DNA of 64,000 bases, taken from assembly GCA_902567855.1 (NCBI GenBank), contig CACFOQ010000004.1, forward strand, positions 61,404-125,403, in the 5' to 3' direction. The translations under genes were made by a program, and so were the position numbers. The notes beneath the pieces were generated by a model. It worked only from the letters and a program-made list of their open reading frames with translations, was not told where the DNA came from and made no database searches. Source of the stretch: an uncultured Alphaproteobacteria bacterium (GTDB taxonomy: Bacteria; Pseudomonadota; Alphaproteobacteria; HIMB59; GCA-002718135). The stretch's first letter is position 1; each line of letters begins with the position of its first letter. Positions 1 through 64,000 of the stretch are shown here, one piece after another.

Positions 1-73
1 AATCGTTTATTTTATTTGGTCTTAATTGGTTTTCAACCATTAATTCTCTAGCTTTTTGATAATTAAAATTCAT
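1..73 (-). CDS. N-terminal fragment of protein-L-isoaspartate O-methyltransferase-like protein (runs off window start)
   Basis: Reverse-strand translation MNFNYQKARELMVENQLRPNKIND from ATG at 73 resembles the N-terminus of alphaproteobacterial Pcm-like proteins; truncated by window edge. Confidence 0.5.
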   Translation of the reverse strand, partial: MNFNYQKARELMVENQLRPNKIND

Positions 74-214
74 TTTTTTTTTGGAAAATTAAAGTTATTC
101 TTATAATATTATTTTTTTCATATTTAAACATCAAAACTCTTAATTTGTTTTTTATATGGTTTTAGGTGTTTCATTGACTTAATGTAATTTAATCATTATT
201 TGTCCATCAAATTA

Positions 215-288
215 GGCTCGGTGGCAGAGTGGTTATGTAGGGGCCTGCAAAGCCTTGCACAGCGGTTCGATTCCGCTCCGAGCCTCCA
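215..288 (+). tRNA. tRNA-Cys(GCA)
   Basis: GGCTCGG...TGCAA anticodon loop...CCGAGCC TCCA; cloverleaf arms and GGTTCGATTCC T-arm visible. Confidence 0.93.
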
Positions 289-336
289 TATTTATCTTGT
301 TTTTTGTTATTTTTTTTATTATCAGAACAATTGTGT

Positions 337-411
337 TCCTCGGTAGCTCAGTGGTAGAGCAATCGGCTGTTAACCGATCGGTCGCTGGTTCGAGCCCGGC
401 CCGGGGAGCCA
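337..411 (+). tRNA. tRNA-Asn(GTT)
   Basis: TCCTCGG TAGCTCAGTGGTAGAGC ... CTGTTAA ... GGTTCGAGCCC ... CCGGGGA GCCA. Confidence 0.93.
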
Positions 412-418
412 ATTATTT

Positions 419-1723
419 TTAAGATTTTACTTCAACTAATTCATTAAATCTTGTTGTGTAACAAGGAGATACATTCTCTCTTTTCATTGTCCATATTTTT
501 TCAATACCTTCTGAAGCAATTTTTAATGTTGCACTACCGTATCTATTATTCATTTTATCTATAACCTCCATCATACTATCAGATATTTCTCTATCATAAT
601 CCAAAAGACCTTTTGTTAAATTATGTCTAGTAAGACCATAAAGTATGACTCCTGCTTTTTTATAACGATAACCTGGTCGGTATATTTTTCTAACTCCTTC
701 AAGAGCTCTTTTGACTATATTAATACTATTATTGGTCGGAAATGGTAGTTGCAGTTTGATTGAATTTGAATACTGTTTTTCTCTTTTATTAAAGTGATTG
801 GTTAAAACAAAAACACTCATTGATTCAGCTACTAAGCCCTCCCCTCGTATTTTTTCAGATACTCTTGATCCATACGTTGAAACTGACTCTTCTAAATCAA
901 ATAATTTTTCTATTGGTTTACTAAAAGATCTTGATACACAGCAGCTTTTCTTATCACTTGGGGTCAAATCAAGATCTAAACATGATACACCATTTAACTC
1001 TAAATAAGTTTTTTCTCCAACTACTCCCATATTTTTTCTAACCCAACTTCTATCCATTTGAGAAAAACAATATGCATCATCAATATTATTTTTTCTTAGA
1101 AATAATGATAATCGTCTTCCTATACCCCATACATCTCCTATTGGGGTTAATTTGAGACCATTTTTTATTTCAATTAAATTTTTTAATATACATACACCTT
1201 TATAGTGTGCATGTTCTTTTGCTAAATTATTCGCTATTTTTGAAAGTGTTTTAGTTGAGCCTACTCCTATACTCACAGGAACACCTACCCATTTTTTTAT
1301 TGTTTTTCTTATATGTTGACAATAAGTATTTAGTTCATAATTTTCAAAACCATTTAAAGATAAAAAAGCTTCATCAATTGAATATATTTCAATATCCGAT
1401 GAGAAACTTGATAATGTTTCCATAACTCTTTGTGAAATATCACCATATAATGAATAATTTGATGAAAAAACTCTAACATTATTTTTTTCAATAATTTTTT
1501 TTGCTTTAAAATATGGTTCACCCATTTTTATTCCTAATTTTTTTGCCTCCTTTGATCTAGCAATTATACAACCATCATTATTTGAAAGTACAACAATAGC
1601 TTGACCTATAAGTTTTGGATTAAATATTCTTTCACAAGAAGCATAAAAATTATTGCAATCTATTAGCGCTATGGATTGATTAAGTGAGAGATGATTTTTA
1701 TTTAGTTGTTTTGTGTATAACAT
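419..1723 (-). CDS. umuC: Y-family DNA polymerase V catalytic subunit UmuC
   Basis: ALIDCNNFYASCERIFNP and YSIDEAFL polymerase motifs; adjacent to umuD. Confidence 0.93.
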   Translation of the reverse strand: MLYTKQLNKNHLSLNQSIALIDCNNFYASCERIFNPKLIGQAIVVLSNNDGCIIARSKEAKKLGIKMGEPYFKAKKIIEKNNVRVFSSNYSLYGDISQRVMETLSSFSSDIEIYSIDEAFLSLNGFENYELNTYCQHIRKTIKKWVGVPVSIGVGSTKTLSKIANNLAKEHAHYKGVCILKNLIEIKNGLKLTPIGDVWGIGRRLSLFLRKNNIDDAYCFSQMDRSWVRKNMGVVGEKTYLELNGVSCLDLDLTPSDKKSCCVSRSFSKPIEKLFDLEESVSTYGSRVSEKIRGEGLVAESMSVFVLTNHFNKREKQYSNSIKLQLPFPTNNSINIVKRALEGVRKIYRPGYRYKKAGVILYGLTRHNLTKGLLDYDREISDSMMEVIDKMNNRYGSATLKIASEGIEKIWTMKRENVSPCYTTRFNELVEVKS

Positions 1724-2138
1724 ACGTTACTACTCCCCATATAAAACATTCCATTTCTTCCTTAACCTGAATACTCGGATATTCACTATTGGCTGAAATT
1801 AGAAATAAAGACTGGTCTTTTTTCTTTAATTTTTTAACTGTCAAATCACCAAAAATAGAAGCAATAACAATATTATCATTACGCGGATTAATACTTCTGT
1901 CTACTATGAGCAGATCACCTGATGATATACCTGCATCAACCATAGAAGGTCCGCTAGCTTTAACAATATATGTTGCGGTAGGACGTTTTACTAAATATTC
2001 ATTAAGATCAAGTTTGGTTTCCATATAGTCAGTTGCAGGAGAAGGAAATCCAGCTGATACTGAGTCGAGAAAAAATGGCGCTATTCTCTTTTTTCCTGAT
2101 TCAGTTTTAAATATTAAAATATCTTCTTTCTTATACAT
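1698..2138 (-). CDS. umuD: UmuD, LexA-like S24 autoprotease subunit of Pol V
   Basis: AG-F cleavage context (SAGFPSP), catalytic Ser in ASGPSMVDAGI, Lys in DLTVKKL; overlaps umuC. Confidence 0.92.
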   Translation of the reverse strand: MYKKEDILIFKTESGKKRIAPFFLDSVSAGFPSPATDYMETKLDLNEYLVKRPTATYIVKASGPSMVDAGISSGDLLIVDRSINPRNDNIVIASIFGDLTVKKLKKKDQSLFLISANSEYPSIQVKEEMECFIWGVVTYVIHKTTK

Positions 2139-2200
2139 AATATTAAAAAAATATTTTAAAATATTGATAAATAATAATTATATTAAATTTTTTCATATTT

Positions 2201-2215
2201 GTTCTACTTTTGTTC
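2201..2215 (-). promoter_or_regulatory. Alphaproteobacterial-type LexA (SOS) box upstream of umuD
   Basis: GTTC-TACTTTT-GTTC, an exact GTTC-N7-GTTC direct repeat about 62 bp upstream of the umuD start. Confidence 0.8.
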
Positions 2216-2277
2216 TAATTTATGCAGAATAATAAAAAAGTCAATATAATTTTTTCAAATTCCTGTTAAAAAAAAAT

Positions 2278-2979
2278 ATGAGTAAATTATTTGAAGAAAA
2301 TGCATATCTTAGAGAGTTTAAGGCAAAAATAATAAGTATAAATAGAGAAGAAAAAACAATTGAACTAGATAATACAGCTTTTTATGCAAGAAGTGGTGGT
2401 CAGCCAGGGGATATAGGAGAAATTATAGCAGAAAATCAAAATATAGAAGTTAAAGATACAATTAAAAAAGATAATAAAATAATTAATATCATTAATGAGG
2501 CAGAAAATTTAGATAAGGGTATTGAAATAATAGGAAAAATTGATTGGGAAAAACGATACAAACATATGAAAATGCACAGCGCATTACATTTAATGTGTTC
2601 AGTTATACCTTTAGGAGTAACAGGAGGTCAAATAGGATATGAAAAAAGTAGATTAGATTTTAATGATCCAGATAAAGAAATAAATAAAGAAGAAATAGAA
2701 GAAAAAATAAATTCACTTGTAAAAAATGATTATGAGATAACAAGTAAAATAATTGATAGTAAAATATTAGACGAACAACCTGAATTAGTAAGAACTATGT
2801 CAGTAAAGCCACCTCAAATTGATGGTAAAATTAGATTGATAAAAATTGGTAATGTGGATTTACAACCTTGTGGAGGTACACATGTTAAATCAACAGCAGA
2901 AATTGGTTCAATCAAAATAGGTAAAATTGAAAATAAAGGTCGTATGAATAGAAGAGTTAATATTTTACTTAATGATTAA
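2278..2979 (+). CDS. AlaX-type alanyl-tRNA editing protein
   Basis: HSALHLM and CGGTH zinc-binding motifs of the AlaRS editing domain, stand-alone 233 aa. Confidence 0.85.
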
Positions 2980-3712
2980 GTATTTGGCTTAAAAATAATT
3001 TTGTTCTATCACTCTCTGGATTATTAAAAAATTTATCTGGAGGAGCTTCTTCTACAATTCTCCCTTCATCCATAAATACCATTCTATTAGCAACAGTTTT
3101 TGCAAAACCCATTTCATGAGTTACAACAATCATTGTCATTCCACCTTCTGCTAAATCAACCATGACATCTAAAACTTCTTTAATCATTTCAGGATCAAGA
3201 GCAGAGGTTGGTTCATCAAAGAGCATAATATTAGGATTCATGGCTAAAGATCTAGCAATTGCTACTCTTTGCTGTTGACCACCTGAAAGTTGTCCAGGAA
3301 ATTTATTAGCTTGTTCAGGAATTTTTACAATTTCTAATTGTTTCATTGCAAGTTCTTCAGCTTCAGATTTTGGCATTTTTTTGACCCATATAGGTGCTAG
3401 AGTAATATTTTCTTTAACAGACAAATGAGGAAATAAATTAAATTGTTGAAAAACCATTCCAACTTCTTTTCTAACGCTATCAATATTTTTTAAATTTCCT
3501 GTTAACTCAATACCATCAACTACTATTTTTCCTTCTTGATGTTCTTCAAGTCTATTAATGCATCTAATCATAGTTGATTTACCTGATCCAGAAGGGCCAC
3601 AAACTACAATACGTTCCTTTTTTTTAACTTCTAAATTAACGTCTTGTAATACGTGAAAATCACCGAACCATTTGTTAACATTTTGTAATGATATAATTGA
3701 ACTTTCTGACAT
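2969..3712 (-). CDS. aapP: General L-amino acid ABC transporter ATP-binding protein
   Basis: Walker [25 protein letters not shown], polar amino-acid ABC ATPase signature; operon context. Confidence 0.92.
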
Positions 3713-3714
3713 AA

Positions 3715-4854
3715 TTAATCTGCTCCCATGTTAATACCTGTTTTAAGCTTTTTTTCCAAATATAAACTGTATCTTGACATAGAAAAAGTAAATATAATGA
3801 ATACTACTGCTACAAATACATATACCTCTATTGATAAACCCATCCAAGTTTGTGCTGCTAAAACAGCTCTGCCAATACCTAAAAGATCTAACTGCCCTAC
3901 TATTAATACTAAAGTTGTATCTTTAAATAATCCAATTGAAGTATTAACTATAGAAGGAATTGTAATTCTTATTGCTTGAGGTAAAATAATTTTTCTATTC
4001 ATTTGCCAATATGACAAACCTACTGATTGAGCTGCCTCATACTGACCTTGAGGTATTGCTTGAAGTCCTCCACGAATAACTTCAGCCATATATGCACCTT
4101 GGAATAAGGTAACAGCTATCAAACACCTTACTAATCCATCTAAAGTTATGCCCTCAGGCAAAAAAAGAGGTAGCATTACCATTCCAAAGAAAAGTAAAGT
4201 AATTAGAGGAACTCCTCTGATAAATTCTATAAATAAGGTACATACCATACTTATAACAGGTAAATTAGATCTACGACCAAGTGCTAAAACTATACCTAAT
4301 GGAAAAGCAAGAGCTATACCAGTAAAGCCTAAAACAAGAGTGACAAGTAAACCTCCCCAATCTTTAGTAGAAACGTGAGCTAAACCAAAACCACCAGCAA
4401 GAAGGAAATATGCAATTATAGGAAAGATAAGTGTAAAATATAAGAAATATTTTCTTAGTGGAAATTTTTCAATCAATAAAGGTGCAACTGCGATGACTAA
4501 TAAGGAGTAAACAATATTAACTCTCCACACTTCCTCAACAGGATAAAAACCATAAATAAATTGATAGAATCTAACAAAAATTATTGCCCAACACGCTCCT
4601 CCTATTTCAGGATCCATTACTCTAGTACAAAAAGTTCTGTCAATTATTTGTTGTCCTAAATAATTATGAGTGAAATCAGCAGCAAAAATAGACCAATTTA
4701 AAAAAGGAACTAGGATTTGATATAAAAGATAAATTACAAGAATAGTTAAGATGGAATTAAACCAGCTAGAAAACAAATTTAATCTTATCCATCCAAGCAA
4801 GCCTGTAGTTGCAATTGGTGGAGTTCTTGATTGTTGAAAGTTTTCTGATGACAT
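3715..4854 (-). CDS. aapM: General L-amino acid ABC transporter permease AapM
   Basis: HisM/GlnP-type permease with EAAxxxG loop ([13 protein letters not shown]); operon. Confidence 0.9.
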
Positions 4855-6053
4855 TATTTTTCCTTAAATTGAATACTTCTATTGTATATGTTCATAAAAA
4901 ATGAAATTATTAAACTTATACATAAATAAGTAGCCATAGTAATAACCATACATTCTATAGCTTGACCTGTTTGATTTAAGCTTATTCCTCCAAATCCATG
5001 AACTAAATCAGCATATCCAACAGCTATGCCTAATGAAGAATTTTTTGTTAGATTTAAATATTGACTAGTTAATGGAGGAATAATTACTCTTAAAGCTTGA
5101 GGAATAATTATTAATCTCATAATCCATGTTGGTTTTAGGCCTAAAGCAGCTGAAGCTTCTCTTTGTCCTTTAGTAACAGATAAAATACCTGATCTAACAG
5201 TTTCAGATATAAAAGCTCCTGTATAAATACTTAATGCAAGAAACATTGCAATAAATTCAGGTCTAATAACCATGCCTCCTTTAAAATTAAAACCTTTTAA
5301 AACGGGATATTCAAAAGTCATAGGTGACCCAAGTAAGAAAAAAATAATTAATGGTAATAGGATAATTAATCCAAGAGAAGTCCATAATACAGGATATCTT
5401 TGACCAGTTCGTTCTTGTCTTTTTTTAGCCCATTTAGATATCCAAATACTAGCAATAATACCAACTATAAAAACAAAGAAAACAATTGAAAAACCAGATT
5501 CATATATAGGTCTAGGGCTGTATAATCCTCTGTTTGTAATAAAAAAACCATTAACAAGTTCTATTGCCTGCTTAATTCTAGGCATTAATAATAAAATGCT
5601 ATACCAAAGAATAATTTGAAGTATCAAAGGAACATTTCTACAAAACTCTACATACACATAAGCAGTTCTACTAAGAAGCCAATTGTTGGAAAGCCTAATT
5701 ATACCAACTATAAAACCTAAAAATGTAGCAGCAATACAGCCAGTAAAAGATACTAACAAAGTATTTAAAACACCTACGTAATAAACTTTAAGGTGTGTAT
5801 CTGTTGATTTAAAATCAAGGAAAGGAGAAAAACTTATATCAAAACCTGCAGGATTATTTAAAAAACTCCATCCTGTAGCTATATTTCTTTTTTCTAAATT
5901 ATATGCAGTTGTAATAGTTAAATAATAAATTCCTAAAGCAAATAAACCAACTACAAGAACTTGATAAAATAAAGATCTAAATTTTTGATCAGAAAAGAAA
6001 TTAAAATTTGATCTCATATTTTCCTTATAAAAAAAAATGGGGGGTTTGAACAC
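4854..6053 (-). CDS. aapQ: General L-amino acid ABC transporter permease AapQ
   Basis: Permease with EASAALGLKP loop; operon position between aapJ and aapM. Confidence 0.9.
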   Translation of the reverse strand: MFKPPIFFYKENMRSNFNFFSDQKFRSLFYQVLVVGLFALGIYYLTITTAYNLEKRNIATGWSFLNNPAGFDISFSPFLDFKSTDTHLKVYYVGVLNTLLVSFTGCIAATFLGFIVGIIRLSNNWLLSRTAYVYVEFCRNVPLILQIILWYSILLLMPRIKQAIELVNGFFITNRGLYSPRPIYESGFSIVFFVFIVGIIASIWISKWAKKRQERTGQRYPVLWTSLGLIILLPLIIFFLLGSPMTFEYPVLKGFNFKGGMVIRPEFIAMFLALSIYTGAFISETVRSGILSVTKGQREASAALGLKPTWIMRLIIIPQALRVIIPPLTSQYLNLTKNSSLGIAVGYADLVHGFGGISLNQTGQAIECMVITMATYLCISLIISFFMNIYNRSIQFKEK

Positions 6054-6060
6054 CCCCCAA
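6027..6060 (-). terminator. Hairpin with U-tract between aapJ and aapQ (attenuating terminator)
   Basis: TGGGGGGT-loop-ACCCCCCA perfect 8-bp stem (6038-6045 / 6052-6059) followed on the minus strand by a T run. Confidence 0.85.
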
Positions 6061-6082
6061 GTTTAAAAAATTGTTAATCGAT

Positions 6083-7087
6083 CTATCTGAAAGGAGGTGC
6101 GTATAAAATACCACCATCAGTCCATAATGCATTTAGACCTCTACCAATAGCTAGAGGTGTATCAGGACCAACATTTCTTTCATATGACTCAGAATAGTTA
6201 CCAATTTGTTTAATGATATTATAAGCAAAGTCATTGCTTAATTCTAACATTTCACCATAACCTCCTTCAACACCAAGAATTCTTAGTACTTCAGGAATAT
6301 TAGAGTTCATATTATCATCGACATTAGCTTGAGTTAAGCCAAACTCTTCTGCGATAATCATAGTGTTTAAAGACCAACGAACAACGTCACCCCACTGATG
6401 ATCACCATGTCTAACTAATGGACCAAGTGGCTCTTTAGAAATAATTTCTGGAAGAACTACCCATTTATTAGGATTATCAGATTGAGCTCTTGTTGAAGAA
6501 AGACCAGATGCATCAGTAGTGAATACATCACATCTGCCTGCAAATAAGTTTTCTCTAGCTTCGTCGTTAGTTTCAATTGGAAGTGCTTCGTAGCCAATAT
6601 TATTAGCTCTAAAGAAATCCGCTAAGTTCAACTCAGTAGTAGTACCAGTTTGAATACAAACAGTAGCACCATCTAATTCAGTAGCACTAGATACACCTAG
6701 TGAAGTTGGAACCATAAAACCTTGTCCATCATAAAAGTTAACACCTACAAACTCAAAACCAAGATTAACATCACGGCTTAAAGTCCAAGTAGTATTTCTT
6801 GCTAGCATATCAATTTCACCAGACGCTAATGTTGGGAAACGAGATTTACCAGTTGTAGTTGTAAATTCAACTTTTGAAGAATCTCCAAAAACTGCTGCAG
6901 CAACTGCACGACACATGTCAACATCTAGACCAGTCCAGTTCCCGCTATCATCAGGAGCTGCGAAACCAGCTAAACCAGTAGTTACACCACATTTTAGAAA
7001 TCCTCTATTTTTAACATCGTCAAGAGTTCCAGCATTTGCTGATAGAGCAAAAACAGAAACTGCAACGATTGATAATAATTTTTTCAT
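6083..7087 (-). CDS. aapJ: General L-amino acid ABC transporter substrate-binding protein
   Basis: Signal peptide; TLDDVKNRGFLKCGV...GLDVDMCRAVAAAVFGD. Confidence 0.92.
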   Translation of the reverse strand: MKKLLSIVAVSVFALSANAGTLDDVKNRGFLKCGVTTGLAGFAAPDDSGNWTGLDVDMCRAVAAAVFGDSSKVEFTTTTGKSRFPTLASGEIDMLARNTTWTLSRDVNLGFEFVGVNFYDGQGFMVPTSLGVSSATELDGATVCIQTGTTTELNLADFFRANNIGYEALPIETNDEARENLFAGRCDVFTTDASGLSSTRAQSDNPNKWVVLPEIISKEPLGPLVRHGDHQWGDVVRWSLNTMIIAEEFGLTQANVDDNMNSNIPEVLRILGVEGGYGEMLELSNDFAYNIIKQIGNYSESYERNVGPDTPLAIGRGLNALWTDGGILYAPPFR

Positions 7088-7122
7088 ATTATTTCCTCTC
7101 TTTAAAAATTATTAAGGATCCT

Positions 7123-7140
7123 TTTGTCAAATTTGACAAA
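7123..7140. promoter_or_regulatory. 18-bp perfect palindrome upstream of aapJ (candidate operator)
   Basis: TTTGTCAAATTTGACAAA is self-reverse-complementary; 36 bp upstream of aapJ start. Confidence 0.5.
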
Positions 7141-7252
7141 GATTTGTATCCAATAACAAATTTATAGGATATTCGAAATACTTAATTTATTAGAAACAAA
7201 AATGAAAAATGTAGTAATAAAAAGTTTATATAACCACTATATATAGTAGTTT

Positions 7253-8413
7253 ATGAAAATAAAGACAAAATTAACAAAATTAGGAAGAGATCCAAAAAAG
7301 CAAAAAGGGTTTGTTAATCCAGGGATATATAAAGGTTCAACTATGATCTTTAATAGTTTTAAAGATTATCTGAATGACATAAAAAATGATGATGATAGAA
7401 AAACTTTATATGGAATTAATAAAAACCCTTTTTACGAACAATTAGAAGAAGTAATAACAAAACTTTATAAAGCTAAAGATACAGTAATTGCTCCATCAGG
7501 TTTAGCTGCTTTAATTATACCTTTTTTTACTTTTTTAAAAAAAAATGATGAAGTTTTAATTATAGATACAGTTTACAGTCCAACAAGAACTTTTTGTAAT
7601 AATATTTTAAAAAATTATGGAGTAAAAATTAAATATTTTCATCCTATTAATAATATAAATAATTTTGAAAAACTAATTAATAAAAAAACTAAATTAATTT
7701 ATCTTGAGTCTCCTGGCACAGCTACTTTTGAGATTGTCGATATTCCGTTTATAACAAAAATAGCCAAAAGAAAAAAAATACCAACAGTTTTAGATAATAC
7801 TTGGGCGTCACCTTTATACTGTGATCCGATCAGACTTGGTATTAATGTAATAATTGATGCAGGTACAAAATATATTAATGGTCATTCTGACGTACTAATA
7901 GGATTTGTTACTAGTGATAAAAAATATGCAAAAGAAATCAGAATTACTACCAAAACTCTTGGTCTATGCCCAGGGTCAGAGGAAGTTTATTTAGCCTTAA
8001 GAGGTATTCCAACTTTAAATCTTAGAATGAAAGAAATTGAAAAAAATGCTCTTAAAATGGCTAAAATATTAAAGACACACAAACTTGTTAGTGAAGTATA
8101 TCATCCTGCACTTCCTCATACTGAAAACCATAAAATATGGAAAAGAGATTTTAATGGAAGTACTGGATTATTTGCATTTACATTAAAGAAAAGATTTTCT
8201 AACAATTCAATTGAAAAGTTTTATAAACAATTAAGAATTTTTAAACTTGGTTATAGCTGGGGAGGTTTTGAAAGTTTAATTACATTTCCTCCATTAGATA
8301 AAAGAATTTACAAAGATAAACTTCCTGGTAATTTAATTAGAATATATTGTGGCTTAGAAGATAGTGATGATCAAATCAAAGATGTTACTAATGCATTAAA
8401 AATTCTTAAATAA
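7253..8413 (+). CDS. metC: PLP-dependent Cys/Met metabolism enzyme (cystathionine beta-lyase-like)
   Basis: Cys/Met metabolism PLP fold: GTKYINGHSDVLIGFV, VLDNTWASPLY; WGGFESL near the C-terminus. Confidence 0.8.
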   Translation: MKIKTKLTKLGRDPKKQKGFVNPGIYKGSTMIFNSFKDYLNDIKNDDDRKTLYGINKNPFYEQLEEVITKLYKAKDTVIAPSGLAALIIPFFTFLKKNDEVLIIDTVYSPTRTFCNNILKNYGVKIKYFHPINNINNFEKLINKKTKLIYLESPGTATFEIVDIPFITKIAKRKKIPTVLDNTWASPLYCDPIRLGINVIIDAGTKYINGHSDVLIGFVTSDKKYAKEIRITTKTLGLCPGSEEVYLALRGIPTLNLRMKEIEKNALKMAKILKTHKLVSEVYHPALPHTENHKIWKRDFNGSTGLFAFTLKKRFSNNSIEKFYKQLRIFKLGYSWGGFESLITFPPLDKRIYKDKLPGNLIRIYCGLEDSDDQIKDVTNALKILK

Positions 8414-8415
8414 AA

Positions 8416-9150
8416 ATGGATATAGCTTTCTATTTGTATGCTTCCATTGGCGTAATTATTTTTGGCATTGCAAAAGGTGGTTTTGCTGGACCAGCTTCAA
8501 TACTAGCAGTACCTATAATGGCATTAGCTATGAATCCTGCAGTAGCAGCAGGCATATTATTACCAGTATTATTGATAATGGACTTTATAGCTATTTATTT
8601 TTATTGGAAAAAATGGGACATAAGACTAGCTAAAATTATTTTACCTCCGGCAATTATGGGGATAATAATTGGAGGATTAACATTTCAATTTATCAATGCA
8701 AATAATATAAAAGTTTTAATAGGAACAATATGTATATTATTTTTATTTTTAACTTTTTTTAAAAAAAGTAATTTTTTTTTTAAACCAACTAGAAATAAGG
8801 GCAGATTTTGGTCTATTATAAGTGGTTATACAAGTTGTATCATTCATGCAGGAGGTCAACCGATAAGTTTCTATTTATTACCTTTAAAATTAGATAAAAC
8901 TACATATGTTGGAACAGCAACTTTAGTTTTTTTATTCATTAATTTTTTTAAATTAATACCTTATCATTTTTTAGATTTATTAATTTTTTCAAATTTGAAA
9001 ATTTCATTAATATTATCTCCACTGGCTCCTATTAGTATTTACTTTGGATATTTTCTTCATAAAAAATTCAATGACAAAATTTTTTATCTTTTAATATATA
9101 TTTTGTTAGGAGTAAGTGGTGTAAAATTAATTTATGATGGACTGTTTTAA
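8416..9150 (+). CDS. TauE/SafE family sulfite exporter-like membrane protein
   Basis: Polytopic protein with FGIAKGGFAGPAS N-terminus typical of TauE/SafE. Confidence 0.8.
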   Translation: MDIAFYLYASIGVIIFGIAKGGFAGPASILAVPIMALAMNPAVAAGILLPVLLIMDFIAIYFYWKKWDIRLAKIILPPAIMGIIIGGLTFQFINANNIKVLIGTICILFLFLTFFKKSNFFFKPTRNKGRFWSIISGYTSCIIHAGGQPISFYLLPLKLDKTTYVGTATLVFLFINFFKLIPYHFLDLLIFSNLKISLILSPLAPISIYFGYFLHKKFNDKIFYLLIYILLGVSGVKLIYDGLF

Positions 9151-9161
9151 AATAAAATTAT

Positions 9162-9581
9162 TTATTTAAAATCAGTATTATAGTTCGCTCTTTTAGATTT
9201 TCTTAAACCAAAGGGACCAGGTATAAACAATGTCATTGTTTCTTTGTTTAAATCAAGATCTACTCTATGCAAATGATCAGCTGATCTAAAACCAATATAT
9301 CCTGGTTTTCTCCAAAATTTACCTTTTGTAGTTGTTTCCCAATATCCACCTTTTAAAATAATTGTAATATATGGACACATATGATTATGCACTCCATCTC
9401 CATGATCATTATCTAACATTCTATGTATCAAAATATTAAAAGGAAACCATTTTGGCCGATGTCTAAATAATAAATAGTATCTTTCCATCCAAGGTTTTGC
9501 ATTTTTATAATCTGGATGAGATGGACCTCTATCTAATACAATTTTTTTTCTTCCTAATTTTTCCAAGAATTTTAAAAACAT
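9162..9581 (-). CDS. Small cupin-fold protein of unknown function
   Basis: HGDGVHNHMCPYITIILKGGYWE...H: cupin-like His pattern. Confidence 0.5.
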   Translation of the reverse strand: MFLKFLEKLGRKKIVLDRGPSHPDYKNAKPWMERYYLLFRHRPKWFPFNILIHRMLDNDHGDGVHNHMCPYITIILKGGYWETTTKGKFWRKPGYIGFRSADHLHRVDLDLNKETMTLFIPGPFGLRKSKRANYNTDFK

Positions 9582-9582
9582 T

Positions 9583-11610
9583 TTATCTTAAACTTGCTTC
9601 AATGTTTCCACCATCTACAGTTATTATATTTCCTGTAGTTTTTTTTAATAATATTTGATTAAAAAAAGCATCAGCAACATCTTCAGCTAATACTTCTTGT
9701 TGTAATAAATTATTGCTCAAATATTGATCAGGAGATATATTTCTAGCTTTAGATCTTTGGGCAATAAATTTTTTTGTTAAAAGGCCACTTTGTATTCTAT
9801 CTGCATTAACCCCATTAACTCTAATATTATATTGACCACACTCTAAAGCATATTGTTTCATTAAAAAAAGTGTACTTGTTTTAGCCAAACCATAAGGTCC
9901 AAAATTTTTTCCAGGATTGACTGCTTGTTTAGAAATGTTAAACATAATAGAACCACCCATATCTTGTATTTTCATTATATTAACAATTTTTTGAGATATT
10001 TTTTGATGTGAAAAAAAATTAATATCAAAACTATCTTTGATAACTTTTTCATTAATAGATTCCATTGATCCTTGGAAAGCTACTCCTGCATTTGAAACTA
10101 AAATGTCTATACCTCCAAAATTTTTAATAACTTTGTTGATAGATTTTTGAATAGAATTATTATTAGTTATATCGCATTCAATACATAAACATTTATCAAA
10201 TAATTTTTGATTTTTATTATAATCAAAATACTTATCAAAAAGGACAATTTCTAAACCTTCGTTAATAAATTTTTTAGCTATAGCTTGGCCTATAGTCCCT
10301 GCACCACCTGTAATTAATGCTATACAACCTTCAAGAATATTTCTTTTTTGATTGTTTAGTTTGGATCTTTCTAAAGGCCAATATTCCATTTTAAAAATCT
10401 CTTTTTGATTAATTGATTTAAAATTTCCAACAAAGCAAGAATCAAGGATAGATTGTTTCATCGATAAAAAAATATCTTTTGAAATTTTAAGTTCTTTTTT
10501 ATTTCTTCCAATAGATAGATAACCAATACCTTGTAAAATAATAATTCTAGGAAGAGTGTCAGAAATTTTAGAATTTATAATTTGATTTTTATTTTTATGA
10601 AAATAATTAATATAATTTTGACAATATTTTTTTATTAAAACATTTAAATTATTTTTATTTTTATTAATTTTTAATAAATCTTTTTGTTTTATAATAAGGG
10701 GTTGTGATTTAATTCTAATGACATGATCAGGGGTTACTGGACCTTTTGTAAATAATCTATCAATATTTTCTAATAAGCTAAATTTAATATCATCTTTAGA
10801 AGAATTTAGATTAATGATCCATTTATTTTGATCTATTTGATAAAAAATTTTTCTACACTGAATTAACAAATCTAAAGAAAAATTATTTATATTATTTTTT
10901 TCATATTTATGTTTTCTTTTTTTGTTCTTAATATACTTTTCAGCTAAAGAAACATATTTTATCATTCTATCATAACTTTGTTTTGCATCATTCCCAAAAG
11001 TAAAAATTCCATGATTTAATAAAAGCAAACCTTCTACATTTTTATTTTTTTTAAAAATTTGAAAACATTTTTTAGCAAGTTGAAAACCAGGCATAATATA
11101 TGGAACAATAGCTAATTTCTTTCCAAATATTTTGTTTAAAACTTTTGGAGAGTTTTTTAAATTAACAAGACTTAAAATTGCATTTGAGTGTGTGTGATCA
11201 ACATATTTGTGTGGTAACAAAGCATGCAATAATGTTTCAACGGAAGGATTAGGTGAATTTGAGTCTAGTAAATTTAATCTAAGATAATTGACCATATTTT
11301 CATCTGACATTTTTCTTAAAGATGAAGTTTTTTTAAGTGGATCTAGATATAAACCTGGCATACCTAAATGATTAAGATTTGACATATCCCACCCGCTCCC
11401 CTTAACATAAATTACTTTTTTTAAATTGTTGAATAAATCTTTAGTTTCTAATTTAACTGAAGTATTTCCTCCACCATGTAAAACTAGTTTTTTTTCATTT
11501 CCAAGAAGATGTGTGGTATATATTCTTAAAGCTAAATCTTTATGAACATTTATCTTATTGTATTTTGAAATATATTTTTTTGCAGTATTTATATTCCATA
11601 AGTTTTTCAT
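9583..11610 (-). CDS. Bifunctional class II (AraD/RhaD-type) aldolase / short-chain dehydrogenase fusion
   Basis: N-terminal aldolase (HGGGNTSVK, HTHSNA, LLNHGIFTFG) and C-terminal SDR (ALITGGAGTIGQAIA, SNAG, YGLAK). Confidence 0.88.
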   Translation of the reverse strand: MKNLWNINTAKKYISKYNKINVHKDLALRIYTTHLLGNEKKLVLHGGGNTSVKLETKDLFNNLKKVIYVKGSGWDMSNLNHLGMPGLYLDPLKKTSSLRKMSDENMVNYLRLNLLDSNSPNPSVETLLHALLPHKYVDHTHSNAILSLVNLKNSPKVLNKIFGKKLAIVPYIMPGFQLAKKCFQIFKKNKNVEGLLLLNHGIFTFGNDAKQSYDRMIKYVSLAEKYIKNKKRKHKYEKNNINNFSLDLLIQCRKIFYQIDQNKWIINLNSSKDDIKFSLLENIDRLFTKGPVTPDHVIRIKSQPLIIKQKDLLKINKNKNNLNVLIKKYCQNYINYFHKNKNQIINSKISDTLPRIIILQGIGYLSIGRNKKELKISKDIFLSMKQSILDSCFVGNFKSINQKEIFKMEYWPLERSKLNNQKRNILEGCIALITGGAGTIGQAIAKKFINEGLEIVLFDKYFDYNKNQKLFDKCLCIECDITNNNSIQKSINKVIKNFGGIDILVSNAGVAFQGSMESINEKVIKDSFDINFFSHQKISQKIVNIMKIQDMGGSIMFNISKQAVNPGKNFGPYGLAKTSTLFLMKQYALECGQYNIRVNGVNADRIQSGLLTKKFIAQRSKARNISPDQYLSNNLLQQEVLAEDVADAFFNQILLKKTTGNIITVDGGNIEASLR

Positions 11611-11614
11611 AATA

Positions 11615-12691
11615 TTACTTTAGTCTATTAATTGAATCTTTATTAGGTTCAACAATTCCTTTTTCAGTTATTAATTTTGTTATATATTTAGCTGGAGTAA
11701 CGTCAAAAGCATAATTAATGCACTTTGCATTTTCAGGAATAATTTTAACTTTTGATATATTATTAAATTCATCCTTTCCTTCAATATATGATACTTCATC
11801 TGGACTTCTTTCTTCTATAGGAATATTTATAACTCCATTAGAAATTTCAAAATCTATACTAGAAATTGGCGCTGCAACATAAAAAGGTATTTTATTATCA
11901 TTTGCAGCCAAAGCTTTTAAATAAGTTCCAATTTTATTACATACATCACCATTTGAAGAAGTTCTATCAGTCCCAGTAATACAGAGATCTACTTTGCTAT
12001 GTTGCATCAAATGCCCTCCAACATTATCTACAATTAAAGTATTAGGGATATTTTCATTAATTAATTCCCAAGAAGTTAAATTAAAACCTTGATTTCTTGG
12101 TCTTGTTTCATCTACCCATACATGTAAAGGTATATCATTTCTTTTAGCTTTATATATAGGTGATAAAGCTGTTCCCCAATCTACAGTTGCCAACCATCCT
12201 GCATTACAATGAGTAAGAATATTAATAGTTGATTGTTTTTTTTCATAAAGTTTTTTAATTAATTTTAAACCATTTTCTCCAATAGCTTCACAGCATTCAA
12301 TATCATCTAATCTCATTTGATTAGCTAAATTTAAAATAGTATTTAGTAAATTATCATTATTTAAATTTTTTATTTTAGAAAAAATATAATCAATAGCCCA
12401 TGATAAATTAACCGCTGTTGGTCTCGTATTTTTAAGTTTAATTGATGCATCCTTAAGATAATTTGTGTCTGAATTTTCTCTAGCAGCTATATACATACCA
12501 TATGCTGCAGTAATTCCAATTAAAGGTGCTCCCCTTACTTGCATCTCTTGAATTGCAAAACAAACATCAGGCAAAGTATTTAGTTCAACAAATTTAATCT
12601 CGTGAGGTAATAATCTTTGATCAATAATTTTAACTTTATCTGATGAATCATCATACCATATGGTAGTTAAATGTTTATCTTTAACAATCAT
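11615..12691 (-). CDS. mtnA: S-methyl-5-thioribose-1-phosphate isomerase
   Basis: MQVRGAPLIGITAAYG, LTHCNAGWLATVDWGTAL, DETRPRNQG, TGTDRTSSNGDVCNKIGTY. Confidence 0.92.
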   Translation of the reverse strand: MIVKDKHLTTIWYDDSSDKVKIIDQRLLPHEIKFVELNTLPDVCFAIQEMQVRGAPLIGITAAYGMYIAARENSDTNYLKDASIKLKNTRPTAVNLSWAIDYIFSKIKNLNNDNLLNTILNLANQMRLDDIECCEAIGENGLKLIKKLYEKKQSTINILTHCNAGWLATVDWGTALSPIYKAKRNDIPLHVWVDETRPRNQGFNLTSWELINENIPNTLIVDNVGGHLMQHSKVDLCITGTDRTSSNGDVCNKIGTYLKALAANDNKIPFYVAAPISSIDFEISNGVINIPIEERSPDEVSYIEGKDEFNNISKVKIIPENAKCINYAFDVTPAKYITKLITEKGIVEPNKDSINRLK

Positions 12692-12694
12692 TTA

Positions 12695-13567
12695 TTATTT
12701 ATCCTTAAATCTCCTAAGAATATTTTTTAGTTGTTTTTCTTTATTAATATCCCAACTATCCCGTGGAGTAATAATTGAGGTATCCAAAATAGTTGAAGTA
12801 TTGTCATCACTAAAGTTAATATTTTTATAATAATAATCTGAAAAATCTTTTATAAAATTTTTTGATTTATCAACATTATCATTAAGTGTTTTTATTAATA
12901 AACTTAAATCAACACTATCATGTTCAGAATGCCAACAATCATAATCTGTAACCATTGATATAGAACAATAACGAATTTCAGCTTCTCTGGCTAATTTTGC
13001 TTCTGGCATATTAGTCATACCAATAACATCACAGTTGATTTTACGGTAAAGATTAGATTCAGCGTATGTAGAAAATTGAGGTCCTTCCATAGCTAAATAT
13101 GTTCCTCCATAAGAATAGGGATAATTAAGATCTGATAAAATTTTTTTACTAGCATCCATTAATACTTGTGACACAGGTTTTGCCATAGGAACGTGAGCTA
13201 CGATACCTTCATCAAAAAAACTTTTTTTTCTATTAATTGTTCTGTCAATAAATTGATCAATAATAACAAATGTACCTGGGTAAAGATTCTCTTTTAACGA
13301 TCCAACAGCAGATAATGAAATGATGTCAGTTACATTACATTGTTTTAAACAATCTATATTAGCTCTATAATTTATTGAAGATGGAGATAATTTATGTCCC
13401 TTTCCATGTCTAGATAGAAAAAAAATTTGATTACCTTGAAAGGTGCCTTTTATTATATTGTCTGATGGATTTCCCATTGAAGATGATAAATTTAAATATT
13501 CTATATTATTCAAGAATTCTAAATCATATAGTCCACTGCCTCCTATAAAACATAAAGAATTTTTCAT
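12695..13567 (-). CDS. mtnP: S-methyl-5'-thioadenosine phosphorylase
   Basis: FIGGSGLYDLEFL, SRHGKGHKLSPSSINYRANI, AMEGPQFSTYAES, GMTNMPEAKLAREAEI. Confidence 0.92.
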   Translation of the reverse strand: MKNSLCFIGGSGLYDLEFLNNIEYLNLSSSMGNPSDNIIKGTFQGNQIFFLSRHGKGHKLSPSSINYRANIDCLKQCNVTDIISLSAVGSLKENLYPGTFVIIDQFIDRTINRKKSFFDEGIVAHVPMAKPVSQVLMDASKKILSDLNYPYSYGGTYLAMEGPQFSTYAESNLYRKINCDVIGMTNMPEAKLAREAEIRYCSISMVTDYDCWHSEHDSVDLSLLIKTLNDNVDKSKNFIKDFSDYYYKNINFSDDNTSTILDTSIITPRDSWDINKEKQLKNILRRFKDK

Positions 13568-14397
13568 TTTTTTGGTCCTATATTTTGTATTACTTTAATT
13601 GTAGCTTTTGTTATATTTTTAACTGTAGGTTTTATTAATTGCAATCTATCAAATGTTTTTTTATTTTTTTTTATATTATCTTTTAGTGATTCACCTGCAA
13701 TCATCCTTAATTCAGTACCTATATTAAATTTAGCAACTTTAGTATTTCTAGCAATTTTTTTTCTCAGATTATAAGATATTCCACTACTACCATGTAAGAC
13801 TAAAGGAATATTAGATAATTTTTCTATTTGTTTGATTTTATTATAATCTATTTTAGCAATTTTAGATGTTTGTAGATGTGTATTTCCTACAGAAATTGCC
13901 ATTGCATCAATTCCACTTTCATTACTAAATTTTTTTGCTTCAAAAAGAGTTGTCCCTTCTGAATTAATCCCTTTGTGATATCCAACTAATCCAACCTCTC
14001 CTTCAAGAGAAACGTTATAACTTTTTGTTATTTTTGCAATTTTTGAAGTTATTTTTATATTTTCTTTTAATGATAATTTAGAACCGTCATACATTACTGA
14101 TGTAAATCCAGAATCTATACCTTCTTTACATTCTTTTAATGTATAACTATGATCAATATGGCAACATATAGGAATTTTAGTTTGATCGGCTAAATGCCTA
14201 AACATTTTGCCAAGAACTGGTATAGGTGTATGTGCTCTGCAAGAGGGGCCAGCTTGCAATATTATAGGAATTTTTGTTTGTTCCGCAGCTTCTACAAAGG
14301 CAAGCGCATCTTCCCATCCCAATACTACTAAACCAGCTATTGCATAATTATATTTATTTGCTTTATTTAATAGTTTGCTAAGTGTAACTGCAGTCAT
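13564..14397 (-). CDS. Class II fructose-bisphosphate aldolase family protein (KbaY/IolJ-like)
   Basis: HIDHSYTLKECKEGIDSGFTSVMYDGS, GEVG, HGSSGI. Confidence 0.8.
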   Translation of the reverse strand: MTAVTLSKLLNKANKYNYAIAGLVVLGWEDALAFVEAAEQTKIPIILQAGPSCRAHTPIPVLGKMFRHLADQTKIPICCHIDHSYTLKECKEGIDSGFTSVMYDGSKLSLKENIKITSKIAKITKSYNVSLEGEVGLVGYHKGINSEGTTLFEAKKFSNESGIDAMAISVGNTHLQTSKIAKIDYNKIKQIEKLSNIPLVLHGSSGISYNLRKKIARNTKVAKFNIGTELRMIAGESLKDNIKKNKKTFDRLQLIKPTVKNITKATIKVIQNIGPKK

Positions 14398-15233
14398 TTA
14401 TACTTTGCAATCATATCTTTTATACCAGGTATAGTTTCAATTTGATATGCATGATCAGGATGAAAGTATTGAACAAGAGATCTTTGAGACAAACCTCCTA
14501 AAATTGTAAAATAATACATTTCATAACCTGGAGCTACCACACATGGATGATATCCTTTATCTATGACAATAGTTGAACTATCAATTATATGTTCTGCCTT
14601 ACCTATTTTTTCTTCAACTTGTTGAAACAATTGAAATCCAAAACCATTATTAGGTCGGAAACGATAGTTATATGTTTCATCGTGACGTGTCTCATCTGGC
14701 AATCTATCAGTATCATGTTTGTGAGGAGGAAAGCCAGACCAGCCACCCTGACCAACAGTATACAATTCATTACATAATAATCTTCCAACTTTGTCATGAT
14801 GCTTAGTGCCTAAAATATGTTTTATTTTTCTATGTGTTTTTGTATCATCCGAGCCGTATTGAACCATATCAATTTCATCTGATCTAACGGCAAAAGGTTC
14901 TAAAGTTTTTTCAAATTTTGCTCCTGCAATAAAAACTTCAGAATCGTTAATTGCAACAAAAGAAGCTTTAACTCCAGAGGGTACATAAACTCCTTCAGGT
15001 TCTCCATCCCAAACATCTAAAGTTCTATTACCTAAATTATTTGTCTCAAATCCTTCTATATTAACATTAATCGAACCTGTAGCTGGCACGATACAAGTTT
15101 CGTATCCTGGAGTTATGTATTCAAAACTTTGATCTTTTTTTAATTTCACAATATTAAAATAGTTTAGTGGAACTTTTTTGTCATCAATATCAACAATAGG
15201 TTTATTTTTATTATCAAAAGGTGGTATGTGCAT
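14394..15233 (-). CDS. iolB: 5-deoxy-glucuronate isomerase
   Basis: WSGFPPHKHDTDRLPDETRHDETYNYRFRPNNGFGFQ. Confidence 0.9.
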   Translation of the reverse strand: MHIPPFDNKNKPIVDIDDKKVPLNYFNIVKLKKDQSFEYITPGYETCIVPATGSINVNIEGFETNNLGNRTLDVWDGEPEGVYVPSGVKASFVAINDSEVFIAGAKFEKTLEPFAVRSDEIDMVQYGSDDTKTHRKIKHILGTKHHDKVGRLLCNELYTVGQGGWSGFPPHKHDTDRLPDETRHDETYNYRFRPNNGFGFQLFQQVEEKIGKAEHIIDSSTIVIDKGYHPCVVAPGYEMYYFTILGGLSQRSLVQYFHPDHAYQIETIPGIKDMIAKYK

Positions 15234-16222
15234 TATTTTTCTCCTTCACTCATTTTATTATCTTTTATAAAATCCAAAATTTCTTCTAAATTAGGCATTG
15301 CTGGTGAACATCCTACTTTTGTAACAACTATTGCTGCAGCAGCTGAACCTATTTCAATTGATTTTTCTATATCATAATCTTTTAATAAAGCACCAATTAA
15401 AGCGCCCATAAATGCGTCTCCAGCTCCAGTAGGTTTAAGAGGGGTAACAGGAAATATTCCTTTATAAATTTCTTTATTTTCTACAAAAGTAATAGATCCT
15501 TTTTCACCTTTTTTATAAATTATTAAATCACAAATAGATGAAAGTTTTTTAGCAAAATTGAAACCTTCTTTATATTTACCTGCAAGAATTCCAAATTCTT
15601 CATCATTGCCTATTACACCTGAACAATTTTTAATTGCAATATTATATATTTCAGACGCTTTTTCATCTGACTCCCAAGTATATGGTCTATAATCAATATC
15701 CATAACTACTGGAATGTTATTTTTTTTTGCTATTTCTAAAGAATATAGAACCGCACTTCGTGAAGGTTCAGCAGCTAAAGATGTTCCTGTTATCAGAATA
15801 AAATCAAAATTTTGAATTTGAGCTGATACAATATCTTGATGATTAAGAAAAAGATCAGCAGCATTGTGTCTATATATTATTGATTGATGATCTTTTATTG
15901 TTGATTCAACAATCGCAAAAGAAATTCTAGCTTCTTTTTTTTCAAGTTTGATTAAATTTTTATTAATTCCATATAAATCTAATTGATTTAAAACTAATTT
16001 ACCTAATGCATCATCTGAAACTCTTGTAAGTAAAGAACAAGAACCTCCGAATTTTACAAGTTCTACTCCCATATTAGCAGAAGAACCACCTAAATGACTA
16101 ACAAAATTAGTTGCTTGTTCAGTCTTAGTGCCAGGAGGATCAGGATATATATCAATACCCGCTCTTCCTATAAGTAAAAAATTATTTTTTTTAATTTTTG
16201 AAATTAAAAATTTCAATGACAT
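15233..16222 (-). CDS. iolC: PfkB-family 5-dehydro-2-deoxygluconokinase
   Basis: GRAGIDIYPD, LGGSSANMGVEL, PTGAGDAFMGALIGAL PfkB motifs; next to iolB. Confidence 0.85.
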   Translation of the reverse strand: MSLKFLISKIKKNNFLLIGRAGIDIYPDPPGTKTEQATNFVSHLGGSSANMGVELVKFGGSCSLLTRVSDDALGKLVLNQLDLYGINKNLIKLEKKEARISFAIVESTIKDHQSIIYRHNAADLFLNHQDIVSAQIQNFDFILITGTSLAAEPSRSAVLYSLEIAKKNNIPVVMDIDYRPYTWESDEKASEIYNIAIKNCSGVIGNDEEFGILAGKYKEGFNFAKKLSSICDLIIYKKGEKGSITFVENKEIYKGIFPVTPLKPTGAGDAFMGALIGALLKDYDIEKSIEIGSAAAAIVVTKVGCSPAMPNLEEILDFIKDNKMSEGEK

Positions 16223-16228
16223 TAAAAA

Positions 16229-16570
16229 TTACTTACTTTTCATATCAAGAACATCAGCATCATATTGAAATGAATCAATGTCATCAATGCATCCAATATT
16301 TACACCTATCCCATTTGGATCGGATTTTCTTTGATGGTGAGTGTATATTCCACAATTTTTACAAAAATAATGTTTAGCAACATTTGTTCCAAATTGATAT
16401 GTAGATAAGTTTTCTGCTCCAGAAATTGAAATTAATGCATCTTTAGGAAGAATATTCATTTTAGCATTTTTTCTTTTACAAATAGAACAATTACATTGTT
16501 TGACAATTTTTAGGTCTGTTTCGAGAAGTAATTTGACATTTCCACAATGACATGAAGCACTATATTTCAT
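16229..16570 (-). CDS. GFA family (glutathione-dependent formaldehyde-activating enzyme-like) protein
   Basis: CHCGNV, CNCSIC, FCKNCGIYTHHQ zinc motifs. Confidence 0.85.
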   Translation of the reverse strand: MKYSASCHCGNVKLLLETDLKIVKQCNCSICKRKNAKMNILPKDALISISGAENLSTYQFGTNVAKHYFCKNCGIYTHHQRKSDPNGIGVNIGCIDDIDSFQYDADVLDMKSK

Positions 16571-16614
16571 ATAACTGTTTTAACATGTATCTAAAAATAA
16601 TATAATAAATAATT

Positions 16615-17235
16615 ATGAAAAAAAATATTGAAGGCATAATTCATAGGCCATTTGCACCCCCAATAGGTCAATATAGTTTAACAGAAAAGTCTACTGAAGA
16701 AATTAATAAATATATTGATAACTTACGAACAAATAAAAAGGAAATTCAAATTAATAATTATGGTGATAAATTAGCTGGTGAAATTACTCATGAAATCTCA
16801 TTATCAAATGAATTTTTATCTAAATTTTTATTAGATGAATTAGCTGGTAATGTTCACAATTATGTTAAATCATGCATAGGTAAAGAAATTACCAAGTTTA
16901 ATATAAAAGAATGTTGGGTTGTTTGTCAGTATCAAAATGATTATAATCCTATTCATTGGCATAGCGGACATGTATCAGGTGTTGCATATTTAAAAGTTCC
17001 AAAAAGTTTTGGAGAATCAATAAAAAAAGAGAATAGAAATGGAAGAATAGCTTTTATTCATGGATCAAGACAATTTTTGTCTAAATCCTCAATAGAGTTT
17101 ACTCCATCAGTAACAGACTTATATCTTTTTCCAAGTTATTTAATGCATACAGTATATCCATTTAAATCAAAAGATGAAAGAAGATCAATTGCATTTAATG
17201 CTTTCATAGATGATGAATTTGTAAATAAAATTTAG
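16615..17235 (+). CDS. Putative 2OG-Fe(II) oxygenase (marine phage-like family)
   Basis: NPIHWHSGHVSGVAYLKVP ... FPSYLMHTVYPF ... RRSIAFNAF. Confidence 0.65.
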   Translation: MKKNIEGIIHRPFAPPIGQYSLTEKSTEEINKYIDNLRTNKKEIQINNYGDKLAGEITHEISLSNEFLSKFLLDELAGNVHNYVKSCIGKEITKFNIKECWVVCQYQNDYNPIHWHSGHVSGVAYLKVPKSFGESIKKENRNGRIAFIHGSRQFLSKSSIEFTPSVTDLYLFPSYLMHTVYPFKSKDERRSIAFNAFIDDEFVNKI

Positions 17236-17249
17236 TTTATTTTTAAATT

Positions 17250-17325
17250 TGGCGCGCCCGAAATGATTCGAACATTTGACCTACCGCTTAGAAGGCGGTT
17301 GCTCTATCCACTGAGCTACGGGCGC
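17250..17325 (-). tRNA. tRNA-Arg(TCT)
   Basis: Reverse strand GCGCCCGTAGCTCAGTGGATAGAGC...CTTCTAA...CGGGCGC GCCA. Confidence 0.93.
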
Positions 17326-17371
17326 AATAAAATTATTAATATATTAAATTATTTAAAAGTACAAATATACT

Positions 17372-17677
17372 TTAATGAGTCCATGGTTCTTTTCTATTAG
17401 TGTCAAAATTAGATGCATAAGATTTAATTTTAACTTTTCTTTTTTTAGGTTCTTCTACAAAATATTGATATTTATTTTTAATGGCCCAATTAACTGCTTG
17501 TTCTTTTGTATCAAAAAAAATTTTTATTTGAGATTGAGTATCTAAGGAGCTATTCCAACCCATTAAAGTGTCCTTTCTTGTATCAATATCAGAAATAAAT
17601 TCTGCTAACCATTTTTTTGTATTTTTATTACCTGATTGCATCGCAGTTTTAGCAGGTTTATATATTTTGATAGTCAT
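17372..17677 (-). CDS. NDUFS4-like accessory subunit of NADH dehydrogenase (ETC complex I subunit)
   Basis: IYKPAKTAMQSG...WLAEF...DTLMGWNSSLDT...F.TKEQAVNWA. Confidence 0.85.
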   Translation of the reverse strand: MTIKIYKPAKTAMQSGNKNTKKWLAEFISDIDTRKDTLMGWNSSLDTQSQIKIFFDTKEQAVNWAIKNKYQYFVEEPKKRKVKIKSYASNFDTNRKEPWTH

Positions 17678-19464
17678 TATTTAAATCCTACTTCAAAAAA
17701 TTTATCTTTATAATTTATATAATTAGAAGCACCAGATAAAATATTTTCTTTTAAAAAATTCGTTTTAGGAATAATTTTTTGAAAATAATATATCCCTGTT
17801 TCAATTTTTGATTCAAAAAAATCTGATTTATTAACAGAATTTTTATTATATGATATTTCTAAAATCTTTAACCACATAAATCCAACAGCAACATATGAAA
17901 ACATTTCTAAATACTCTACTGCTGCACCATTTTTTTCTGATATCTTATTTTTATCAAACGATTGAAAAAGATCAGTAACATCTATTAAATCTTTAAAAGA
18001 TTGTTTAAATTGATTAATTTCTTTTTGAATATCTTTATTATTAGATATATTTGATATATATTCTTCAATTAGTCTAAAAAAATTTTTAATGAGTTCACCT
18101 TTATTAATTTCCATTTTTCTTCCTATTAAATCTAAAGCTTGAATCCCATTTGTTCCTTCATATATTGGAGCAATTCTAGCATCTCTAACAAATTGCTCCA
18201 TTCCATGATCTTTAATGTATCCATGTCCACCATAAATTTGTAGTGCCAAATTAGAAGAATAACATCCAATATCAGTTGCAAAAGATTTTAAAATTGGTGT
18301 CATTAATGAAACGATATTATCACAATCAGAAATAGTTTTTTTATCAGTTGAAGAGTTTGCTAAATCAAAATGATAACCTGTCCAAAGCATTAAAGCTCTA
18401 ATACCTTCATTAAGTGATTTCATTTGCAATAGATTCTTTCTAATTTCTGGATGCACTATAATTGGATCAGCTATATTTTTACTGTCTGGACTTTTTCCTT
18501 GAAGTCTCTCTTTAGTATAATAAAGAGCAGATTGATAAGCGGCCTCTGAAATACCTAGTCCTTGACTCCCTACAAATATTCTAGCTCCATTCATCATTAT
18601 AAACATAGCTTTCATACCTTTATTCAAATCACCTACAAGCCATCCAGTTGAGTCATTAAAATGCATGACACATGTAGGACTTGCATTAATACCAAGTTTT
18701 TTTTCAATTGAACCACATTCTAAATTATTTTTTAATCCAATATTACCATCTTTATCTAGAGAATATTTAGGTACCAAAAATAAACTTATTCCTTTTATTC
18801 CTTTTGGTGCGTTGGGAGTTCTTGCTAAAACTAAATGTATTATATTTTTACTTAAGTCGTGTTCTCCACATGTAATAAATATTTTGGTTCCTGAGATTTT
18901 ATAGGATCCATCTTCTTGCGGTAATGCCATTGTTTTGCATAAACCTAAATCTGTTCCACATTGTGGCTCAGTTAAATTCATTGTACCTGACCATTCCCCA
19001 GAAGTTAATTTAGGTAGATATAAATTTTTTAAATCTTGAGTTGCACTTTTTTCAATAGCATCAATAGCATTAGAGGTTAAGCCAGGATATAGTCCAAATG
19101 ACATATTAGAAGAACTTATCATTTCATCAAGTATCATATTCATAAAATATGGAAGGTTTTGCCCACCATAATCTTCAGATACTTTTATTCCTTGCCATCC
19201 ATTTTCAGTAAAAAGTTTATAAGCTTCTTTGAAGCCTTGGGGTGTATATACATTTCCTTTATCAAATTTACAGCCCTCTTGATCTCCTACTTGATTGAGT
19301 GGCAATAATGTTTCTTCACAAATTTTAGCCGCTTCTTCAATTACCAACTCTAAATCATTAATTTCAAGATCTTTTTTAGCTATAATAGGATCTTCTTTTG
19401 ATAGTTTTAAAAAATCATTTATTAAAAATTTAATATCATTAAGAGGTGCTTTATAAATTTGCAT
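17677..19464 (-). CDS. Acyl-CoA dehydrogenase (large, with C-terminal extension)
   Basis: NLTEPQCGTDLGL, YGGHGYIKDHGMEQFVRDARIAPIYEGTNGIQALDLIGRK. Confidence 0.9.
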   Translation of the reverse strand: MQIYKAPLNDIKFLINDFLKLSKEDPIIAKKDLEINDLELVIEEAAKICEETLLPLNQVGDQEGCKFDKGNVYTPQGFKEAYKLFTENGWQGIKVSEDYGGQNLPYFMNMILDEMISSSNMSFGLYPGLTSNAIDAIEKSATQDLKNLYLPKLTSGEWSGTMNLTEPQCGTDLGLCKTMALPQEDGSYKISGTKIFITCGEHDLSKNIIHLVLARTPNAPKGIKGISLFLVPKYSLDKDGNIGLKNNLECGSIEKKLGINASPTCVMHFNDSTGWLVGDLNKGMKAMFIMMNGARIFVGSQGLGISEAAYQSALYYTKERLQGKSPDSKNIADPIIVHPEIRKNLLQMKSLNEGIRALMLWTGYHFDLANSSTDKKTISDCDNIVSLMTPILKSFATDIGCYSSNLALQIYGGHGYIKDHGMEQFVRDARIAPIYEGTNGIQALDLIGRKMEINKGELIKNFFRLIEEYISNISNNKDIQKEINQFKQSFKDLIDVTDLFQSFDKNKISEKNGAAVEYLEMFSYVAVGFMWLKILEISYNKNSVNKSDFFESKIETGIYYFQKIIPKTNFLKENILSGASNYINYKDKFFEVGFK

Positions 19465-19508
19465 TGCTATCTACTATATATATATTTTTTTTAAAAAATT
19501 TAGATAAA

Positions 19509-20645
19509 TTAATAAGATTTTAATATTGTTGCAATTCCTTGACCTAATCCTATACATTGAGTTGCAAGAGCATATTGTTTTTTCTCTCTCTGCATAATTT
19601 GAGCAGCTTTTGCAGTTATTCTTGTCCCTGTAGCTCCTAAGGGATGACCTAAAGCTATTGCTCCACCATCAATATTTACTTTTTCTGGATCTATATTTAG
19701 ATCTTTCATACAAGCCAAAGATTGAGAGGCAAAAGCTTCATTTAACTCTATAATATCAATATCTTTAATATCTAAATTTGCTCTCTTAAGGGCTTTTTTT
19801 GTTGCTCCTATAGGTCCTAAGCCCATTAATTCAGGAGGGCATCCATTTACAGCTGTAGATATAATTTTTGCTAAAATTGGTAAGTTATTTTTTTTTGCAT
19901 AGTTTTCATTGCATACTAAAGTAGCAGCCGCTCCATCTGTTAAAGGTGAAGATGTTCCAGCTGTTACAGTGCCATTTTCATCAAAAACTAATTTAAGTCC
20001 ATTTAATATTTCTTGTGAAGTATTGGGTCTTATTGCTTCATCTTGTTCAATAATTTTGTTATCTATATGTATAGAAGTTAATTCATCATTAAAATAGTTT
20101 TGATTTTGAGCATTAAATGCCTTTTTGTGACTACTAATAGAGAAATCTTGTTGAACTTCTCTACTAAAATCATATTTTTTTGCAACATTTTCTGCCGTAT
20201 TGCCCATAGATAGGTATACATTAGGATTTGATTCATTTAATTTTAAATGAGGAGAATAATTTAAACCGTTTATAGGTACCTTTGACATACTTTCAATACC
20301 ACAACATATGAAAACATTACCAGCATTCATTGAAATTGCACCAGCAGCTATATGGACTGCTTGCATAGAAGATCCACACCATCTATTAACTGTCATTCCA
20401 GCAACATGCTCTGGCATATCTGTCATAAATGAAACTATTTTTGCTATGTTAAATCCTTGTTCTCCTTCTGGATAAGCACATCCTGCAATGATATCTTCTA
20501 TATGATCTTTATTAATATTTGTTGAGTTAACTAAATCATTAATAACTTGAGATAAAATATCCTCAGGTCTAACATTGGCCAAGTTACCTTTTCTAGCTAT
20601 AGCAAAAGGAGATCTTTTAAAACCTACAAGAACAGCAGAAGACAT
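19509..20645 (-). CDS. Thiolase family acetyl-CoA acyltransferase
   Basis: NRWCGSSMQAVHIAA, GGAIALGHPLGATGTRI, ALATQCIGLGQGIA. Confidence 0.9.
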   Translation of the reverse strand: MSSAVLVGFKRSPFAIARKGNLANVRPEDILSQVINDLVNSTNINKDHIEDIIAGCAYPEGEQGFNIAKIVSFMTDMPEHVAGMTVNRWCGSSMQAVHIAAGAISMNAGNVFICCGIESMSKVPINGLNYSPHLKLNESNPNVYLSMGNTAENVAKKYDFSREVQQDFSISSHKKAFNAQNQNYFNDELTSIHIDNKIIEQDEAIRPNTSQEILNGLKLVFDENGTVTAGTSSPLTDGAAATLVCNENYAKKNNLPILAKIISTAVNGCPPELMGLGPIGATKKALKRANLDIKDIDIIELNEAFASQSLACMKDLNIDPEKVNIDGGAIALGHPLGATGTRITAKAAQIMQREKKQYALATQCIGLGQGIATILKSY

Positions 20646-20646
20646 T

Positions 20647-21162
20647 TTAAAACTCCATCAATGAATGAATATTGATACCTTTATTTATTAATTTTTGATC
20701 ACCTTTTAATTCAGGTAAATTTATAATAAATCCAGCTCCAATAATATTTTTGTTGTTGAACATATTTACTAATTCTATTGCAGCTAATGCTGTTCCACCT
20801 GTAGCTAAAAGATCATCAATTATAAGAAGATTGGTGTGACCATCTAATGCATCTTTGTGAACATGCATCTCTGTTGAACCATATTCTAATGTGTAAGAAA
20901 CTTTATATGTTTCTCCAGGAAGTTTATCTGGTTTACGAAAAGGAATAAAAGCTGAATTTAATTTATAAGCTATAGCGCCTGCCATAATAAATCCTCTAGA
21001 TTCTATACTTAATACTGCATCAATTTTTTTATTGATCCAAGGAGTTGTCATTTCGTCTATTACTTGCTTAAAATGACCAGCATTTTGTAATAATGTTGTG
21101 ATATCTCTAAATTGAATTCCTTTTACAGGATAATCTAGTATTGTTCTTACATATTCCTTCAT
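20647..21162 (-). CDS. apt: Adenine phosphoribosyltransferase
   Basis: PVKGIQFRDITTLL, SIESRGFIMAGAIAYKL, LIIDDLLATGGTA. Confidence 0.92.
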   Translation of the reverse strand: MKEYVRTILDYPVKGIQFRDITTLLQNAGHFKQVIDEMTTPWINKKIDAVLSIESRGFIMAGAIAYKLNSAFIPFRKPDKLPGETYKVSYTLEYGSTEMHVHKDALDGHTNLLIIDDLLATGGTALAAIELVNMFNNKNIIGAGFIINLPELKGDQKLINKGINIHSLMEF

Positions 21163-21182
21163 AAAATTTTTATATCATGTTT

Positions 21183-21746
21183 TTATATAAATTTCTTCAT
21201 ATCATTAATATCAAAAATAGTAATTGGTGCAAAATTTTCTGAACAATCGTATTTAACAGTGCAAGGGTATTTCAAATATGCATTAGTGATATCATTATCT
21301 ATATTCAATAATTTTTCAAATAATTTAATCAAAAGTTTATTAGGATTAGCATGAGATGCAATAGATCTTATATATCTTATATTTCTATCAATATTTGATT
21401 GATCTAATTTACATAATAAATATGTAGCTGCTGCCATAGATCGAGATACACCACACCAACAGTGTATAACAATAGGTAATTCCTTAGACCAAGTTTCAGA
21501 AAATTTTTTTATAGAATTTATATGATCTTGATTTGGCGGCAACTGAGGTATTTCATCGGTATTCAATCTAAAAATTTGATTTTTAGGATTTACTTCAATT
21601 ATATCATCAAAACCTAATTTTAGATGATTTGAAACTCCAGGAGGAGTTTCAGGAGCATATCCAGGATCTATAACAGAAATTACATGAGAAGGATTAACAG
21701 ATTCACATACAGTTTCTAAATCTTTTAAGGAACAAACAATAATCAT
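21183..21746 (-). CDS. Protein tyrosine phosphatase-like protein
   Basis: P-loop IVIHCWCGVSRSMAAATYLL (HCxxGxSRS). Confidence 0.8.
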   Translation of the reverse strand: MIIVCSLKDLETVCESVNPSHVISVIDPGYAPETPPGVSNHLKLGFDDIIEVNPKNQIFRLNTDEIPQLPPNQDHINSIKKFSETWSKELPIVIHCWCGVSRSMAAATYLLCKLDQSNIDRNIRYIRSIASHANPNKLLIKLFEKLLNIDNDITNAYLKYPCTVKYDCSENFAPITIFDINDMKKFI

Positions 21747-21749
21747 ATA

Positions 21750-21776
21750 TAAAAAAGGGTGGTTTTAAACCACCCT
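21750..21776 (-). terminator. Rho-independent terminator downstream of sugar-type ABC operon
   Basis: AGGGTGGTTT-T-AAACCACCCT with T run on the minus strand. Confidence 0.85.
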
Positions 21777-21797
21777 AGTAATAATTAAAATATTTAT

Positions 21798-23120
21798 TTA
21801 GTTTTCTATAGCATCTGCAAGAATTGCATTAGCTTCATCATTTAATGCATTTAATGTAGACATAATATCATCTCCATTAATAATAGAAGCATAAGCTTTT
21901 TCAATTTCGCCTCTTACAGAGTAATAAGCTGGAACTGAAGGCTCACCTTTTCCATATTGAATAAGACCCAAAGATCTATCATATTGAGGAAGTTCATTTC
22001 TTTTTGCCTGAATTAGTGGATGATCAGCAGAAGAAGTTCTAACAAAACCGTAACCACTTTCTGTTGACCAAACGGCTGAATTTTCAGTATTAGAAATATA
22101 TTTCATCCATTGATATGCAGCAACCATTTTGTCAACATTGCCAGTGTTACCCATTATCAAGCCACCTCCATATAAATTCATTACAGGATTTTTAGTTATA
22201 TGAGGAACTTTGGAAATTTCCCATTGTCCATTATAACCTTCTTCAATAGCTTTTTGAAAATAAGTTATGCCAGAAGTTGAACTTAGTGCAAATAAATTTG
22301 ATCCTAACCCTAAATATTGTTGATCAGCATATTTATCTCTAGTAACTTGAGCACAACCTTTATTAGCCATTCCTTGAATAAATTCCATAGCTGCAACGGC
22401 TTCACTACTATTTAAAATATATTGACCAGAATCATAATCAAAAACATCTCCACCATGAGCAAATATCCACGCAGCAAAATTACTTGCATCTGTATCAATT
22501 TCATAACCTAAACTTGCAGTGTCACCTACTCTACCGCTAAAAGTACTATTGGTAGCAGCACATGCAGCTTCTGCAAATTCAGCTGGAGTTTGTGGTTCAG
22601 ATAATCCTAATTCATTCAACCAGTCTTTGTTGTAATAGACAACCTCTAACGATTTACCTACTTCATGTAGTAATTTTGGATTACCATCAAAATAAGCAGA
22701 AAATCCAACTGTCCAATTAGCACCCCAATCATCAATATCACTTTGAGTAACGCCCCACTTTTTACTTTCAGCTAATATAGTTTGATCCATAGCTGCACCT
22801 ATTTGATACATATCAGCAGCAGCGTTTCCATAACCTCTAGCAACATCAGCTTGATCTGATGTTCCTGCAGTAGTCATCATTGCAGATTGAACTTTTCCAT
22901 AATGACCTTTGTAAGTTATATTAACTTTAATCCCAGTTTCTTTTTCAAATCTCTCAGCACGAGCAATCATAGCGTCTAATCTTTCATCAGAATACTGAAC
23001 CCAAAATTCAACTGTTTGACCTTCTGGATTAGCATTTTCAATATCAGATGCTGTAATTGCAAATAAATATGATGAGAAAAAAAGTATTATTATAAAAAAA
23101 ATTTTATTTAAAATATTCAT
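21798..23120 (-). CDS. ABC transporter extracellular solute-binding protein (family 1, sugar-type)
   Basis: Signal peptide, EFWVQYSDERLDAMIARAERFEKETGIKVNITYKGHYGKVQSAM. Confidence 0.88.
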   Translation of the reverse strand: MNILNKIFFIIILFFSSYLFAITASDIENANPEGQTVEFWVQYSDERLDAMIARAERFEKETGIKVNITYKGHYGKVQSAMMTTAGTSDQADVARGYGNAAADMYQIGAAMDQTILAESKKWGVTQSDIDDWGANWTVGFSAYFDGNPKLLHEVGKSLEVVYYNKDWLNELGLSEPQTPAEFAEAACAATNSTFSGRVGDTASLGYEIDTDASNFAAWIFAHGGDVFDYDSGQYILNSSEAVAAMEFIQGMANKGCAQVTRDKYADQQYLGLGSNLFALSSTSGITYFQKAIEEGYNGQWEISKVPHITKNPVMNLYGGGLIMGNTGNVDKMVAAYQWMKYISNTENSAVWSTESGYGFVRTSSADHPLIQAKRNELPQYDRSLGLIQYGKGEPSVPAYYSVRGEIEKAYASIINGDDIMSTLNALNDEANAILADAIEN

Positions 23121-23234
23121 ATTGCACCCCTAAAATAAATTTCACCAAAACAATAAGATAAACCTTTAGTATAAAAATACTACATTTTTATTAAATATTT
23201 ATATCAAATAATTGTTAACAATTATTATTAACAA

Positions 23235-24080
23235 TTATTGTTTTATTCCAAAATTAGAAATACTTTCCAAAAATAATCTTTGAGTAAAGAAATAAAGTAA
23301 AAGAACAGGAAATATAGAAATTAATGAAGCTGCCATTAATAGATTATAATTAGTTCCTGCTTCTCTAATAAAACTATAAATAGAAACTGTAACAGGAAAC
23401 CAGTCTTCCTTAGTTAATATAAGTAAAGGCCACGCAAATGAATTCCAAGCAAGAATAAAAGCAAATAGAGATATAGTTACAATTATTGGCATACTCATAG
23501 GTATGACTACTTTTCGTAAAAATAAGAAGTGAGAAGCACCATCTATTCTTGCTGCATCCCATAATTCATTAGGAATTTTTTTAAAATATTGTCTTAATAA
23601 AAATATTAAGAAAACATTTCCAAAAAAAGGAATTGTTAATCCTTTTAATGAATTCATCCATGATGGTCCAAAAGGTAGAGGAAATATATCACCTCTTATA
23701 ATTAATAAATGAGGTAAAAGTGAAATAATTTCAGGAATCATAAGTGATATTAAAAGGCCATAAAAAATTATATTCCTAAATGGAAAATCAATTTTTGCAA
23801 AAGCATATGCAGCGGGTATACTAGTACACAAAACTCCTGTTACAATTACAACACTAATAATAATACTGTTAAATGTATATTTTTGAAAATTATTTGAATT
23901 CCAAACCTCTAGATAATTTTCAAACATTAATTTTTTTGGAAACATATATTGATTAGAGGCTTCACCAGCAGTCATTAATGAAGTACTAATCATGTACAGC
24001 AAAGGATAGATAGAAAGAAGTAAAATAACAAAAAGTATAAAATATGGAATTATTAACTCTTTGTGAGAAAATTTAATCAT
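23235..24080 (-). CDS. Carbohydrate ABC transporter permease (MalG-like)
   Basis: ELWDAARIDGASHFLFLRKVVIPMSMP EAA loop. Confidence 0.9.
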   Translation of the reverse strand: MIKFSHKELIIPYFILFVILLLSIYPLLYMISTSLMTAGEASNQYMFPKKLMFENYLEVWNSNNFQKYTFNSIIISVVIVTGVLCTSIPAAYAFAKIDFPFRNIIFYGLLISLMIPEIISLLPHLLIIRGDIFPLPFGPSWMNSLKGLTIPFFGNVFLIFLLRQYFKKIPNELWDAARIDGASHFLFLRKVVIPMSMPIIVTISLFAFILAWNSFAWPLLILTKEDWFPVTVSIYSFIREAGTNYNLLMAASLISIFPVLLLYFFTQRLFLESISNFGIKQ

Positions 24081-25197
24081 AATTTAATCTCTTTCTAAAA
24101 ATAACATATTGTGAAATTGCTAATACATTAAGAATAATAAATAAAACAACTCCTTCAGCAGCTGCATATCCAAATTTTACCCTGTCCCAAAAATGATCAA
24201 ATATTTCAATTGTTACTACATCCATAGTTTCACCAGCTGAGGAAGTTTTCATAACTAATATATGATTAAATGCTTGGAAAGAATTTATAAAACCAGTTAG
24301 TAATAGAAAAAAAATAATTGGCATCAATAAGGGCACAGTTATTTTTGTAAAAGTTTGCCATCTAGAAGCACCTTCAGCTTTTGCTGCTTCATATAAATCT
24401 GAAGGGATAATTGATAAACCAGCTAAAAGTATTATAGCGTAATATCCTGTATATGACCAAACGCCATAAAATATTGAAGTTGTTAGTGCTAAACTAGGAC
24501 CAGCAAAAAACCCATCTATTTTAATTCCAAATAGTATTTCACTTAATTTTCTTTTATCAAACAGCCACATTTGTGGATCATAACCAAATAAACCAATGAA
24601 TTCATTTAAAATAGAATTTTCTGCTTTTCCAAATATCAAAAAAAAGACAGCACCTCCCATTACCGCAGGAGTTATATAAGGTAAAAGTAGAATCATTTGA
24701 AATAATTGCTTACCTTTTAATTTTTGATAAAGAGCGTAAGCAATTAATAAACCTAATCCAACTTCAATTGTTATTGCAAAAAAAGAATAATAAAAAATAT
24801 AAATCAATGAATTTAAAAAATCTTCATCACCCATATTCATCATTATTGTCCAACTATAATTAATTAAAATTAAACTAATTATTAAAAAGACTAGTGATAA
24901 TAAAAAAACATAAAACTTATTTTTGAATTTATTTTTATATTCAGACCAAAACCAATAAGAAAAAATTAAAATCAAAAGCCCTAATATAAACAACCAAAAA
25001 GAACTAATATCTCCTAGTATTTTTTGATAATTTTCAAACCCTAAAAAACGTCCTTTAAAAACTTTCCATTTATGTACGCTCATGTACATTCCAAAAAAAA
25101 CTGGAAAAATACCAAAAATACCAATAATCAAAAAAGCTGGTAATATAAAAATATAACCATTAATTTGATTTGAATATTTTGTAAAAAAATTCATCAT
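24073..25197 (-). CDS. Carbohydrate ABC transporter permease (MalF/UgpA-like)
   Basis: DLYEAAKAEGASRWQTFTKITVPLLMPI EAA loop. Confidence 0.9.
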   Translation of the reverse strand: MMNFFTKYSNQINGYIFILPAFLIIGIFGIFPVFFGMYMSVHKWKVFKGRFLGFENYQKILGDISSFWLFILGLLILIFSYWFWSEYKNKFKNKFYVFLLSLVFLIISLILINYSWTIMMNMGDEDFLNSLIYIFYYSFFAITIEVGLGLLIAYALYQKLKGKQLFQMILLLPYITPAVMGGAVFFLIFGKAENSILNEFIGLFGYDPQMWLFDKRKLSEILFGIKIDGFFAGPSLALTTSIFYGVWSYTGYYAIILLAGLSIIPSDLYEAAKAEGASRWQTFTKITVPLLMPIIFFLLLTGFINSFQAFNHILVMKTSSAGETMDVVTIEIFDHFWDRVKFGYAAAEGVVLFIILNVLAISQYVIFRKRLNYD

Positions 25198-25283
25198 ATA
25201 TTTTAAAGTAATAAATAAATAGATAATAATTAAGCTTATAGATTATAACAATAGTTGATAAATTATTTAAACAAACTTTATGT

Positions 25284-25982
25284 TTATAATTTTTTTAGAA
25301 AATAGTTATCTAAAAAATAATCTAGCCATTTAGAAATTGAACTATTATATTTTATTCTAAATCTTAATTGATTAAATATACCTTGCGCACCTTTTTGATA
25401 TAAAACATGAGGTTTTTTAATAAGAACTAAAAAAATCCATTTTAAATGTAAATAAATATTAACTTCAGGATGAAATTGTAATGCATAACAATTTTGGTAT
25501 TTAAAAGCTTGATTATTAAAAACATCGCCCTTAGCTAGTAATTCACAATTTTCATTTATAGTGAATCCTTCAGTATGAAATTGATAAAAAATATCATTAG
25601 ATTTAAACATTTCAAGACCTTTTGATGTAGGTTTAATTTTGTAAAACCCTATTTCAGTTAATTTTTCTTTATTTCTTTCAACTTTACATCCTAAATATTT
25701 TGCTAATAATTGAGCACCTAAGCAAATACCTAAAAAAGGAATATTTGTTTTTAAAACTTCACCAATCCATAAAATTTCTTTTTTCATATATTCATCTTGA
25801 TCGTTGACACTCATTGGTCCCCCAAAGACTACTATAGCACTGTATCTATTTAAATTATTTGGAAGCTCTTCTCCTAATGAAGGTCTAACAATATCAAAAG
25901 TAAATCCTCTTTTTTTAAGTTTATTTCCAATATTTCCAGCTTCTGAAGTTTTTTGATGTAAAATAAACAGTGCAGTCTTCAT
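25284..25982 (-). CDS. Class I glutamine amidotransferase (GMP synthase-like)
   Basis: FGGPMSVNDQDEYM, FLGICLGAQLLAKYLG, ALQFHPEVN. Confidence 0.88.
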   Translation of the reverse strand: MKTALFILHQKTSEAGNIGNKLKKRGFTFDIVRPSLGEELPNNLNRYSAIVVFGGPMSVNDQDEYMKKEILWIGEVLKTNIPFLGICLGAQLLAKYLGCKVERNKEKLTEIGFYKIKPTSKGLEMFKSNDIFYQFHTEGFTINENCELLAKGDVFNNQAFKYQNCYALQFHPEVNIYLHLKWIFLVLIKKPHVLYQKGAQGIFNQLRFRIKYNSSISKWLDYFLDNYFLKKL

Positions 25983-26056
25983 AAATTTATATTGATAATG
26001 TTTGTATACAATTAAAAAAATAAGAAAATATTATAAATTAATATATTAATTTTTTA

Positions 26057-27871
26057 TCAAATCTTTTCAATTAATGGTACAATTTTCATAGTATTTACAT
26101 CAACTAAACCTTTATTAGTTATTCTAAAATTTGGTATTACAGATAAAGGCAATAAATTAAAACCCATGTACGGTAATGTACATCCTGATTTAACCCAATG
26201 TTCTTTAAATATCTTATTTTCTTTTGCTACATCAGAAGCTTTTTTATCAGATAATAATCCTGCAATTGGTAATTTTACACTTGATACAAGCTTACCTTTA
26301 TTAACTATTACTATTCCACCTTGCAAATCATTAATAATATCTACTGCCAATTTCATATCACTTTCATTTAAACCTGCTACAATGATATTATGAGCATCAT
26401 GTCCTACACTACTTGCTACAGCTCCTTCATTTAAATTAAAATTTTTTATAAAACCGTGTGCAAACTCACCAGTTTTTCCATGTCTTTCAATTACACATAA
26501 ATAAATAAGATTATTTTCTTTTAATATATTAAGCCAATTATTATCATTTGTTTTAATATTAATGGTTTCTTTAAAAGTCATAATACCAGGTAGTTCTGTT
26601 TTTATTACATTAATTTTAAATTCTGTTTCTTTTGGCATATCAGGTATAAAATTTATTTTTTCTGGAAGAATAACAGTATTATAGGCTCTCTTAGGGTATA
26701 TATATCTGTTTTCAGATAATTGTTTATCTACAAGAGAAGTAATTTTTTTATTTTCAACAGCAAGATGTCCTCCTATCCAGGTATTAAGGACCTCTAAATT
26801 ATCATTAATCATAACTATATCAGCTCGTCGACTATGACCCAATGCGCCATAATCTCTATCAATATTAAATCTTGTTGCAGGATGAAGAGAACCCATTGAC
26901 CATGCTGTAGTATTATTAATTCCTAGTGTATTAGCTTGTCTTACTACCCAGTCTAATCCAAAATTAAATAAATCATCTGCATCTCTGTCATCAGTACATA
27001 CACAAATCCTTTTCGTACTAGCTTCTGATTCAGTAATTACTTTAATAGCTTCTTTTATGCTGTTCCATGGCGTTTTAGGATTTCCTCCTCTCAAAAAAAT
27101 CCAAAGACCAGCATCTAATAAATCATTTGTAAATAATTTATCTTCAGCTTCATGAGTATCTGTAATACCACTAGCTGCATATGCTGCTACAAAATCTCTG
27201 CCGAATACATGTCCACTTACTGGCAAATTTCTTTTTAGAGTTTCAGATATAATAGAATGTGATCTTTCATTACCTTCACATACAGATACAAAATCCATTT
27301 TTTCTCCAAGACCTTTAATTTCGGGCCACTTATCAAAAAGAATAGCTGTTTTTTTATCAGTTAAATCTCCCCCAGCTGTTTCTAAGTATTTATTTGTAGC
27401 AGGAATTGTACTTGGTAAAGTTAAAAAAATAGATATTGGAGATTCTCTGCAATCTTGTAACATCCATTCTATACCATCAGTATCACAAACATTTCCTATT
27501 TCATGAGAATCACAAAAAATAGTTGTGGTACCATTTAATAATGCTGCTTCAGCATAAGCACATCCGGTCATCATGCTACTTTCAATATGCATATGAGGAT
27601 CTATTAAACCTGGTGCTAATATATTGTTATTAACTTCATAAATTTTAGATTTATCCATTTGAAAAAATTCTTTGTATGATCCTGATGGTTTAATACAAGC
27701 TATACGCCCCTTAAATATCCAAAGTTCTTTGTCTTTTAAAATTCTATCTGAGTATGTTGAAAGTATTCTTGCGTTTGTTAGAACTGTCTCAGGCTCTATT
27801 TTATTTGAAGCTACATTTGCAAGATCAATAGTGCTAGTTTCTAGTAAAGGTACTGAAAATCTATTAATCAT
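26057..27871 (-). CDS. ade: Adenine deaminase
   Basis: LAPGLIDPHMHIESSMM, GTTTIFCDSHEIGNV, ASGITDTHEAED, SVGHDAHNIIVAG. Confidence 0.92.
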   Translation of the reverse strand: MINRFSVPLLETSTIDLANVASNKIEPETVLTNARILSTYSDRILKDKELWIFKGRIACIKPSGSYKEFFQMDKSKIYEVNNNILAPGLIDPHMHIESSMMTGCAYAEAALLNGTTTIFCDSHEIGNVCDTDGIEWMLQDCRESPISIFLTLPSTIPATNKYLETAGGDLTDKKTAILFDKWPEIKGLGEKMDFVSVCEGNERSHSIISETLKRNLPVSGHVFGRDFVAAYAASGITDTHEAEDKLFTNDLLDAGLWIFLRGGNPKTPWNSIKEAIKVITESEASTKRICVCTDDRDADDLFNFGLDWVVRQANTLGINNTTAWSMGSLHPATRFNIDRDYGALGHSRRADIVMINDNLEVLNTWIGGHLAVENKKITSLVDKQLSENRYIYPKRAYNTVILPEKINFIPDMPKETEFKINVIKTELPGIMTFKETINIKTNDNNWLNILKENNLIYLCVIERHGKTGEFAHGFIKNFNLNEGAVASSVGHDAHNIIVAGLNESDMKLAVDIINDLQGGIVIVNKGKLVSSVKLPIAGLLSDKKASDVAKENKIFKEHWVKSGCTLPYMGFNLLPLSVIPNFRITNKGLVDVNTMKIVPLIEKI

Positions 27872-27986
27872 TATATTGATTTTCTGGTAAACTTAATTTA
27901 TTCATTCTTCCTCCATTTTTAAATCTTTGTAAATTTGTCATAAAATATTTTTTTAAATTAACACAAATAAGAAAAAGAAAGAAGAA

Positions 27987-28766
27987 TCAAAATTTTAATT
28001 TAGAAATAAAATTTATCAAATTTTCTGCTACTTCATGTGGTTGTTCTATTAAGATGGAATGTTTAACTTTTGATAAAATTACTATTTTAGAATTAATAAT
28101 TTCATTTGCCATTTTTTTATTATGATTTGGAGAACAACCTAAATCATATTCTCCTGTTAGTAATAAACAAGGTTTAGTAATATTTTTAAGATCAGGGAAC
28201 ATTTCAGTTTTTGCATAAATCTTAAAAACATTTAAAAAAACTTCAGGATCCGTTTCAATAACTTGTTTTAATCTTCTTTTAACAATATCTTTATTATGAC
28301 TAATAAAATTATCAGTAAACCATCGTGTAGTTAATGTAGATAAAGTTTTTTCTATACCATTCACTTCCATATTTTTAATTACATTTAATAAATTTTTTGT
28401 ATCTTGATTTGATCTACCTGCTACTGTTGACAATAAACCAATTGATAAAGTTTTTTCAGGAAATTTTTTTGCATACATTGGGGCAATCATTCCACCTAAT
28501 GAATGGCCGACAAAATGTCCTTTTTCAAATTTTGAAAGCTCTCTAATTCTCTCAAGATCCATAATTAAGTCATTTAAATTAAAATTTTTATAAGTAACTG
28601 GAGATTTTCCGTGACCTCTTAAATCATATGTTATTACAGTAAAATGTTTTGATAATTTAGGAACAACAAATCTCCAAGCATCTTCAGCTGCTCCTATTCC
28701 ATGAATTAAAAATAATGCAGGACCTTTCCCAATGATTGAATAATGACAATCTATAGAATTGTTCAT
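27987..28766 (-). CDS. Alpha/beta hydrolase
   Basis: LIHGIGAAEDAW, YDLRGHGKS, GHSLGGMIA. Confidence 0.88.
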   Translation of the reverse strand: MNNSIDCHYSIIGKGPALFLIHGIGAAEDAWRFVVPKLSKHFTVITYDLRGHGKSPVTYKNFNLNDLIMDLERIRELSKFEKGHFVGHSLGGMIAPMYAKKFPEKTLSIGLLSTVAGRSNQDTKNLLNVIKNMEVNGIEKTLSTLTTRWFTDNFISHNKDIVKRRLKQVIETDPEVFLNVFKIYAKTEMFPDLKNITKPCLLLTGEYDLGCSPNHNKKMANEIINSKIVILSKVKHSILIEQPHEVAENLINFISKLKF

Positions 28767-28776
28767 TTTAAATAGT

Positions 28777-29811
28777 TTATGCTACTTTAGATTTTGTATC
28801 TTTAAAATATGGAATGACTTCTTCACTTATACGATACATAGATTCTATTAATTCATTTTGAGTTTGACCAAAATCAGAACTTAATATGATTTCATCTACA
28901 CCAGCTTCAGCATATATACTCAGCTTATCAATCATTTCACTTGTTGAACAAATAATTAAATTTTCTGACATTTCTTTTAATGTTTGATTTCTAGGTAATG
29001 GATCAATTTCTCCAGCATGAACTTTGCCAGGTCCTGTAAACATATTATCAAAACGTTTATAGTATTCATAAGCTAATCTATTTTTTTCTTCAGCATCACT
29101 ATGATTTTTGGCGGCGTAAGCCATTCTTTGCATTGAAAGTTTAAGTGTTTTTCCTTTTTCCCCTAATATTTTGCATCCTTCCTTAAAAGCATTCACTCTT
29201 TGTATTAAAAGCTCTTTTGTTCCGGATAGTACAGTTGATTGTACATGAAATCCTTTTGTTGATGCGTTTTTAATGCTTTCAAGATCCATTGCTGCAATCA
29301 TCATTGGTACTGGGTTACTAATAGGCCGTGGCATAATTGTAATAGGTTCAAAATCATAATATTTACCTTTAAAAGAAACTTCTTTTTCACTTAATAATAA
29401 TTGTAAAACATTTAATGATTCAATAAATTTTTCTTTTGAACTACCAATAGGAGTGCCTAATCTTTTCATCTCCCAAGAAAAAGCTCCTCTTCCAACGCCT
29501 AGAATTAATCTTCCATCAGTTAATATGTCAGCAGTAGCAACTTCACCTGCATAAGTTCTCATATCATGCAATGGAAGAACAGCTACACCAGTGGTAATCT
29601 TAATTTTTTTTGTTAATGATGCAATTTTAACAGCCATTTGTAAAGGTGAAGGCATCATTAAAATATTCACAAGATGATGTTCAGGTATTGAAACAGTATT
29701 ATACCCAAGTTTTTCTGCTAAAACAGATTGATCAATCATATTTTGAAAGTGAACTTTTGAACCAACAGATGGATTAGGCAAGTAACTTGTTAAGAAATGG
29801 CAGAAGTCCAT
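28777..29811 (-). CDS. LLM-class flavin-dependent oxidoreductase (luciferase-like)
   Basis: Luciferase-like fold sequence: SIPEHHLVN...LTKKIKITTGVAVLPLHDM...LGVGRGAFSWE. Confidence 0.88.
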   Translation of the reverse strand: MDFCHFLTSYLPNPSVGSKVHFQNMIDQSVLAEKLGYNTVSIPEHHLVNILMMPSPLQMAVKIASLTKKIKITTGVAVLPLHDMRTYAGEVATADILTDGRLILGVGRGAFSWEMKRLGTPIGSSKEKFIESLNVLQLLLSEKEVSFKGKYYDFEPITIMPRPISNPVPMMIAAMDLESIKNASTKGFHVQSTVLSGTKELLIQRVNAFKEGCKILGEKGKTLKLSMQRMAYAAKNHSDAEEKNRLAYEYYKRFDNMFTGPGKVHAGEIDPLPRNQTLKEMSENLIICSTSEMIDKLSIYAEAGVDEIILSSDFGQTQNELIESMYRISEEVIPYFKDTKSKVA

Positions 29812-29913
29812 AGTATCTTTATATAATTGTAAACAACTTTAAACAATTGATATTTCACTTTTTTATACTAAATATAGTTTTTTGATTAATCTAGTGATAA
29901 ATTAAAATATTAT

Positions 29914-30915
29914 ATGGAAGAACAAAATTTTGGAACAAGAGATAAAAGAGGTTTTTGGAAACCAAATGAGCTTATTGGTTATGGTCCACTATTAGCTTTT
30001 CCTATACGTATTTTAAAAATATTATCCTGGTTACTTTTGTATCCTGGTTTTTTATTACCATGGGGAATTTTTTTTATTTTTTTAGCTTCAATTTTATGGC
30101 TTTATCTAACACCTTCGATGGAAACTTTAAAAAATTTTGATTTAAATTGGATCCTATATTTATTTTTTAGAAATTTAATTTTAATCTCTGTTTTGTGGGG
30201 AATTCTTCATTTTAGATTATATTATAAACAAGTTCAAAAGAATAAATTTAAATATAATGGAAAATTTCAAGATAAACCTAATAAGAACTTTTTATTTAAT
30301 AAGCAAATTTTTGATAATATTTTTTGGAGTGTATGCTCTGGGGTAACTATATGGACTGCTTATGAAGTATTTGTTTTGTGGGCATATGCAAATAATATTT
30401 TTCCAACAATTAGTGTAAATGAAAATCCTATTTATTTTATTTTACTTACAGTTCTGCTTGTTAATATGTGGCATGAGATACATTTTTTCTTTACACATTG
30501 GCTTTTACATTGGCCTCCACTCTACAAATATGTACATGCTTTACATCATAAAAATACCAACCCAGGACCTTGGTCAGGCATTTCAATGCACCCAGTTGAA
30601 CATATTATTTATTTCTCAGGTGTATTGATATTTTTTATTGTTCCGGCACATCCTTTTATTGCTATCTTTTTATTAAGTAAAATTGCAATAGGTCCAGGTC
30701 TTTCTCATTCTGGTTTTCACAAATTATTTATTGGCAAAGAAATGGTAAATACTAAACATTATCTACATTACTTACATCATAGATATTTTGAATGTAATTA
30801 TGGAGCAGGACTTGATGGTTCCATTATACCTCTTGATAAATGGTTTGGAACTTTGCATGATGGTTCTGAAGAAGCAGAACAAAGAATGATGAATAAACTA
30901 AGAGAATCAGATTAA
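29914..30915 (+). CDS. Sterol desaturase / fatty acid hydroxylase superfamily protein
   Basis: Histidine boxes HEIHFFFTHWLLH, HALHH, HYLHHRYFE. Confidence 0.85.
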   Translation: MEEQNFGTRDKRGFWKPNELIGYGPLLAFPIRILKILSWLLLYPGFLLPWGIFFIFLASILWLYLTPSMETLKNFDLNWILYLFFRNLILISVLWGILHFRLYYKQVQKNKFKYNGKFQDKPNKNFLFNKQIFDNIFWSVCSGVTIWTAYEVFVLWAYANNIFPTISVNENPIYFILLTVLLVNMWHEIHFFFTHWLLHWPPLYKYVHALHHKNTNPGPWSGISMHPVEHIIYFSGVLIFFIVPAHPFIAIFLLSKIAIGPGLSHSGFHKLFIGKEMVNTKHYLHYLHHRYFECNYGAGLDGSIIPLDKWFGTLHDGSEEAEQRMMNKLRESD

Positions 30916-30924
30916 TAAAAAGAT

Positions 30925-31371
30925 ATGTTAAAAGTTTATTTGTCTGGAGAAATTCATACAAATTGGAGAGATGAAATAATTAATAAATGTAAAGATTTAA
31001 ATTTAAATATTACATTTTATTCACCAGTAACTGATCATGAGCGATCTGATGATATAGGTATAAAGATTTTAGGAAATGAAGAAAAAAAATTTTGGCATGA
31101 CAATAAAAGTGCAAAAATTAATGCAATTAAAACCCGATCATCTATAAAAAAATCAGATATAGTTATAGTTAGATTTGGAGATAAATATAAACAATGGAAT
31201 GCTGCATTTGATGCAGGTTATGCAGCGGCATTATCTAAATCTTTAATTATAATTCATGATGATGAACATCAACATGCCCTTAAAGAAGTTGATGCTGCAG
31301 CTTTAGCTGTGACTAAAAATACAGACGAAGTAGTACAAATTTTGAATTATACTTTAAACGGAAATATTTAA
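30925..31371 (+). CDS. YtoQ family protein
   Basis: VYLSGEIHTNWRDEI...SPVTDHERSDDIG...ADIVIVRFGDKYKQWNAAFDAGYAAAL-like. Confidence 0.82.
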   Translation: MLKVYLSGEIHTNWRDEIINKCKDLNLNITFYSPVTDHERSDDIGIKILGNEEKKFWHDNKSAKINAIKTRSSIKKSDIVIVRFGDKYKQWNAAFDAGYAAALSKSLIIIHDDEHQHALKEVDAAALAVTKNTDEVVQILNYTLNGNI

Positions 31372-31382
31372 AAATTAAAAAT

Positions 31383-32555
31383 TTAGGGCATATTATTTAT
31401 TATATCCCAACAAGCACCCATTGTATGATAGTCTGTTTTTCCTAAAGGAGATTTAATTTTATCTATTTGTTTTCCTTTTCTAGTTAAAATATTAAACCAA
31501 GCTCCATATTTGTGATCAACAAAGTTTTTCCAACAGTATTCCCATAAAGATATATAAAAATTATAATAATCTTTCTTATTAGTAATTTTATATAAACGCC
31601 AAGAAGCAGCTAAAGCTTCTGCTTGAACCCAAAAATATTTATTATTATTTGTAAAATTACCGTCAGGAGAATATCCATAAACCAATCCTCCATATTCTTT
31701 ATCTATTGACATCGTAGTACCCTTTTCAAATAAATATATTGACCGTTCAATTTTCCAATCTTCAGGATAATGTTCATTTAATTGTAAAAGAAGTTTTGCC
31801 CATTCTACTTGATGACCTGGTTGAAAACCCCAAGGTCTATAAGCATCATCAGGTTTATCTTTATTGTATTCCCAATCTATTTTCCAAGAACTGTCATAAT
31901 GTTCCCAAATTTGATTTTGGGATTGAGAAGCTAAATTTACAGCAAATTGTTGTGCTATTAAATTTGCTCTATCTAAATACTTTTTTTCTTTAAAAATTTC
32001 ATATGCAGCAATTAAAGCTTCAACTGTATGCATATTTGAATTTTGACCTCTATATGGATTAAGTATTTTAAGATCTGGACTTAATTCATCAGCATATGCA
32101 GAATATTTTTCTTCCCAAAAATATTTATTCATGAAATTCCAAGCTTCTTCTGCAAGTTCTTTTCCTTCTTTAATACCAATTTTAAATGCAAAAGATCCTG
32201 CTAAAATTAAAAAGGCATATCCATAAGCCATAGCCCTTCCATCAACTACTTTTTCATTAGTTATTTGCCATGAAAAATGATTAGTATTAATATTTCTATG
32301 TTGATTAATAATAAATTCTAAGCCATGATTACATAATTCTTTATATTTATTATCTTTTGTCATTAAGTAGGCATTTGCATAATTAAAAACAAATCTACTA
32401 CCACTAACTAAATGCCTATTTTTTTTATCAAAAATAGATCCATCATTTAAAAATACATTAAAAAATCCACCATTTTTATCAAATGAATTTTTATTATAAA
32501 ATGATAAAATCTTAAGAATATGATCTTTTAAAAAATTAATACTATCAAATTTCAT
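31383..32555 (-). CDS. AGE family epimerase/isomerase (N-acylglucosamine 2-epimerase / mannose isomerase-like)
   Basis: RPWGFQPGHQVEWAKLLLQL, FWVQAEALAA, GAWFNIL. Confidence 0.88.
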   Translation of the reverse strand: MKFDSINFLKDHILKILSFYNKNSFDKNGGFFNVFLNDGSIFDKKNRHLVSGSRFVFNYANAYLMTKDNKYKELCNHGLEFIINQHRNINTNHFSWQITNEKVVDGRAMAYGYAFLILAGSFAFKIGIKEGKELAEEAWNFMNKYFWEEKYSAYADELSPDLKILNPYRGQNSNMHTVEALIAAYEIFKEKKYLDRANLIAQQFAVNLASQSQNQIWEHYDSSWKIDWEYNKDKPDDAYRPWGFQPGHQVEWAKLLLQLNEHYPEDWKIERSIYLFEKGTTMSIDKEYGGLVYGYSPDGNFTNNNKYFWVQAEALAASWRLYKITNKKDYYNFYISLWEYCWKNFVDHKYGAWFNILTRKGKQIDKIKSPLGKTDYHTMGACWDIINNMP

Positions 32556-32566
32556 AATTTTTTAAA

Positions 32567-32611
32567 TGGTCGGGGAGAAAGGATTCGAACCTTCGACCCC
32601 CTGGTCCCAAA
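32567..32611 (-). repeat. Distal att-like direct repeat: orphan 3' fragment of tRNA-Pro (anticodon loop to CCA)
   Basis: TGGTCGGGGAGAAAGGATTCGAACCTTCGACCCCCTGGTCCCAAA, identical to 34275-34319; no tRNA 5' half follows. Confidence 0.95.
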
Positions 32612-32640
32612 TTATATTAACACTAATTTTGAAATTATAA

Positions 32641-32673
32641 AAGACCTCAGAAACACTAGGGTTCTGGGATCTT
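32641..32673. other. Imperfect inverted repeat inside the islet near its distal end
   Basis: AAGACCTCAGAA / TTCTGGGATCTT arms (10 of 12 complementary) around a 9-nt spacer. Confidence 0.5.
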
Positions 32674-32746
32674 AAGAAATATCTGTGATTTTCACTTTAT
32701 TGTATTTTATTAAATTTTATCAAACTAAGTAAAGGATTTACTGTAT

Positions 32747-32772
32747 CACTAAGTGTAACACTCATTTATAAT
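32747..32772 (+). promoter_or_regulatory. Operator-like overlapping palindromes and -10 box of the islet operon
   Basis: CACT-A-AGTG overlapping AGTGT-A-ACACT (32747-32762) followed by TATAAT (32767-32772), 8 nt before the ATG at 32781. Confidence 0.55.
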
Positions 32773-32780
32773 GTTGATTT

Positions 32781-33476
32781 ATGAAAAAACAAAATACATC
32801 TCATGCAGTCATGGCTAAAAGATTTGAAGAAAATGATAGCTTAGATGATTTTCCTACCCCACCTTGGGCGACAAGAGCATTATTTGAGTCTACATTAAAA
32901 AAATACAAATCAAAATTAAAAAAAATGAAATGTTTAGAGCCTGCATGTAACAGAGGCTATATGTCAAGAGCTCTTAAAGAATATTTTAAAAAAGTAGATT
33001 CTCGAGATGTATGGGATTATGGTTTTGGAAAGGTTCAGAATTTCTTAGAAACTAAATACGAAAAAAATTCATTTGATTGGGTTATTACAAATCCTCCTTT
33101 TAATCTTGCTGAGGAATTTTTAATCAAATCTTTGAATATATGTTCTCATGGCACAGCAATCTTAGCAAGAACAGTATTTTTAGAAAGTGTTGGAAGATAT
33201 AAAAATATATTTTCTAAAAATCCACCAACATACTTTGCTCAATTTACTGAACGTGTTCCTATGATAAAAGGTAGAGTTGATAAACAAGCCTCAACTGCAA
33301 CGGGATATGCTTGGTTTATTTGGATAAAAAATTCCAAAATAAATTCAAAACTTACCTGGATAGAACCATGTAGAAAATTATTGGAAAAAGAATTTGATTA
33401 TGAAGATTTTGATAAAACAATAAATCCTAAAAGGAAAAAGAAAAATATTTTAAGATCTCAATATAAATTATTTTAA
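32781..33476 (+). CDS. SAM-dependent DNA (adenine-type) methyltransferase, phage/islet-borne
   Basis: FPTPPWATRAL N-terminus; motif I-like CLEPACNRGYMSRAL; motif IV DWVITNPPFNLAEEF. Confidence 0.75.
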   Translation: MKKQNTSHAVMAKRFEENDSLDDFPTPPWATRALFESTLKKYKSKLKKMKCLEPACNRGYMSRALKEYFKKVDSRDVWDYGFGKVQNFLETKYEKNSFDWVITNPPFNLAEEFLIKSLNICSHGTAILARTVFLESVGRYKNIFSKNPPTYFAQFTERVPMIKGRVDKQASTATGYAWFIWIKNSKINSKLTWIEPCRKLLEKEFDYEDFDKTINPKRKKKNILRSQYKLF

Positions 33477-34148
33477 ATGACTCAAAAACTTCAAAAACAA
33501 CTTAAACCATTGATTTATTCAACAATAGAAAAATTGAAAAGTAAAGAATTTAAAAAAGATCCTATTGGTGGAGAACATTTTTCAAAAATAACAAGTTTGA
33601 TGAGTAGCGCTTATAAACGGCATGGATTAATACTCGAATATTCCTTTTTAAATCTCCTTAAAAATAATCAGAATTATGATACTTGGGAAGATAAAGAGTT
33701 TAAAGTTTCTAGACCGGCAGATGATCTTGCTAGTTCCTTTATTGAAAATCCATTAGAAGTTTACAATACTGAAACTAGCTACAGTACACATAGAGCTGTA
33801 AGAACTTTGCAAATTGATTTAATTACATATAATAAAAGAACGAAAGAATTGTCTGCTTATGAAATTAAAAGAAGTAATGGGAGTCATGATGCTGGTAAAA
33901 AAAGACAAATTCTAAGAGATATACTTTGTGTCCAAGTTTTATTAAAATCATATGGTGAGAGTAAAAATTTTGAGGTAAAAAGTGCACGAAGCTATATAAT
34001 TAATTATTATGGTATAAGAGACATTGTTAAACCATTTTCAATTATAAATACTGAATTAGATGAACACTTTGGTTTTTCAGTATATAGACAAATTGAAGAG
34101 ATTAATGAAATATATAGAAAAAAATTATTTGAGATTTTAAGCAGATAA
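33477..34148 (+). CDS. Putative PD-(D/E)XK nuclease / restriction endonuclease-like protein
   Basis: QIDLITYNKRTKELSAYEIKRSNGSHDAGKKRQ: D-xn-ExK core; ATG directly abuts the methyltransferase stop codon (TAAATG). Confidence 0.6.
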   Translation: MTQKLQKQLKPLIYSTIEKLKSKEFKKDPIGGEHFSKITSLMSSAYKRHGLILEYSFLNLLKNNQNYDTWEDKEFKVSRPADDLASSFIENPLEVYNTETSYSTHRAVRTLQIDLITYNKRTKELSAYEIKRSNGSHDAGKKRQILRDILCVQVLLKSYGESKNFEVKSARSYIINYYGIRDIVKPFSIINTELDEHFGFSVYRQIEEINEIYRKKLFEILSR

Positions 34149-34188
34149 GTTGTATTTTATTAATTTTTATAAAATTAAGTATATGACC

Positions 34189-34210
34189 AACTGGTCTAAG
34201 ACCAGTTTTT
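34189..34210 (+). terminator. Rho-independent terminator of the islet operon
   Basis: AACTGGTC-TAA-GACCAGTT followed by a T run. Confidence 0.8.
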
Positions 34211-34274
34211 AGTGTTTGAAAATATTTAAAAAAATAACAAAAAGCATAACAACCGGTATAGTATGCTCAATTTT

Positions 34275-34351
34275 TGGTCGGGGAGAAAGGATTCGAACCT
34301 TCGACCCCCTGGTCCCAAACCAGGTGCGCTACCAGGCTGCGCTACTCCCCG
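34275..34351 (-). tRNA. tRNA-Pro(TGG), intact copy, containing the proximal 45-bp repeat
   Basis: Reverse strand CGGGGAGTAGCGCAGCCTGGTAGCGCACCTGGTTTGGGACCAGGGGGTCGAAGGTTCGAATCCTTTCTCCCCGACCA. Confidence 0.95.
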
Positions 34352-34431
34352 AAATAAAAAGCTTATAATGATTATCGTATGAAAAACAATTATTTAGTTG
34401 GAAATTTAAATGTTTTGAGTTAAATTGAATG

Positions 34432-34498
34432 TCTTTGGGGTGCTTAAATGCTGAGATTTATACCCTCGTAACCTGATCTGGATAATGCCAGCGGAGGA
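34432..34498 (+). ncRNA. TPP riboswitch (THI element)
   Basis: GGGGTGC...GCTGAGA...TACCC...CCTGATCTGGATAATGCCAGCGGAGG immediately upstream of thiB. Confidence 0.93.
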
Positions 34499-34501
34499 AA
34501 T

Positions 34502-35497
34502 ATGAAAAAAATTTATATATTATTATCTTTAACTTTATTGCTTTCATCTAATGTCTATGCAAATGATAAAGATACTTTAACTGTTTATACATATGATTCA
34601 TTTGTTTCTGAATGGGGGCCTGGACCCATAATTAAAGAAATATTTGAAGAAAAATTTGATGCTAATTTAGAGTTAATTGCTGTTGATAGTGCAGCCACAC
34701 TTTTATCAAAAATTATTTTAGAAGGTAAAACTTCAAAAGCTGATGTTGTGTTAGGTCTAGATATGAATTTATTAGATGCTGCTAATAAATCAGATTTATT
34801 TCAAAAACATTCATTAAAGAATTTAGATCAGTTAATTCAATTACCTATTAGATGGGAAAGTGATAATTTTATTCCATATAATTATGGATATTTTGCTTTT
34901 GTATATAATAATAAAAAATTTATTAATCCTCCAAAATCTATGAATGAATTGATAAATGAAACTAAAGTAAGATTAGTAATTCAAGATCCTCGTACATCAT
35001 CACCTGGATTAGGCTTACTAACTTGGATGAAAGCAATTTACGGAGATAGTGCTGGGGATGAGTGGAGGAAATTAAACAAAAAAATTATATCTGTAACAAA
35101 AGGATGGACTGATTCTTATTACAATATCTTTTTAGCTGGAGAAGCTGACATGGTTTTAAGTTATACTACTTCACCTGCTGCACATATCATGTTTGAAGAA
35201 AATTATGATTATTCAGCTATAACTTTTGAAGAAGGTAATTATATTTCAATTGAATTTGCAGGAATTTTAAAAAATTCTAAAAATCATACTTTAGCTAATA
35301 AATTTTTAGAATTTATTTTAACTGATGATTTTCAATCTATTATACCTTCTACAAATATTATGTATCCTGTAACTAATAAAACTAATTTGCCAGAAGCATA
35401 TAATTTATTAAATATACCTAAAGCCATTCAAATGGATCCGAGTTCTATAAACGACAATAAGAATATATGGATTGAAGAATGGTTAAATGCTTCATAA
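34502..35497 (+). CDS. thiB: Thiamine ABC transporter substrate-binding protein
   Basis: Signal peptide, LTVYTYDSFVSEWGPGP, QDPRTSSPGLGLLTWM; TPP riboswitch upstream. Confidence 0.9.
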   Translation: MKKIYILLSLTLLLSSNVYANDKDTLTVYTYDSFVSEWGPGPIIKEIFEEKFDANLELIAVDSAATLLSKIILEGKTSKADVVLGLDMNLLDAANKSDLFQKHSLKNLDQLIQLPIRWESDNFIPYNYGYFAFVYNNKKFINPPKSMNELINETKVRLVIQDPRTSSPGLGLLTWMKAIYGDSAGDEWRKLNKKIISVTKGWTDSYYNIFLAGEADMVLSYTTSPAAHIMFEENYDYSAITFEEGNYISIEFAGILKNSKNHTLANKFLEFILTDDFQSIIPSTNIMYPVTNKTNLPEAYNLLNIPKAIQMDPSSINDNKNIWIEEWLNAS

Positions 35498-35501
35498 ATA
35501 A

Positions 35502-37094
35502 TTGTATAATAAATATTTAATTTTAATTTTAAGTTTTTTTAGCTTAATTATAATTTTACCATTTATTGGTATTTTTTCTAAATTAGATTTTGATTTTTAT
35601 TCTTTATTAGTTTTTATTAACAATACATATATATTAAAAATAATTTATTTTACATTTTATCAGGCTTTTTTTTCTGCAGTTATAAGTTGTTTAATAGCAA
35701 TACCTTTCGCATTAGCTTTAAATAGACATAAAAATTTAAAGATTATTAAATATTTAGTTTCCATATGTGGTTTTTCTTTTGTAATTCCTTCAATACTTAT
35801 AGTTTATGCCGTTATTAAACTTTTTGGGATTAATGGTTTTTATAATAATTATTTTAATTTCTATGAATTACTTGAGATCAATTCAATATATGGATTAAAG
35901 GCAATATTAATTGCACATATTCTATTAAACGCACCATTTGCAACAAGACTTTTTTTTCAAAATTTAGATAACATACCAAATAAATATTATGAAATATCTA
36001 GCTCTTTAAACTTAACCTTCTTTGGAAATATAATTAAATTAGAAATACCAATAATAAAACAAAATTTATTTTCTGTTTTTTCTATAATATTCTCACTATG
36101 TTTTCTAAGCTTTGCTATTGTGATGGTATTAGGAGGAAGTCCATTAAATTCTACAATTGAAGTTGCTATATATCAATTTGCATTATTTGAATTAAATTTT
36201 AATAAGGCAATATTTCTAAGTTTTATACAAATTTTTATTTGCTCAATTTTTATTTTTATTGGTTTCAATAAAATGAAGGGTTCAAAATACTTTGAAATAA
36301 ATAACACTATATATACTCATCCATATAAGAATTATAAATTCATTAAATTAATTGATTATATTTTAATATTAATATTAAGTTTATTTTTGTTTTCACCAAT
36401 AGTTTTTATAATATTAAATTTTTTCTATAATGGTTTTATAATAAATATTTTATTTACTGATGAATTCTTCAACGCACTATTTAATTCATTAGCTATCTCT
36501 ATAATTACAGGATTAATAGTTAGTATTTTAGGTTTATTAATCACAATTCTATTAATCGAAAATTACAAAAATGTTATTATTCAGCAATCTTTATTTTTAT
36601 TAACTTCCTCTATATTAGTAATTTCACCTGTTATATTCAGTCTTGGCTATTTCATAATACTAGGAGAGTATAGGTATAATAATTTTTTTAATTTTTTTAT
36701 TATAATTCTAATCAATAGTATTTTTTTAATACCTTTTTCAATATTAATTTTATTTAATAATCTTAAAAATATTTATTTAACTTATGAAGATTTTCAAAAA
36801 ACTTTCAGAATAAAATCATCAGATTACTATTTAATTATATTTTCACTTATAAAAAATAATTTATTGTATGTATTTGCTTTTTCTTCTGTAATTACTTTTG
36901 GAGATTTTACAATAATTTCATTTTTTAAAAATCAAAATTTTGAAACGCTTCCTTCTTTATTATATAAATTAATATCTGCTTATAGATTTAATGAAGCTTC
37001 TTTTGTAGCAGGATTTATTTTAGTATTAAGTTTAATAATCTATTTTTTTATAGATAATATTGTTTATAAACTCAAACCAGCTAAAATCATATGA
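35502..37094 (+). CDS. thiP: Thiamine ABC transporter permease (ThiP-like, TTG start)
   Basis: Large two-domain binding-protein-dependent permease, follows thiB by 4 nt. Confidence 0.8.
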   Translation: MYNKYLILILSFFSLIIILPFIGIFSKLDFDFYSLLVFINNTYILKIIYFTFYQAFFSAVISCLIAIPFALALNRHKNLKIIKYLVSICGFSFVIPSILIVYAVIKLFGINGFYNNYFNFYELLEINSIYGLKAILIAHILLNAPFATRLFFQNLDNIPNKYYEISSSLNLTFFGNIIKLEIPIIKQNLFSVFSIIFSLCFLSFAIVMVLGGSPLNSTIEVAIYQFALFELNFNKAIFLSFIQIFICSIFIFIGFNKMKGSKYFEINNTIYTHPYKNYKFIKLIDYILILILSLFLFSPIVFIILNFFYNGFIINILFTDEFFNALFNSLAISIITGLIVSILGLLITILLIENYKNVIIQQSLFLLTSSILVISPVIFSLGYFIILGEYRYNNFFNFFIIILINSIFLIPFSILILFNNLKNIYLTYEDFQKTFRIKSSDYYLIIFSLIKNNLLYVFAFSSVITFGDFTIISFFKNQNFETLPSLLYKLISAYRFNEASFVAGFILVLSLIIYFFIDNIVYKLKPAKII

Positions 37095-38365
37095 ACATAT
37101 ATACTCGCAATGTATCCTAAAAATATTACAGGAGTCCATTTTAGATGTCCAAAAAAAGTATAGTATCCTCTTGCTTGTCCCATTAAAGCAACTCCCGCTG
37201 CTGATCCAATAGATAATAAACTTCCCCCTACTCCAGTAGTTAATGTAACTAATAACCATTGATCAATTGACATTTCAGGTCGCATCGTAATAACTGCGAA
37301 CATAACTGGGATATTATCAACAATAGCAGATAAAATTCCTACTATAGCATTTGCGATAGTTGGACCTAAGCCATCGTAAAGGAATTCTGATACCAATGTT
37401 AAATATCCTATAAAACCTAATCCTCCTACACTTAAAATAACACCAAAGAAGAATAAAAGAGTGTCCCATTCTGCTTTAGAAATTTTTCTAAAGAAATCAA
37501 ATTTTTGATCTTCATTTTTAGGGTTATGAGTGATTTTAAGATAATATGAAAATAAACCAAGTAGTCCTAATCCAAACATCATACCAAGCATTGGAGGTAA
37601 ATGTAAAAAATTGTGAAAATTAACAGCACTAAAAATAGTTAATAAACCTAAAAAAATAATAAATTTTCCACCTCTTTTAATGTAAATTTTTTCTGTACTT
37701 ATTGCAGGTTTTTCTTTTGGAATAAAAAAATACATTATTACTGCAGGAATTACATAATTTACAACTGATGGAATAAAGATTTTAAAAAAAGTAAAAAAAT
37801 CCACTATCCCAGCTTGCCAAACCATTAAGGTTGTAATATCTCCAAATGGACTGTAGGCCCCTCCTGCATTTGCAGCTACGACAATATTGATACAACCTAT
37901 TGAAAGGAACTTAGTATTGCCCTTTCCGCAAGCCAATAAAACTGAACACATTACTAAGGCAGTTGTTAAATTATCTGCAATAGGAGATAAAAAGAAAGTA
38001 ATAATTCCTGTAAAAATAAATAGTTGCCTAAAACTAAAGCCTCTTGAGGTAAGTTGATAACGAACTACATTAAAAACCTGTCTTTCCTCTAAAGCATTAA
38101 TATAAGTCATCGCAACTAATAAAAACAAAAATAACTCTGCAAATTCTAAAATATTATGCTCTAATGCATATTCAATTTCGTGAGCAATTTCTTTGTTTGA
38201 TGAAAAATGAAATGCAATTATTCCCCATATTAATGCCGCAGAAATGATTACAGGTTTAGATTTTCTCAAATGACTAAATTCTTCAGCCATTACAACTGCA
38301 TAAGCTATTATAAATACGATTAAGCTTAATATTCCAACGTATGAAGTTGTTAAATTGATTTCCAT
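37064..38365 (-). CDS. nhaD: NhaD-type Na+/H+ antiporter
   Basis: SPIADNLTTALVMCSVLLACGKGN, NAGGAYSPFGDITTLMVWQAGIVDF, DNIPVMFAVI. Confidence 0.88.
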   Translation of the reverse strand: MEINLTTSYVGILSLIVFIIAYAVVMAEEFSHLRKSKPVIISAALIWGIIAFHFSSNKEIAHEIEYALEHNILEFAELFLFLLVAMTYINALEERQVFNVVRYQLTSRGFSFRQLFIFTGIITFFLSPIADNLTTALVMCSVLLACGKGNTKFLSIGCINIVVAANAGGAYSPFGDITTLMVWQAGIVDFFTFFKIFIPSVVNYVIPAVIMYFFIPKEKPAISTEKIYIKRGGKFIIFLGLLTIFSAVNFHNFLHLPPMLGMMFGLGLLGLFSYYLKITHNPKNEDQKFDFFRKISKAEWDTLLFFFGVILSVGGLGFIGYLTLVSEFLYDGLGPTIANAIVGILSAIVDNIPVMFAVITMRPEMSIDQWLLVTLTTGVGGSLLSIGSAAGVALMGQARGYYTFFGHLKWTPVIFLGYIASIYVHMILAGLSL

Positions 38366-38367
38366 AT

Positions 38368-39165
38368 TTATATATTAAATTTTAAAACTTCTTTTTCAAT
38401 TCCAAAGTCATATAAATTATTATGCATTGCTTCGTCAATAAAAACACAATGTTTTGGTTTAATTGCTTTTGAAAACAATTTTAAACTATGACTGTGAGGA
38501 ACTATTTCATCATTTTTTCCACTAATTATGAGTAACGGTGATAAAATTTTATCAATTTTGCTATAATTATTAAATTTATCTAAAGTTAAAAATTTTGCTG
38601 GATAGATCTTATAACGCTGTTGAGCTATATCATAAATTGAGGTGAAGGGAGCTTCTAGAATTACAGATTTAAATTTATATCTTGTCCCTATCTCAACTGC
38701 CACCCCAGTTCCTAAAGACTCCCCGTATAGAACAATTTCTTTTTTTTCAGTAGAAGTATTATTTGCTAACCATGATAGGGTTGATTCAGCATCAATGTAC
38801 ATATTCTTTTCATTAGGCCTCCCTTTATTTCCACTATAACCTCTCCAAGCAACCAAAAGGACTCCCCAACCCATTTTTATATATCTATCTATTCTATTAG
38901 ATCTTTCTCCAATATTATAGGAATTCCCATGAAAATATATCATTGTAGGTTGTTTGATTTTTGGTTCAGAAAACCAAGCTAGTAAAGAAAGATTGTCAGA
39001 AGTCGGAATATATATTTCCTTTACTGTGTTTAAACCGTAGGCAATAGGCTTATTTGGAGGGCCTGAGACATTAAAAAGAATTTTTCTTTGAAAAAGATAT
39101 AATAAAAAACCAAAAAAAACATATATACATATTATTGAAAATATATAATTAAGCATATATATCAA
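38368..39165 (-). CDS. Alpha/beta hydrolase (BEM46/ABHD-like); probable ATG start at 39156
   Basis: YFHGNSYNIGERSNRI, YGESLGTGVAVEIG, SGKNDEIVPHSHS. Confidence 0.85.
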   Translation of the reverse strand: MIYMLNYIFSIICIYVFFGFLLYLFQRKILFNVSGPPNKPIAYGLNTVKEIYIPTSDNLSLLAWFSEPKIKQPTMIYFHGNSYNIGERSNRIDRYIKMGWGVLLVAWRGYSGNKGRPNEKNMYIDAESTLSWLANNTSTEKKEIVLYGESLGTGVAVEIGTRYKFKSVILEAPFTSIYDIAQQRYKIYPAKFLTLDKFNNYSKIDKILSPLLIISGKNDEIVPHSHSLKLFSKAIKPKHCVFIDEAMHNNLYDFGIEKEVLKFNI

Positions 39166-39186
39166 ATATATAAATTAAAATTTAAT

Positions 39187-39639
39187 ATGGCAAATAATAT
39201 CAAAACTTTTGATCCTTTAAGTAACTTTAATAAGGCTATCAAAACTCTAGAAAAAAACAACATTCGTACAACTAAACAACGAATGGTGCTTGCTAAACTT
39301 TTATTTGAAAAAGGTAGAAGACATATTTCTGCCGAAGAACTATTTGATGAAGTAAAAGAAAATGACAGAAAAATCTCTTTAGCAACTATATATAATACTT
39401 TGAGACAGTTTACATCACTAGGTTTGATTAGAGAGATTGTTGTTGATCAAAATAAGTCTCTATATTGTACTAATAATGAATCTCATTATCATTTATATAT
39501 AGAGGATGAAGGCAAAATTATTGATATTCCAACAAAAAATATTGATTTAAATATTGCTTCTATGCCAGCATGTTTAAATCTACATAATATTGATGTTATT
39601 GTAAGAATAAGAACTCTTAAGGAAAAAAATATTAATTAA
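39187..39639 (+). CDS. irr: Fur-family transcriptional regulator, Irr-like
   Basis: RTTKQRMVLAKLLF, HISAEELFDEV, ISLATIYNTLRQFTSLGLIREI, NNESHYHLYIEDEG. Confidence 0.8.
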   Translation: MANNIKTFDPLSNFNKAIKTLEKNNIRTTKQRMVLAKLLFEKGRRHISAEELFDEVKENDRKISLATIYNTLRQFTSLGLIREIVVDQNKSLYCTNNESHYHLYIEDEGKIIDIPTKNIDLNIASMPACLNLHNIDVIVRIRTLKEKNIN

Positions 39640-39644
39640 TATAA

Positions 39645-41582
39645 ATGACCAATAAATTACTATGGTCACCAAGTAATACTAATACTAATTTAACAAAATT
39701 TAAAAAAAAATATTTTAATAAACCTGAAGATTGTACTTATGAACAATTACATAAATGGAGTGTAGAAAAAAAAGAAATATTTTGGGATAATGTTTGGGAT
39801 TTTACCCAAATCATTGGCCAAAAAAAAGAAAAAGTCTTTAAAGATTCTAAAAGATTTATTGACTCAAAGTTCTTTGATCAATCAACATTAAATTATGCTG
39901 AAAACTGCCTTCAGAAAAATGATAAAAATAGTGCAATAATTTTTTATAGTGAACAAAAAAAACAAAGAGAAATTTCATGGGAAGAATTAAGAAATAATGT
40001 TTTTAAAGTTTCGAATTTTTTTTTAAATAAAGATATAAAAAAAAATGATAGAATTGCAGCAATATTACCTAATATTCCTGAAACTGTTGAAGCATTTCTA
40101 GCATGTGCTCAAATAGGAGCTATATGGTCATCTTGTTCATCTGATTTTGGACCTAAAGCAATAATAGATAGATTTAAACAAATTGAACCTAAAATTTTAA
40201 TTATTTCTGATCATTATTATTATAATAACAAAAAGATAAACACTCTTAAAAGTATAGATTTAATTTTAAGAGAAATACCATCAATTAAAGATGTAATTTT
40301 AATACCTTATGATAATTCAAAGTTTGAAAAGATTAAATCTAATTATACTAATTGGCAAACAATATTAAAATCAAATAATAAATTTGATGTTTTTGAAAAA
40401 TTTAATTTTAACCACCCACTTTATATTTTATTTTCCAGTGGAACTACGGGTTATCCAAAATGTATTGTTCATGGAGCTGGAGGATCTTTAATTCAACATA
40501 AGAAAGAACATACTTTACACTGTGAAATAAATGAAAATGATAAAGTATTTTACTTTACAACATGCGGTTGGATGATGTGGAATTGGCTAATAACCTGTCT
40601 AGCTTCTAAATCTACAATAATTTTATACGACGGTTCGCCTTTTTATCCAAATATTGATTATCTTTTTGAAATAGCTGAAAGAGAAAATATAAATTTTTTT
40701 GGCACTGGTGCTAAATATATTGATTATTTAAGACAAAATAAAATCAATATTAAAAAAGAATATAATTTATCAAAATTAAAAACAATTGCTTCTACAGGAT
40801 CACCTTTGGTACAAGAGTCATTTAACTATGTTTATGATAAAATTAAAAATGATGTTCATTTAGCTTCTATTAGTGGTGGTACAGATATCGTATCATGTTT
40901 TATGCTTGGAAATCCATTAAAACCAGTTCATTCAGGTGAAATTCAATGTGCGGGACTAGGAATGGACATAGATGTTTTTAATGATGAAGGAAATTCTATA
41001 GAATTAACTAAAGGTGAATTAGTTTGTAAAACACCCTTTCCTTCTAAACCAATTTTTTTTTGGAATGATGAAAATGATACAAAATATTTAGACGCATACT
41101 TTAATAAGTTTGAAAATATTTGGCATCATGGAGATTATTGTGAAAAAACTGAAAATAATGGTTATATAATTTATGGAAGATCTGATGCCACATTGAACTC
41201 AGGAGGAGTGAGATTTGGAACATCAGAACTTTATCGAGTTGTAGAAAACATTGATAATATTAATGAATGTGTAGCAGTAGAACATAATATATACTCTGAT
41301 ACTGAGGTTATATTATTTGTTAAAATAAATGAATCAAATAAATTGGATGATGAATTAATAAAGAAAATAAAATTAGAAATAAGAAATAATCTTTCACCTA
41401 AACATGTTCCAAGTAAAATTTTTGCTGTTTCAGATATACCTAAAACAAAAAGTGGAAAAATTGTAGAATTATCAATTAAGAATATAATAAATGGCATTAA
41501 AATTAAAAATATAAGTGCATTACAAAATCCTGATTGCTTAAAAGAATACCAAGATGTATATAAAATGCTTAATATAAATTAA
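39645..41582 (+). CDS. Acetoacetyl-CoA synthetase
   Basis: AMP-binding family: LFSSGTTGYPKCIVHGAGGSLIQHKKEH; DIPKTKSGKIVE. Confidence 0.88.
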   Translation: MTNKLLWSPSNTNTNLTKFKKKYFNKPEDCTYEQLHKWSVEKKEIFWDNVWDFTQIIGQKKEKVFKDSKRFIDSKFFDQSTLNYAENCLQKNDKNSAIIFYSEQKKQREISWEELRNNVFKVSNFFLNKDIKKNDRIAAILPNIPETVEAFLACAQIGAIWSSCSSDFGPKAIIDRFKQIEPKILIISDHYYYNNKKINTLKSIDLILREIPSIKDVILIPYDNSKFEKIKSNYTNWQTILKSNNKFDVFEKFNFNHPLYILFSSGTTGYPKCIVHGAGGSLIQHKKEHTLHCEINENDKVFYFTTCGWMMWNWLITCLASKSTIILYDGSPFYPNIDYLFEIAERENINFFGTGAKYIDYLRQNKINIKKEYNLSKLKTIASTGSPLVQESFNYVYDKIKNDVHLASISGGTDIVSCFMLGNPLKPVHSGEIQCAGLGMDIDVFNDEGNSIELTKGELVCKTPFPSKPIFFWNDENDTKYLDAYFNKFENIWHHGDYCEKTENNGYIIYGRSDATLNSGGVRFGTSELYRVVENIDNINECVAVEHNIYSDTEVILFVKINESNKLDDELIKKIKLEIRNNLSPKHVPSKIFAVSDIPKTKSGKIVELSIKNIINGIKIKNISALQNPDCLKEYQDVYKMLNIN

Positions 41583-41588
41583 TAAATT

Positions 41589-42572
41589 ATGCCCAAACAA
41601 ATAGTAATATCAAAATTAGGTGGACCTGAAGTTTTAGAATATCAAAATTATGAATTGTCAGATCAAATAAATGATAATGAAGTTAGAATTAAACATACTG
41701 CTATTGGTTTAAATTATATAGATACTTATCATAGAAGTGGGATATATCCATTGCCTTCAGATTTACCTGTGTGCCCTGGGTTAGAGGCTACAGGAGAAAT
41801 AATAAAAATAGGTTCAAAAGTAAAAGATTTTAATATTGGTGACAGAGTAGCATATGCCACTACACCAATGGGAGCTTATTGTGAAGTTAGAGACTTTCCA
41901 AATGAAAAACTAATAAAAATACCGGATAATCTAAATAATGATGAAGTAGCATCTATTTTATTACAAGGCATGACTGTAGAATATTTATTTGAACGTTTAT
42001 ACAAAATTAAAAAAGATGATTTTATATTATTCCATGCAGCTGCTGGAGGAGTAGGATTGATTGCATGTCAATGGGCTCGTTCATTGGGTTGTAAAATGAT
42101 TGGAACTGTGAGCAATAAAGAAAAAGAAGATTTAGCTCTAAAGCATGGTTGTCAATATGTTATTAACTATAAAGAAGACAGTGTATCTGAAAAAGTAATG
42201 GAGATAACTTCGGGACAAGGAGTACCAGTTGTGTATGATGGTGTTGGTCAAGAGACATTTGATGACTCAATTAAATCACTTTCTACAAGAGGATTAATGG
42301 TTTCATTCGGACAATCATCAGGTATGGTTAAAGAAAAAGATTTACATAAAACATTTAATCCAAAAAGTTTATTTTATACAAGGCCAACATTAATGCATTA
42401 TACTCTTAACAGAAATGAATTATTAAATTGTGCAAATAAATTATTTAAAAAAATGCATGATGGAGATATTAAAACAAATATTTATAAAAAATATAAATTA
42501 AAAGAAGCTAAAACAGCTCATGAAACTTTACAATCTAGAAAAAGTTTTGGATCAATTATTTTAGAACCTTAA
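41589..42572 (+). CDS. Quinone oxidoreductase / zinc-independent alcohol dehydrogenase family
   Basis: IGLNYIDTYHRSGIYPLP, HAAAGGVGLIACQWARSLG. Confidence 0.88.
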   Translation: MPKQIVISKLGGPEVLEYQNYELSDQINDNEVRIKHTAIGLNYIDTYHRSGIYPLPSDLPVCPGLEATGEIIKIGSKVKDFNIGDRVAYATTPMGAYCEVRDFPNEKLIKIPDNLNNDEVASILLQGMTVEYLFERLYKIKKDDFILFHAAAGGVGLIACQWARSLGCKMIGTVSNKEKEDLALKHGCQYVINYKEDSVSEKVMEITSGQGVPVVYDGVGQETFDDSIKSLSTRGLMVSFGQSSGMVKEKDLHKTFNPKSLFYTRPTLMHYTLNRNELLNCANKLFKKMHDGDIKTNIYKKYKLKEAKTAHETLQSRKSFGSIILEP

Positions 42573-42647
42573 TGGCGACCCCTAGGAGAATCGAACTCCT
42601 CTTTTCAGGATGAAAACCTGATGTCCTAACCGATAGACGAAGGGGTC
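42573..42647 (-). tRNA. tRNA-Glu(TTC)
   Basis: Reverse strand GACCCCTTCGTCTATCGGTTAGGAC...TTTTCAT...AGGGGTCGCCA. Confidence 0.93.
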
Positions 42648-42692
42648 TATTGAAAAGGTTTATAGTTTATAAGTTAAAATATTTCAAATTAT

Positions 42693-44453
42693 TTAATTAA
42701 TAATCATTGCATCTTTAATAATAATTTGAGGTAAAGGAATATTGCTAAAATTATCTTTTTTTATAGTACAACCAATTAAAAATTTGTATTTTTTATAATT
42801 CAATAAATAATCTCCCAAAACACTATTTATACAATTAAAGCATATACCTTTTAAATTTGTTGAAAAATCATTTTGAAAAAAGATTAATATATGTTTATCT
42901 TTAATTATTTGAGTTTTTTGTATCTTAATATCTTTTATGATAAATTGAGGTTCATTATTACCTGCGCCAAAAGGTTCAAGTTTTAAAATTTCATCCATCA
43001 AATCTGAATTAATTTTATCTAAAGATAATAATGAATCATATTTGTTTATTTTAACAAATAGATTTTCAGAATAATCTTTAAAAAAATCATCTAGAAAAGA
43101 TTTAAACTGGGTTAATAAATTTTTTTTTATTTTGATTCCTGCTGCCATTTTATGGCCACCACCATCAATTAGAATATTTTTATCTTTTGCCAAATGAATT
43201 AACTTAGATAAGTCGATAGATTGAATAGATCTAGCTGATCCAGTACCATATGAATTCCCAAACGAAATCACAATAGAAGGTTTATTAAATTTTGAAACAA
43301 GTTTACTGGCAATAATTCCTATAACACCATTATGCCAATTCTTTCCATAAACTAAGATAAAATTTGTATTTTTTTGTTCCTCTGCTTGCATTAATGCTTC
43401 TTCATATATTTGGTTTTCAATTAATTTTCTTTTTTCATTTAATAATAATAATTTTCGACTAATTTTTTCAACTTCAGACATATCTTTATTTGTTAATAGT
43501 TTAAAAGGTAAGTATGAATCATCGATACGACTAGCTGCATTTAATTGAGGTCCTATATTAAAAGCTAAATCAGTAGATGTCGGAGTAGAAATAAAATTAG
43601 AATTATCTATTATTTTAGATATGACTTTATTTCGTCTATTTAATATTGATTTTAATCCTTCTATTACAAAGACTCTGTTATAATCTGTTAAATCAACTAC
43701 ATCACATACAGTGCCGATAGCAACTAAATCAATTAAGTTTAATAAATTTGGTTCTATATTATAACTATCAAAATAATTTATGGATCTTAAAGATTTTCTC
43801 AAAGCCATTAAAAACAAAAAAGTCACTCCTACAGCTGCTAATTGATTAAAACCACTTTTATCTTCTAATTTATTTGGATTAACTATAGAAAAAACATTAG
43901 GGCAAATAGATTCACTGATATGGTGATCGATAATAATTGTATCGATTGAAGAATACTTTTTATTATCAATAATATTAAAAGCAGTTGTTCCACAATCCAA
44001 TGCAAACATTAATTTTACATCTTTAGCTAACATTTCGTCCATTATCCTAATATTTGGACCATATCCTTCAATTAATCTATTTGGAATTTTAACAATTATT
44101 TTTTTAGAAAATTTTTCAAGAAATTTATACAAAATAGATGCAGATGTAGAACCATCAACATCATAATCTGCTATGATGCCAATTTTTTCATCATTTTTTA
44201 GTGCATAAATAACTCGATCAACTGATTTTTTCATATCATTTAATAAGAAAGGATTAGGTAAATTATTCTTAAAATCAGGTAATAAAAAATTAGATACTAA
44301 ATTTTCATCAATATTTCTTAATAATAGTAATTTTGCAAGGAAAGGAGAGATATCATTTTTTTGACTGGAAGATAATACCAACCTTTCATCTACATTATTT
44401 ATTTGCCAAATATTTCCCAATAAAGATTTATGATCAAATTCATTCTTGTCCAT
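42693..44453 (-). CDS. recJ: Single-stranded-DNA-specific exonuclease RecJ
   Basis: IIADYDVDGSTSA, IDHH, GGGHKMAAG DHH/DHHA1 motifs. Confidence 0.92.
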   Translation of the reverse strand: MDKNEFDHKSLLGNIWQINNVDERLVLSSSQKNDISPFLAKLLLLRNIDENLVSNFLLPDFKNNLPNPFLLNDMKKSVDRVIYALKNDEKIGIIADYDVDGSTSASILYKFLEKFSKKIIVKIPNRLIEGYGPNIRIMDEMLAKDVKLMFALDCGTTAFNIIDNKKYSSIDTIIIDHHISESICPNVFSIVNPNKLEDKSGFNQLAAVGVTFLFLMALRKSLRSINYFDSYNIEPNLLNLIDLVAIGTVCDVVDLTDYNRVFVIEGLKSILNRRNKVISKIIDNSNFISTPTSTDLAFNIGPQLNAASRIDDSYLPFKLLTNKDMSEVEKISRKLLLLNEKRKLIENQIYEEALMQAEEQKNTNFILVYGKNWHNGVIGIIASKLVSKFNKPSIVISFGNSYGTGSARSIQSIDLSKLIHLAKDKNILIDGGGHKMAAGIKIKKNLLTQFKSFLDDFFKDYSENLFVKINKYDSLLSLDKINSDLMDEILKLEPFGAGNNEPQFIIKDIKIQKTQIIKDKHILIFFQNDFSTNLKGICFNCINSVLGDYLLNYKKYKFLIGCTIKKDNFSNIPLPQIIIKDAMIIN

Positions 44454-45741
44454 TATCTAATGGTATTACAATAATTTTATCTAATACGAAACTTTGTTTT
44501 TCTATTTGTTCTAATGATTTAAGTAAAGTTTCTGTTTTAACTTTATGTGTTGTAATAATAATAGGTATAGGTTTGTCTTTTGTTTCAGGTAATTGTAATA
44601 TTTTTTCTACTGAAATATTTGAATCTTTAAAATAACTAGTAATTTTTGATAAAACCCCTGTTATATCTTGTGTCATTATTCTTAGATAATAAGGAGATTC
44701 TAAATTTGATAATTCAAATTTAGTATATTTTGTAAGATTATTAATCTTAAACCCTAATGAATTAACATTTATATTAGTAAAAATTTCATTAATATCTGAA
44801 ATTACAGAACTGGCGGTAGCTTTACCTCCTGCTCCCTCGCCTTCTAAAAATAAAGATTCTAACTGATCAGTTTCAATATTTATAGCATTTAAAACTCCAT
44901 CTACAGAGGCTAAAGGGTTATTCATACTAATTAATTTAGGACTCGTAATAGAAAAAATTTTATTATTAACTATTAAAGATTCAGAGATTAATTTAATTTT
45001 ATAACCTAGATTCTTAGCATTTTTGATATCTTCATATTTAATTTCTGAAATTCCAGTAATATAGTTATTTTTAAACTCAATTTCAGCTCCAAAACATAAT
45101 GATGAAAGTATAGTAAGCTTATGTGCAGAATCTAAACCTCCAATATCTAATTCAGACTCACTTGGGGAAGTGTAGCCCTTTGATTGTGCAATAGAAATGG
45201 CCTTATCAAATGACAAATTATCGTGTTCCATCATTGTTAAAATATAATTTGTAGTTCCATTTAAAATTCCTGATATTTTTTTAACTTTGTTTAATGTTAT
45301 ATTATTTTTTAAAGTTTTAATTATTGGTATTCCACCTGCTACTGCAGCTTCATATAATAAATATTTATTGTTTTGATCAGCTAATTTGAATAATTCTGAT
45401 CCATTTTTTGCAAGCATTGCTTTATTAGCTGTTATTACATGTTTTCCATTTTTTAAGGAATTTTTAACTAAATCATAACTTAATCCTTTTTCTTCACCAA
45501 TCAATTCAATAACTATATCACAATCAGTATTTAAAAAATCTAAGGGACTATCGAACCATTCATACTTACTAATATCAATTATTCGTTTTTTATTCTTATT
45601 TTTAGCTGATATACCTAAAATATTAATGTTAAAATTTGATTTTAGATTAATAAAATTTTTACTATCAACAAGTGATTGAATAACACTAGAGCCAACATTT
45701 CCTAATCCAGCTATACATATTTTAATTTCTTTCATATTCAT
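44440..45741 (-). CDS. hom: Homoserine dehydrogenase
   Basis: AGLGNVGSSVIQ, GILNGTTNYILTMM, ACT domain at the C-terminus. Confidence 0.92.
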   Translation of the reverse strand: MNMKEIKICIAGLGNVGSSVIQSLVDSKNFINLKSNFNINILGISAKNKNKKRIIDISKYEWFDSPLDFLNTDCDIVIELIGEEKGLSYDLVKNSLKNGKHVITANKAMLAKNGSELFKLADQNNKYLLYEAAVAGGIPIIKTLKNNITLNKVKKISGILNGTTNYILTMMEHDNLSFDKAISIAQSKGYTSPSESELDIGGLDSAHKLTILSSLCFGAEIEFKNNYITGISEIKYEDIKNAKNLGYKIKLISESLIVNNKIFSITSPKLISMNNPLASVDGVLNAINIETDQLESLFLEGEGAGGKATASSVISDINEIFTNINVNSLGFKINNLTKYTKFELSNLESPYYLRIMTQDITGVLSKITSYFKDSNISVEKILQLPETKDKPIPIIITTHKVKTETLLKSLEQIEKQSFVLDKIIVIPLDNGQE

Positions 45742-45923
45742 TTTTCAATATTAATATTTTTTATGCACTCTTCTATTTCTTTAATATCAGTATTGTTCAA
45801 ATAACACAAATCCTCTAATTCTTCTTCAGTTACAATTGTAGATTCAAACTTAGGAACTGAATCTATATCAGGGTATCCACATGATAAAATAGAAAAAAAA
45901 ATTATTAAAAAAAAATATTTCAT
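45738..45923 (-). CDS. Small (61 aa) predicted lipoprotein
   Basis: Signal peptide with lipobox FSILSCG; 4-bp overlaps with both hom and argC. Confidence 0.6.
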   Translation of the reverse strand: MKYFFLIIFFSILSCGYPDIDSVPKFESTIVTEEELEDLCYLNNTDIKEIEECIKNINIEK

Positions 45924-46957
45924 ATTAATTTTTTTAAAGATAAACTTTCATCAAAATTATATATTATATTAAAACATTGTATAGCTTGTCCTGCAGCACC
46001 CTTAATAAGATTATCTATAACTGTGACAATAATAATTTTATTATCAGAACTATGTGGAAATAATTTTATCAAACAATTATTAGTATTTTGAACATTAAAT
46101 AAATCAAATTTCTCTTTATCTTTTTTAATTTTAACAAAAGGTAAATTTGAATAATGATCATTATAACAATTTTTAATATCATTAGTTTTAATATCAGTAT
46201 TAAGATCACAATATATACTAGACATAATCCCTCTAAATATAGGCATGATGTGTGGATTAAATGAAAAATTAATATTATTTTTTGAATTATTCTTTTCTAA
46301 TTCTTGTTTAATTTCACAAATATGTTGATGATTATTAGTTTTATAATTATAAAAATTTAAATCATTTGAATTTTTAATATTTGAAATATCAAATTTTTTT
46401 CCAGCTCCACTATAACCTGATTTAGAATCTATAATTATGTTATCTGTATTTATTAATCTTTCTTTTATTAATGGTATTAAAGGTAATAATATAGATGTAG
46501 GATAACATCCAGGAACTGCTATATTATTTTTATTAATAATTAATTTTTTATTAATTTCAGGTAATCCATATACAAATTCTTTTAATAGTGTTGAGCAAGA
46601 ATGAATAGTTTGATAGTTTTCATTATAAACTTCTTCTGAATCTAATCTAAAATCTGCTGATAAATCTATTATTTTAATTTTATTGTAATATTCTTTTACA
46701 TATTTGTGGGATACTCCATGAGGTAAGGCTAAAAAAACAACATCAGATTTTGAAACATCAAAATCAATATTTAAAGATAATTTAGGTAACTTTGTAAATT
46801 CTAAGTTTTTATTTTTATTGAATAATGAATCATTAATTTTACTATCACATCCCAAGAAATTAATTTTTACTTTTGGGTGATGAAGTAATATCTTAACTAA
46901 CTCATACCCAACATAGCCAGTAGAGCCTAAAACGGCTACATTTATTTCAGAAGACAT
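45920..46957 (-). CDS. argC: N-acetyl-gamma-glutamyl-phosphate reductase
   Basis: VLGSTGYVGYELVKIL, VPGCYPTSILLPLIPL, GYSGAGK. Confidence 0.92.
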   Translation of the reverse strand: MSSEINVAVLGSTGYVGYELVKILLHHPKVKINFLGCDSKINDSLFNKNKNLEFTKLPKLSLNIDFDVSKSDVVFLALPHGVSHKYVKEYYNKIKIIDLSADFRLDSEEVYNENYQTIHSCSTLLKEFVYGLPEINKKLIINKNNIAVPGCYPTSILLPLIPLIKERLINTDNIIIDSKSGYSGAGKKFDISNIKNSNDLNFYNYKTNNHQHICEIKQELEKNNSKNNINFSFNPHIMPIFRGIMSSIYCDLNTDIKTNDIKNCYNDHYSNLPFVKIKKDKEKFDLFNVQNTNNCLIKLFPHSSDNKIIIVTVIDNLIKGAAGQAIQCFNIIYNFDESLSLKKLI

Positions 46958-46963
46958 ATTGAA

Positions 46964-47383
46964 TTATCTTTTAGAGAATTGATAGCTTCTTCTAGCTTTA
47001 GCTAAACCTGCTTTTTTTCTTTCAACAACTCTCGGATCTCTAGTTAGAAAACCTACTTTTTTTAATGATGGTCTAAGTTCACTATCATAAAATGTTAGAG
47101 CTTTACTTATCCCATGTCTAAGAGCGCCTGCTTGTCCGGATAATCCACCTCCTGAAACGGTTGCCATTATGTCATATGTTCCAGTAGATTGAATTGTTTC
47201 TAGAGGTTGATTGACAATCATTTGAAGAACTGGTCTTGTAAAATATTTATCTAATGATTTGCCATTTATAGATATATTGCCCTCACCTTTTTTTAGCCAA
47301 ACTCTTGCAATAGAATTTTTTCTTTTACCAGTTGCATAGGATCTGTCTTTATTATCTAGATTTGATTCTTTAGTTTCATTCAT
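46964..47383 (-). CDS. rpsI: 30S ribosomal protein S9
   Basis: [15 protein letters not shown]...[26 protein letters not shown]. Confidence 0.97.
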
Positions 47384-47386
47384 AAG

Positions 47387-47848
47387 TTATCTATTTATAT
47401 TTTTATTATTAAATTTTGAAATATCTAAAGTCAAAGGATTTTGAGCTGAATGAAGATGCTGATCTCCTGAATATATTTTACAATTCGAAAGTTGTTGATA
47501 ACCTAAAGGACCTTTAGGAATCATTCTTTTAATGGCTTTTTTGATAATGTCAGTAGACTTATTATTCAATTTCATTTTCTCAGGTGTAGTTTCTTTTAAA
47601 CCTCCCGGATGCCCAGTATGTTTGTAATATATTTTTTTAGTTTCTTTTTTACCTGTAAGATAAATTTTGTCAGCATTAATAATAATTAAGTTATCACCGC
47701 AATCTTGATTTGGAGTATATTCAGGTTTATTTTTTCCACGTAGTATATTAGCTGATATTACTGCGAGTCTTCCTAAAACTGCATTGTTAGCATCTATTAA
47801 AACCCATTTTTTCTTTATTTCTTCTTTTTTTATGGAAAAAGTTTTCAT
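47387..47848 (-). CDS. rplM: 50S ribosomal protein L13
   Basis: WVLIDANNAVLGRLA, GKNKPEYTPNQDCGD; ATG at 47848 preferred over the upstream GTG at 47857. Confidence 0.95.
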   Translation of the reverse strand: MKTFSIKKEEIKKKWVLIDANNAVLGRLAVISANILRGKNKPEYTPNQDCGDNLIIINADKIYLTGKKETKKIYYKHTGHPGGLKETTPEKMKLNNKSTDIIKKAIKRMIPKGPLGYQQLSNCKIYSGDQHLHSAQNPLTLDISKFNNKNINR

Positions 47849-47854
47849 GCGGAG

Positions 47855-47870
47855 CACATATATATATGTG
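47855..47870. promoter_or_regulatory. 16-bp perfect palindrome in the rplM leader
   Basis: CACATATATATATGTG, 6 bp before the probable ATG. Confidence 0.4.
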
Positions 47871-47971
47871 AAAATTAAGTCAATAATTATATAGAAAAAA
47901 ACAAATTTTAGATGAAATATTGAGGAAAATTTAATTTCTTAATAAATTAATGATATTAAAAAATGCTGTAT

Positions 47972-48322
47972 CTATAACAATTTGCTTAAACTACCCCTTA
48001 TAGTCATTAATTTATTGATATCTATGGTATTTTTTTTAGAATCTAAATTACTAGATTTTTTTTCATAATTATTTTTTTTATTATTTATAATTTTCTCAGC
48101 TAAATCTAAAGAATAATTATGTTTCCCATTTTGATATAGTGTTTTTTGTAAATCTTGTATTTTTTTAATATGATCATTATTAAAAAATCTTTGTTTTTTT
48201 GAACTAAATCTAATTGATAATCCTTCAAATTTTGAATCCCAATACCTTATTACATGTTGATTAATATTTAATAAATTTGAAACTTCCTTAATAGTTTTAT
48301 ATTTTTTCATCCAGATCTTCAT
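47972..48322 (-). CDS. MerR family transcriptional regulator
   Basis: KTIKEVSNLLNINQHVIRYWDSKFEGLSIRFSSKKQRFF. Confidence 0.85.
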   Translation of the reverse strand: MKIWMKKYKTIKEVSNLLNINQHVIRYWDSKFEGLSIRFSSKKQRFFNNDHIKKIQDLQKTLYQNGKHNYSLDLAEKIINNKKNNYEKKSSNLDSKKNTIDINKLMTIRGSLSKLL

Positions 48323-48599
48323 TTATCATTAATAATATTTTTTTACTAGGTGTAAAAGAAATTACATTTCTTTCAGAAATCATAACTTCTTCTTTAGTTT
48401 TAGGATTTCTTCCTATTCTTGATTTTTTTTGTTTTATTTTAAAAGTTCCAAAGTTATGTATTTTAAATATCTTATGATTTATTAATCCTACAATAATTTG
48501 TTCAATCAATTCGTTGACTATATCGTCACAATCTTTTTTAGCTAATCCAAACTCATTATTAATAAATTCTGAAATGTTATCACGTGTAATATTGTTCAT
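48297..48599 (-). CDS. ihfA: Integration host factor subunit alpha
   Basis: KIHNFGTFKIKQKKSRIGRNPKTKEEVMISERNVISFTPSKKI. Confidence 0.88.
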   Translation of the reverse strand: MNNITRDNISEFINNEFGLAKKDCDDIVNELIEQIIVGLINHKIFKIHNFGTFKIKQKKSRIGRNPKTKEEVMISERNVISFTPSKKILLMINEDLDEKI

Positions 48600-48605
48600 A
48601 ATAAA

Positions 48606-49622
48606 TTATAACCTAGATAAATTATTTCTAATCTTCATATTAAAATTATTTTCTATTAAATTATAACATTTATCTAAAGCACAAGAAAAGGCATATGGTG
48701 AAGCATTTCCATGACTTTTTATAGATATGCCGTTTACTCCTATCATAGATGCACCATTGTATTTATCAGGGTTTATTTGATCTTTAAAGATTTTTAAATC
48801 ATTTTCAATAATCTTATAGGATAATTTATTTTTTAAGGATTTATTAAAAACATTTTTTAAATTATTTGTTATAAAACTTGAAAGCCCTTCAGCTGTTTTT
48901 AAAATAATATTTCCAGTATATCCATCTGAAATTATTATATCACATATTCCTGAAGTTATTTTATTAGGTTCAACGAAACCTATAAAATAATCTCTGAGAA
49001 AACTTTGGGAGATCAAATCGTGAGCTTCTTTTAAAAATTCCAAACCTTTATGATCCTCAGTGCCAATATTGATAATTCCTATTTTAGGTTTTTCATTAGG
49101 TTTTAGTAGTGTGTGATATGAATAACCCATCAAAGCAAACTGAAACAAATTTTTTGCCACTACAGTTGAGTTAGCACCTAAATCTAGCATAATACAAAAA
49201 TTTTTTTTATTTGGTAAAAGAGAACATATTGCTGGTCGATCAATATCTTCCAACATTCCTAACAAAAGTCTAGATAAAATCATTAGAGCCCCTGTATTAC
49301 CTGCTGATACAAAACCAGAGGAAACTTTATTATTCTTAACATGAGTTAAACCTTGAAAAATACTACTATTCTTTTTTTTTCTTAATATTGTATTAGCTGT
49401 ATCATTGTCTTTAATATTATCAGTGGTATTAAAAATTTCAATATTATTTAATTTTAATGAATGTGATTTCAAAGTGTTATTAATAATTTTTTTATCTCCA
49501 AATAATAAAATATTGATATTAGAATGTGATTTATTAAATATTTCAATACCCTTTAAAACTTTAAAAGGAGCATTATCCCCTCCCATAGCATCTACAACAA
49601 TAGTTGTATTATTTGTATTCAT
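48606..49622 (-). CDS. plsX: Phosphate acyltransferase PlsX
   Basis: IVVDAMGGDNAP, SAGNTGALM, SDGYTGNIILKTAEGLS. Confidence 0.94.
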   Translation of the reverse strand: MNTNNTTIVVDAMGGDNAPFKVLKGIEIFNKSHSNINILLFGDKKIINNTLKSHSLKLNNIEIFNTTDNIKDNDTANTILRKKKNSSIFQGLTHVKNNKVSSGFVSAGNTGALMILSRLLLGMLEDIDRPAICSLLPNKKNFCIMLDLGANSTVVAKNLFQFALMGYSYHTLLKPNEKPKIGIINIGTEDHKGLEFLKEAHDLISQSFLRDYFIGFVEPNKITSGICDIIISDGYTGNIILKTAEGLSSFITNNLKNVFNKSLKNKLSYKIIENDLKIFKDQINPDKYNGASMIGVNGISIKSHGNASPYAFSCALDKCYNLIENNFNMKIRNNLSRL

Positions 49623-49654
49623 AAAAGATTTCTAAAAAAATTAATAAACTAAAG

Positions 49655-49861
49655 CTATTTTGTTTCTTTCTTAATTAATATTTGTCTACCATTATAAGTA
49701 CCTGTAGACAAATCTATTCTATGAGAAATACGAGGCTCTCCAGAATCTTTATCTTCTATAATATTAATTTGCTTTAAAGAATCATGAGATCTTCTCATGT
49801 TTCTTTTTGATTTTGAAGTTTTTCTTTTAGGTACAGCCATATTAACGAGGTTAATAGTCAA
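49655..49861 (-). CDS. rpmF: 50S ribosomal protein L32 (likely start at MAVPKRKTS)
   Basis: [20 protein letters not shown]. Confidence 0.95.
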
Positions 49862-49881
49862 AATAATATTTATTGCAACTA

Positions 49882-50379
49882 TTAATTGAATAAATTTTTA
49901 TATAAATTTTGATTTTTTTTTAGATTTTGCGATCTTTTAATTAAATTTTTTAAGTCATTAATTAAATTATCATTATGATTTATTTCAGAGTTATTAAAAA
50001 CAATATTATATTTATTCAAATATTCTTCAAATTTATTATTATCAAAATCCTCTTTGTTTGAAAAAAAATTTTCTAATTCTGAAACTCTAAAATAAAATCT
50101 CTTAACATATGTTTTAACATATTTGCCAATAGACATATCACCTATTCCACTTAACCTTAATGAATGATCAATATCTCTTATAAAATAATCCATTAAAACT
50201 TGATTGTTATTTATATCATTTTTATTAAATTCTGATGATGTCTTAGATCCAAAAAAAATACAAAAAAGAAGTAAAGATGTAATTTCAAATGTATGATTAA
50301 AGTTCAATTTTTCAGTCAAATAAAGTTTTTTTGTAATTTTTTTTACAGATTTAATAGTTTCTAAATATATGTTTTTCAT
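49882..50379 (-). CDS. Ubiquinol-cytochrome c chaperone (CBP3-like) family protein
   Basis: [35 protein letters not shown]. Confidence 0.75.
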
Positions 50380-50430
50380 AGTTATTAAGTATATTTTAAA
50401 TAATTTAAAAATAATGTTATATAATATCTA

Positions 50431-50862
50431 ATGATTATAAAAAAAACCATTTTAGTATTTTTTTTACTTTTAATTATAAGTTGTTCTGAAAAAATTACAT
50501 ATACAGGTTTAATTATTGATGAAAATATTAATTATTCAGAGATAAACAATAAAAATGATTTACTAAAATTACTTGGTCAACCTAATTATATTGACCCAAT
50601 GGAGAATAATTTTTATTACTTTAGTGAAAAAAATGTTTCAAAAAATAGCTTAACAAAAAAAACAGTGGATAGATTAATCTTAGTTTATTATTTTGATGAA
50701 GAAAATAATATCGTAAATACAAAAAAATTAAATCTAGATGATGAAAAAACAATAAACATTTCTGAAAATAGAATCAAAAATGATCTAATTAAAAAAGGCT
50801 TGATAGAAAAAATATTTGGTGGAGTTAGCGCTCAACCTTCTATCCCTACTACTTCAGAATAA
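50431..50862 (+). CDS. BamE/SmpA-like outer membrane lipoprotein
   Basis: Lipobox IISCS, LLKLLGQPNYIDPMENNFYYF; divergent from the chaperone gene and next to rpmF/plsX. Confidence 0.65.
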   Translation: MIIKKTILVFFLLLIISCSEKITYTGLIIDENINYSEINNKNDLLKLLGQPNYIDPMENNFYYFSEKNVSKNSLTKKTVDRLILVYYFDEENNIVNTKKLNLDDEKTINISENRIKNDLIKKGLIEKIFGGVSAQPSIPTTSE

Positions 50863-50865
50863 TAA

Positions 50866-52941
50866 TTATAATGAAATAGACGCCAATAATAATAAAGCAA
50901 CAATATTAGTAATTTTAATCATTGGGTTAACAGCTGGTCCAGCTGTATCTTTGTAAGGATCGCCAACAGTATCACCTGTAACAGCAGCTTTATGTGCTTC
51001 ACTACCTTTTCCTCCATGATTTCCATCTTCAATATATTTTTTTGCGTTATCCCAGGCGCCTCCTCCCGCAGTCATACTGATAGCTACAAATAAACCTGTA
51101 ACAATGACGCCCAATAATAAAGCACCCAAACAAGCAAGTGCTGCGGTTTGTCCAGCAATAAACAATATTACATAATAAACTACTATAGGAGATAAAACTG
51201 GGAGCATAGAAGGGATTATCATTTCTTTAATTGCAGATTTAGTTAAAATATCCACACATGTACCATATTCTGGTTTTCCTTTACCCTCCATAATGCCAGG
51301 AATTTCTTTGAATTGCCTTCTAACTTCTTCCACAACAGATCCAGCTGCTCTTCCAACTGCAGTCATACTCATTGCTCCAAATAAATAAGGTAGTAATCCT
51401 CCCAAAAGAAGTCCTACAACAACATATGGATTTGATAAATCAAATGAAACTTCTAAACCATAATGAGAAACATCCTCTGTATAAGCAGCAAAAAGAACTA
51501 ATGCTCCTAATCCCGCAGAGCCAATAGCATAGCCTTTTGTTACAGCTTTCGTTGTATTACCTACAGCATCTAATGCATCAGTAGTTTTTCTAACACTTTC
51601 ATCCAATTCTGCCATCTCTGCTATTCCTCCAGCATTATCTGTCACTGGACCATAAGCATCTAATGCAACTACCATACCTGCTAAAGCAAGCATTGTAGTT
51701 ACAGCTATAGCTATTCCAAATAAACCAGCTAAAGAATAAGTTGATATTATTCCAGCAATAATAATTAAAGCGGGTAAAGCAGTTGCTTCTAAACTAATAG
51801 CAAGTCCTTGAATAACATTTGTTCCATGTCCGGTTGTAGAAGCTTTAGATATGCTTTGGACAGGTCGATAATTTGTTCCTGTGTAATATTCAGTTACCCA
51901 AATAATTAAGCCTGTAATTATTAAACCAAGAATACCGCAATAAAATAATGATAATCCTGTTATATCATTTCCTATTTCATTAAGTGTAGTTCCCATACCC
52001 ACTACATGATCAGTAATAAAATATAATAATACAGCTGAGAGAATTGCTGAAACAAAAAAACCTTTATATAATGCAACCATAATATTTTCACTTTTACCAA
52101 GTTTGACAAAATAGGTTCCAATAATACTAGCTATTGTACAAACTCCTGCAATTGATAAAGGATACATCATCATTGTAGTAACTAAATCACCTGTAAAAAA
52201 TATTGAAGCAAGAACCATAGTTGCTACGACAGTTACAACATATGTTTCAAATAAGTCTGCAGCCATACCTGCACAATCGCCAACATTGTCGCCAACATTG
52301 TCAGCAATAACAGCAGGATTTCTTGGATCATCTTCTGGAATACCAGCTTCAACTTTTCCTACTAAGTCAGCACCTACATCTGCACCTTTTGTAAATATTC
52401 CTCCGCCAAGTCTTGCAAAAATTGATATTAATGAGGCTCCAAATCCTAAAGAAACAAGAGGAGCAACAATATCTCTTCCTTCAAAATTACCTGAATTATC
52501 TAAAATAAAATAATAAGCAGCAACTGATATAAGCGCAAATCCAGCTACTAACATTCCCGTTACAGCTCCAGCCTTAAAGGAAACAGAAAGACCTTCAGCT
52601 AAAGAAGAGCTTGCAGCTTGAGTAGTTCTAACATTTGATCTTACTGAAATGTTCATGCCAACATAACCCGCAGCTCCAGAAAAAAAAGCACCAATTAAAA
52701 ATCCAATAGCTGAAAATAGATCAAATATAATCCAAATTAAGAAAAAAATAACAATACCCACAATTGCTATAGTTAAATACTGTCTATTTAAATAAGCTTT
52801 TGCACCTTCCTGTATAGCTTTTGCAATTTCTTGCATTTTTTCATTTCCTGAATTTAATGATAAAATTTGTCTTGATGTAATAAAGCCATATAAAACTGCA
52901 GCTAAACCACATAATAGTATAAATGTTTGCATGATTGTCAT
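50866..52941 (-). CDS. hppA: Membrane-bound H+-translocating pyrophosphatase (K+-independent type)
   Basis: [54 protein letters not shown] (Lys at the K+-independence position). Confidence 0.94.
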
Positions 52942-53002
52942 TTTGATAAAACTCCTTAAAATTTTAGGTCATATGACAGAAAGGTTATAAAAAATCAAGA
53001 TT

Positions 53003-53974
53003 TTAGGAAAAATGATCAAATGATTTGTTAATAAAATTAACTTTTTTATTATCCATATAAACACACTTTTTATTAATAATTCTTCCAACTTTACTAATTT
53101 TAACATTAATATTCTTAAAAATACTTTTAATTTTTAATGAATGCTTAGGATTCGAAGTAAATATTAGCTCATAATCATCTCCTCCAGATAATAAATAGTT
53201 TATATTTATCTTATTATTTTTTAATAATTTTTTTGTTTTAGGTGAAAAGGGTAAATTTTTAGATTCTATAAAAGCACCTTTATTGCTTTCAAAAATTAAT
53301 TTATTTAAATCTCCATAAAAACCATCAGATATATCTATTGCTGAAGAAGCATAGTTTATGATTTTACTTCCATATGAAAAGTGTTTGGGAAATAGATAAT
53401 GTTTAATAAAAAATTTTTTTTCATTATTTAAAAGTTTTATTTTATTTTGTTTTATTTTTAAACCTATTGAAGAATCACCTAAATTACCTGTTACCCAAAT
53501 ATCATCATTAGTCATAGCTCCAGATCTAGTTAAAATTTTTTTTTCTTTTACAAATCCAAAAAAATTAGATGAAATAATAATTTTATCAGATTTTGATAAA
53601 TCTCCACCAATAAGAAAAAAATCAAATTTTTTTTGAAAAGAAAACAAACTCTTAGTAAATAAATTTAACCATTCATTATTTAGTTTTTTTGGCAAACATA
53701 AAGACAAAGTGTAAGCATATGGAACAGCCCCCATTGATGATATATCTGATAAATTACATGTTATAATTTTATTTGCGATAGATTTAGGAGGATCACTTTT
53801 AAAAAAATCTACATTTTCAATTATTGTATCATTGGTAACTATAATTTTATTATTTTTAGGGATTTTAAAAAATGCACCATCATTTCTAAAATTATATGAT
53901 TCAGATTTATTAAAATTTAATTTTTTTAAATATTTATTTATAATATATTGTTCAGATAAAAATTTATTTTTCAT
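53003..53974 (-). CDS. thiL: Thiamine-monophosphate kinase
   Basis: NDGAFFKIP, CNLSDISSMGAVPYAYTLSL, AIDISDGFYGDLNK, LSGGDDYELIF. Confidence 0.92.
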   Translation of the reverse strand: MKNKFLSEQYIINKYLKKLNFNKSESYNFRNDGAFFKIPKNNKIIVTNDTIIENVDFFKSDPPKSIANKIITCNLSDISSMGAVPYAYTLSLCLPKKLNNEWLNLFTKSLFSFQKKFDFFLIGGDLSKSDKIIISSNFFGFVKEKKILTRSGAMTNDDIWVTGNLGDSSIGLKIKQNKIKLLNNEKKFFIKHYLFPKHFSYGSKIINYASSAIDISDGFYGDLNKLIFESNKGAFIESKNLPFSPKTKKLLKNNKININYLLSGGDDYELIFTSNPKHSLKIKSIFKNINVKISKVGRIINKKCVYMDNKKVNFINKSFDHFS

Positions 53975-54404
53975 TAATTAGCTTATCTAATATTGAATTT
54001 ATTAATTTTGTTTCATTTGTATTTATAAACGATTTAGAAATTTCAATATAATCATTTAAAATTATTTTAATCTTTTCTTTATTGGAATTTCTTATTTCAC
54101 TTATTGAAATTAAAATAATTGCTTGGACAATATTATCCCATTTTTCAAATTTTCTATCAAATTTAATCTTTGAATTTATTTCTTTAGATAAATTCTTAAA
54201 ATCAGTTGTTTTAAAATATAAGATTAATTTTGATAAAAAACTTAAATTATATTCAATTTTTTCTGAATCTTCATCAATAATAGTATTTCGATAATATTTA
54301 TCAAAATCGTTTTTAATATATTCAATATCTTGATTATTAATCAAATGTTGAGATACTAATTGTATAGCTGCTAGTCTAGTTTTAGACTTTAGTTTATTGT
54401 TCAT
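53964..54404 (-). CDS. nusB: Transcription antitermination factor NusB
   Basis: RLAAIQLVSQ...KWDNIVQAIILISISEI...NDYIEISKSF; context. Confidence 0.85.
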   Translation of the reverse strand: MNNKLKSKTRLAAIQLVSQHLINNQDIEYIKNDFDKYYRNTIIDEDSEKIEYNLSFLSKLILYFKTTDFKNLSKEINSKIKFDRKFEKWDNIVQAIILISISEIRNSNKEKIKIILNDYIEISKSFINTNETKLINSILDKLINEK

Positions 54405-54843
54405 CTAATAATATATCTAAACAGGCTTTAGCTACTTCAGCACCCTTATTTTTTTTATTTGGATCACTTCTTGCCAATGCTTGATCTAAATTTTCACATG
54501 TTAAAATGCCAAAACCTATAGGTTTATTTATATTAATAGATAAATCCATAATTTTTCTAGTTACTTCATTTGCTATAATTTCAAAATGGTAAGTTTCACC
54601 CCTTATTATACAACCAAATGCCAAAAAGGCATCGTAAGAATTTTTATACTGATTTATAATATATGGAACTTCAAAAGCTCCAGGCGCTTTTTTAATTTCG
54701 TAATTAATCTTTAATTGTTCATGAGCGATATTTTGATGTTTAATAAAATCAGTTGATCCTTTTATCAATCCTTTAGATACATTTTCATAATAGTCAGAAG
54801 TAACTATTAATATATTTTTTACCTTAGATCCTAATTCGAACAT
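54394..54843 (-). CDS. ribH: 6,7-dimethyl-8-ribityllumazine synthase
   Basis: KAPGAFEVPYIINQ, AFGCIIRGETYHFEII, PIGFGILTCENLDQALARSD. Confidence 0.95.
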   Translation of the reverse strand: MFELGSKVKNILIVTSDYYENVSKGLIKGSTDFIKHQNIAHEQLKINYEIKKAPGAFEVPYIINQYKNSYDAFLAFGCIIRGETYHFEIIANEVTRKIMDLSININKPIGFGILTCENLDQALARSDPNKKNKGAEVAKACLDILLDEQ

Positions 54844-54845
54844 TC

Positions 54846-55946
54846 TTAAATTTTTTCTTGATCAACAATTTCTAGATTAAAACCATCTAAAGCAATAATT
54901 TTTTTATTACTATTAGACAACAATATAATCTTACGCAAACCTAATTCCAGTAATATTTGAGCTCCAACACCATATTCTCTAAGTTCTAATTTATTATCTT
55001 TTGTTTCTCTACGATTAAATATTTTTTCAATTTTTGGAGCCATATCACTATTAATTAAGACTATAGCTCCTGAGCCTCTTTCTTCAATTATTTTAAAAGA
55101 TTTAGATATTTCATCGCCAAATAAATTTTTTTCTTCAAATATATCTTTTGTGATATCTAATTTGTGCATTCTAACATATTTAGGTTCATCATTTTTTTTT
55201 AAATTTTTTACTAATGCATAATGTTTTTCGCCTGATAAGGTATTTTGAAAGATCTTAAGTTTAAAATCTTTTCCCATTTCACTTTCAAAATTCCTTTCTT
55301 TTATCATTGCAATTATTTTATCATTTTTTAAACGATATTTTATTAAATCTGATACAGTTCCAATTTTAAGAGAATGTTTTTTTGCAAAAACAATTAATTC
55401 TGGAAGCCTTGCCATAGAACCATCGTCACTCATAATCTCACATATAACTCCAGAAGGATTAAGCCCAGCTATAGTTGATATATCAACTGCTGCTTCAGTG
55501 TGACCTGCCCTTTCTAAAACTCCACCTGCCCATGCCATAACTGGAAATATATGACCAGGAGAAACAATGTCTTGTTTTGTTTTATTACTATCAATAGCTA
55601 CTGAGACAGTATGAGCTCTATCAGCTGCTGAAATTCCTGTTGTTATTCCATCTTTAGCTTCAATAGATATAGTAAATGCTGTTAAATCATTTTTTTGATT
55701 AGAGGGGTTCATTAAGGGTAATTCCAATTCATCAGTTCTTTTTTTACTTAAAGCTAAACATATTAGTCCTCTCCCATATTTTGCCATAAAATTTACAGAA
55801 TCAGCAGAAACCATTTGAGCTGGAATAATTAAGTCCCCTTCATTTTCTCTGCTGGGATCGTCAACTAAAATATACATTTTGCCTTTTTTGGCATCTTCAA
55901 TAATTTCTTCTATTGAAGATAAATCTTTTAATAAATTATTTATCAT
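54846..55946 (-). CDS. ribB: 3,4-dihydroxy-2-butanone-4-phosphate synthase fused to a degenerate GTP cyclohydrolase II-like domain
   Basis: DDPSRENEGDLIIPA RibB motif intact; C-terminal RibA-like domain lacks the RCDCG zinc motif. Confidence 0.9.
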   Translation of the reverse strand: MINNLLKDLSSIEEIIEDAKKGKMYILVDDPSRENEGDLIIPAQMVSADSVNFMAKYGRGLICLALSKKRTDELELPLMNPSNQKNDLTAFTISIEAKDGITTGISAADRAHTVSVAIDSNKTKQDIVSPGHIFPVMAWAGGVLERAGHTEAAVDISTIAGLNPSGVICEIMSDDGSMARLPELIVFAKKHSLKIGTVSDLIKYRLKNDKIIAMIKERNFESEMGKDFKLKIFQNTLSGEKHYALVKNLKKNDEPKYVRMHKLDITKDIFEEKNLFGDEISKSFKIIEERGSGAIVLINSDMAPKIEKIFNRRETKDNKLELREYGVGAQILLELGLRKIILLSNSNKKIIALDGFNLEIVDQEKI

Positions 55947-56544
55947 TATATTTGCTTAAATATCTAGCTAGAGGATCAAATTCAATATTAACCATATCAT
56001 TTTCACCTAATAAACTAAAATTAGTATTTTGAAAGGTATGAGGAATTATTGATACATTAAATGAATTATCATATACATTGGCTACAGTTAATGAAGTGCC
56101 GTTTATTGCCACTGATCCCTTTTCAACTATCATATTTTTATATTTTGGTTGATTGTTTAATTGAGATAGAGAAAATTCAAATTCCCAACTATGATTAATT
56201 TCTTTTATTTTTATAATTGGAATTAATGAATCAATATGTCCATATACATAATGACCACCAATCTCATCTCCAAATTTAAGTGATTTTTCTAAGTTAATTT
56301 TATAACTGTTATTCCAATTTATTAAATTTGTTCTTTTTAAAGTTTCTTCACCTACGTTAACTTCAAACTCAAAATGATTATCTTTTTTTTCTATATTAAT
56401 TGCAGTTAAGCATACGCCATCACAAGAAATTGAAGATCCTACCTTACAGTCATTTAAATCTAATGTTGTTTTTATTAAATAAGTATTTTTTTCACTACTT
56501 ATATTAATAATTTCACCTAATGATTGAATAATACCAGTAAACAT
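55936..56544 (-). CDS. ribE: Riboflavin synthase alpha chain
   Basis: MFTGIIQSLGEI, SCDGVCLTA, GGHYVYGHID, GSVAINGTSLTV. Confidence 0.95.
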   Translation of the reverse strand: MFTGIIQSLGEIINISSEKNTYLIKTTLDLNDCKVGSSISCDGVCLTAINIEKKDNHFEFEVNVGEETLKRTNLINWNNSYKINLEKSLKFGDEIGGHYVYGHIDSLIPIIKIKEINHSWEFEFSLSQLNNQPKYKNMIVEKGSVAINGTSLTVANVYDNSFNVSIIPHTFQNTNFSLLGENDMVNIEFDPLARYLSKYNDK

Positions 56545-56547
56545 AAT

Positions 56548-57627
56548 TTAGATTTTTAAATATTGATATATATCATGATCAAAATTTTTAGTTAATACTT
56601 CTTTATATTTTATATTTTTCAATTTTTTTCCTATCAGAAAAGGCTTGCCACTTGAACCAATAATTACAGGAGCTTTAAAAAGATGAATTTCATCAACTAA
56701 ATCATTTTTCAATAAATTAGAAAGAAATATTCCACCTGCTTCAACCAATATATCATTAATTTTAAGATCATATATTTTTTTAAAAATAGTTTTTAAATTT
56801 AATTGATTATTAACTTGCTTATTAACAAAAAAAACCTCGCAACCAATTTTTTTTAAAAATTTTGATTTATTATTTTTTTTAGAAGTAAAAATAATAACTC
56901 TTTTTTTATTAATATCTTTAAGTAATTTTGAACCTAAAGGAATCTTAAGGGAATTATCAATAATAATTGTAGTTAAATGTTTTATTATTTTATTATTCTT
57001 TCTAACGGTAAACCTTGGATTGTCTTTAATAATAGTTTTTGAAGTAGTCAAAATTGCCTGACTATTAAATCTAATTTTATGTCCATAGTTTCTGCTTTTT
57101 GAATTAGAAATCCATTTACTTTTATAGTTAGACCAAGCTATTTTTTCATCTTCTGATATGGCCATTTTTACTTTTACAAATGGTCTTTTGTTTTTTAAAC
57201 TTTTAAAAAAAAAATTATTTAAGTGATTAGTTATATGAGCAGTTTCGCCAACATGAACTTCTAATTCATTTTTTTTTAATTTATTTATACTTTTTTTATT
57301 TGTTCTAATATCTGGATCATGTCGTGCTATATATATTGCTTTAATGCCTGATCTTAAGATTTGTTCAGTACAAGATCCATTAATTGATTTATGAAAACAT
57401 GGCTCTAATGTAACATACATAGTAGCTCCTTTAGCTTTGTCCCCTGCTTTTTTTAGAGCTATTTCTTCAGCATGTGGTCTACCTTGATTTCCAGTCACTC
57501 CTGTTGAGATAATTCGATTTTTTTTAACAATTATACATCCAACCACAGGATTTGGGAATGTTGATCCAAATTTTTTTTTTGCTAAAGTGTGAGCTTTAAT
57601 AAGATTATTATAATGATTTTGACTCAC
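56548..57627 (-). CDS. ribD: Bifunctional pyrimidine deaminase/reductase RibD
   Basis: PNPVVGCIIV, GRPHAEEIAL, YVTLEPCFH, ILVEAGG. Confidence 0.94.
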   Translation of the reverse strand: MSQNHYNNLIKAHTLAKKKFGSTFPNPVVGCIIVKKNRIISTGVTGNQGRPHAEEIALKKAGDKAKGATMYVTLEPCFHKSINGSCTEQILRSGIKAIYIARHDPDIRTNKKSINKLKKNELEVHVGETAHITNHLNNFFFKSLKNKRPFVKVKMAISEDEKIAWSNYKSKWISNSKSRNYGHKIRFNSQAILTTSKTIIKDNPRFTVRKNNKIIKHLTTIIIDNSLKIPLGSKLLKDINKKRVIIFTSKKNNKSKFLKKIGCEVFFVNKQVNNQLNLKTIFKKIYDLKINDILVEAGGIFLSNLLKNDLVDEIHLFKAPVIIGSSGKPFLIGKKLKNIKYKEVLTKNFDHDIYQYLKI

Positions 57628-57634
57628 TAAATAT

Positions 57635-58087
57635 TTATTTTTCTTCTAAATTATCTAAAAAATCTTCGAAGTCTTTTACTTCACGAAAATTTTTATAAAC
57701 AGATGCAAAACGAACATAAGCTACTTGATCTAAATGTGCTAAAGCTTCCATAATATATTCTCCGATAATATTACTCTTAATTTCATTATCACCTGAGTTT
57801 TCCATTCTTCTGACTATAGCATTAATTATTTTTTCTATTTTTTCTTGATCAATATTTCTTTTTCTTAAAGCCATAGATAAAGAACGGAACATTTTATCTC
57901 TATCAAATGTTTCTTTTTGCCCATTATTCTTAATTACAACTAAATCTCTTAATTGAATTCTCTCAAATGTAGTGAATCTCGATCCACATTGATCACAAAT
58001 TCTTCTTCTTCTAATTGCTGTATTATCTTCTGTTGGTCTTGAGTCTTTAACTTGAGAATCTTGATTGCTACAAAATGGACATCTCAT
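57635..58087 (-). CDS. nrdR: Transcriptional repressor NrdR
   Basis: [18 protein letters not shown]...[21 protein letters not shown]. Confidence 0.96.
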
Positions 58088-59374
58088 TTAATAAGCCTCT
58101 TGATATATAGGGTAATTTTTACACATTTGTAAAATTTTTTCTCTTGTATTTTTTAAAATAATTTTTTGATCTTCTGGATTTTTTAGTAAACTATCTAAAA
58201 CATCAGAAATAATATTTCCAACTTCTTTAAAATCATTATTATTAAATCCTCGAGAAGTTGCAGCAGCTGTTCCAAACCTAATACCACTAGTAATTTTTGG
58301 TGGATTAGGGTCATAAGGAATGGCATTTTTATTACATGCTATACCAACATCTTCAAGAAGTTTCTCAGCTTTATCTCCTGTTAAGTTTTTTGGTGATAAA
58401 TCTAACCAAACTATATGACTATCTGTGCCTCCAGTTACAACTCTAAATCCTCTTTGTATAAATACTTTGGCTAAGATTTTAGCATTTGAAATTACTTCGC
58501 TAATATATTCTGAAAATTCAGGTTTTAATGCCTCACCAAAAGACACTGCTTTAGCTGCCATAACATGCATTAAAGGACCTCCTTGTAAGCCAGGAAAAAC
58601 TGCGGAATTAACTTTTTTATATATATCTTCATTATTAGTTAAAATCATTGCACTTCTTGCGCCCCTTAAAGTTTTGTGAGTAGTAGAAGTTACAACATCA
58701 GCATATTCTATAGGATTAGGATATTGTTTTCCAGCAATTAACCCTGAATAATGAGCCATATCAACCATGAAATAAGCTCCTATATTATCTGCGATATCTC
58801 TAAATTTTTTCCAATCGATAACTCTTGGATATGCCGAAGCCCCTGCAATTATAATTTTAGGTTTATGTTCATTTGCTAATTTTTCAACTTCGTCATAATC
58901 TATTAGATCTTTATCATTACCATCTTTTTTTACTCCATATTGAATAGCATTGAACCATTTACCAGAAATATTCGGTTTAGCTCCGTGAGTAAGATGGCCT
59001 CCAGAGGCAAGTGACATTCCTAAAAATGTATCATGGGGTTTTAAAAGAGCTAAAAAAACAGCTTGATTAGCTTGAGCGCCACTATGTGGTTGTAAATTTG
59101 CAAATTTACACCCATACAATTTTTTTACTCTTTCAATAGCAATATCTTCAGCTTGATCAACAAATTCACAACCACCATAATATCGCTTGCCAGAATAACC
59201 TTCGGCATATTTATTTGTCATTACAGAACCTTGTGCATTTAAAATAGCAAGAGATGCTATATTTTCGGAAGCAATTAACTCTATTTGATTTTGTTGCCTT
59301 GTTAGTTCTTTTTCAAGAGTTTCATAAACCTCAGGGTCTGCTTCTTTAATTGATTGATTATATAATTTTTTCAT
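58088..59374 (-). CDS. glyA: Serine hydroxymethyltransferase
   Basis: ELIASENIAS, NKYAEGYSGKRYYGGCEFVD, TTTHKTLRGAR-type motif. Confidence 0.96.
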   Translation of the reverse strand: MKKLYNQSIKEADPEVYETLEKELTRQQNQIELIASENIASLAILNAQGSVMTNKYAEGYSGKRYYGGCEFVDQAEDIAIERVKKLYGCKFANLQPHSGAQANQAVFLALLKPHDTFLGMSLASGGHLTHGAKPNISGKWFNAIQYGVKKDGNDKDLIDYDEVEKLANEHKPKIIIAGASAYPRVIDWKKFRDIADNIGAYFMVDMAHYSGLIAGKQYPNPIEYADVVTSTTHKTLRGARSAMILTNNEDIYKKVNSAVFPGLQGGPLMHVMAAKAVSFGEALKPEFSEYISEVISNAKILAKVFIQRGFRVVTGGTDSHIVWLDLSPKNLTGDKAEKLLEDVGIACNKNAIPYDPNPPKITSGIRFGTAAATSRGFNNNDFKEVGNIISDVLDSLLKNPEDQKIILKNTREKILQMCKNYPIYQEAY

Positions 59375-59805
59375 ATTAATTTTTCACTTATCATGTCTAC
59401 TCTTTTTTTATGTCTACCAGCTTCAAAATCAGTAGATAAAAAAATGTCTACACATTTTAAAGCTTCCTGTACATCAATAAAACGGCCTGGTAATACCAGA
59501 ACATTTGCATCATTATGCTGTCTAATCAATTTTGTTATTTCAGCATTAAAAACAAGTCCTGCTCTTATATTTTTATCACGATTAGCAGCTATTGCCATAC
59601 CATTTCCTGTTCCGCAAATTAAAATACCCTTTGATTCTTTGTCTTTTTTAATATTTTCAACTAAAGTTAAAGCAAAATCAGGATAATCAACTCGATCCTT
59701 ATTTTTAGTTCCTAAATCAAGAAGTAAATCTCTATTAACCTTAAGTATTTCTTCTTTTAATTCAAAACCAGCATGATCTGAGGCTATATAAACTCTATTT
59801 TTCAT
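59371..59805 (-). CDS. rpiB: Ribose-5-phosphate isomerase B
   Basis: IASDHAGFELKEEI, GILICGTGNGMAIAANR. Confidence 0.94.
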   Translation of the reverse strand: MKNRVYIASDHAGFELKEEILKVNRDLLLDLGTKNKDRVDYPDFALTLVENIKKDKESKGILICGTGNGMAIAANRDKNIRAGLVFNAEITKLIRQHNDANVLVLPGRFIDVQEALKCVDIFLSTDFEAGRHKKRVDMISEKLI

Positions 59806-59876
59806 ATTTTAAAATTGATTAATAATTATATCCTATTATTCATATTTTATATTAAATAAACATATTATTACAAATT

Positions 59877-61046
59877 ATGCATTCAAACAATCAATGGTTA
59901 GATCCTCTATATTTAGACAGCTTTTTGAATGAAGATGAAAAATTAATTAGAGAAAATACTAAAAAATATTGCCAAAAAAATTTACTGCCTAATGTGGTTG
60001 AAAATAACAGGAATTATTATTTTGATAGAGAAATTTATAAAGATTTTGGTAAAATGGGTTTTCTTGGTTCAACAATAAAGGGTTTTGGGTCTTCTGAAAT
60101 TAATAAAGTTTCTTATGGTTTAATTGCATTTGAGATAGAAAGTATCGATAGTAGTTACCGCTCAGCTATTTCAGTTCAATCTTCTTTAGTTTGTCATCCC
60201 ATAGATAAGTTTGGATCAAAAGAACAAAAAGAAACTTATTTACCTGATTTAGTAAAAGGTAATTTAGTGGGATGTTTTGGATTAACAGAAAGTGAAGCTG
60301 GATCTGATCCATCATCTATGAAAACAAACTTTAAAGAATTTGAAGATCATTATTTAATTAATGGTTCAAAAACATGGATAACTAATGCTCCAATAGCTGA
60401 TATCTTTTTAATTTGGGCATTAAATGAAAAAAAAGATATTAAACTCTTTTTAATACCTAAAAAAACTAAAGGTTTAAAAACTTCAACAATAGAAAACAAA
60501 ACAAGTTTAAAAATAAGTCCAACAGGTCAAATTATTTTAGAAAATGTAAAGATTCCTAAAGATAATTTATTACCTAATACCTCAGGATGGAAATCAGTTT
60601 ATTCATGTTTAAATAATGCAAGATATGGAATTTCATGGGGTGTTTTAGGGGCTGCTAATAATTGTTGGAAGATTTCAAAAGAATATACTGAAAATAGAAT
60701 AATGTTTAAAAAACCTTTGGCTAAAAATCAATTAATCCAAAAAAAATTAGCTATCATGCAAACTGAAATATCTTTGGGCTTAAGTGGATGTCTGCATGCA
60801 GGAAGAAGTTTAGATAATGGTAAAGATATAAAAATTGCTATTAGCATGCTAAAAAGAAATAATTGCAAGAAAGCTATTGAAATAGTTAGAGAGGCTAGAG
60901 ATATGATGGGAGCCAATGGATTAATAGATGAATATCATATAATGAGACATTTAATAAATTTAGAAACTGTCAAAACTTATGAGGGTGCAGAAGATATACA
61001 TGCTTTAATTTTAGGAAAATTTCAAACTGATATGGATAGTTTTTAG
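59877..61046 (+). CDS. gcdH: Acyl-CoA dehydrogenase, glutaryl-CoA dehydrogenase-like
   Basis: SSYRSAISVQSSLVCHPIDKFGS, GCFGLTESEAGSDPSSM, ARDMMGANGLIDEYHIMRH. Confidence 0.8.
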   Translation: MHSNNQWLDPLYLDSFLNEDEKLIRENTKKYCQKNLLPNVVENNRNYYFDREIYKDFGKMGFLGSTIKGFGSSEINKVSYGLIAFEIESIDSSYRSAISVQSSLVCHPIDKFGSKEQKETYLPDLVKGNLVGCFGLTESEAGSDPSSMKTNFKEFEDHYLINGSKTWITNAPIADIFLIWALNEKKDIKLFLIPKKTKGLKTSTIENKTSLKISPTGQIILENVKIPKDNLLPNTSGWKSVYSCLNNARYGISWGVLGAANNCWKISKEYTENRIMFKKPLAKNQLIQKKLAIMQTEISLGLSGCLHAGRSLDNGKDIKIAISMLKRNNCKKAIEIVREARDMMGANGLIDEYHIMRHLINLETVKTYEGAEDIHALILGKFQTDMDSF

Positions 61047-61135
61047 ATATCAACAGATATACTGCACTTTATATATTATAATTAATTTTATTTTAATCTA
61101 TACTAAATCATACATATTTTTTTTGGAGGCACATA

Positions 61136-62248
61136 ATGAAAAAAAATTTAAAACGTCGTGATTTTATTAAAAAAGCTGGTTTAGCTGGTGCTGCTGCGAC
61201 TGCAGTATCTTCATTTGCTGCTCCTGCAATTGCTGCAGGACATCAAGAATGGATTATTTGTAGTGCATTTGGAAAAGCAGGTCTTTTAGGTCAAGCAATT
61301 CAAGCTTTTGCAGATAATATAAATAGTTATTCTGATAAATTAAAAATAAAGGTTTATCATGCTGGGGAGTTGGTTCCTGGCCTAGAATCTTTGGACGCTG
61401 TTAGATCTGGAGCTGCACAAGCTTCTTATGGAGCGCCTTACTACTGGACCAATTTATCTGATGCAATTGAATTTGTTGCAACATGTCCTTTTGGCATGAA
61501 TGCAATGGAACAAAACGCATGGTGCTACTATGGTGGTGGAATTGAAGAAGCAGATAAAATTTATAATGCTTTAGGCTTAAAATTTTTACCTATGGGTAAT
61601 ACTGGTAATCAAATGGGCGGCTGGTTCAATAAAGAAATTAATACACCCGATGATTATAAAGGCTTAAAAATGAGAATGCCTGGACTTGGAGGAAGAACTA
61701 TTGAAAAGCTTGGTGCTACTCCAGTGTTGCTGGCTGGACCTGATGTTTTACCTTCTTTGGCTTCTGGAGCAGTTGATGCTGCAGAATGGATATGTCCAGC
61801 TGCTGATTTAGGTGCAGGACTTTATCAGGCAGCTAAATTTTATTATGGACCAGGTTGGCATGAACCATCTACATTGTTAGATTTATCTATTGATCTTAAT
61901 GCGTGGGAGTCACTAGATAGTGCTACGCAAGGTTTGGTAACCAATATGACACAATCATTTAATATGACTGTTTTTAGTAGATTCCAAGCTATCAATGGAC
62001 CTGCTCTTCAAAAACTAGTGGGAGAACATGGAGTTACAATTAAGACTTTCCCAGATGAAGTTTTAATAGCTCTAGGTAATGCAGCTGGTGAAGTAGTTTC
62101 AGAAAGAGGTTCAATTAATTCTGAAACAAAAGCTATCGCTAATCACTTACTTTCATTTAGAAAAGTTATTAAAGAGTGGTTTACTAGGGGAGAACAAGAT
62201 TTCTCAAGAATTAGGGATCTGCCATTTAAGTATCCTGATTCTGTTTAA
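61136..62248 (+). CDS. TRAP transporter substrate-binding protein (Tat-like signal)
   Basis: KRRDFIKKAGLAGAAATAVSSFAAPAIA; DctP-family body. Confidence 0.88.
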   Translation: MKKNLKRRDFIKKAGLAGAAATAVSSFAAPAIAAGHQEWIICSAFGKAGLLGQAIQAFADNINSYSDKLKIKVYHAGELVPGLESLDAVRSGAAQASYGAPYYWTNLSDAIEFVATCPFGMNAMEQNAWCYYGGGIEEADKIYNALGLKFLPMGNTGNQMGGWFNKEINTPDDYKGLKMRMPGLGGRTIEKLGATPVLLAGPDVLPSLASGAVDAAEWICPAADLGAGLYQAAKFYYGPGWHEPSTLLDLSIDLNAWESLDSATQGLVTNMTQSFNMTVFSRFQAINGPALQKLVGEHGVTIKTFPDEVLIALGNAAGEVVSERGSINSETKAIANHLLSFRKVIKEWFTRGEQDFSRIRDLPFKYPDSV

Positions 62249-62264
62249 TTAATTTTTTAAATAT

Positions 62265-62295
62265 AAAAAGAGGCTTATATTATAAGCCTCTTTTT
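62265..62295. terminator. Bidirectional terminator between convergent TRAP genes
   Basis: AAAAAGAGGCTTATA-T-TATAAGCCTCTTTTT, 15-bp arms. Confidence 0.88.
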
Positions 62296-63668
62296 TAGTT
62301 AATTAATCTTGGAAGCCAGGTTGCAATTTGAGGGAAAACGAAAACCAAGATAATTGCTATTAATTGAATAAAAATAAATGGAATAACTCCTCGATAAATA
62401 TTTATTGTTCTTACAGATTTGGGAGCTACACCTCTTAAAAAAAACAAAGAGAAACCAAAAGGTGGAGTCAAAAAACTAGTCTGTAAATTTAAAGAAATTA
62501 ATATACCAAGCCAAAGAGGATCAGCTCCATTAGCTATTAATCCAGGACCTACTAAAGGAATAATAACAAAAATTATTTCTATATAATCTAAAAAAAAACC
62601 TAATAAAAAAATTGTAATCATTACAACAAATAGTGCCCCATATTCTCCACCAGGTAAATTTGTTAAAAAATTACTAATCATATCATCACCTTCAAATCCT
62701 CTAAAAACAAGAGAAAACATTGATGCTCCAATTAATATTATAAATACAAAAGAACTCATTTTAACTGTCGTAATGGCAGCACCTGAAATATTTTTTAAAT
62801 TTAATTCATTTCTAAATAAAGCTAATAAGGCTGCACCTGCAGCTCCTACTGATGCAGATTCTGTTGGAGTAGCTATACCCATAAATATTGAACCAAGAAC
62901 AGATAAGATTAAAAAAATAGGAGGTATGACTTCAAAAATAGCAGTTTTAATTTTTTCAGATTGAGTTTTTTGTGATTTTAGTATGGGTAAATCTGAAGGT
63001 CTAAGTTTAGCTATTATTAAAATATAGATAATAAACATACCTACTAAAATTAAACCTGGAATTAAAGCTCCTGCAAATAAATCTATTGCAGTAACTGGTA
63101 AGGGGGCTAAATCTCCAGTCAAAAGACCTGCTTCTTCATTTGCTCCTTGCAACATTTCTGCAAGTAATATCAAAACTATTGATGGAGGAATAATTTGTCC
63201 TAAAGTACCAGCAGCACAAATTGTTCCTGTAGCAATTTTTTCATCATAACCAGCTTTCAACATAGAAGGTAAAGCTAACATGCCCATCGTTACAACTGTA
63301 GCGCCAACAATACCTGTAGAAGCCGCAAGTAACATACCTACTAAGACTACTCCTATTCCTAAACCACCTCTTATAGATCCAAATAAATCACCAATTGAGT
63401 CTAATAATTTTGAAGCAATCTTAGTTTTTTCAAGCATTACGCCCATAAATATAAATAGAGGGACAGCCACCAATGCCTCATTAATCATAATGCCATAAAT
63501 TCTCTGTGGAAAAAAAAATAACATTCTAAAATTAAAAATATCTAAGAAATCACCAATGAAAGCAAATATTAATGCTGAACCAGCTAAAGTAAAAGCAACA
63601 GGAAAACCAAAAAGCAATAAAGCTAAAGTAGTGATAAACATAATTATTGCTAAAATTTCAGGAGTCAT
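62295..63668 (-). CDS. TRAP transporter large permease (DctM-like)
   Basis: FGFPVAFTLAGSALIFAF, LFIFMGVMLEKTKIA, GTLGQIIPPSIVLILLAEM. Confidence 0.92.
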   Translation of the reverse strand: MTPEILAIIMFITTLALLLFGFPVAFTLAGSALIFAFIGDFLDIFNFRMLFFFPQRIYGIMINEALVAVPLFIFMGVMLEKTKIASKLLDSIGDLFGSIRGGLGIGVVLVGMLLAASTGIVGATVVTMGMLALPSMLKAGYDEKIATGTICAAGTLGQIIPPSIVLILLAEMLQGANEEAGLLTGDLAPLPVTAIDLFAGALIPGLILVGMFIIYILIIAKLRPSDLPILKSQKTQSEKIKTAIFEVIPPIFLILSVLGSIFMGIATPTESASVGAAGAALLALFRNELNLKNISGAAITTVKMSSFVFIILIGASMFSLVFRGFEGDDMISNFLTNLPGGEYGALFVVMITIFLLGFFLDYIEIIFVIIPLVGPGLIANGADPLWLGILISLNLQTSFLTPPFGFSLFFLRGVAPKSVRTINIYRGVIPFIFIQLIAIILVFVFPQIATWLPRLIN

Positions 63669-64000
63669 TTCGAAAAATATATAAAAGATAATTAATTATT
63701 TTTGAAATAGCTTGAAGAAAAAGAAGTATAACAAATAATAATATTGCAAACTTCAATAGAAACAACATACTAAGCCCTCCTGCTTCTCTAGAAATTTCAT
63801 TCATTTGCCAAGATTTATAAACAAAAGGATAACTAAAAGTCCAAATAATATACAATAATGGAAATAGAAAAAAAATGATACCTACTAAGTCAACTATAGT
63901 TTTATAAATTTGGGAAGAACTTCTATAAATAATATCAATTCTAACATGATCATCATTTAAATAAGTAAAACCTGCACCTAACATAAAAATATAAGCATGC
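63658..64000 (-). CDS. TRAP transporter small permease (DctQ-like), runs off the window
   Basis: ORF continues to the window edge; YLNDDHVRIDIIYR DctQ-like motif; overlaps dctM start. Confidence 0.8.
   Translation of the reverse strand, partial: HAYIFMLGAGFTYLNDDHVRIDIIYRSSSQIYKTIVDLVGIIFFLFPLLYIIWTFSYPFVYKSWQMNEISREAGGLSMLFLLKFAILLFVILLFLQAISKIINYLLYIFRNDS

Follow-up and report, generated by a model that had tools for sequence, protein, structure and literature searches.

A 1.7-kb integrase-less islet at tRNA-Pro with phage-type attachment arms, probably one of a family of cassettes borrowing phage integrases

How does a small unit that bears the marks of site-specific integration at a tRNA gene, and that encodes no recombinase, come to be inserted there? 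The question is raised by the 64-kb window analysed here (the whole stretch of DNA, not the islet within it), which belongs to a genome of 1.35 Mb in 36 contigs at 82% completeness (GC 27%). The genome appears to come from the AEGEAN-169/HIMB59 lineage, probably from its family GCA002718135. This lineage has two families, HIMB59 and GCA002718135, and is streamlined with a mean GC of 29–31% (PMC10734472); the order likewise comprised two families in our data set. The boundaries and genes of the islet were mapped as follows (window coordinates).

32567..32611, no strand: orphan 45-bp att core, the host-side end of the islet; 45/45 against the tRNA copy and the exact attP core of 28 viral contigs
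32781..33476, + strand: DNA adenine methyltransferase, 231 aa; phrog_799, E 2.4e-49; motif I EPACNRG, then motif IV NPPF
33477..34148, + strand: PD-(D/E)XK nuclease, probable restriction endonuclease, 223 aa; D114, E129 and K131; supported by AlphaFold2 and Foldseek
34275..34319, no strand: 45-bp att core within the intact tRNA, bounding the islet on its tRNA side; from tRNA position 33 through the CCA
34275..34351, - strand: tRNA-Pro(TGG), the attachment gene, kept intact; ARAGORN, and Rfam RF00005 at 67.3 bits

The two direct repeats reported in an earlier note made from the letters of the DNA were identical at 45/45 positions and spaced 1,708 bp apart, and ARAGORN coordinates bore out that the repeat spans tRNA-Pro from position 33, where the anticodon loop begins, through the encoded CCA (the anticodon of this gene being given at position 35). 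These repeat sites were the only matches to tRNA-Pro(TGG) in the window genome, and the tRNA is identical over 77/77 positions in most family members. As that note had also stated, 11 bp separate the repeat from the AGE epimerase ATG, and the 1,708-bp unit contains only the methyltransferase and nuclease genes. These are two complete ORFs on the same strand, and five integrase queries found no integrase in the islet or anywhere in the 64-kb window. The predicted circle junction of the islet reads GTATAGTATGCTCAATTTT, the core and TTATATTAACACTAATTTTG. An assembly artefact was ruled out, as the islet lies interior to a 125-kb contig, both flanks are common to congeners and the same architecture occurs in three other genomes. 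Beyond the tRNA, a TPP riboswitch (Rfam RF00059) was located at window positions 34426–34518 ahead of the adjoining solute-binding protein gene, which suggests that this gene belongs to a thiamine-related ABC transporter.

Comparison with relatives showed that the site is also found without the unit. A pattern search of 111 family genomes for the tRNA-Pro site located it in 84, and a clean empty site was present in most genomes where the site was readable, including two congeners of the window genome (G001 and G002). In both congeners the empty site is exact, the left flank running directly into the intact tRNA; the final 60 bp of this flank are identical to those of the window, its 600 bp match at 98%, and the right flank is 97% identical, so that the 1,708-bp unit was gained or lost exactly between the repeats. 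Neither the methyltransferase nor the nuclease gene was found among 60 relatives (0/60), where their presence throughout as stable core genes would have counted against the reading, and the orphan 45-bp fragment, whose occurrence in islet-free relatives had been set beforehand as a refuting test, was absent from them. Nor was a larger element seen around the islet, as phage-type attP arms begin directly inside both repeats. All three refuting conditions of the earlier note thus turned out in favour of its interpretation. In the sister family, which includes the closed genome G036 (1,410,127 bp), the 3' end of tRNA-Pro differs and no second copy occurs in the 42 genomes with a match; second core copies thus number 0/42 there in comparison to 4/84 in the window family, a contrast that by itself proves nothing. 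Two further candidates were rejected: a 20-nt tRNA-like fragment 15 kb from the site in G019 is separated from it by ordinary metabolic and transport genes and does not delimit an island, and the second core copy in G006 is a contig-end overlap of the same locus with an identical left flank.

Among the 111 family genomes, three besides that of the window carry two core copies bounding an insert, which accords with the expectation of the earlier note that alternative cargo would occur at this site. Their arms are typed A or B after the phages described below.

L116, 1,677 bp: A arms on both sides; T5orf172-domain protein (E 3e-17) and a 236-aa protein
L117, 1,218 bp: arm pair A/A; cargo of two small proteins
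L118, 6,161 bp: arm pair B/B, 91–93% identical to phage L051; cargo of three ORFs

The three ORFs of L118 read, from their sequences, as a complete type I restriction system with modification, specificity and restriction subunits. Within its interior (3536–4324), the putative specificity-subunit gene contains two 240-bp stretches that are 68% identical, in keeping with the two halves of which such subunits usually consist. None of the four islets gave an integrase match, and none of their ORFs is a replication, AlpA-type regulatory or packaging gene. When the islets were compared with one another the arms aligned and the cargo never did. Right arms of the window islet, L116 and L117 are 93–94% identical, in comparison to 79% for the coding gene adjoining the tRNA between the same genomes, which belong to different genera; that noncoding arms are more alike than a neighbouring coding gene speaks for the islet backbone having moved horizontally. 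No other full-length arm turned up in 163 genomes of the order.

A source for such ends was found in viral sequences. The earlier note had predicted temperate phages using the same 45-bp site, and a scan of viral contigs with 34 bp of the core did recover 28 contigs that carry it, in which the exact match extends for 45–49 bp and then departs from the tRNA, so that these contigs hold attP and not a tRNA gene. The contigs tested contained terminase, endolysin, integrase, excisionase and repressor-like genes, a set that fits temperate tailed phages. Most core-bearing contigs fall into two types, A and B, with an integrase beside the core. The type A integrase, of 376 aa (PF00589, E 4.6e-12), has its end 17 bp to the left of the core and is preceded by an HTH_17 excisionase-like gene. 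The type B integrase, of 411–416 aa, has its start about 216 bp to the right of the core; its PF00589 match reaches E 9e-8 in L075 and falls below the curated cut-off in L072. Both are tyrosine integrases, and BLASTP detected no similarity between them. Two contigs, L056 and L076, have other arms, and in L056 a third integrase-like ORF adjoins the core. The exact 45-mer core was found in 2/387 alphaproteobacteria sampled across the class, both in the window family, and this restriction ties the phages to that host group.

Type A phages L050, L052, L053, L054, L055 and L059 share one core and differ in their short arm repeat, which within each phage is identical on the two arms (for example agtatacca in L050, agtctatca in L059 and gtgggaca in L055). 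It seems that arm specificity diversifies around a constant core. Contig L049 begins exactly at the core (position 1), as expected where several left flanks (attP, attL and attR) coexist in one sample. L033 and L034 were considered as helper phages and rejected; the islet-type methyltransferase is present in them (64%), and the nuclease and the att core are absent. Neither the A nor the B integrase was found resident in the 111 family genomes apart from one weak 25% hit, these genomes being fragmentary. Binning tends to lose prophages. With that caveat, the lack of a resident integrase fits supply in trans.

Alignment of the islet ends to these phages resolved the noncoding sequence inside the repeats.

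32612..32769, no strand: right attP arm, integrase type A; 93–94% to L116 and L117 along some 150 bp, and 70–72% to phages L059 and L050
32742..32761, no strand: arm-type repeat pair TGTATCAC-TAAG-TGTAACAC innermost in the right arm; lines up with the pair found in type A phages and islets
34150..34181, no strand: 32-bp piece of type A right arm between the nuclease gene and the left arm; 91% to 32700–32731
34173..34274, no strand: left attP arm, integrase type B; 82/102 identical to phage L075, scoring 99 where shuffles reached 42 at most
34189..34207, + strand: terminator hairpin within the left arm; position common to L075
34234..34252, no strand: arm-type repeat pair ATAACAA / CATAACAA in the left arm; same pair in L075, and the motif in other type B phages and islet L118

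The right arm scored 90 against type A phage L059 (shuffled maximum 39), and its phage homology ends at the repeat pair. Homology between phages and islets is confined throughout to the noncoding arm and short repeats and stops before the integrase genes. Since the integrase lies on the left arm side in type A and on the right arm side in type B, the islet holds exactly the two arms that are free of an integrase. An exact scan of the viral contigs did not recover the islet-specific right arm, and the exact source phage is therefore unsampled. Of the promoter and terminator proposed in the earlier note, the terminator stood as the hairpin listed above, whereas the promoter found no support above chance, a sigma-70 scan giving 14 sites in comparison to 10.2 ± 3.6 in shuffled sequence.

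If A and B elements were integrated in tandem at the tRNA, the outer ends of the array would be A-right and B-left, and the middle would read A-left, core, B-right. The ends of the window islet are A-right and B-left. The middle configuration is found in viral contig L061, whose left 131 bp are identical to the A phage L059 and whose right side is 95% identical to the B phage L072 over 800 bp; this contig may be a tandem double lysogen or an assembly chimera. These ends, the L061 junction and the stray 32-bp arm piece together fit an origin of the window islet as a hybrid left by a tandem A–B array that lost its middle. The window islet may thus be a recombinant and less mobile than L116–L118, because its arms belong to two integrase types and one integrase might not act on both ends.

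The methyltransferase of the islet was assigned through its phrog_799 match, in agreement with the NPPF-motif enzyme recognised in the earlier note, and matched Pfam Eco57I weakly (E 0.0018, below the cut-off). Motif I precedes motif IV, which we take to be the gamma-type order. Relatives of this protein occur in many phages. The nuclease fell into no family of Pfam, NCBIfam, PHROGs or PADLOC, and searching solved structures by sequence returned nothing usable for either protein. An AlphaFold2 model from a two-sequence alignment was set aside (pLDDT 43); the model built on a nine-sequence alignment reached a pLDDT of 91.6 and showed the helix–strand order of PD-(D/E)XK enzymes. Its best solved match in Foldseek was the MunI restriction endonuclease (probability 0.98, E 3.4e-3, TM 0.36), with Bse634I, EcoO109I and McrBC lower in the list and TM-scores that are low throughout (0.36–0.46). 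All 11 aligned relatives keep D114, K131 and R132, and most keep E129. Model and fold match together support the probable PD-(D/E)XK nuclease proposed before. Nuclease relatives were identified in a MAG locus, in 11 other of the 387 alphaproteobacteria, in two plasmids and in eight viral contigs.

The same methyltransferase adjoins the nuclease in L078, L094, L095, L097, L098 and L122 with differing orientations, and in L096, L105 and apparently L123 an MT-A70 methyltransferase stands beside the nuclease instead, as in a swap of partners. L097 and L098 look like defence islands. The cargo is best understood as a small restriction-modification pair of type II-like character, with activity predicted from sequence and model, as the pair recurs across loci, its methyltransferase partner is exchanged for MT-A70, its neighbours are those of defence islands and its fold matches are restriction enzymes. 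Alternatively, the methyltransferase could be an orphan of the phage type and the nuclease could serve another function such as the processing of phage or plasmid DNA, given that methyltransferase relatives stand alone in phages and that the nuclease also occurs in loci without a phrog_799-type methyltransferase. We hold this to be improbable, since the two genes are adjacent in six other independent loci in differing orientations, MT-A70 can replace the methyltransferase, and both the defence-island neighbours and the top fold matches point to restriction.

Two further settings of the nuclease were observed. At 2934–9250 of L078, an alphaproteobacterial MAG sequence that looks like a satellite-like locus, integrase, methyltransferase, nuclease, AlpA-like and Prim-Pol primase genes follow one another in this order. 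In L097, L098 and L125–L129, nuclease relatives adjoin a 790–797-aa HATPase protein and an Mrr-helicase protein, a neighbourhood that may represent a larger defence system.

Taken together, we consider it likely that the islet is a non-autonomous cassette that is inserted, and probably excised, by phage integrases acting in trans and is carried with phages. Such a cassette would consist of the 45-bp core, a phage-type attP arm at either end and the cargo, without a recombinase of its own. An infecting or resident phage would supply a tyrosine integrase, for which the core and the arm repeats of the islet ends would serve as recognition sites, and integration, and probably excision, would be carried out in trans by the integrases of temperate phages that use the same tRNA-Pro. 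The anatomy of the ends strongly suggests integrase recognition. Between cells, the islet would probably spread by tandem accretion, linking to a phage genome through the common core and travelling with the phage, which would favour a small islet size; an alternative route of transfer would be the excised circle. As three relatives hold similar elements with other cargo, the window islet probably belongs to a whole family of cassettes relying on borrowed phage integrases.

Other histories could leave a similar structure. A prophage, a satellite or a tandem pair may have lost its integrase and nearly everything else, the immobile residue being kept since a restriction-modification pair is useful or addictive; the mismatched A and B arms and the stray 32-bp arm piece do resemble deletion scars, and the CIMEs of ICEs have been described as decayed elements (PMC5704250). 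This is nevertheless unlikely in our judgement, as decay would have to account for four islets in one family that keep complete arms and no other phage part, for the matched arm pairs of L116, L117 and L118, for arms that are more conserved across genera than the adjacent coding DNA, and for L116 and L117 differing in cargo between nearly identical arms. That only the arms align between islets, with cargo changing between shared ends, could also be interpreted as homologous exchange, in which an ancestral islet was fixed long ago and its cargo has since been swapped through arms and core by transformation or generalized transduction, with no integrase involved today. The clean empty site in most readable genomes implies instead that whole units come and go, and A/A and B/B islets have so little arm sequence in common that one ancestral islet cannot explain all four, making such exchange quite unlikely.

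We give very little credence to the islet being a true phage satellite that is replicated after excision and packaged into helper virions. The same gene pair does lie beside integrase, AlpA-like and Prim-Pol genes in the satellite-like L078, and PICMIs are packaged without packaging genes of their own (PMC10803314), but the four islets contain no replication, regulatory or packaging gene and the islet-specific right arm is absent from the viral contigs.

The non-autonomous cassette favoured here can be compared with several known systems. CIMEs of ICEs/IMEs (PMC5704250) and the Dehalococcoides ssrA islands that have no integration module (PMC3146451) are att-flanked at an RNA gene and encode neither integrase nor transfer genes, and tandem accretion with an autonomous element has been proposed for them (PMC5704250, PMC3146451). 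Like a CIME, the window islet keeps attL and attR, with identical 45-bp cores and attP arms on both sides, and has no integration or transfer genes, its two ORFs of note giving no integrase match; it differs in that its arms match temperate phages and not conjugative elements, CIMEs being derived from ICEs/IMEs. The ssrA islands derive from serine-recombinase islands, whereas the islets described here are solitary, measure 1.2–6.2 kb and consist only of arms and cargo. No tandem of an islet with a phage was found, L061 showing an A, core, B junction only.

Additive tRNA cassettes have been described in Ca. Actinomarinales, Alteromonas and Methylophilaceae, and the islet resembles them in its position at a tRNA whose 3' end is repeated at the far terminus and in being present or absent between strains; the accessible portions of these reports identify no recombinase source or attP arm (PMC7771536, PMC4119200, PMC10872708), whereas here the arms have a phage source. 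Phage satellites (P4-like, PICI and PICMI) and tycheposons are likewise small, use specific sites such as tRNA genes and carry defence cargo. Satellites, however, encode their own integrase (the PICMI core being int, alpA and prim) and tycheposons carry a tyrosine recombinase, and as the islet encodes none of these it falls outside both definitions. The accessible part of a review of hitcher elements names CALINs and MITEs as trans-dependent and gives no phage-attP equivalent (PMC11389934). These too are non-autonomous and recognised in trans by the enzyme of another element, but through integron attC sites or transposon ends in place of phage attP arms.

The cargo resembles type II restriction-modification systems in that an adenine methyltransferase adjoins a predicted PD-(D/E)XK nuclease with MunI as best fold match, the methyltransferase motifs are present and the pair is kept together across lineages; the nuclease, whose fold and active site are assigned by prediction only, differs from known members in lying outside the families of all four libraries searched and in having no detectable sequence relative among solved structures. 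A literature search, with most subscription journals outside its reach, found no report of integrase-less phage-att islets. In its workings the islet is like a CIME and in appearance like an additive tRNA cassette, and the phage-derived arms with swappable cargo are what is new.

In summary, tRNA cassettes without a recombinase in streamlined ocean bacteria can now be given a nameable candidate for the missing enzyme, namely two phage integrase types that have the same core and recognisably the same arms, which makes cassette mobility directly testable. At 1.2–1.7 kb of attP and cargo, the smaller islets represent a very small possible mobile unit. The analysis also brought out a restriction-endonuclease-like family that is absent from the family libraries searched and has two kinds of adenine methyltransferase as partners, and it links the spread of restriction systems to temperate phages. 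A wider and more tentative proposal, plausible though short of probable, is that temperate phages of this marine lineage support minimal attP-only cassettes with swappable and often defence-type cargo, inserted at tRNA-Pro by the phage integrase and ferried from host to host by joining at the core, and that the arm repeats set which phage moves which cassette. If this is true, a phage could spread restriction systems against its competitors.

Follow-up and report, generated by a model that had tools for sequence, protein, structure and literature searches.

Type II restriction-modification systems with PD-(D/E)XK nucleases, such as MunI (PDB 1d02), consist of adjacent methyltransferase and nuclease genes. 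MunI targets CAATTG, and the MunI methyltransferase is MT-A70-like. In phages of alphaproteobacteria, DNA methyltransferases that mimic CcrM have been described; the tested specificity of one of them, PhiLM21_p027, is GANTC, the site of CcrM, and a phage enzyme at merely 33% identity to PhiLM21_p027 likewise targets GANTC (PMC5537653). They are encoded by orphan genes near replication modules, and why many alphaproteobacterial phages encode GANTC methyltransferases is an open point (PMC5537653). Additionally, predicted novel restriction endonucleases have been described in the setting of MORC-type operons (PMC2292703).

Phage satellites of the PICMI, PICI and P4-like types carry an integrase of their own. 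Cis-mobilizable elements (CIMEs), which derive from conjugative elements, are flanked by att sites, have no own integrase and presumably move by means of a foreign one. CIMEs have been discussed in PMC5704250, and the smallest satellite of characterised activity measures 6.1 kb (PMC10803314). The Charybdis elements (PMC12324425), known small marine elements, were also considered for the locus described here and were rejected, since they measure 4.6 kb, contain about ten genes and have an archaeal host.

Here, we analyzed a window of 64,000 nucleotides, which is the whole stretch of DNA under study, from an uncultured alphaproteobacterium. The genome (27% G+C, 1.3-Mb assembly) suggests a streamlined host, and we infer a marine setting. 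In our overall reading, which we consider fairly probable, the window contains a compact Type II-like pair, likely directed at GANTC, that forms the sole cargo of an integrase-less element most likely brought in by a phage integrase.

The nuclease gene and its predicted fold

The ORF at 33477-34148 on the forward strand starts with ATG and encodes 223 aa. A methyltransferase gene lies directly upstream, and its TAA stop codon at 33474-33476 is immediately followed by the nuclease ATG, thereby forming a TAAATG junction. Searches with the nuclease against Pfam, PHROGs, NCBIfam and PADLOC gave no match, and a PDB sequence search returned nothing convincing. The putative catalytic residues are E54, D114, E129 and K131. 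D114 was invariant in 23 of 23 aligned nuclease homologues and K131 was kept in 22 of them, while E129 was retained by most and was N, S or D elsewhere. We regard this D-xn-ExK core as more than a chance motif.

An AlphaFold2 model of the nuclease, for which the input alignment consisted of 12 natural sequences, showed a pLDDT of 91 and a pTM of 0.86. The core order of the PD-(D/E)XK fold was present in the model, namely a helix, three strands, a helix and a strand (alpha-beta-beta-beta-alpha-beta). D114 was located on the second core strand (residues 107-119), and E129-x-K131 ended the third (residues 124-131). Foldseek comparison with the PDB gave the restriction enzyme MunI (1d02) as the top match (probability 0.96, E 0.007, TM 0.35), followed by R2 endonucleases, TnsA, McrC, Bse634I, AddAB and EcoRI. 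According to the model, the product is almost certainly a PD-(D/E)XK nuclease; the predicted fold is well supported, and the family is remote from every solved family. The locus shares adjacent methyltransferase and nuclease genes, fold and catalytic motif with Type II systems such as MunI, and some nuclease relatives pair with MT-A70 methyltransferases as in Type II systems. In contrast to MunI, the window nuclease is outside the searched sequence families, its TM-score to MunI is low, and its cleavage activity and target are predicted.

The earlier note had proposed a PD-(D/E)XK nuclease of unnamed family on the basis of a D-xn-ExK core, and these results bear it out. The quoted stretch, QIDLITYNKRTKELSAYEIKR, was found in the ORF, with its residues conserved and on the expected strands; the predicted structure contains the PD-(D/E)XK core rather than lacking it, the Foldseek matches are PD-(D/E)XK enzymes, and no family was returned by the sequence searches listed above. 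Separately, we observed that a GANTC site (GACTC) at 33479-33483 overlaps the nuclease start codon.

Relatives and conserved pairing with methyltransferases

A single-sequence scan of ~85,000 species yielded a sole match, L002, which was 51% identical and showed the same methyltransferase-nuclease order, with a tyrosine integrase and a primase-polymerase protein adjoining the pair. Profile searches added ~20 distinct nuclease loci. IMG/VR scans with one sequence or a two-sequence alignment missed the relatives, while a nine-sequence alignment gave 14. None was found in 50,697 phage records, and the two significant plasmid relatives were both from Alphaproteobacteria. In a phylum-wide draw, in which the number of other-class genomes was uncounted, the nuclease matched in the same class only.

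A methyltransferase of the window type adjoined the nuclease in seven loci, being arranged in tandem in the window, L002 and L103, and convergently in L104, L108, L109 and L114. An MT-A70 methyltransferase adjoined it in another set of loci (L105, L113, L115, L116, L121, L122 and L124), and L112 contained a broken nuclease copy with MT-A70 pieces close by. One nuclease family thus occurs, in varying gene orders, with two kinds of adenine methyltransferase that are unrelated to each other, as would be expected if a restriction enzyme were accompanied by a protecting partner.

We then considered whether the product is instead a phage-derived accessory nuclease, for example for DNA degradation or recombination, with the methyltransferase serving phage replication or anti-restriction. 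The methyltransferase family is common in phages, the nuclease being present at just 1 of 80 IMG/VR loci that carry it; several nuclease relatives are located in prophages, and some have no methyltransferase neighbour, all of which would fit such a role. However, the repeated tandem and convergent pairing with two unrelated methyltransferases argues against it, as do the isolation of the window pair from any phage gene and the association of an intact active site with the partner, described below. We therefore regard an accessory role as improbable.

Among distinct loci that have a methyltransferase but lack a GHKL/helicase module, the set of E54, D114, E129 and K131 was complete in 10 of 10, whereas it was complete in just 1 of the remaining 9 (Fisher p 1e-4, an optimistic value because the loci are related and kinship was ignored). 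Because the pairing is conserved and the intact catalytic set tracks the methyltransferase, the window genes very probably represent a restriction-modification pair.

The loci with altered residues include L108, L109 and L117-L120, which adjoin a GHKL ATPase and a helicase. The GHKL domain and the Mrr-type nuclease domain on the helicase were confirmed by Pfam in L109 and assigned by ORF similarity in the other loci. In the nuclease form beside this module (L108:452-6014, L109:3184-10188 and L117:798-5648), E54 was replaced by G or Q and E129 by N; the L109 module was also near a C5-cytosine methyltransferase. In a Methylobacterium plasmid (L004:333-6780), a nuclease relative with S in place of E129 adjoined a CBASS operon and a 3'-5' exonuclease. 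The sub-branch with the GHKL ATPase and Mrr-domain helicase resembles the MORC/paraMORC restriction operons (PMC2292703). The window pair differs from those operons in having neither a GHKL nor a helicase gene and in keeping its catalytic residues intact, whereas both E54 and E129 are replaced in the MORC-like sub-branch. Possibly, the GHKL/helicase module is an uncharacterised defence system with the nuclease relative as its recognition subunit. Family members without a methyltransferase, or within the ATPase/helicase module, may be inactive as restriction enzymes.

As for the earlier note, its proposal of a restriction endonuclease functionally paired with the methyltransferase agrees with the recurrent pairing (the seven window-type loci and the further MT-A70 loci) and with the intact catalytic set. 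Homologs confined to phage structural/packaging modules without a methyltransferase, which it had named as contrary evidence, were not the pattern observed, as prophage relatives adjoin methyltransferases. The term restriction endonuclease holds for the methyltransferase-paired relatives and needs qualification for the sub-branch with altered catalytic residues.

The likely target of the pair

The window methyltransferase (32781-33476, forward strand, 231 aa) is an N6-adenine DNA methyltransferase with an NPPF motif (phrog_799, E 2e-49). It was 49% identical to PhiLM21_p027 over 215 aa, and the six other NPPF partner methyltransferases showed 52-63% identity to the same enzyme. By its sequence and NPPF motif, we assign it to the CcrM-mimicking (GANTC) phage family, with which it shares size and the NPPF and flanking motifs (PMC5537653). 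Unlike those orphan phage genes, it is paired with a nuclease and located outside any phage. The pairing had been noted earlier, and the place of the enzyme in the GANTC phage family is new here.

Because of the 49% identity to the GANTC enzyme PhiLM21_p027, GANTC is the likely target of the pair, and on balance we favor it as the site of the nuclease. This assignment derives from the methyltransferase family alone; the MT-A70 partners are uncharacterised and have no known target. A restriction-modification pair with another target, either because the methyltransferase drifted or because the nuclease reads another or partly overlapping site, appears rather unlikely to us. It would be consistent with the pairing of the nuclease family with unrelated MT-A70 methyltransferases and with MunI, a CAATTG enzyme with an MT-A70-like methyltransferase, as closest fold neighbour. 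Moreover, most methyltransferase-less nucleases were altered at catalytic residues though their hosts carry RAMA/CcrM, as if CcrM gave them no protection, which counts against GANTC. On the other hand, all seven NPPF partners lie within 49-63% identity of PhiLM21_p027, and an enzyme as distant as 33% retains GANTC (PMC5537653).

The host genome encodes its own CcrM-like protein (358 aa), which combines an N6_N4_Mtase domain with a RAMA domain. RAMA was not significantly enriched in nuclease carriers (12/13 vs 104/144 for the class, p 0.19), and an enrichment of CcrM among the carriers was dropped as an argument at this p value. GANTC was depleted in the window (115 seen vs ~149 expected) and in phage contigs (167 vs 288), and this was set aside as evidence because other palindromes were equally or more depleted.

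The carrier element at tRNA-Pro

The two genes lie in a 1,708-bp element inserted at an intact tRNA-Pro(TGG) gene (34275-34351, reverse strand), which was identified by ARAGORN and Rfam. The left att core at 32567-32611 duplicates the 3' half of this tRNA over 45 bp and forms a perfect direct repeat with the right att core at 34275-34319, within the intact gene. In two congeners the site was empty and uninterrupted, with flanks 97-98% identical. The flanks overlapped by exactly 45 bp, and the 1,708 bp thus represent a clean site-specific insertion. Elements placed by a tyrosine integrase at a tRNA 3' end show this pattern, in which the insertion is clean, the 3' segment of the tRNA is duplicated and relatives have the site empty. 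The element contains only the methyltransferase and the nuclease, plus non-coding ends of about 170 and 126 bp, including the left arm (32612-32769) and the right arm (34173-34274). Neither an integrase nor a GHKL ATPase gene was found in it. The earlier note had described the gene pair correctly; that the pair makes up the entire cargo of a small element integrated in a tRNA gene is an addition of the present analysis. For the left arm, a candidate hairpin was dropped because the folding was no better than that of shuffled sequences. Beside the tRNA, a TPP riboswitch at 34426-34518 precedes an apparent thiamine transporter substrate-binding gene, an ordinary feature.

Two further insertions, L194 (1,677 bp) and L227 (1,218 bp), were found in the same tRNA-Pro in two genomes from another genus of the same family. 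Their left ends were 94-95% identical to that of the window element and 99% identical to each other, and both elements were devoid of an integrase. The cargo of L194:2640-4368 (G045) consists of a T5orf172/GIY-YIG protein and a putative secreted protein; that of L227:2821-4114 (G093) consists of a small zinc-ribbon-like protein and another putative secreted protein.

In IMG/VR, 28 contigs (L166-L193) carried 37 bp of the att core. Among the matches listed, none continued into the rest of the tRNA, as expected of attP. A tyrosine integrase (PF00589) was confirmed beside the core in L167, L176 and L192. The left arm of the window element was 77% identical to the attP arm of L167, L176, L179, L184, L185 and L190 (77-79% for the left arm shared with L176-type contigs), and its right arm showed 86% identity to that of L192, so that the two arms resemble attP arms of different phage types. 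The right arm of L194/L227 was 83-84% identical to L176, including the repeated AGTCTATCA, which is also found in the left arm, and it aligned with the 3' end of the L176 integrase gene. An exact IMG/VR scan with part of the left arm gave no match; elements so short would hardly appear there. The core-bearing contigs are podovirus-like, and their attP seems to come in two arrangements: the integrase lies upstream of the core in L176 and downstream of it in L192. The repeats of the phage arms change together on both sides, being AGTCTATCA in L176 and AGTATACCA in L167.

The resemblance of the element ends to attP arms of integrase-encoding podovirus-like phages suggests mobilisation in trans, and integration by a phage-type integrase acting in trans is probable. 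Most simply, the elements would copy a phage attP and rely on the phage enzyme for their integration. Alternatively, the 1,708-bp element could be what is left of a prophage or larger island after the loss of all but one cargo, now dead and not moving in trans. The match of integrase-less arms to phage attP arms, the alignment of the L194/L227 right arm with the integrase gene end, and the two phage types matched by the window arms are all compatible with decay. However, the same left end recurs in three elements from two genera, which carry three different cargos and contain no phage gene; the insertion is clean, with its empty-site flanks still 97-98% identical, and both cargo ORFs are intact. 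We consequently find a dead remnant doubtful and prefer mobilisation in trans, although the mixed arms make the present mobility of the window element less certain.

Discussion

We propose that the methyltransferase modifies the adenine of a short recognition sequence, most likely GANTC, and that the nuclease most likely cuts DNA in which this sequence is unmarked. The paired methyltransferase would shield host DNA and, should GANTC be the target, the host CcrM would do so as well. The element carrying the pair most likely entered with the help of an integrase from phages that use the same attachment site, and it may still move in this way.

The elements resemble phage satellites such as PICMIs (PMC10803314) in being small, in occupying a specific chromosomal site, in carrying defence cargo and in their likely dependence on phages. 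They differ from PICMI-type satellites in measuring 1.2-1.7 kb and in having no integrase, regulator or primase. Similarly to CIMEs, the window element has att flanks and no own integrase, whereas its ends resemble phage attP arms. More tentatively, a class of 1-2 kb integrase-less tRNA-Pro elements in these streamlined alphaproteobacteria may copy both attP arms of temperate podovirus-like phages and swap cargo, with one such cargo nuclease guarding the CcrM (GANTC) mark through cleavage of incoming DNA without it.

The nuclease family is missing from the searched catalogues; since a relative of its partner methyltransferase has been characterised, it can be put to a direct test. Should GANTC be the target, alphaproteobacterial restriction would be coupled to the mark that CcrM sets in the cell cycle, and this link would offer one reason for the many phage GANTC methyltransferases in this class, the point left open in PMC5537653. 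Compared with the phage satellites known to date, the carrier would be far smaller, and it would show that a two-gene defence cassette can spread among streamlined bacteria even when it encodes no mobility gene itself.
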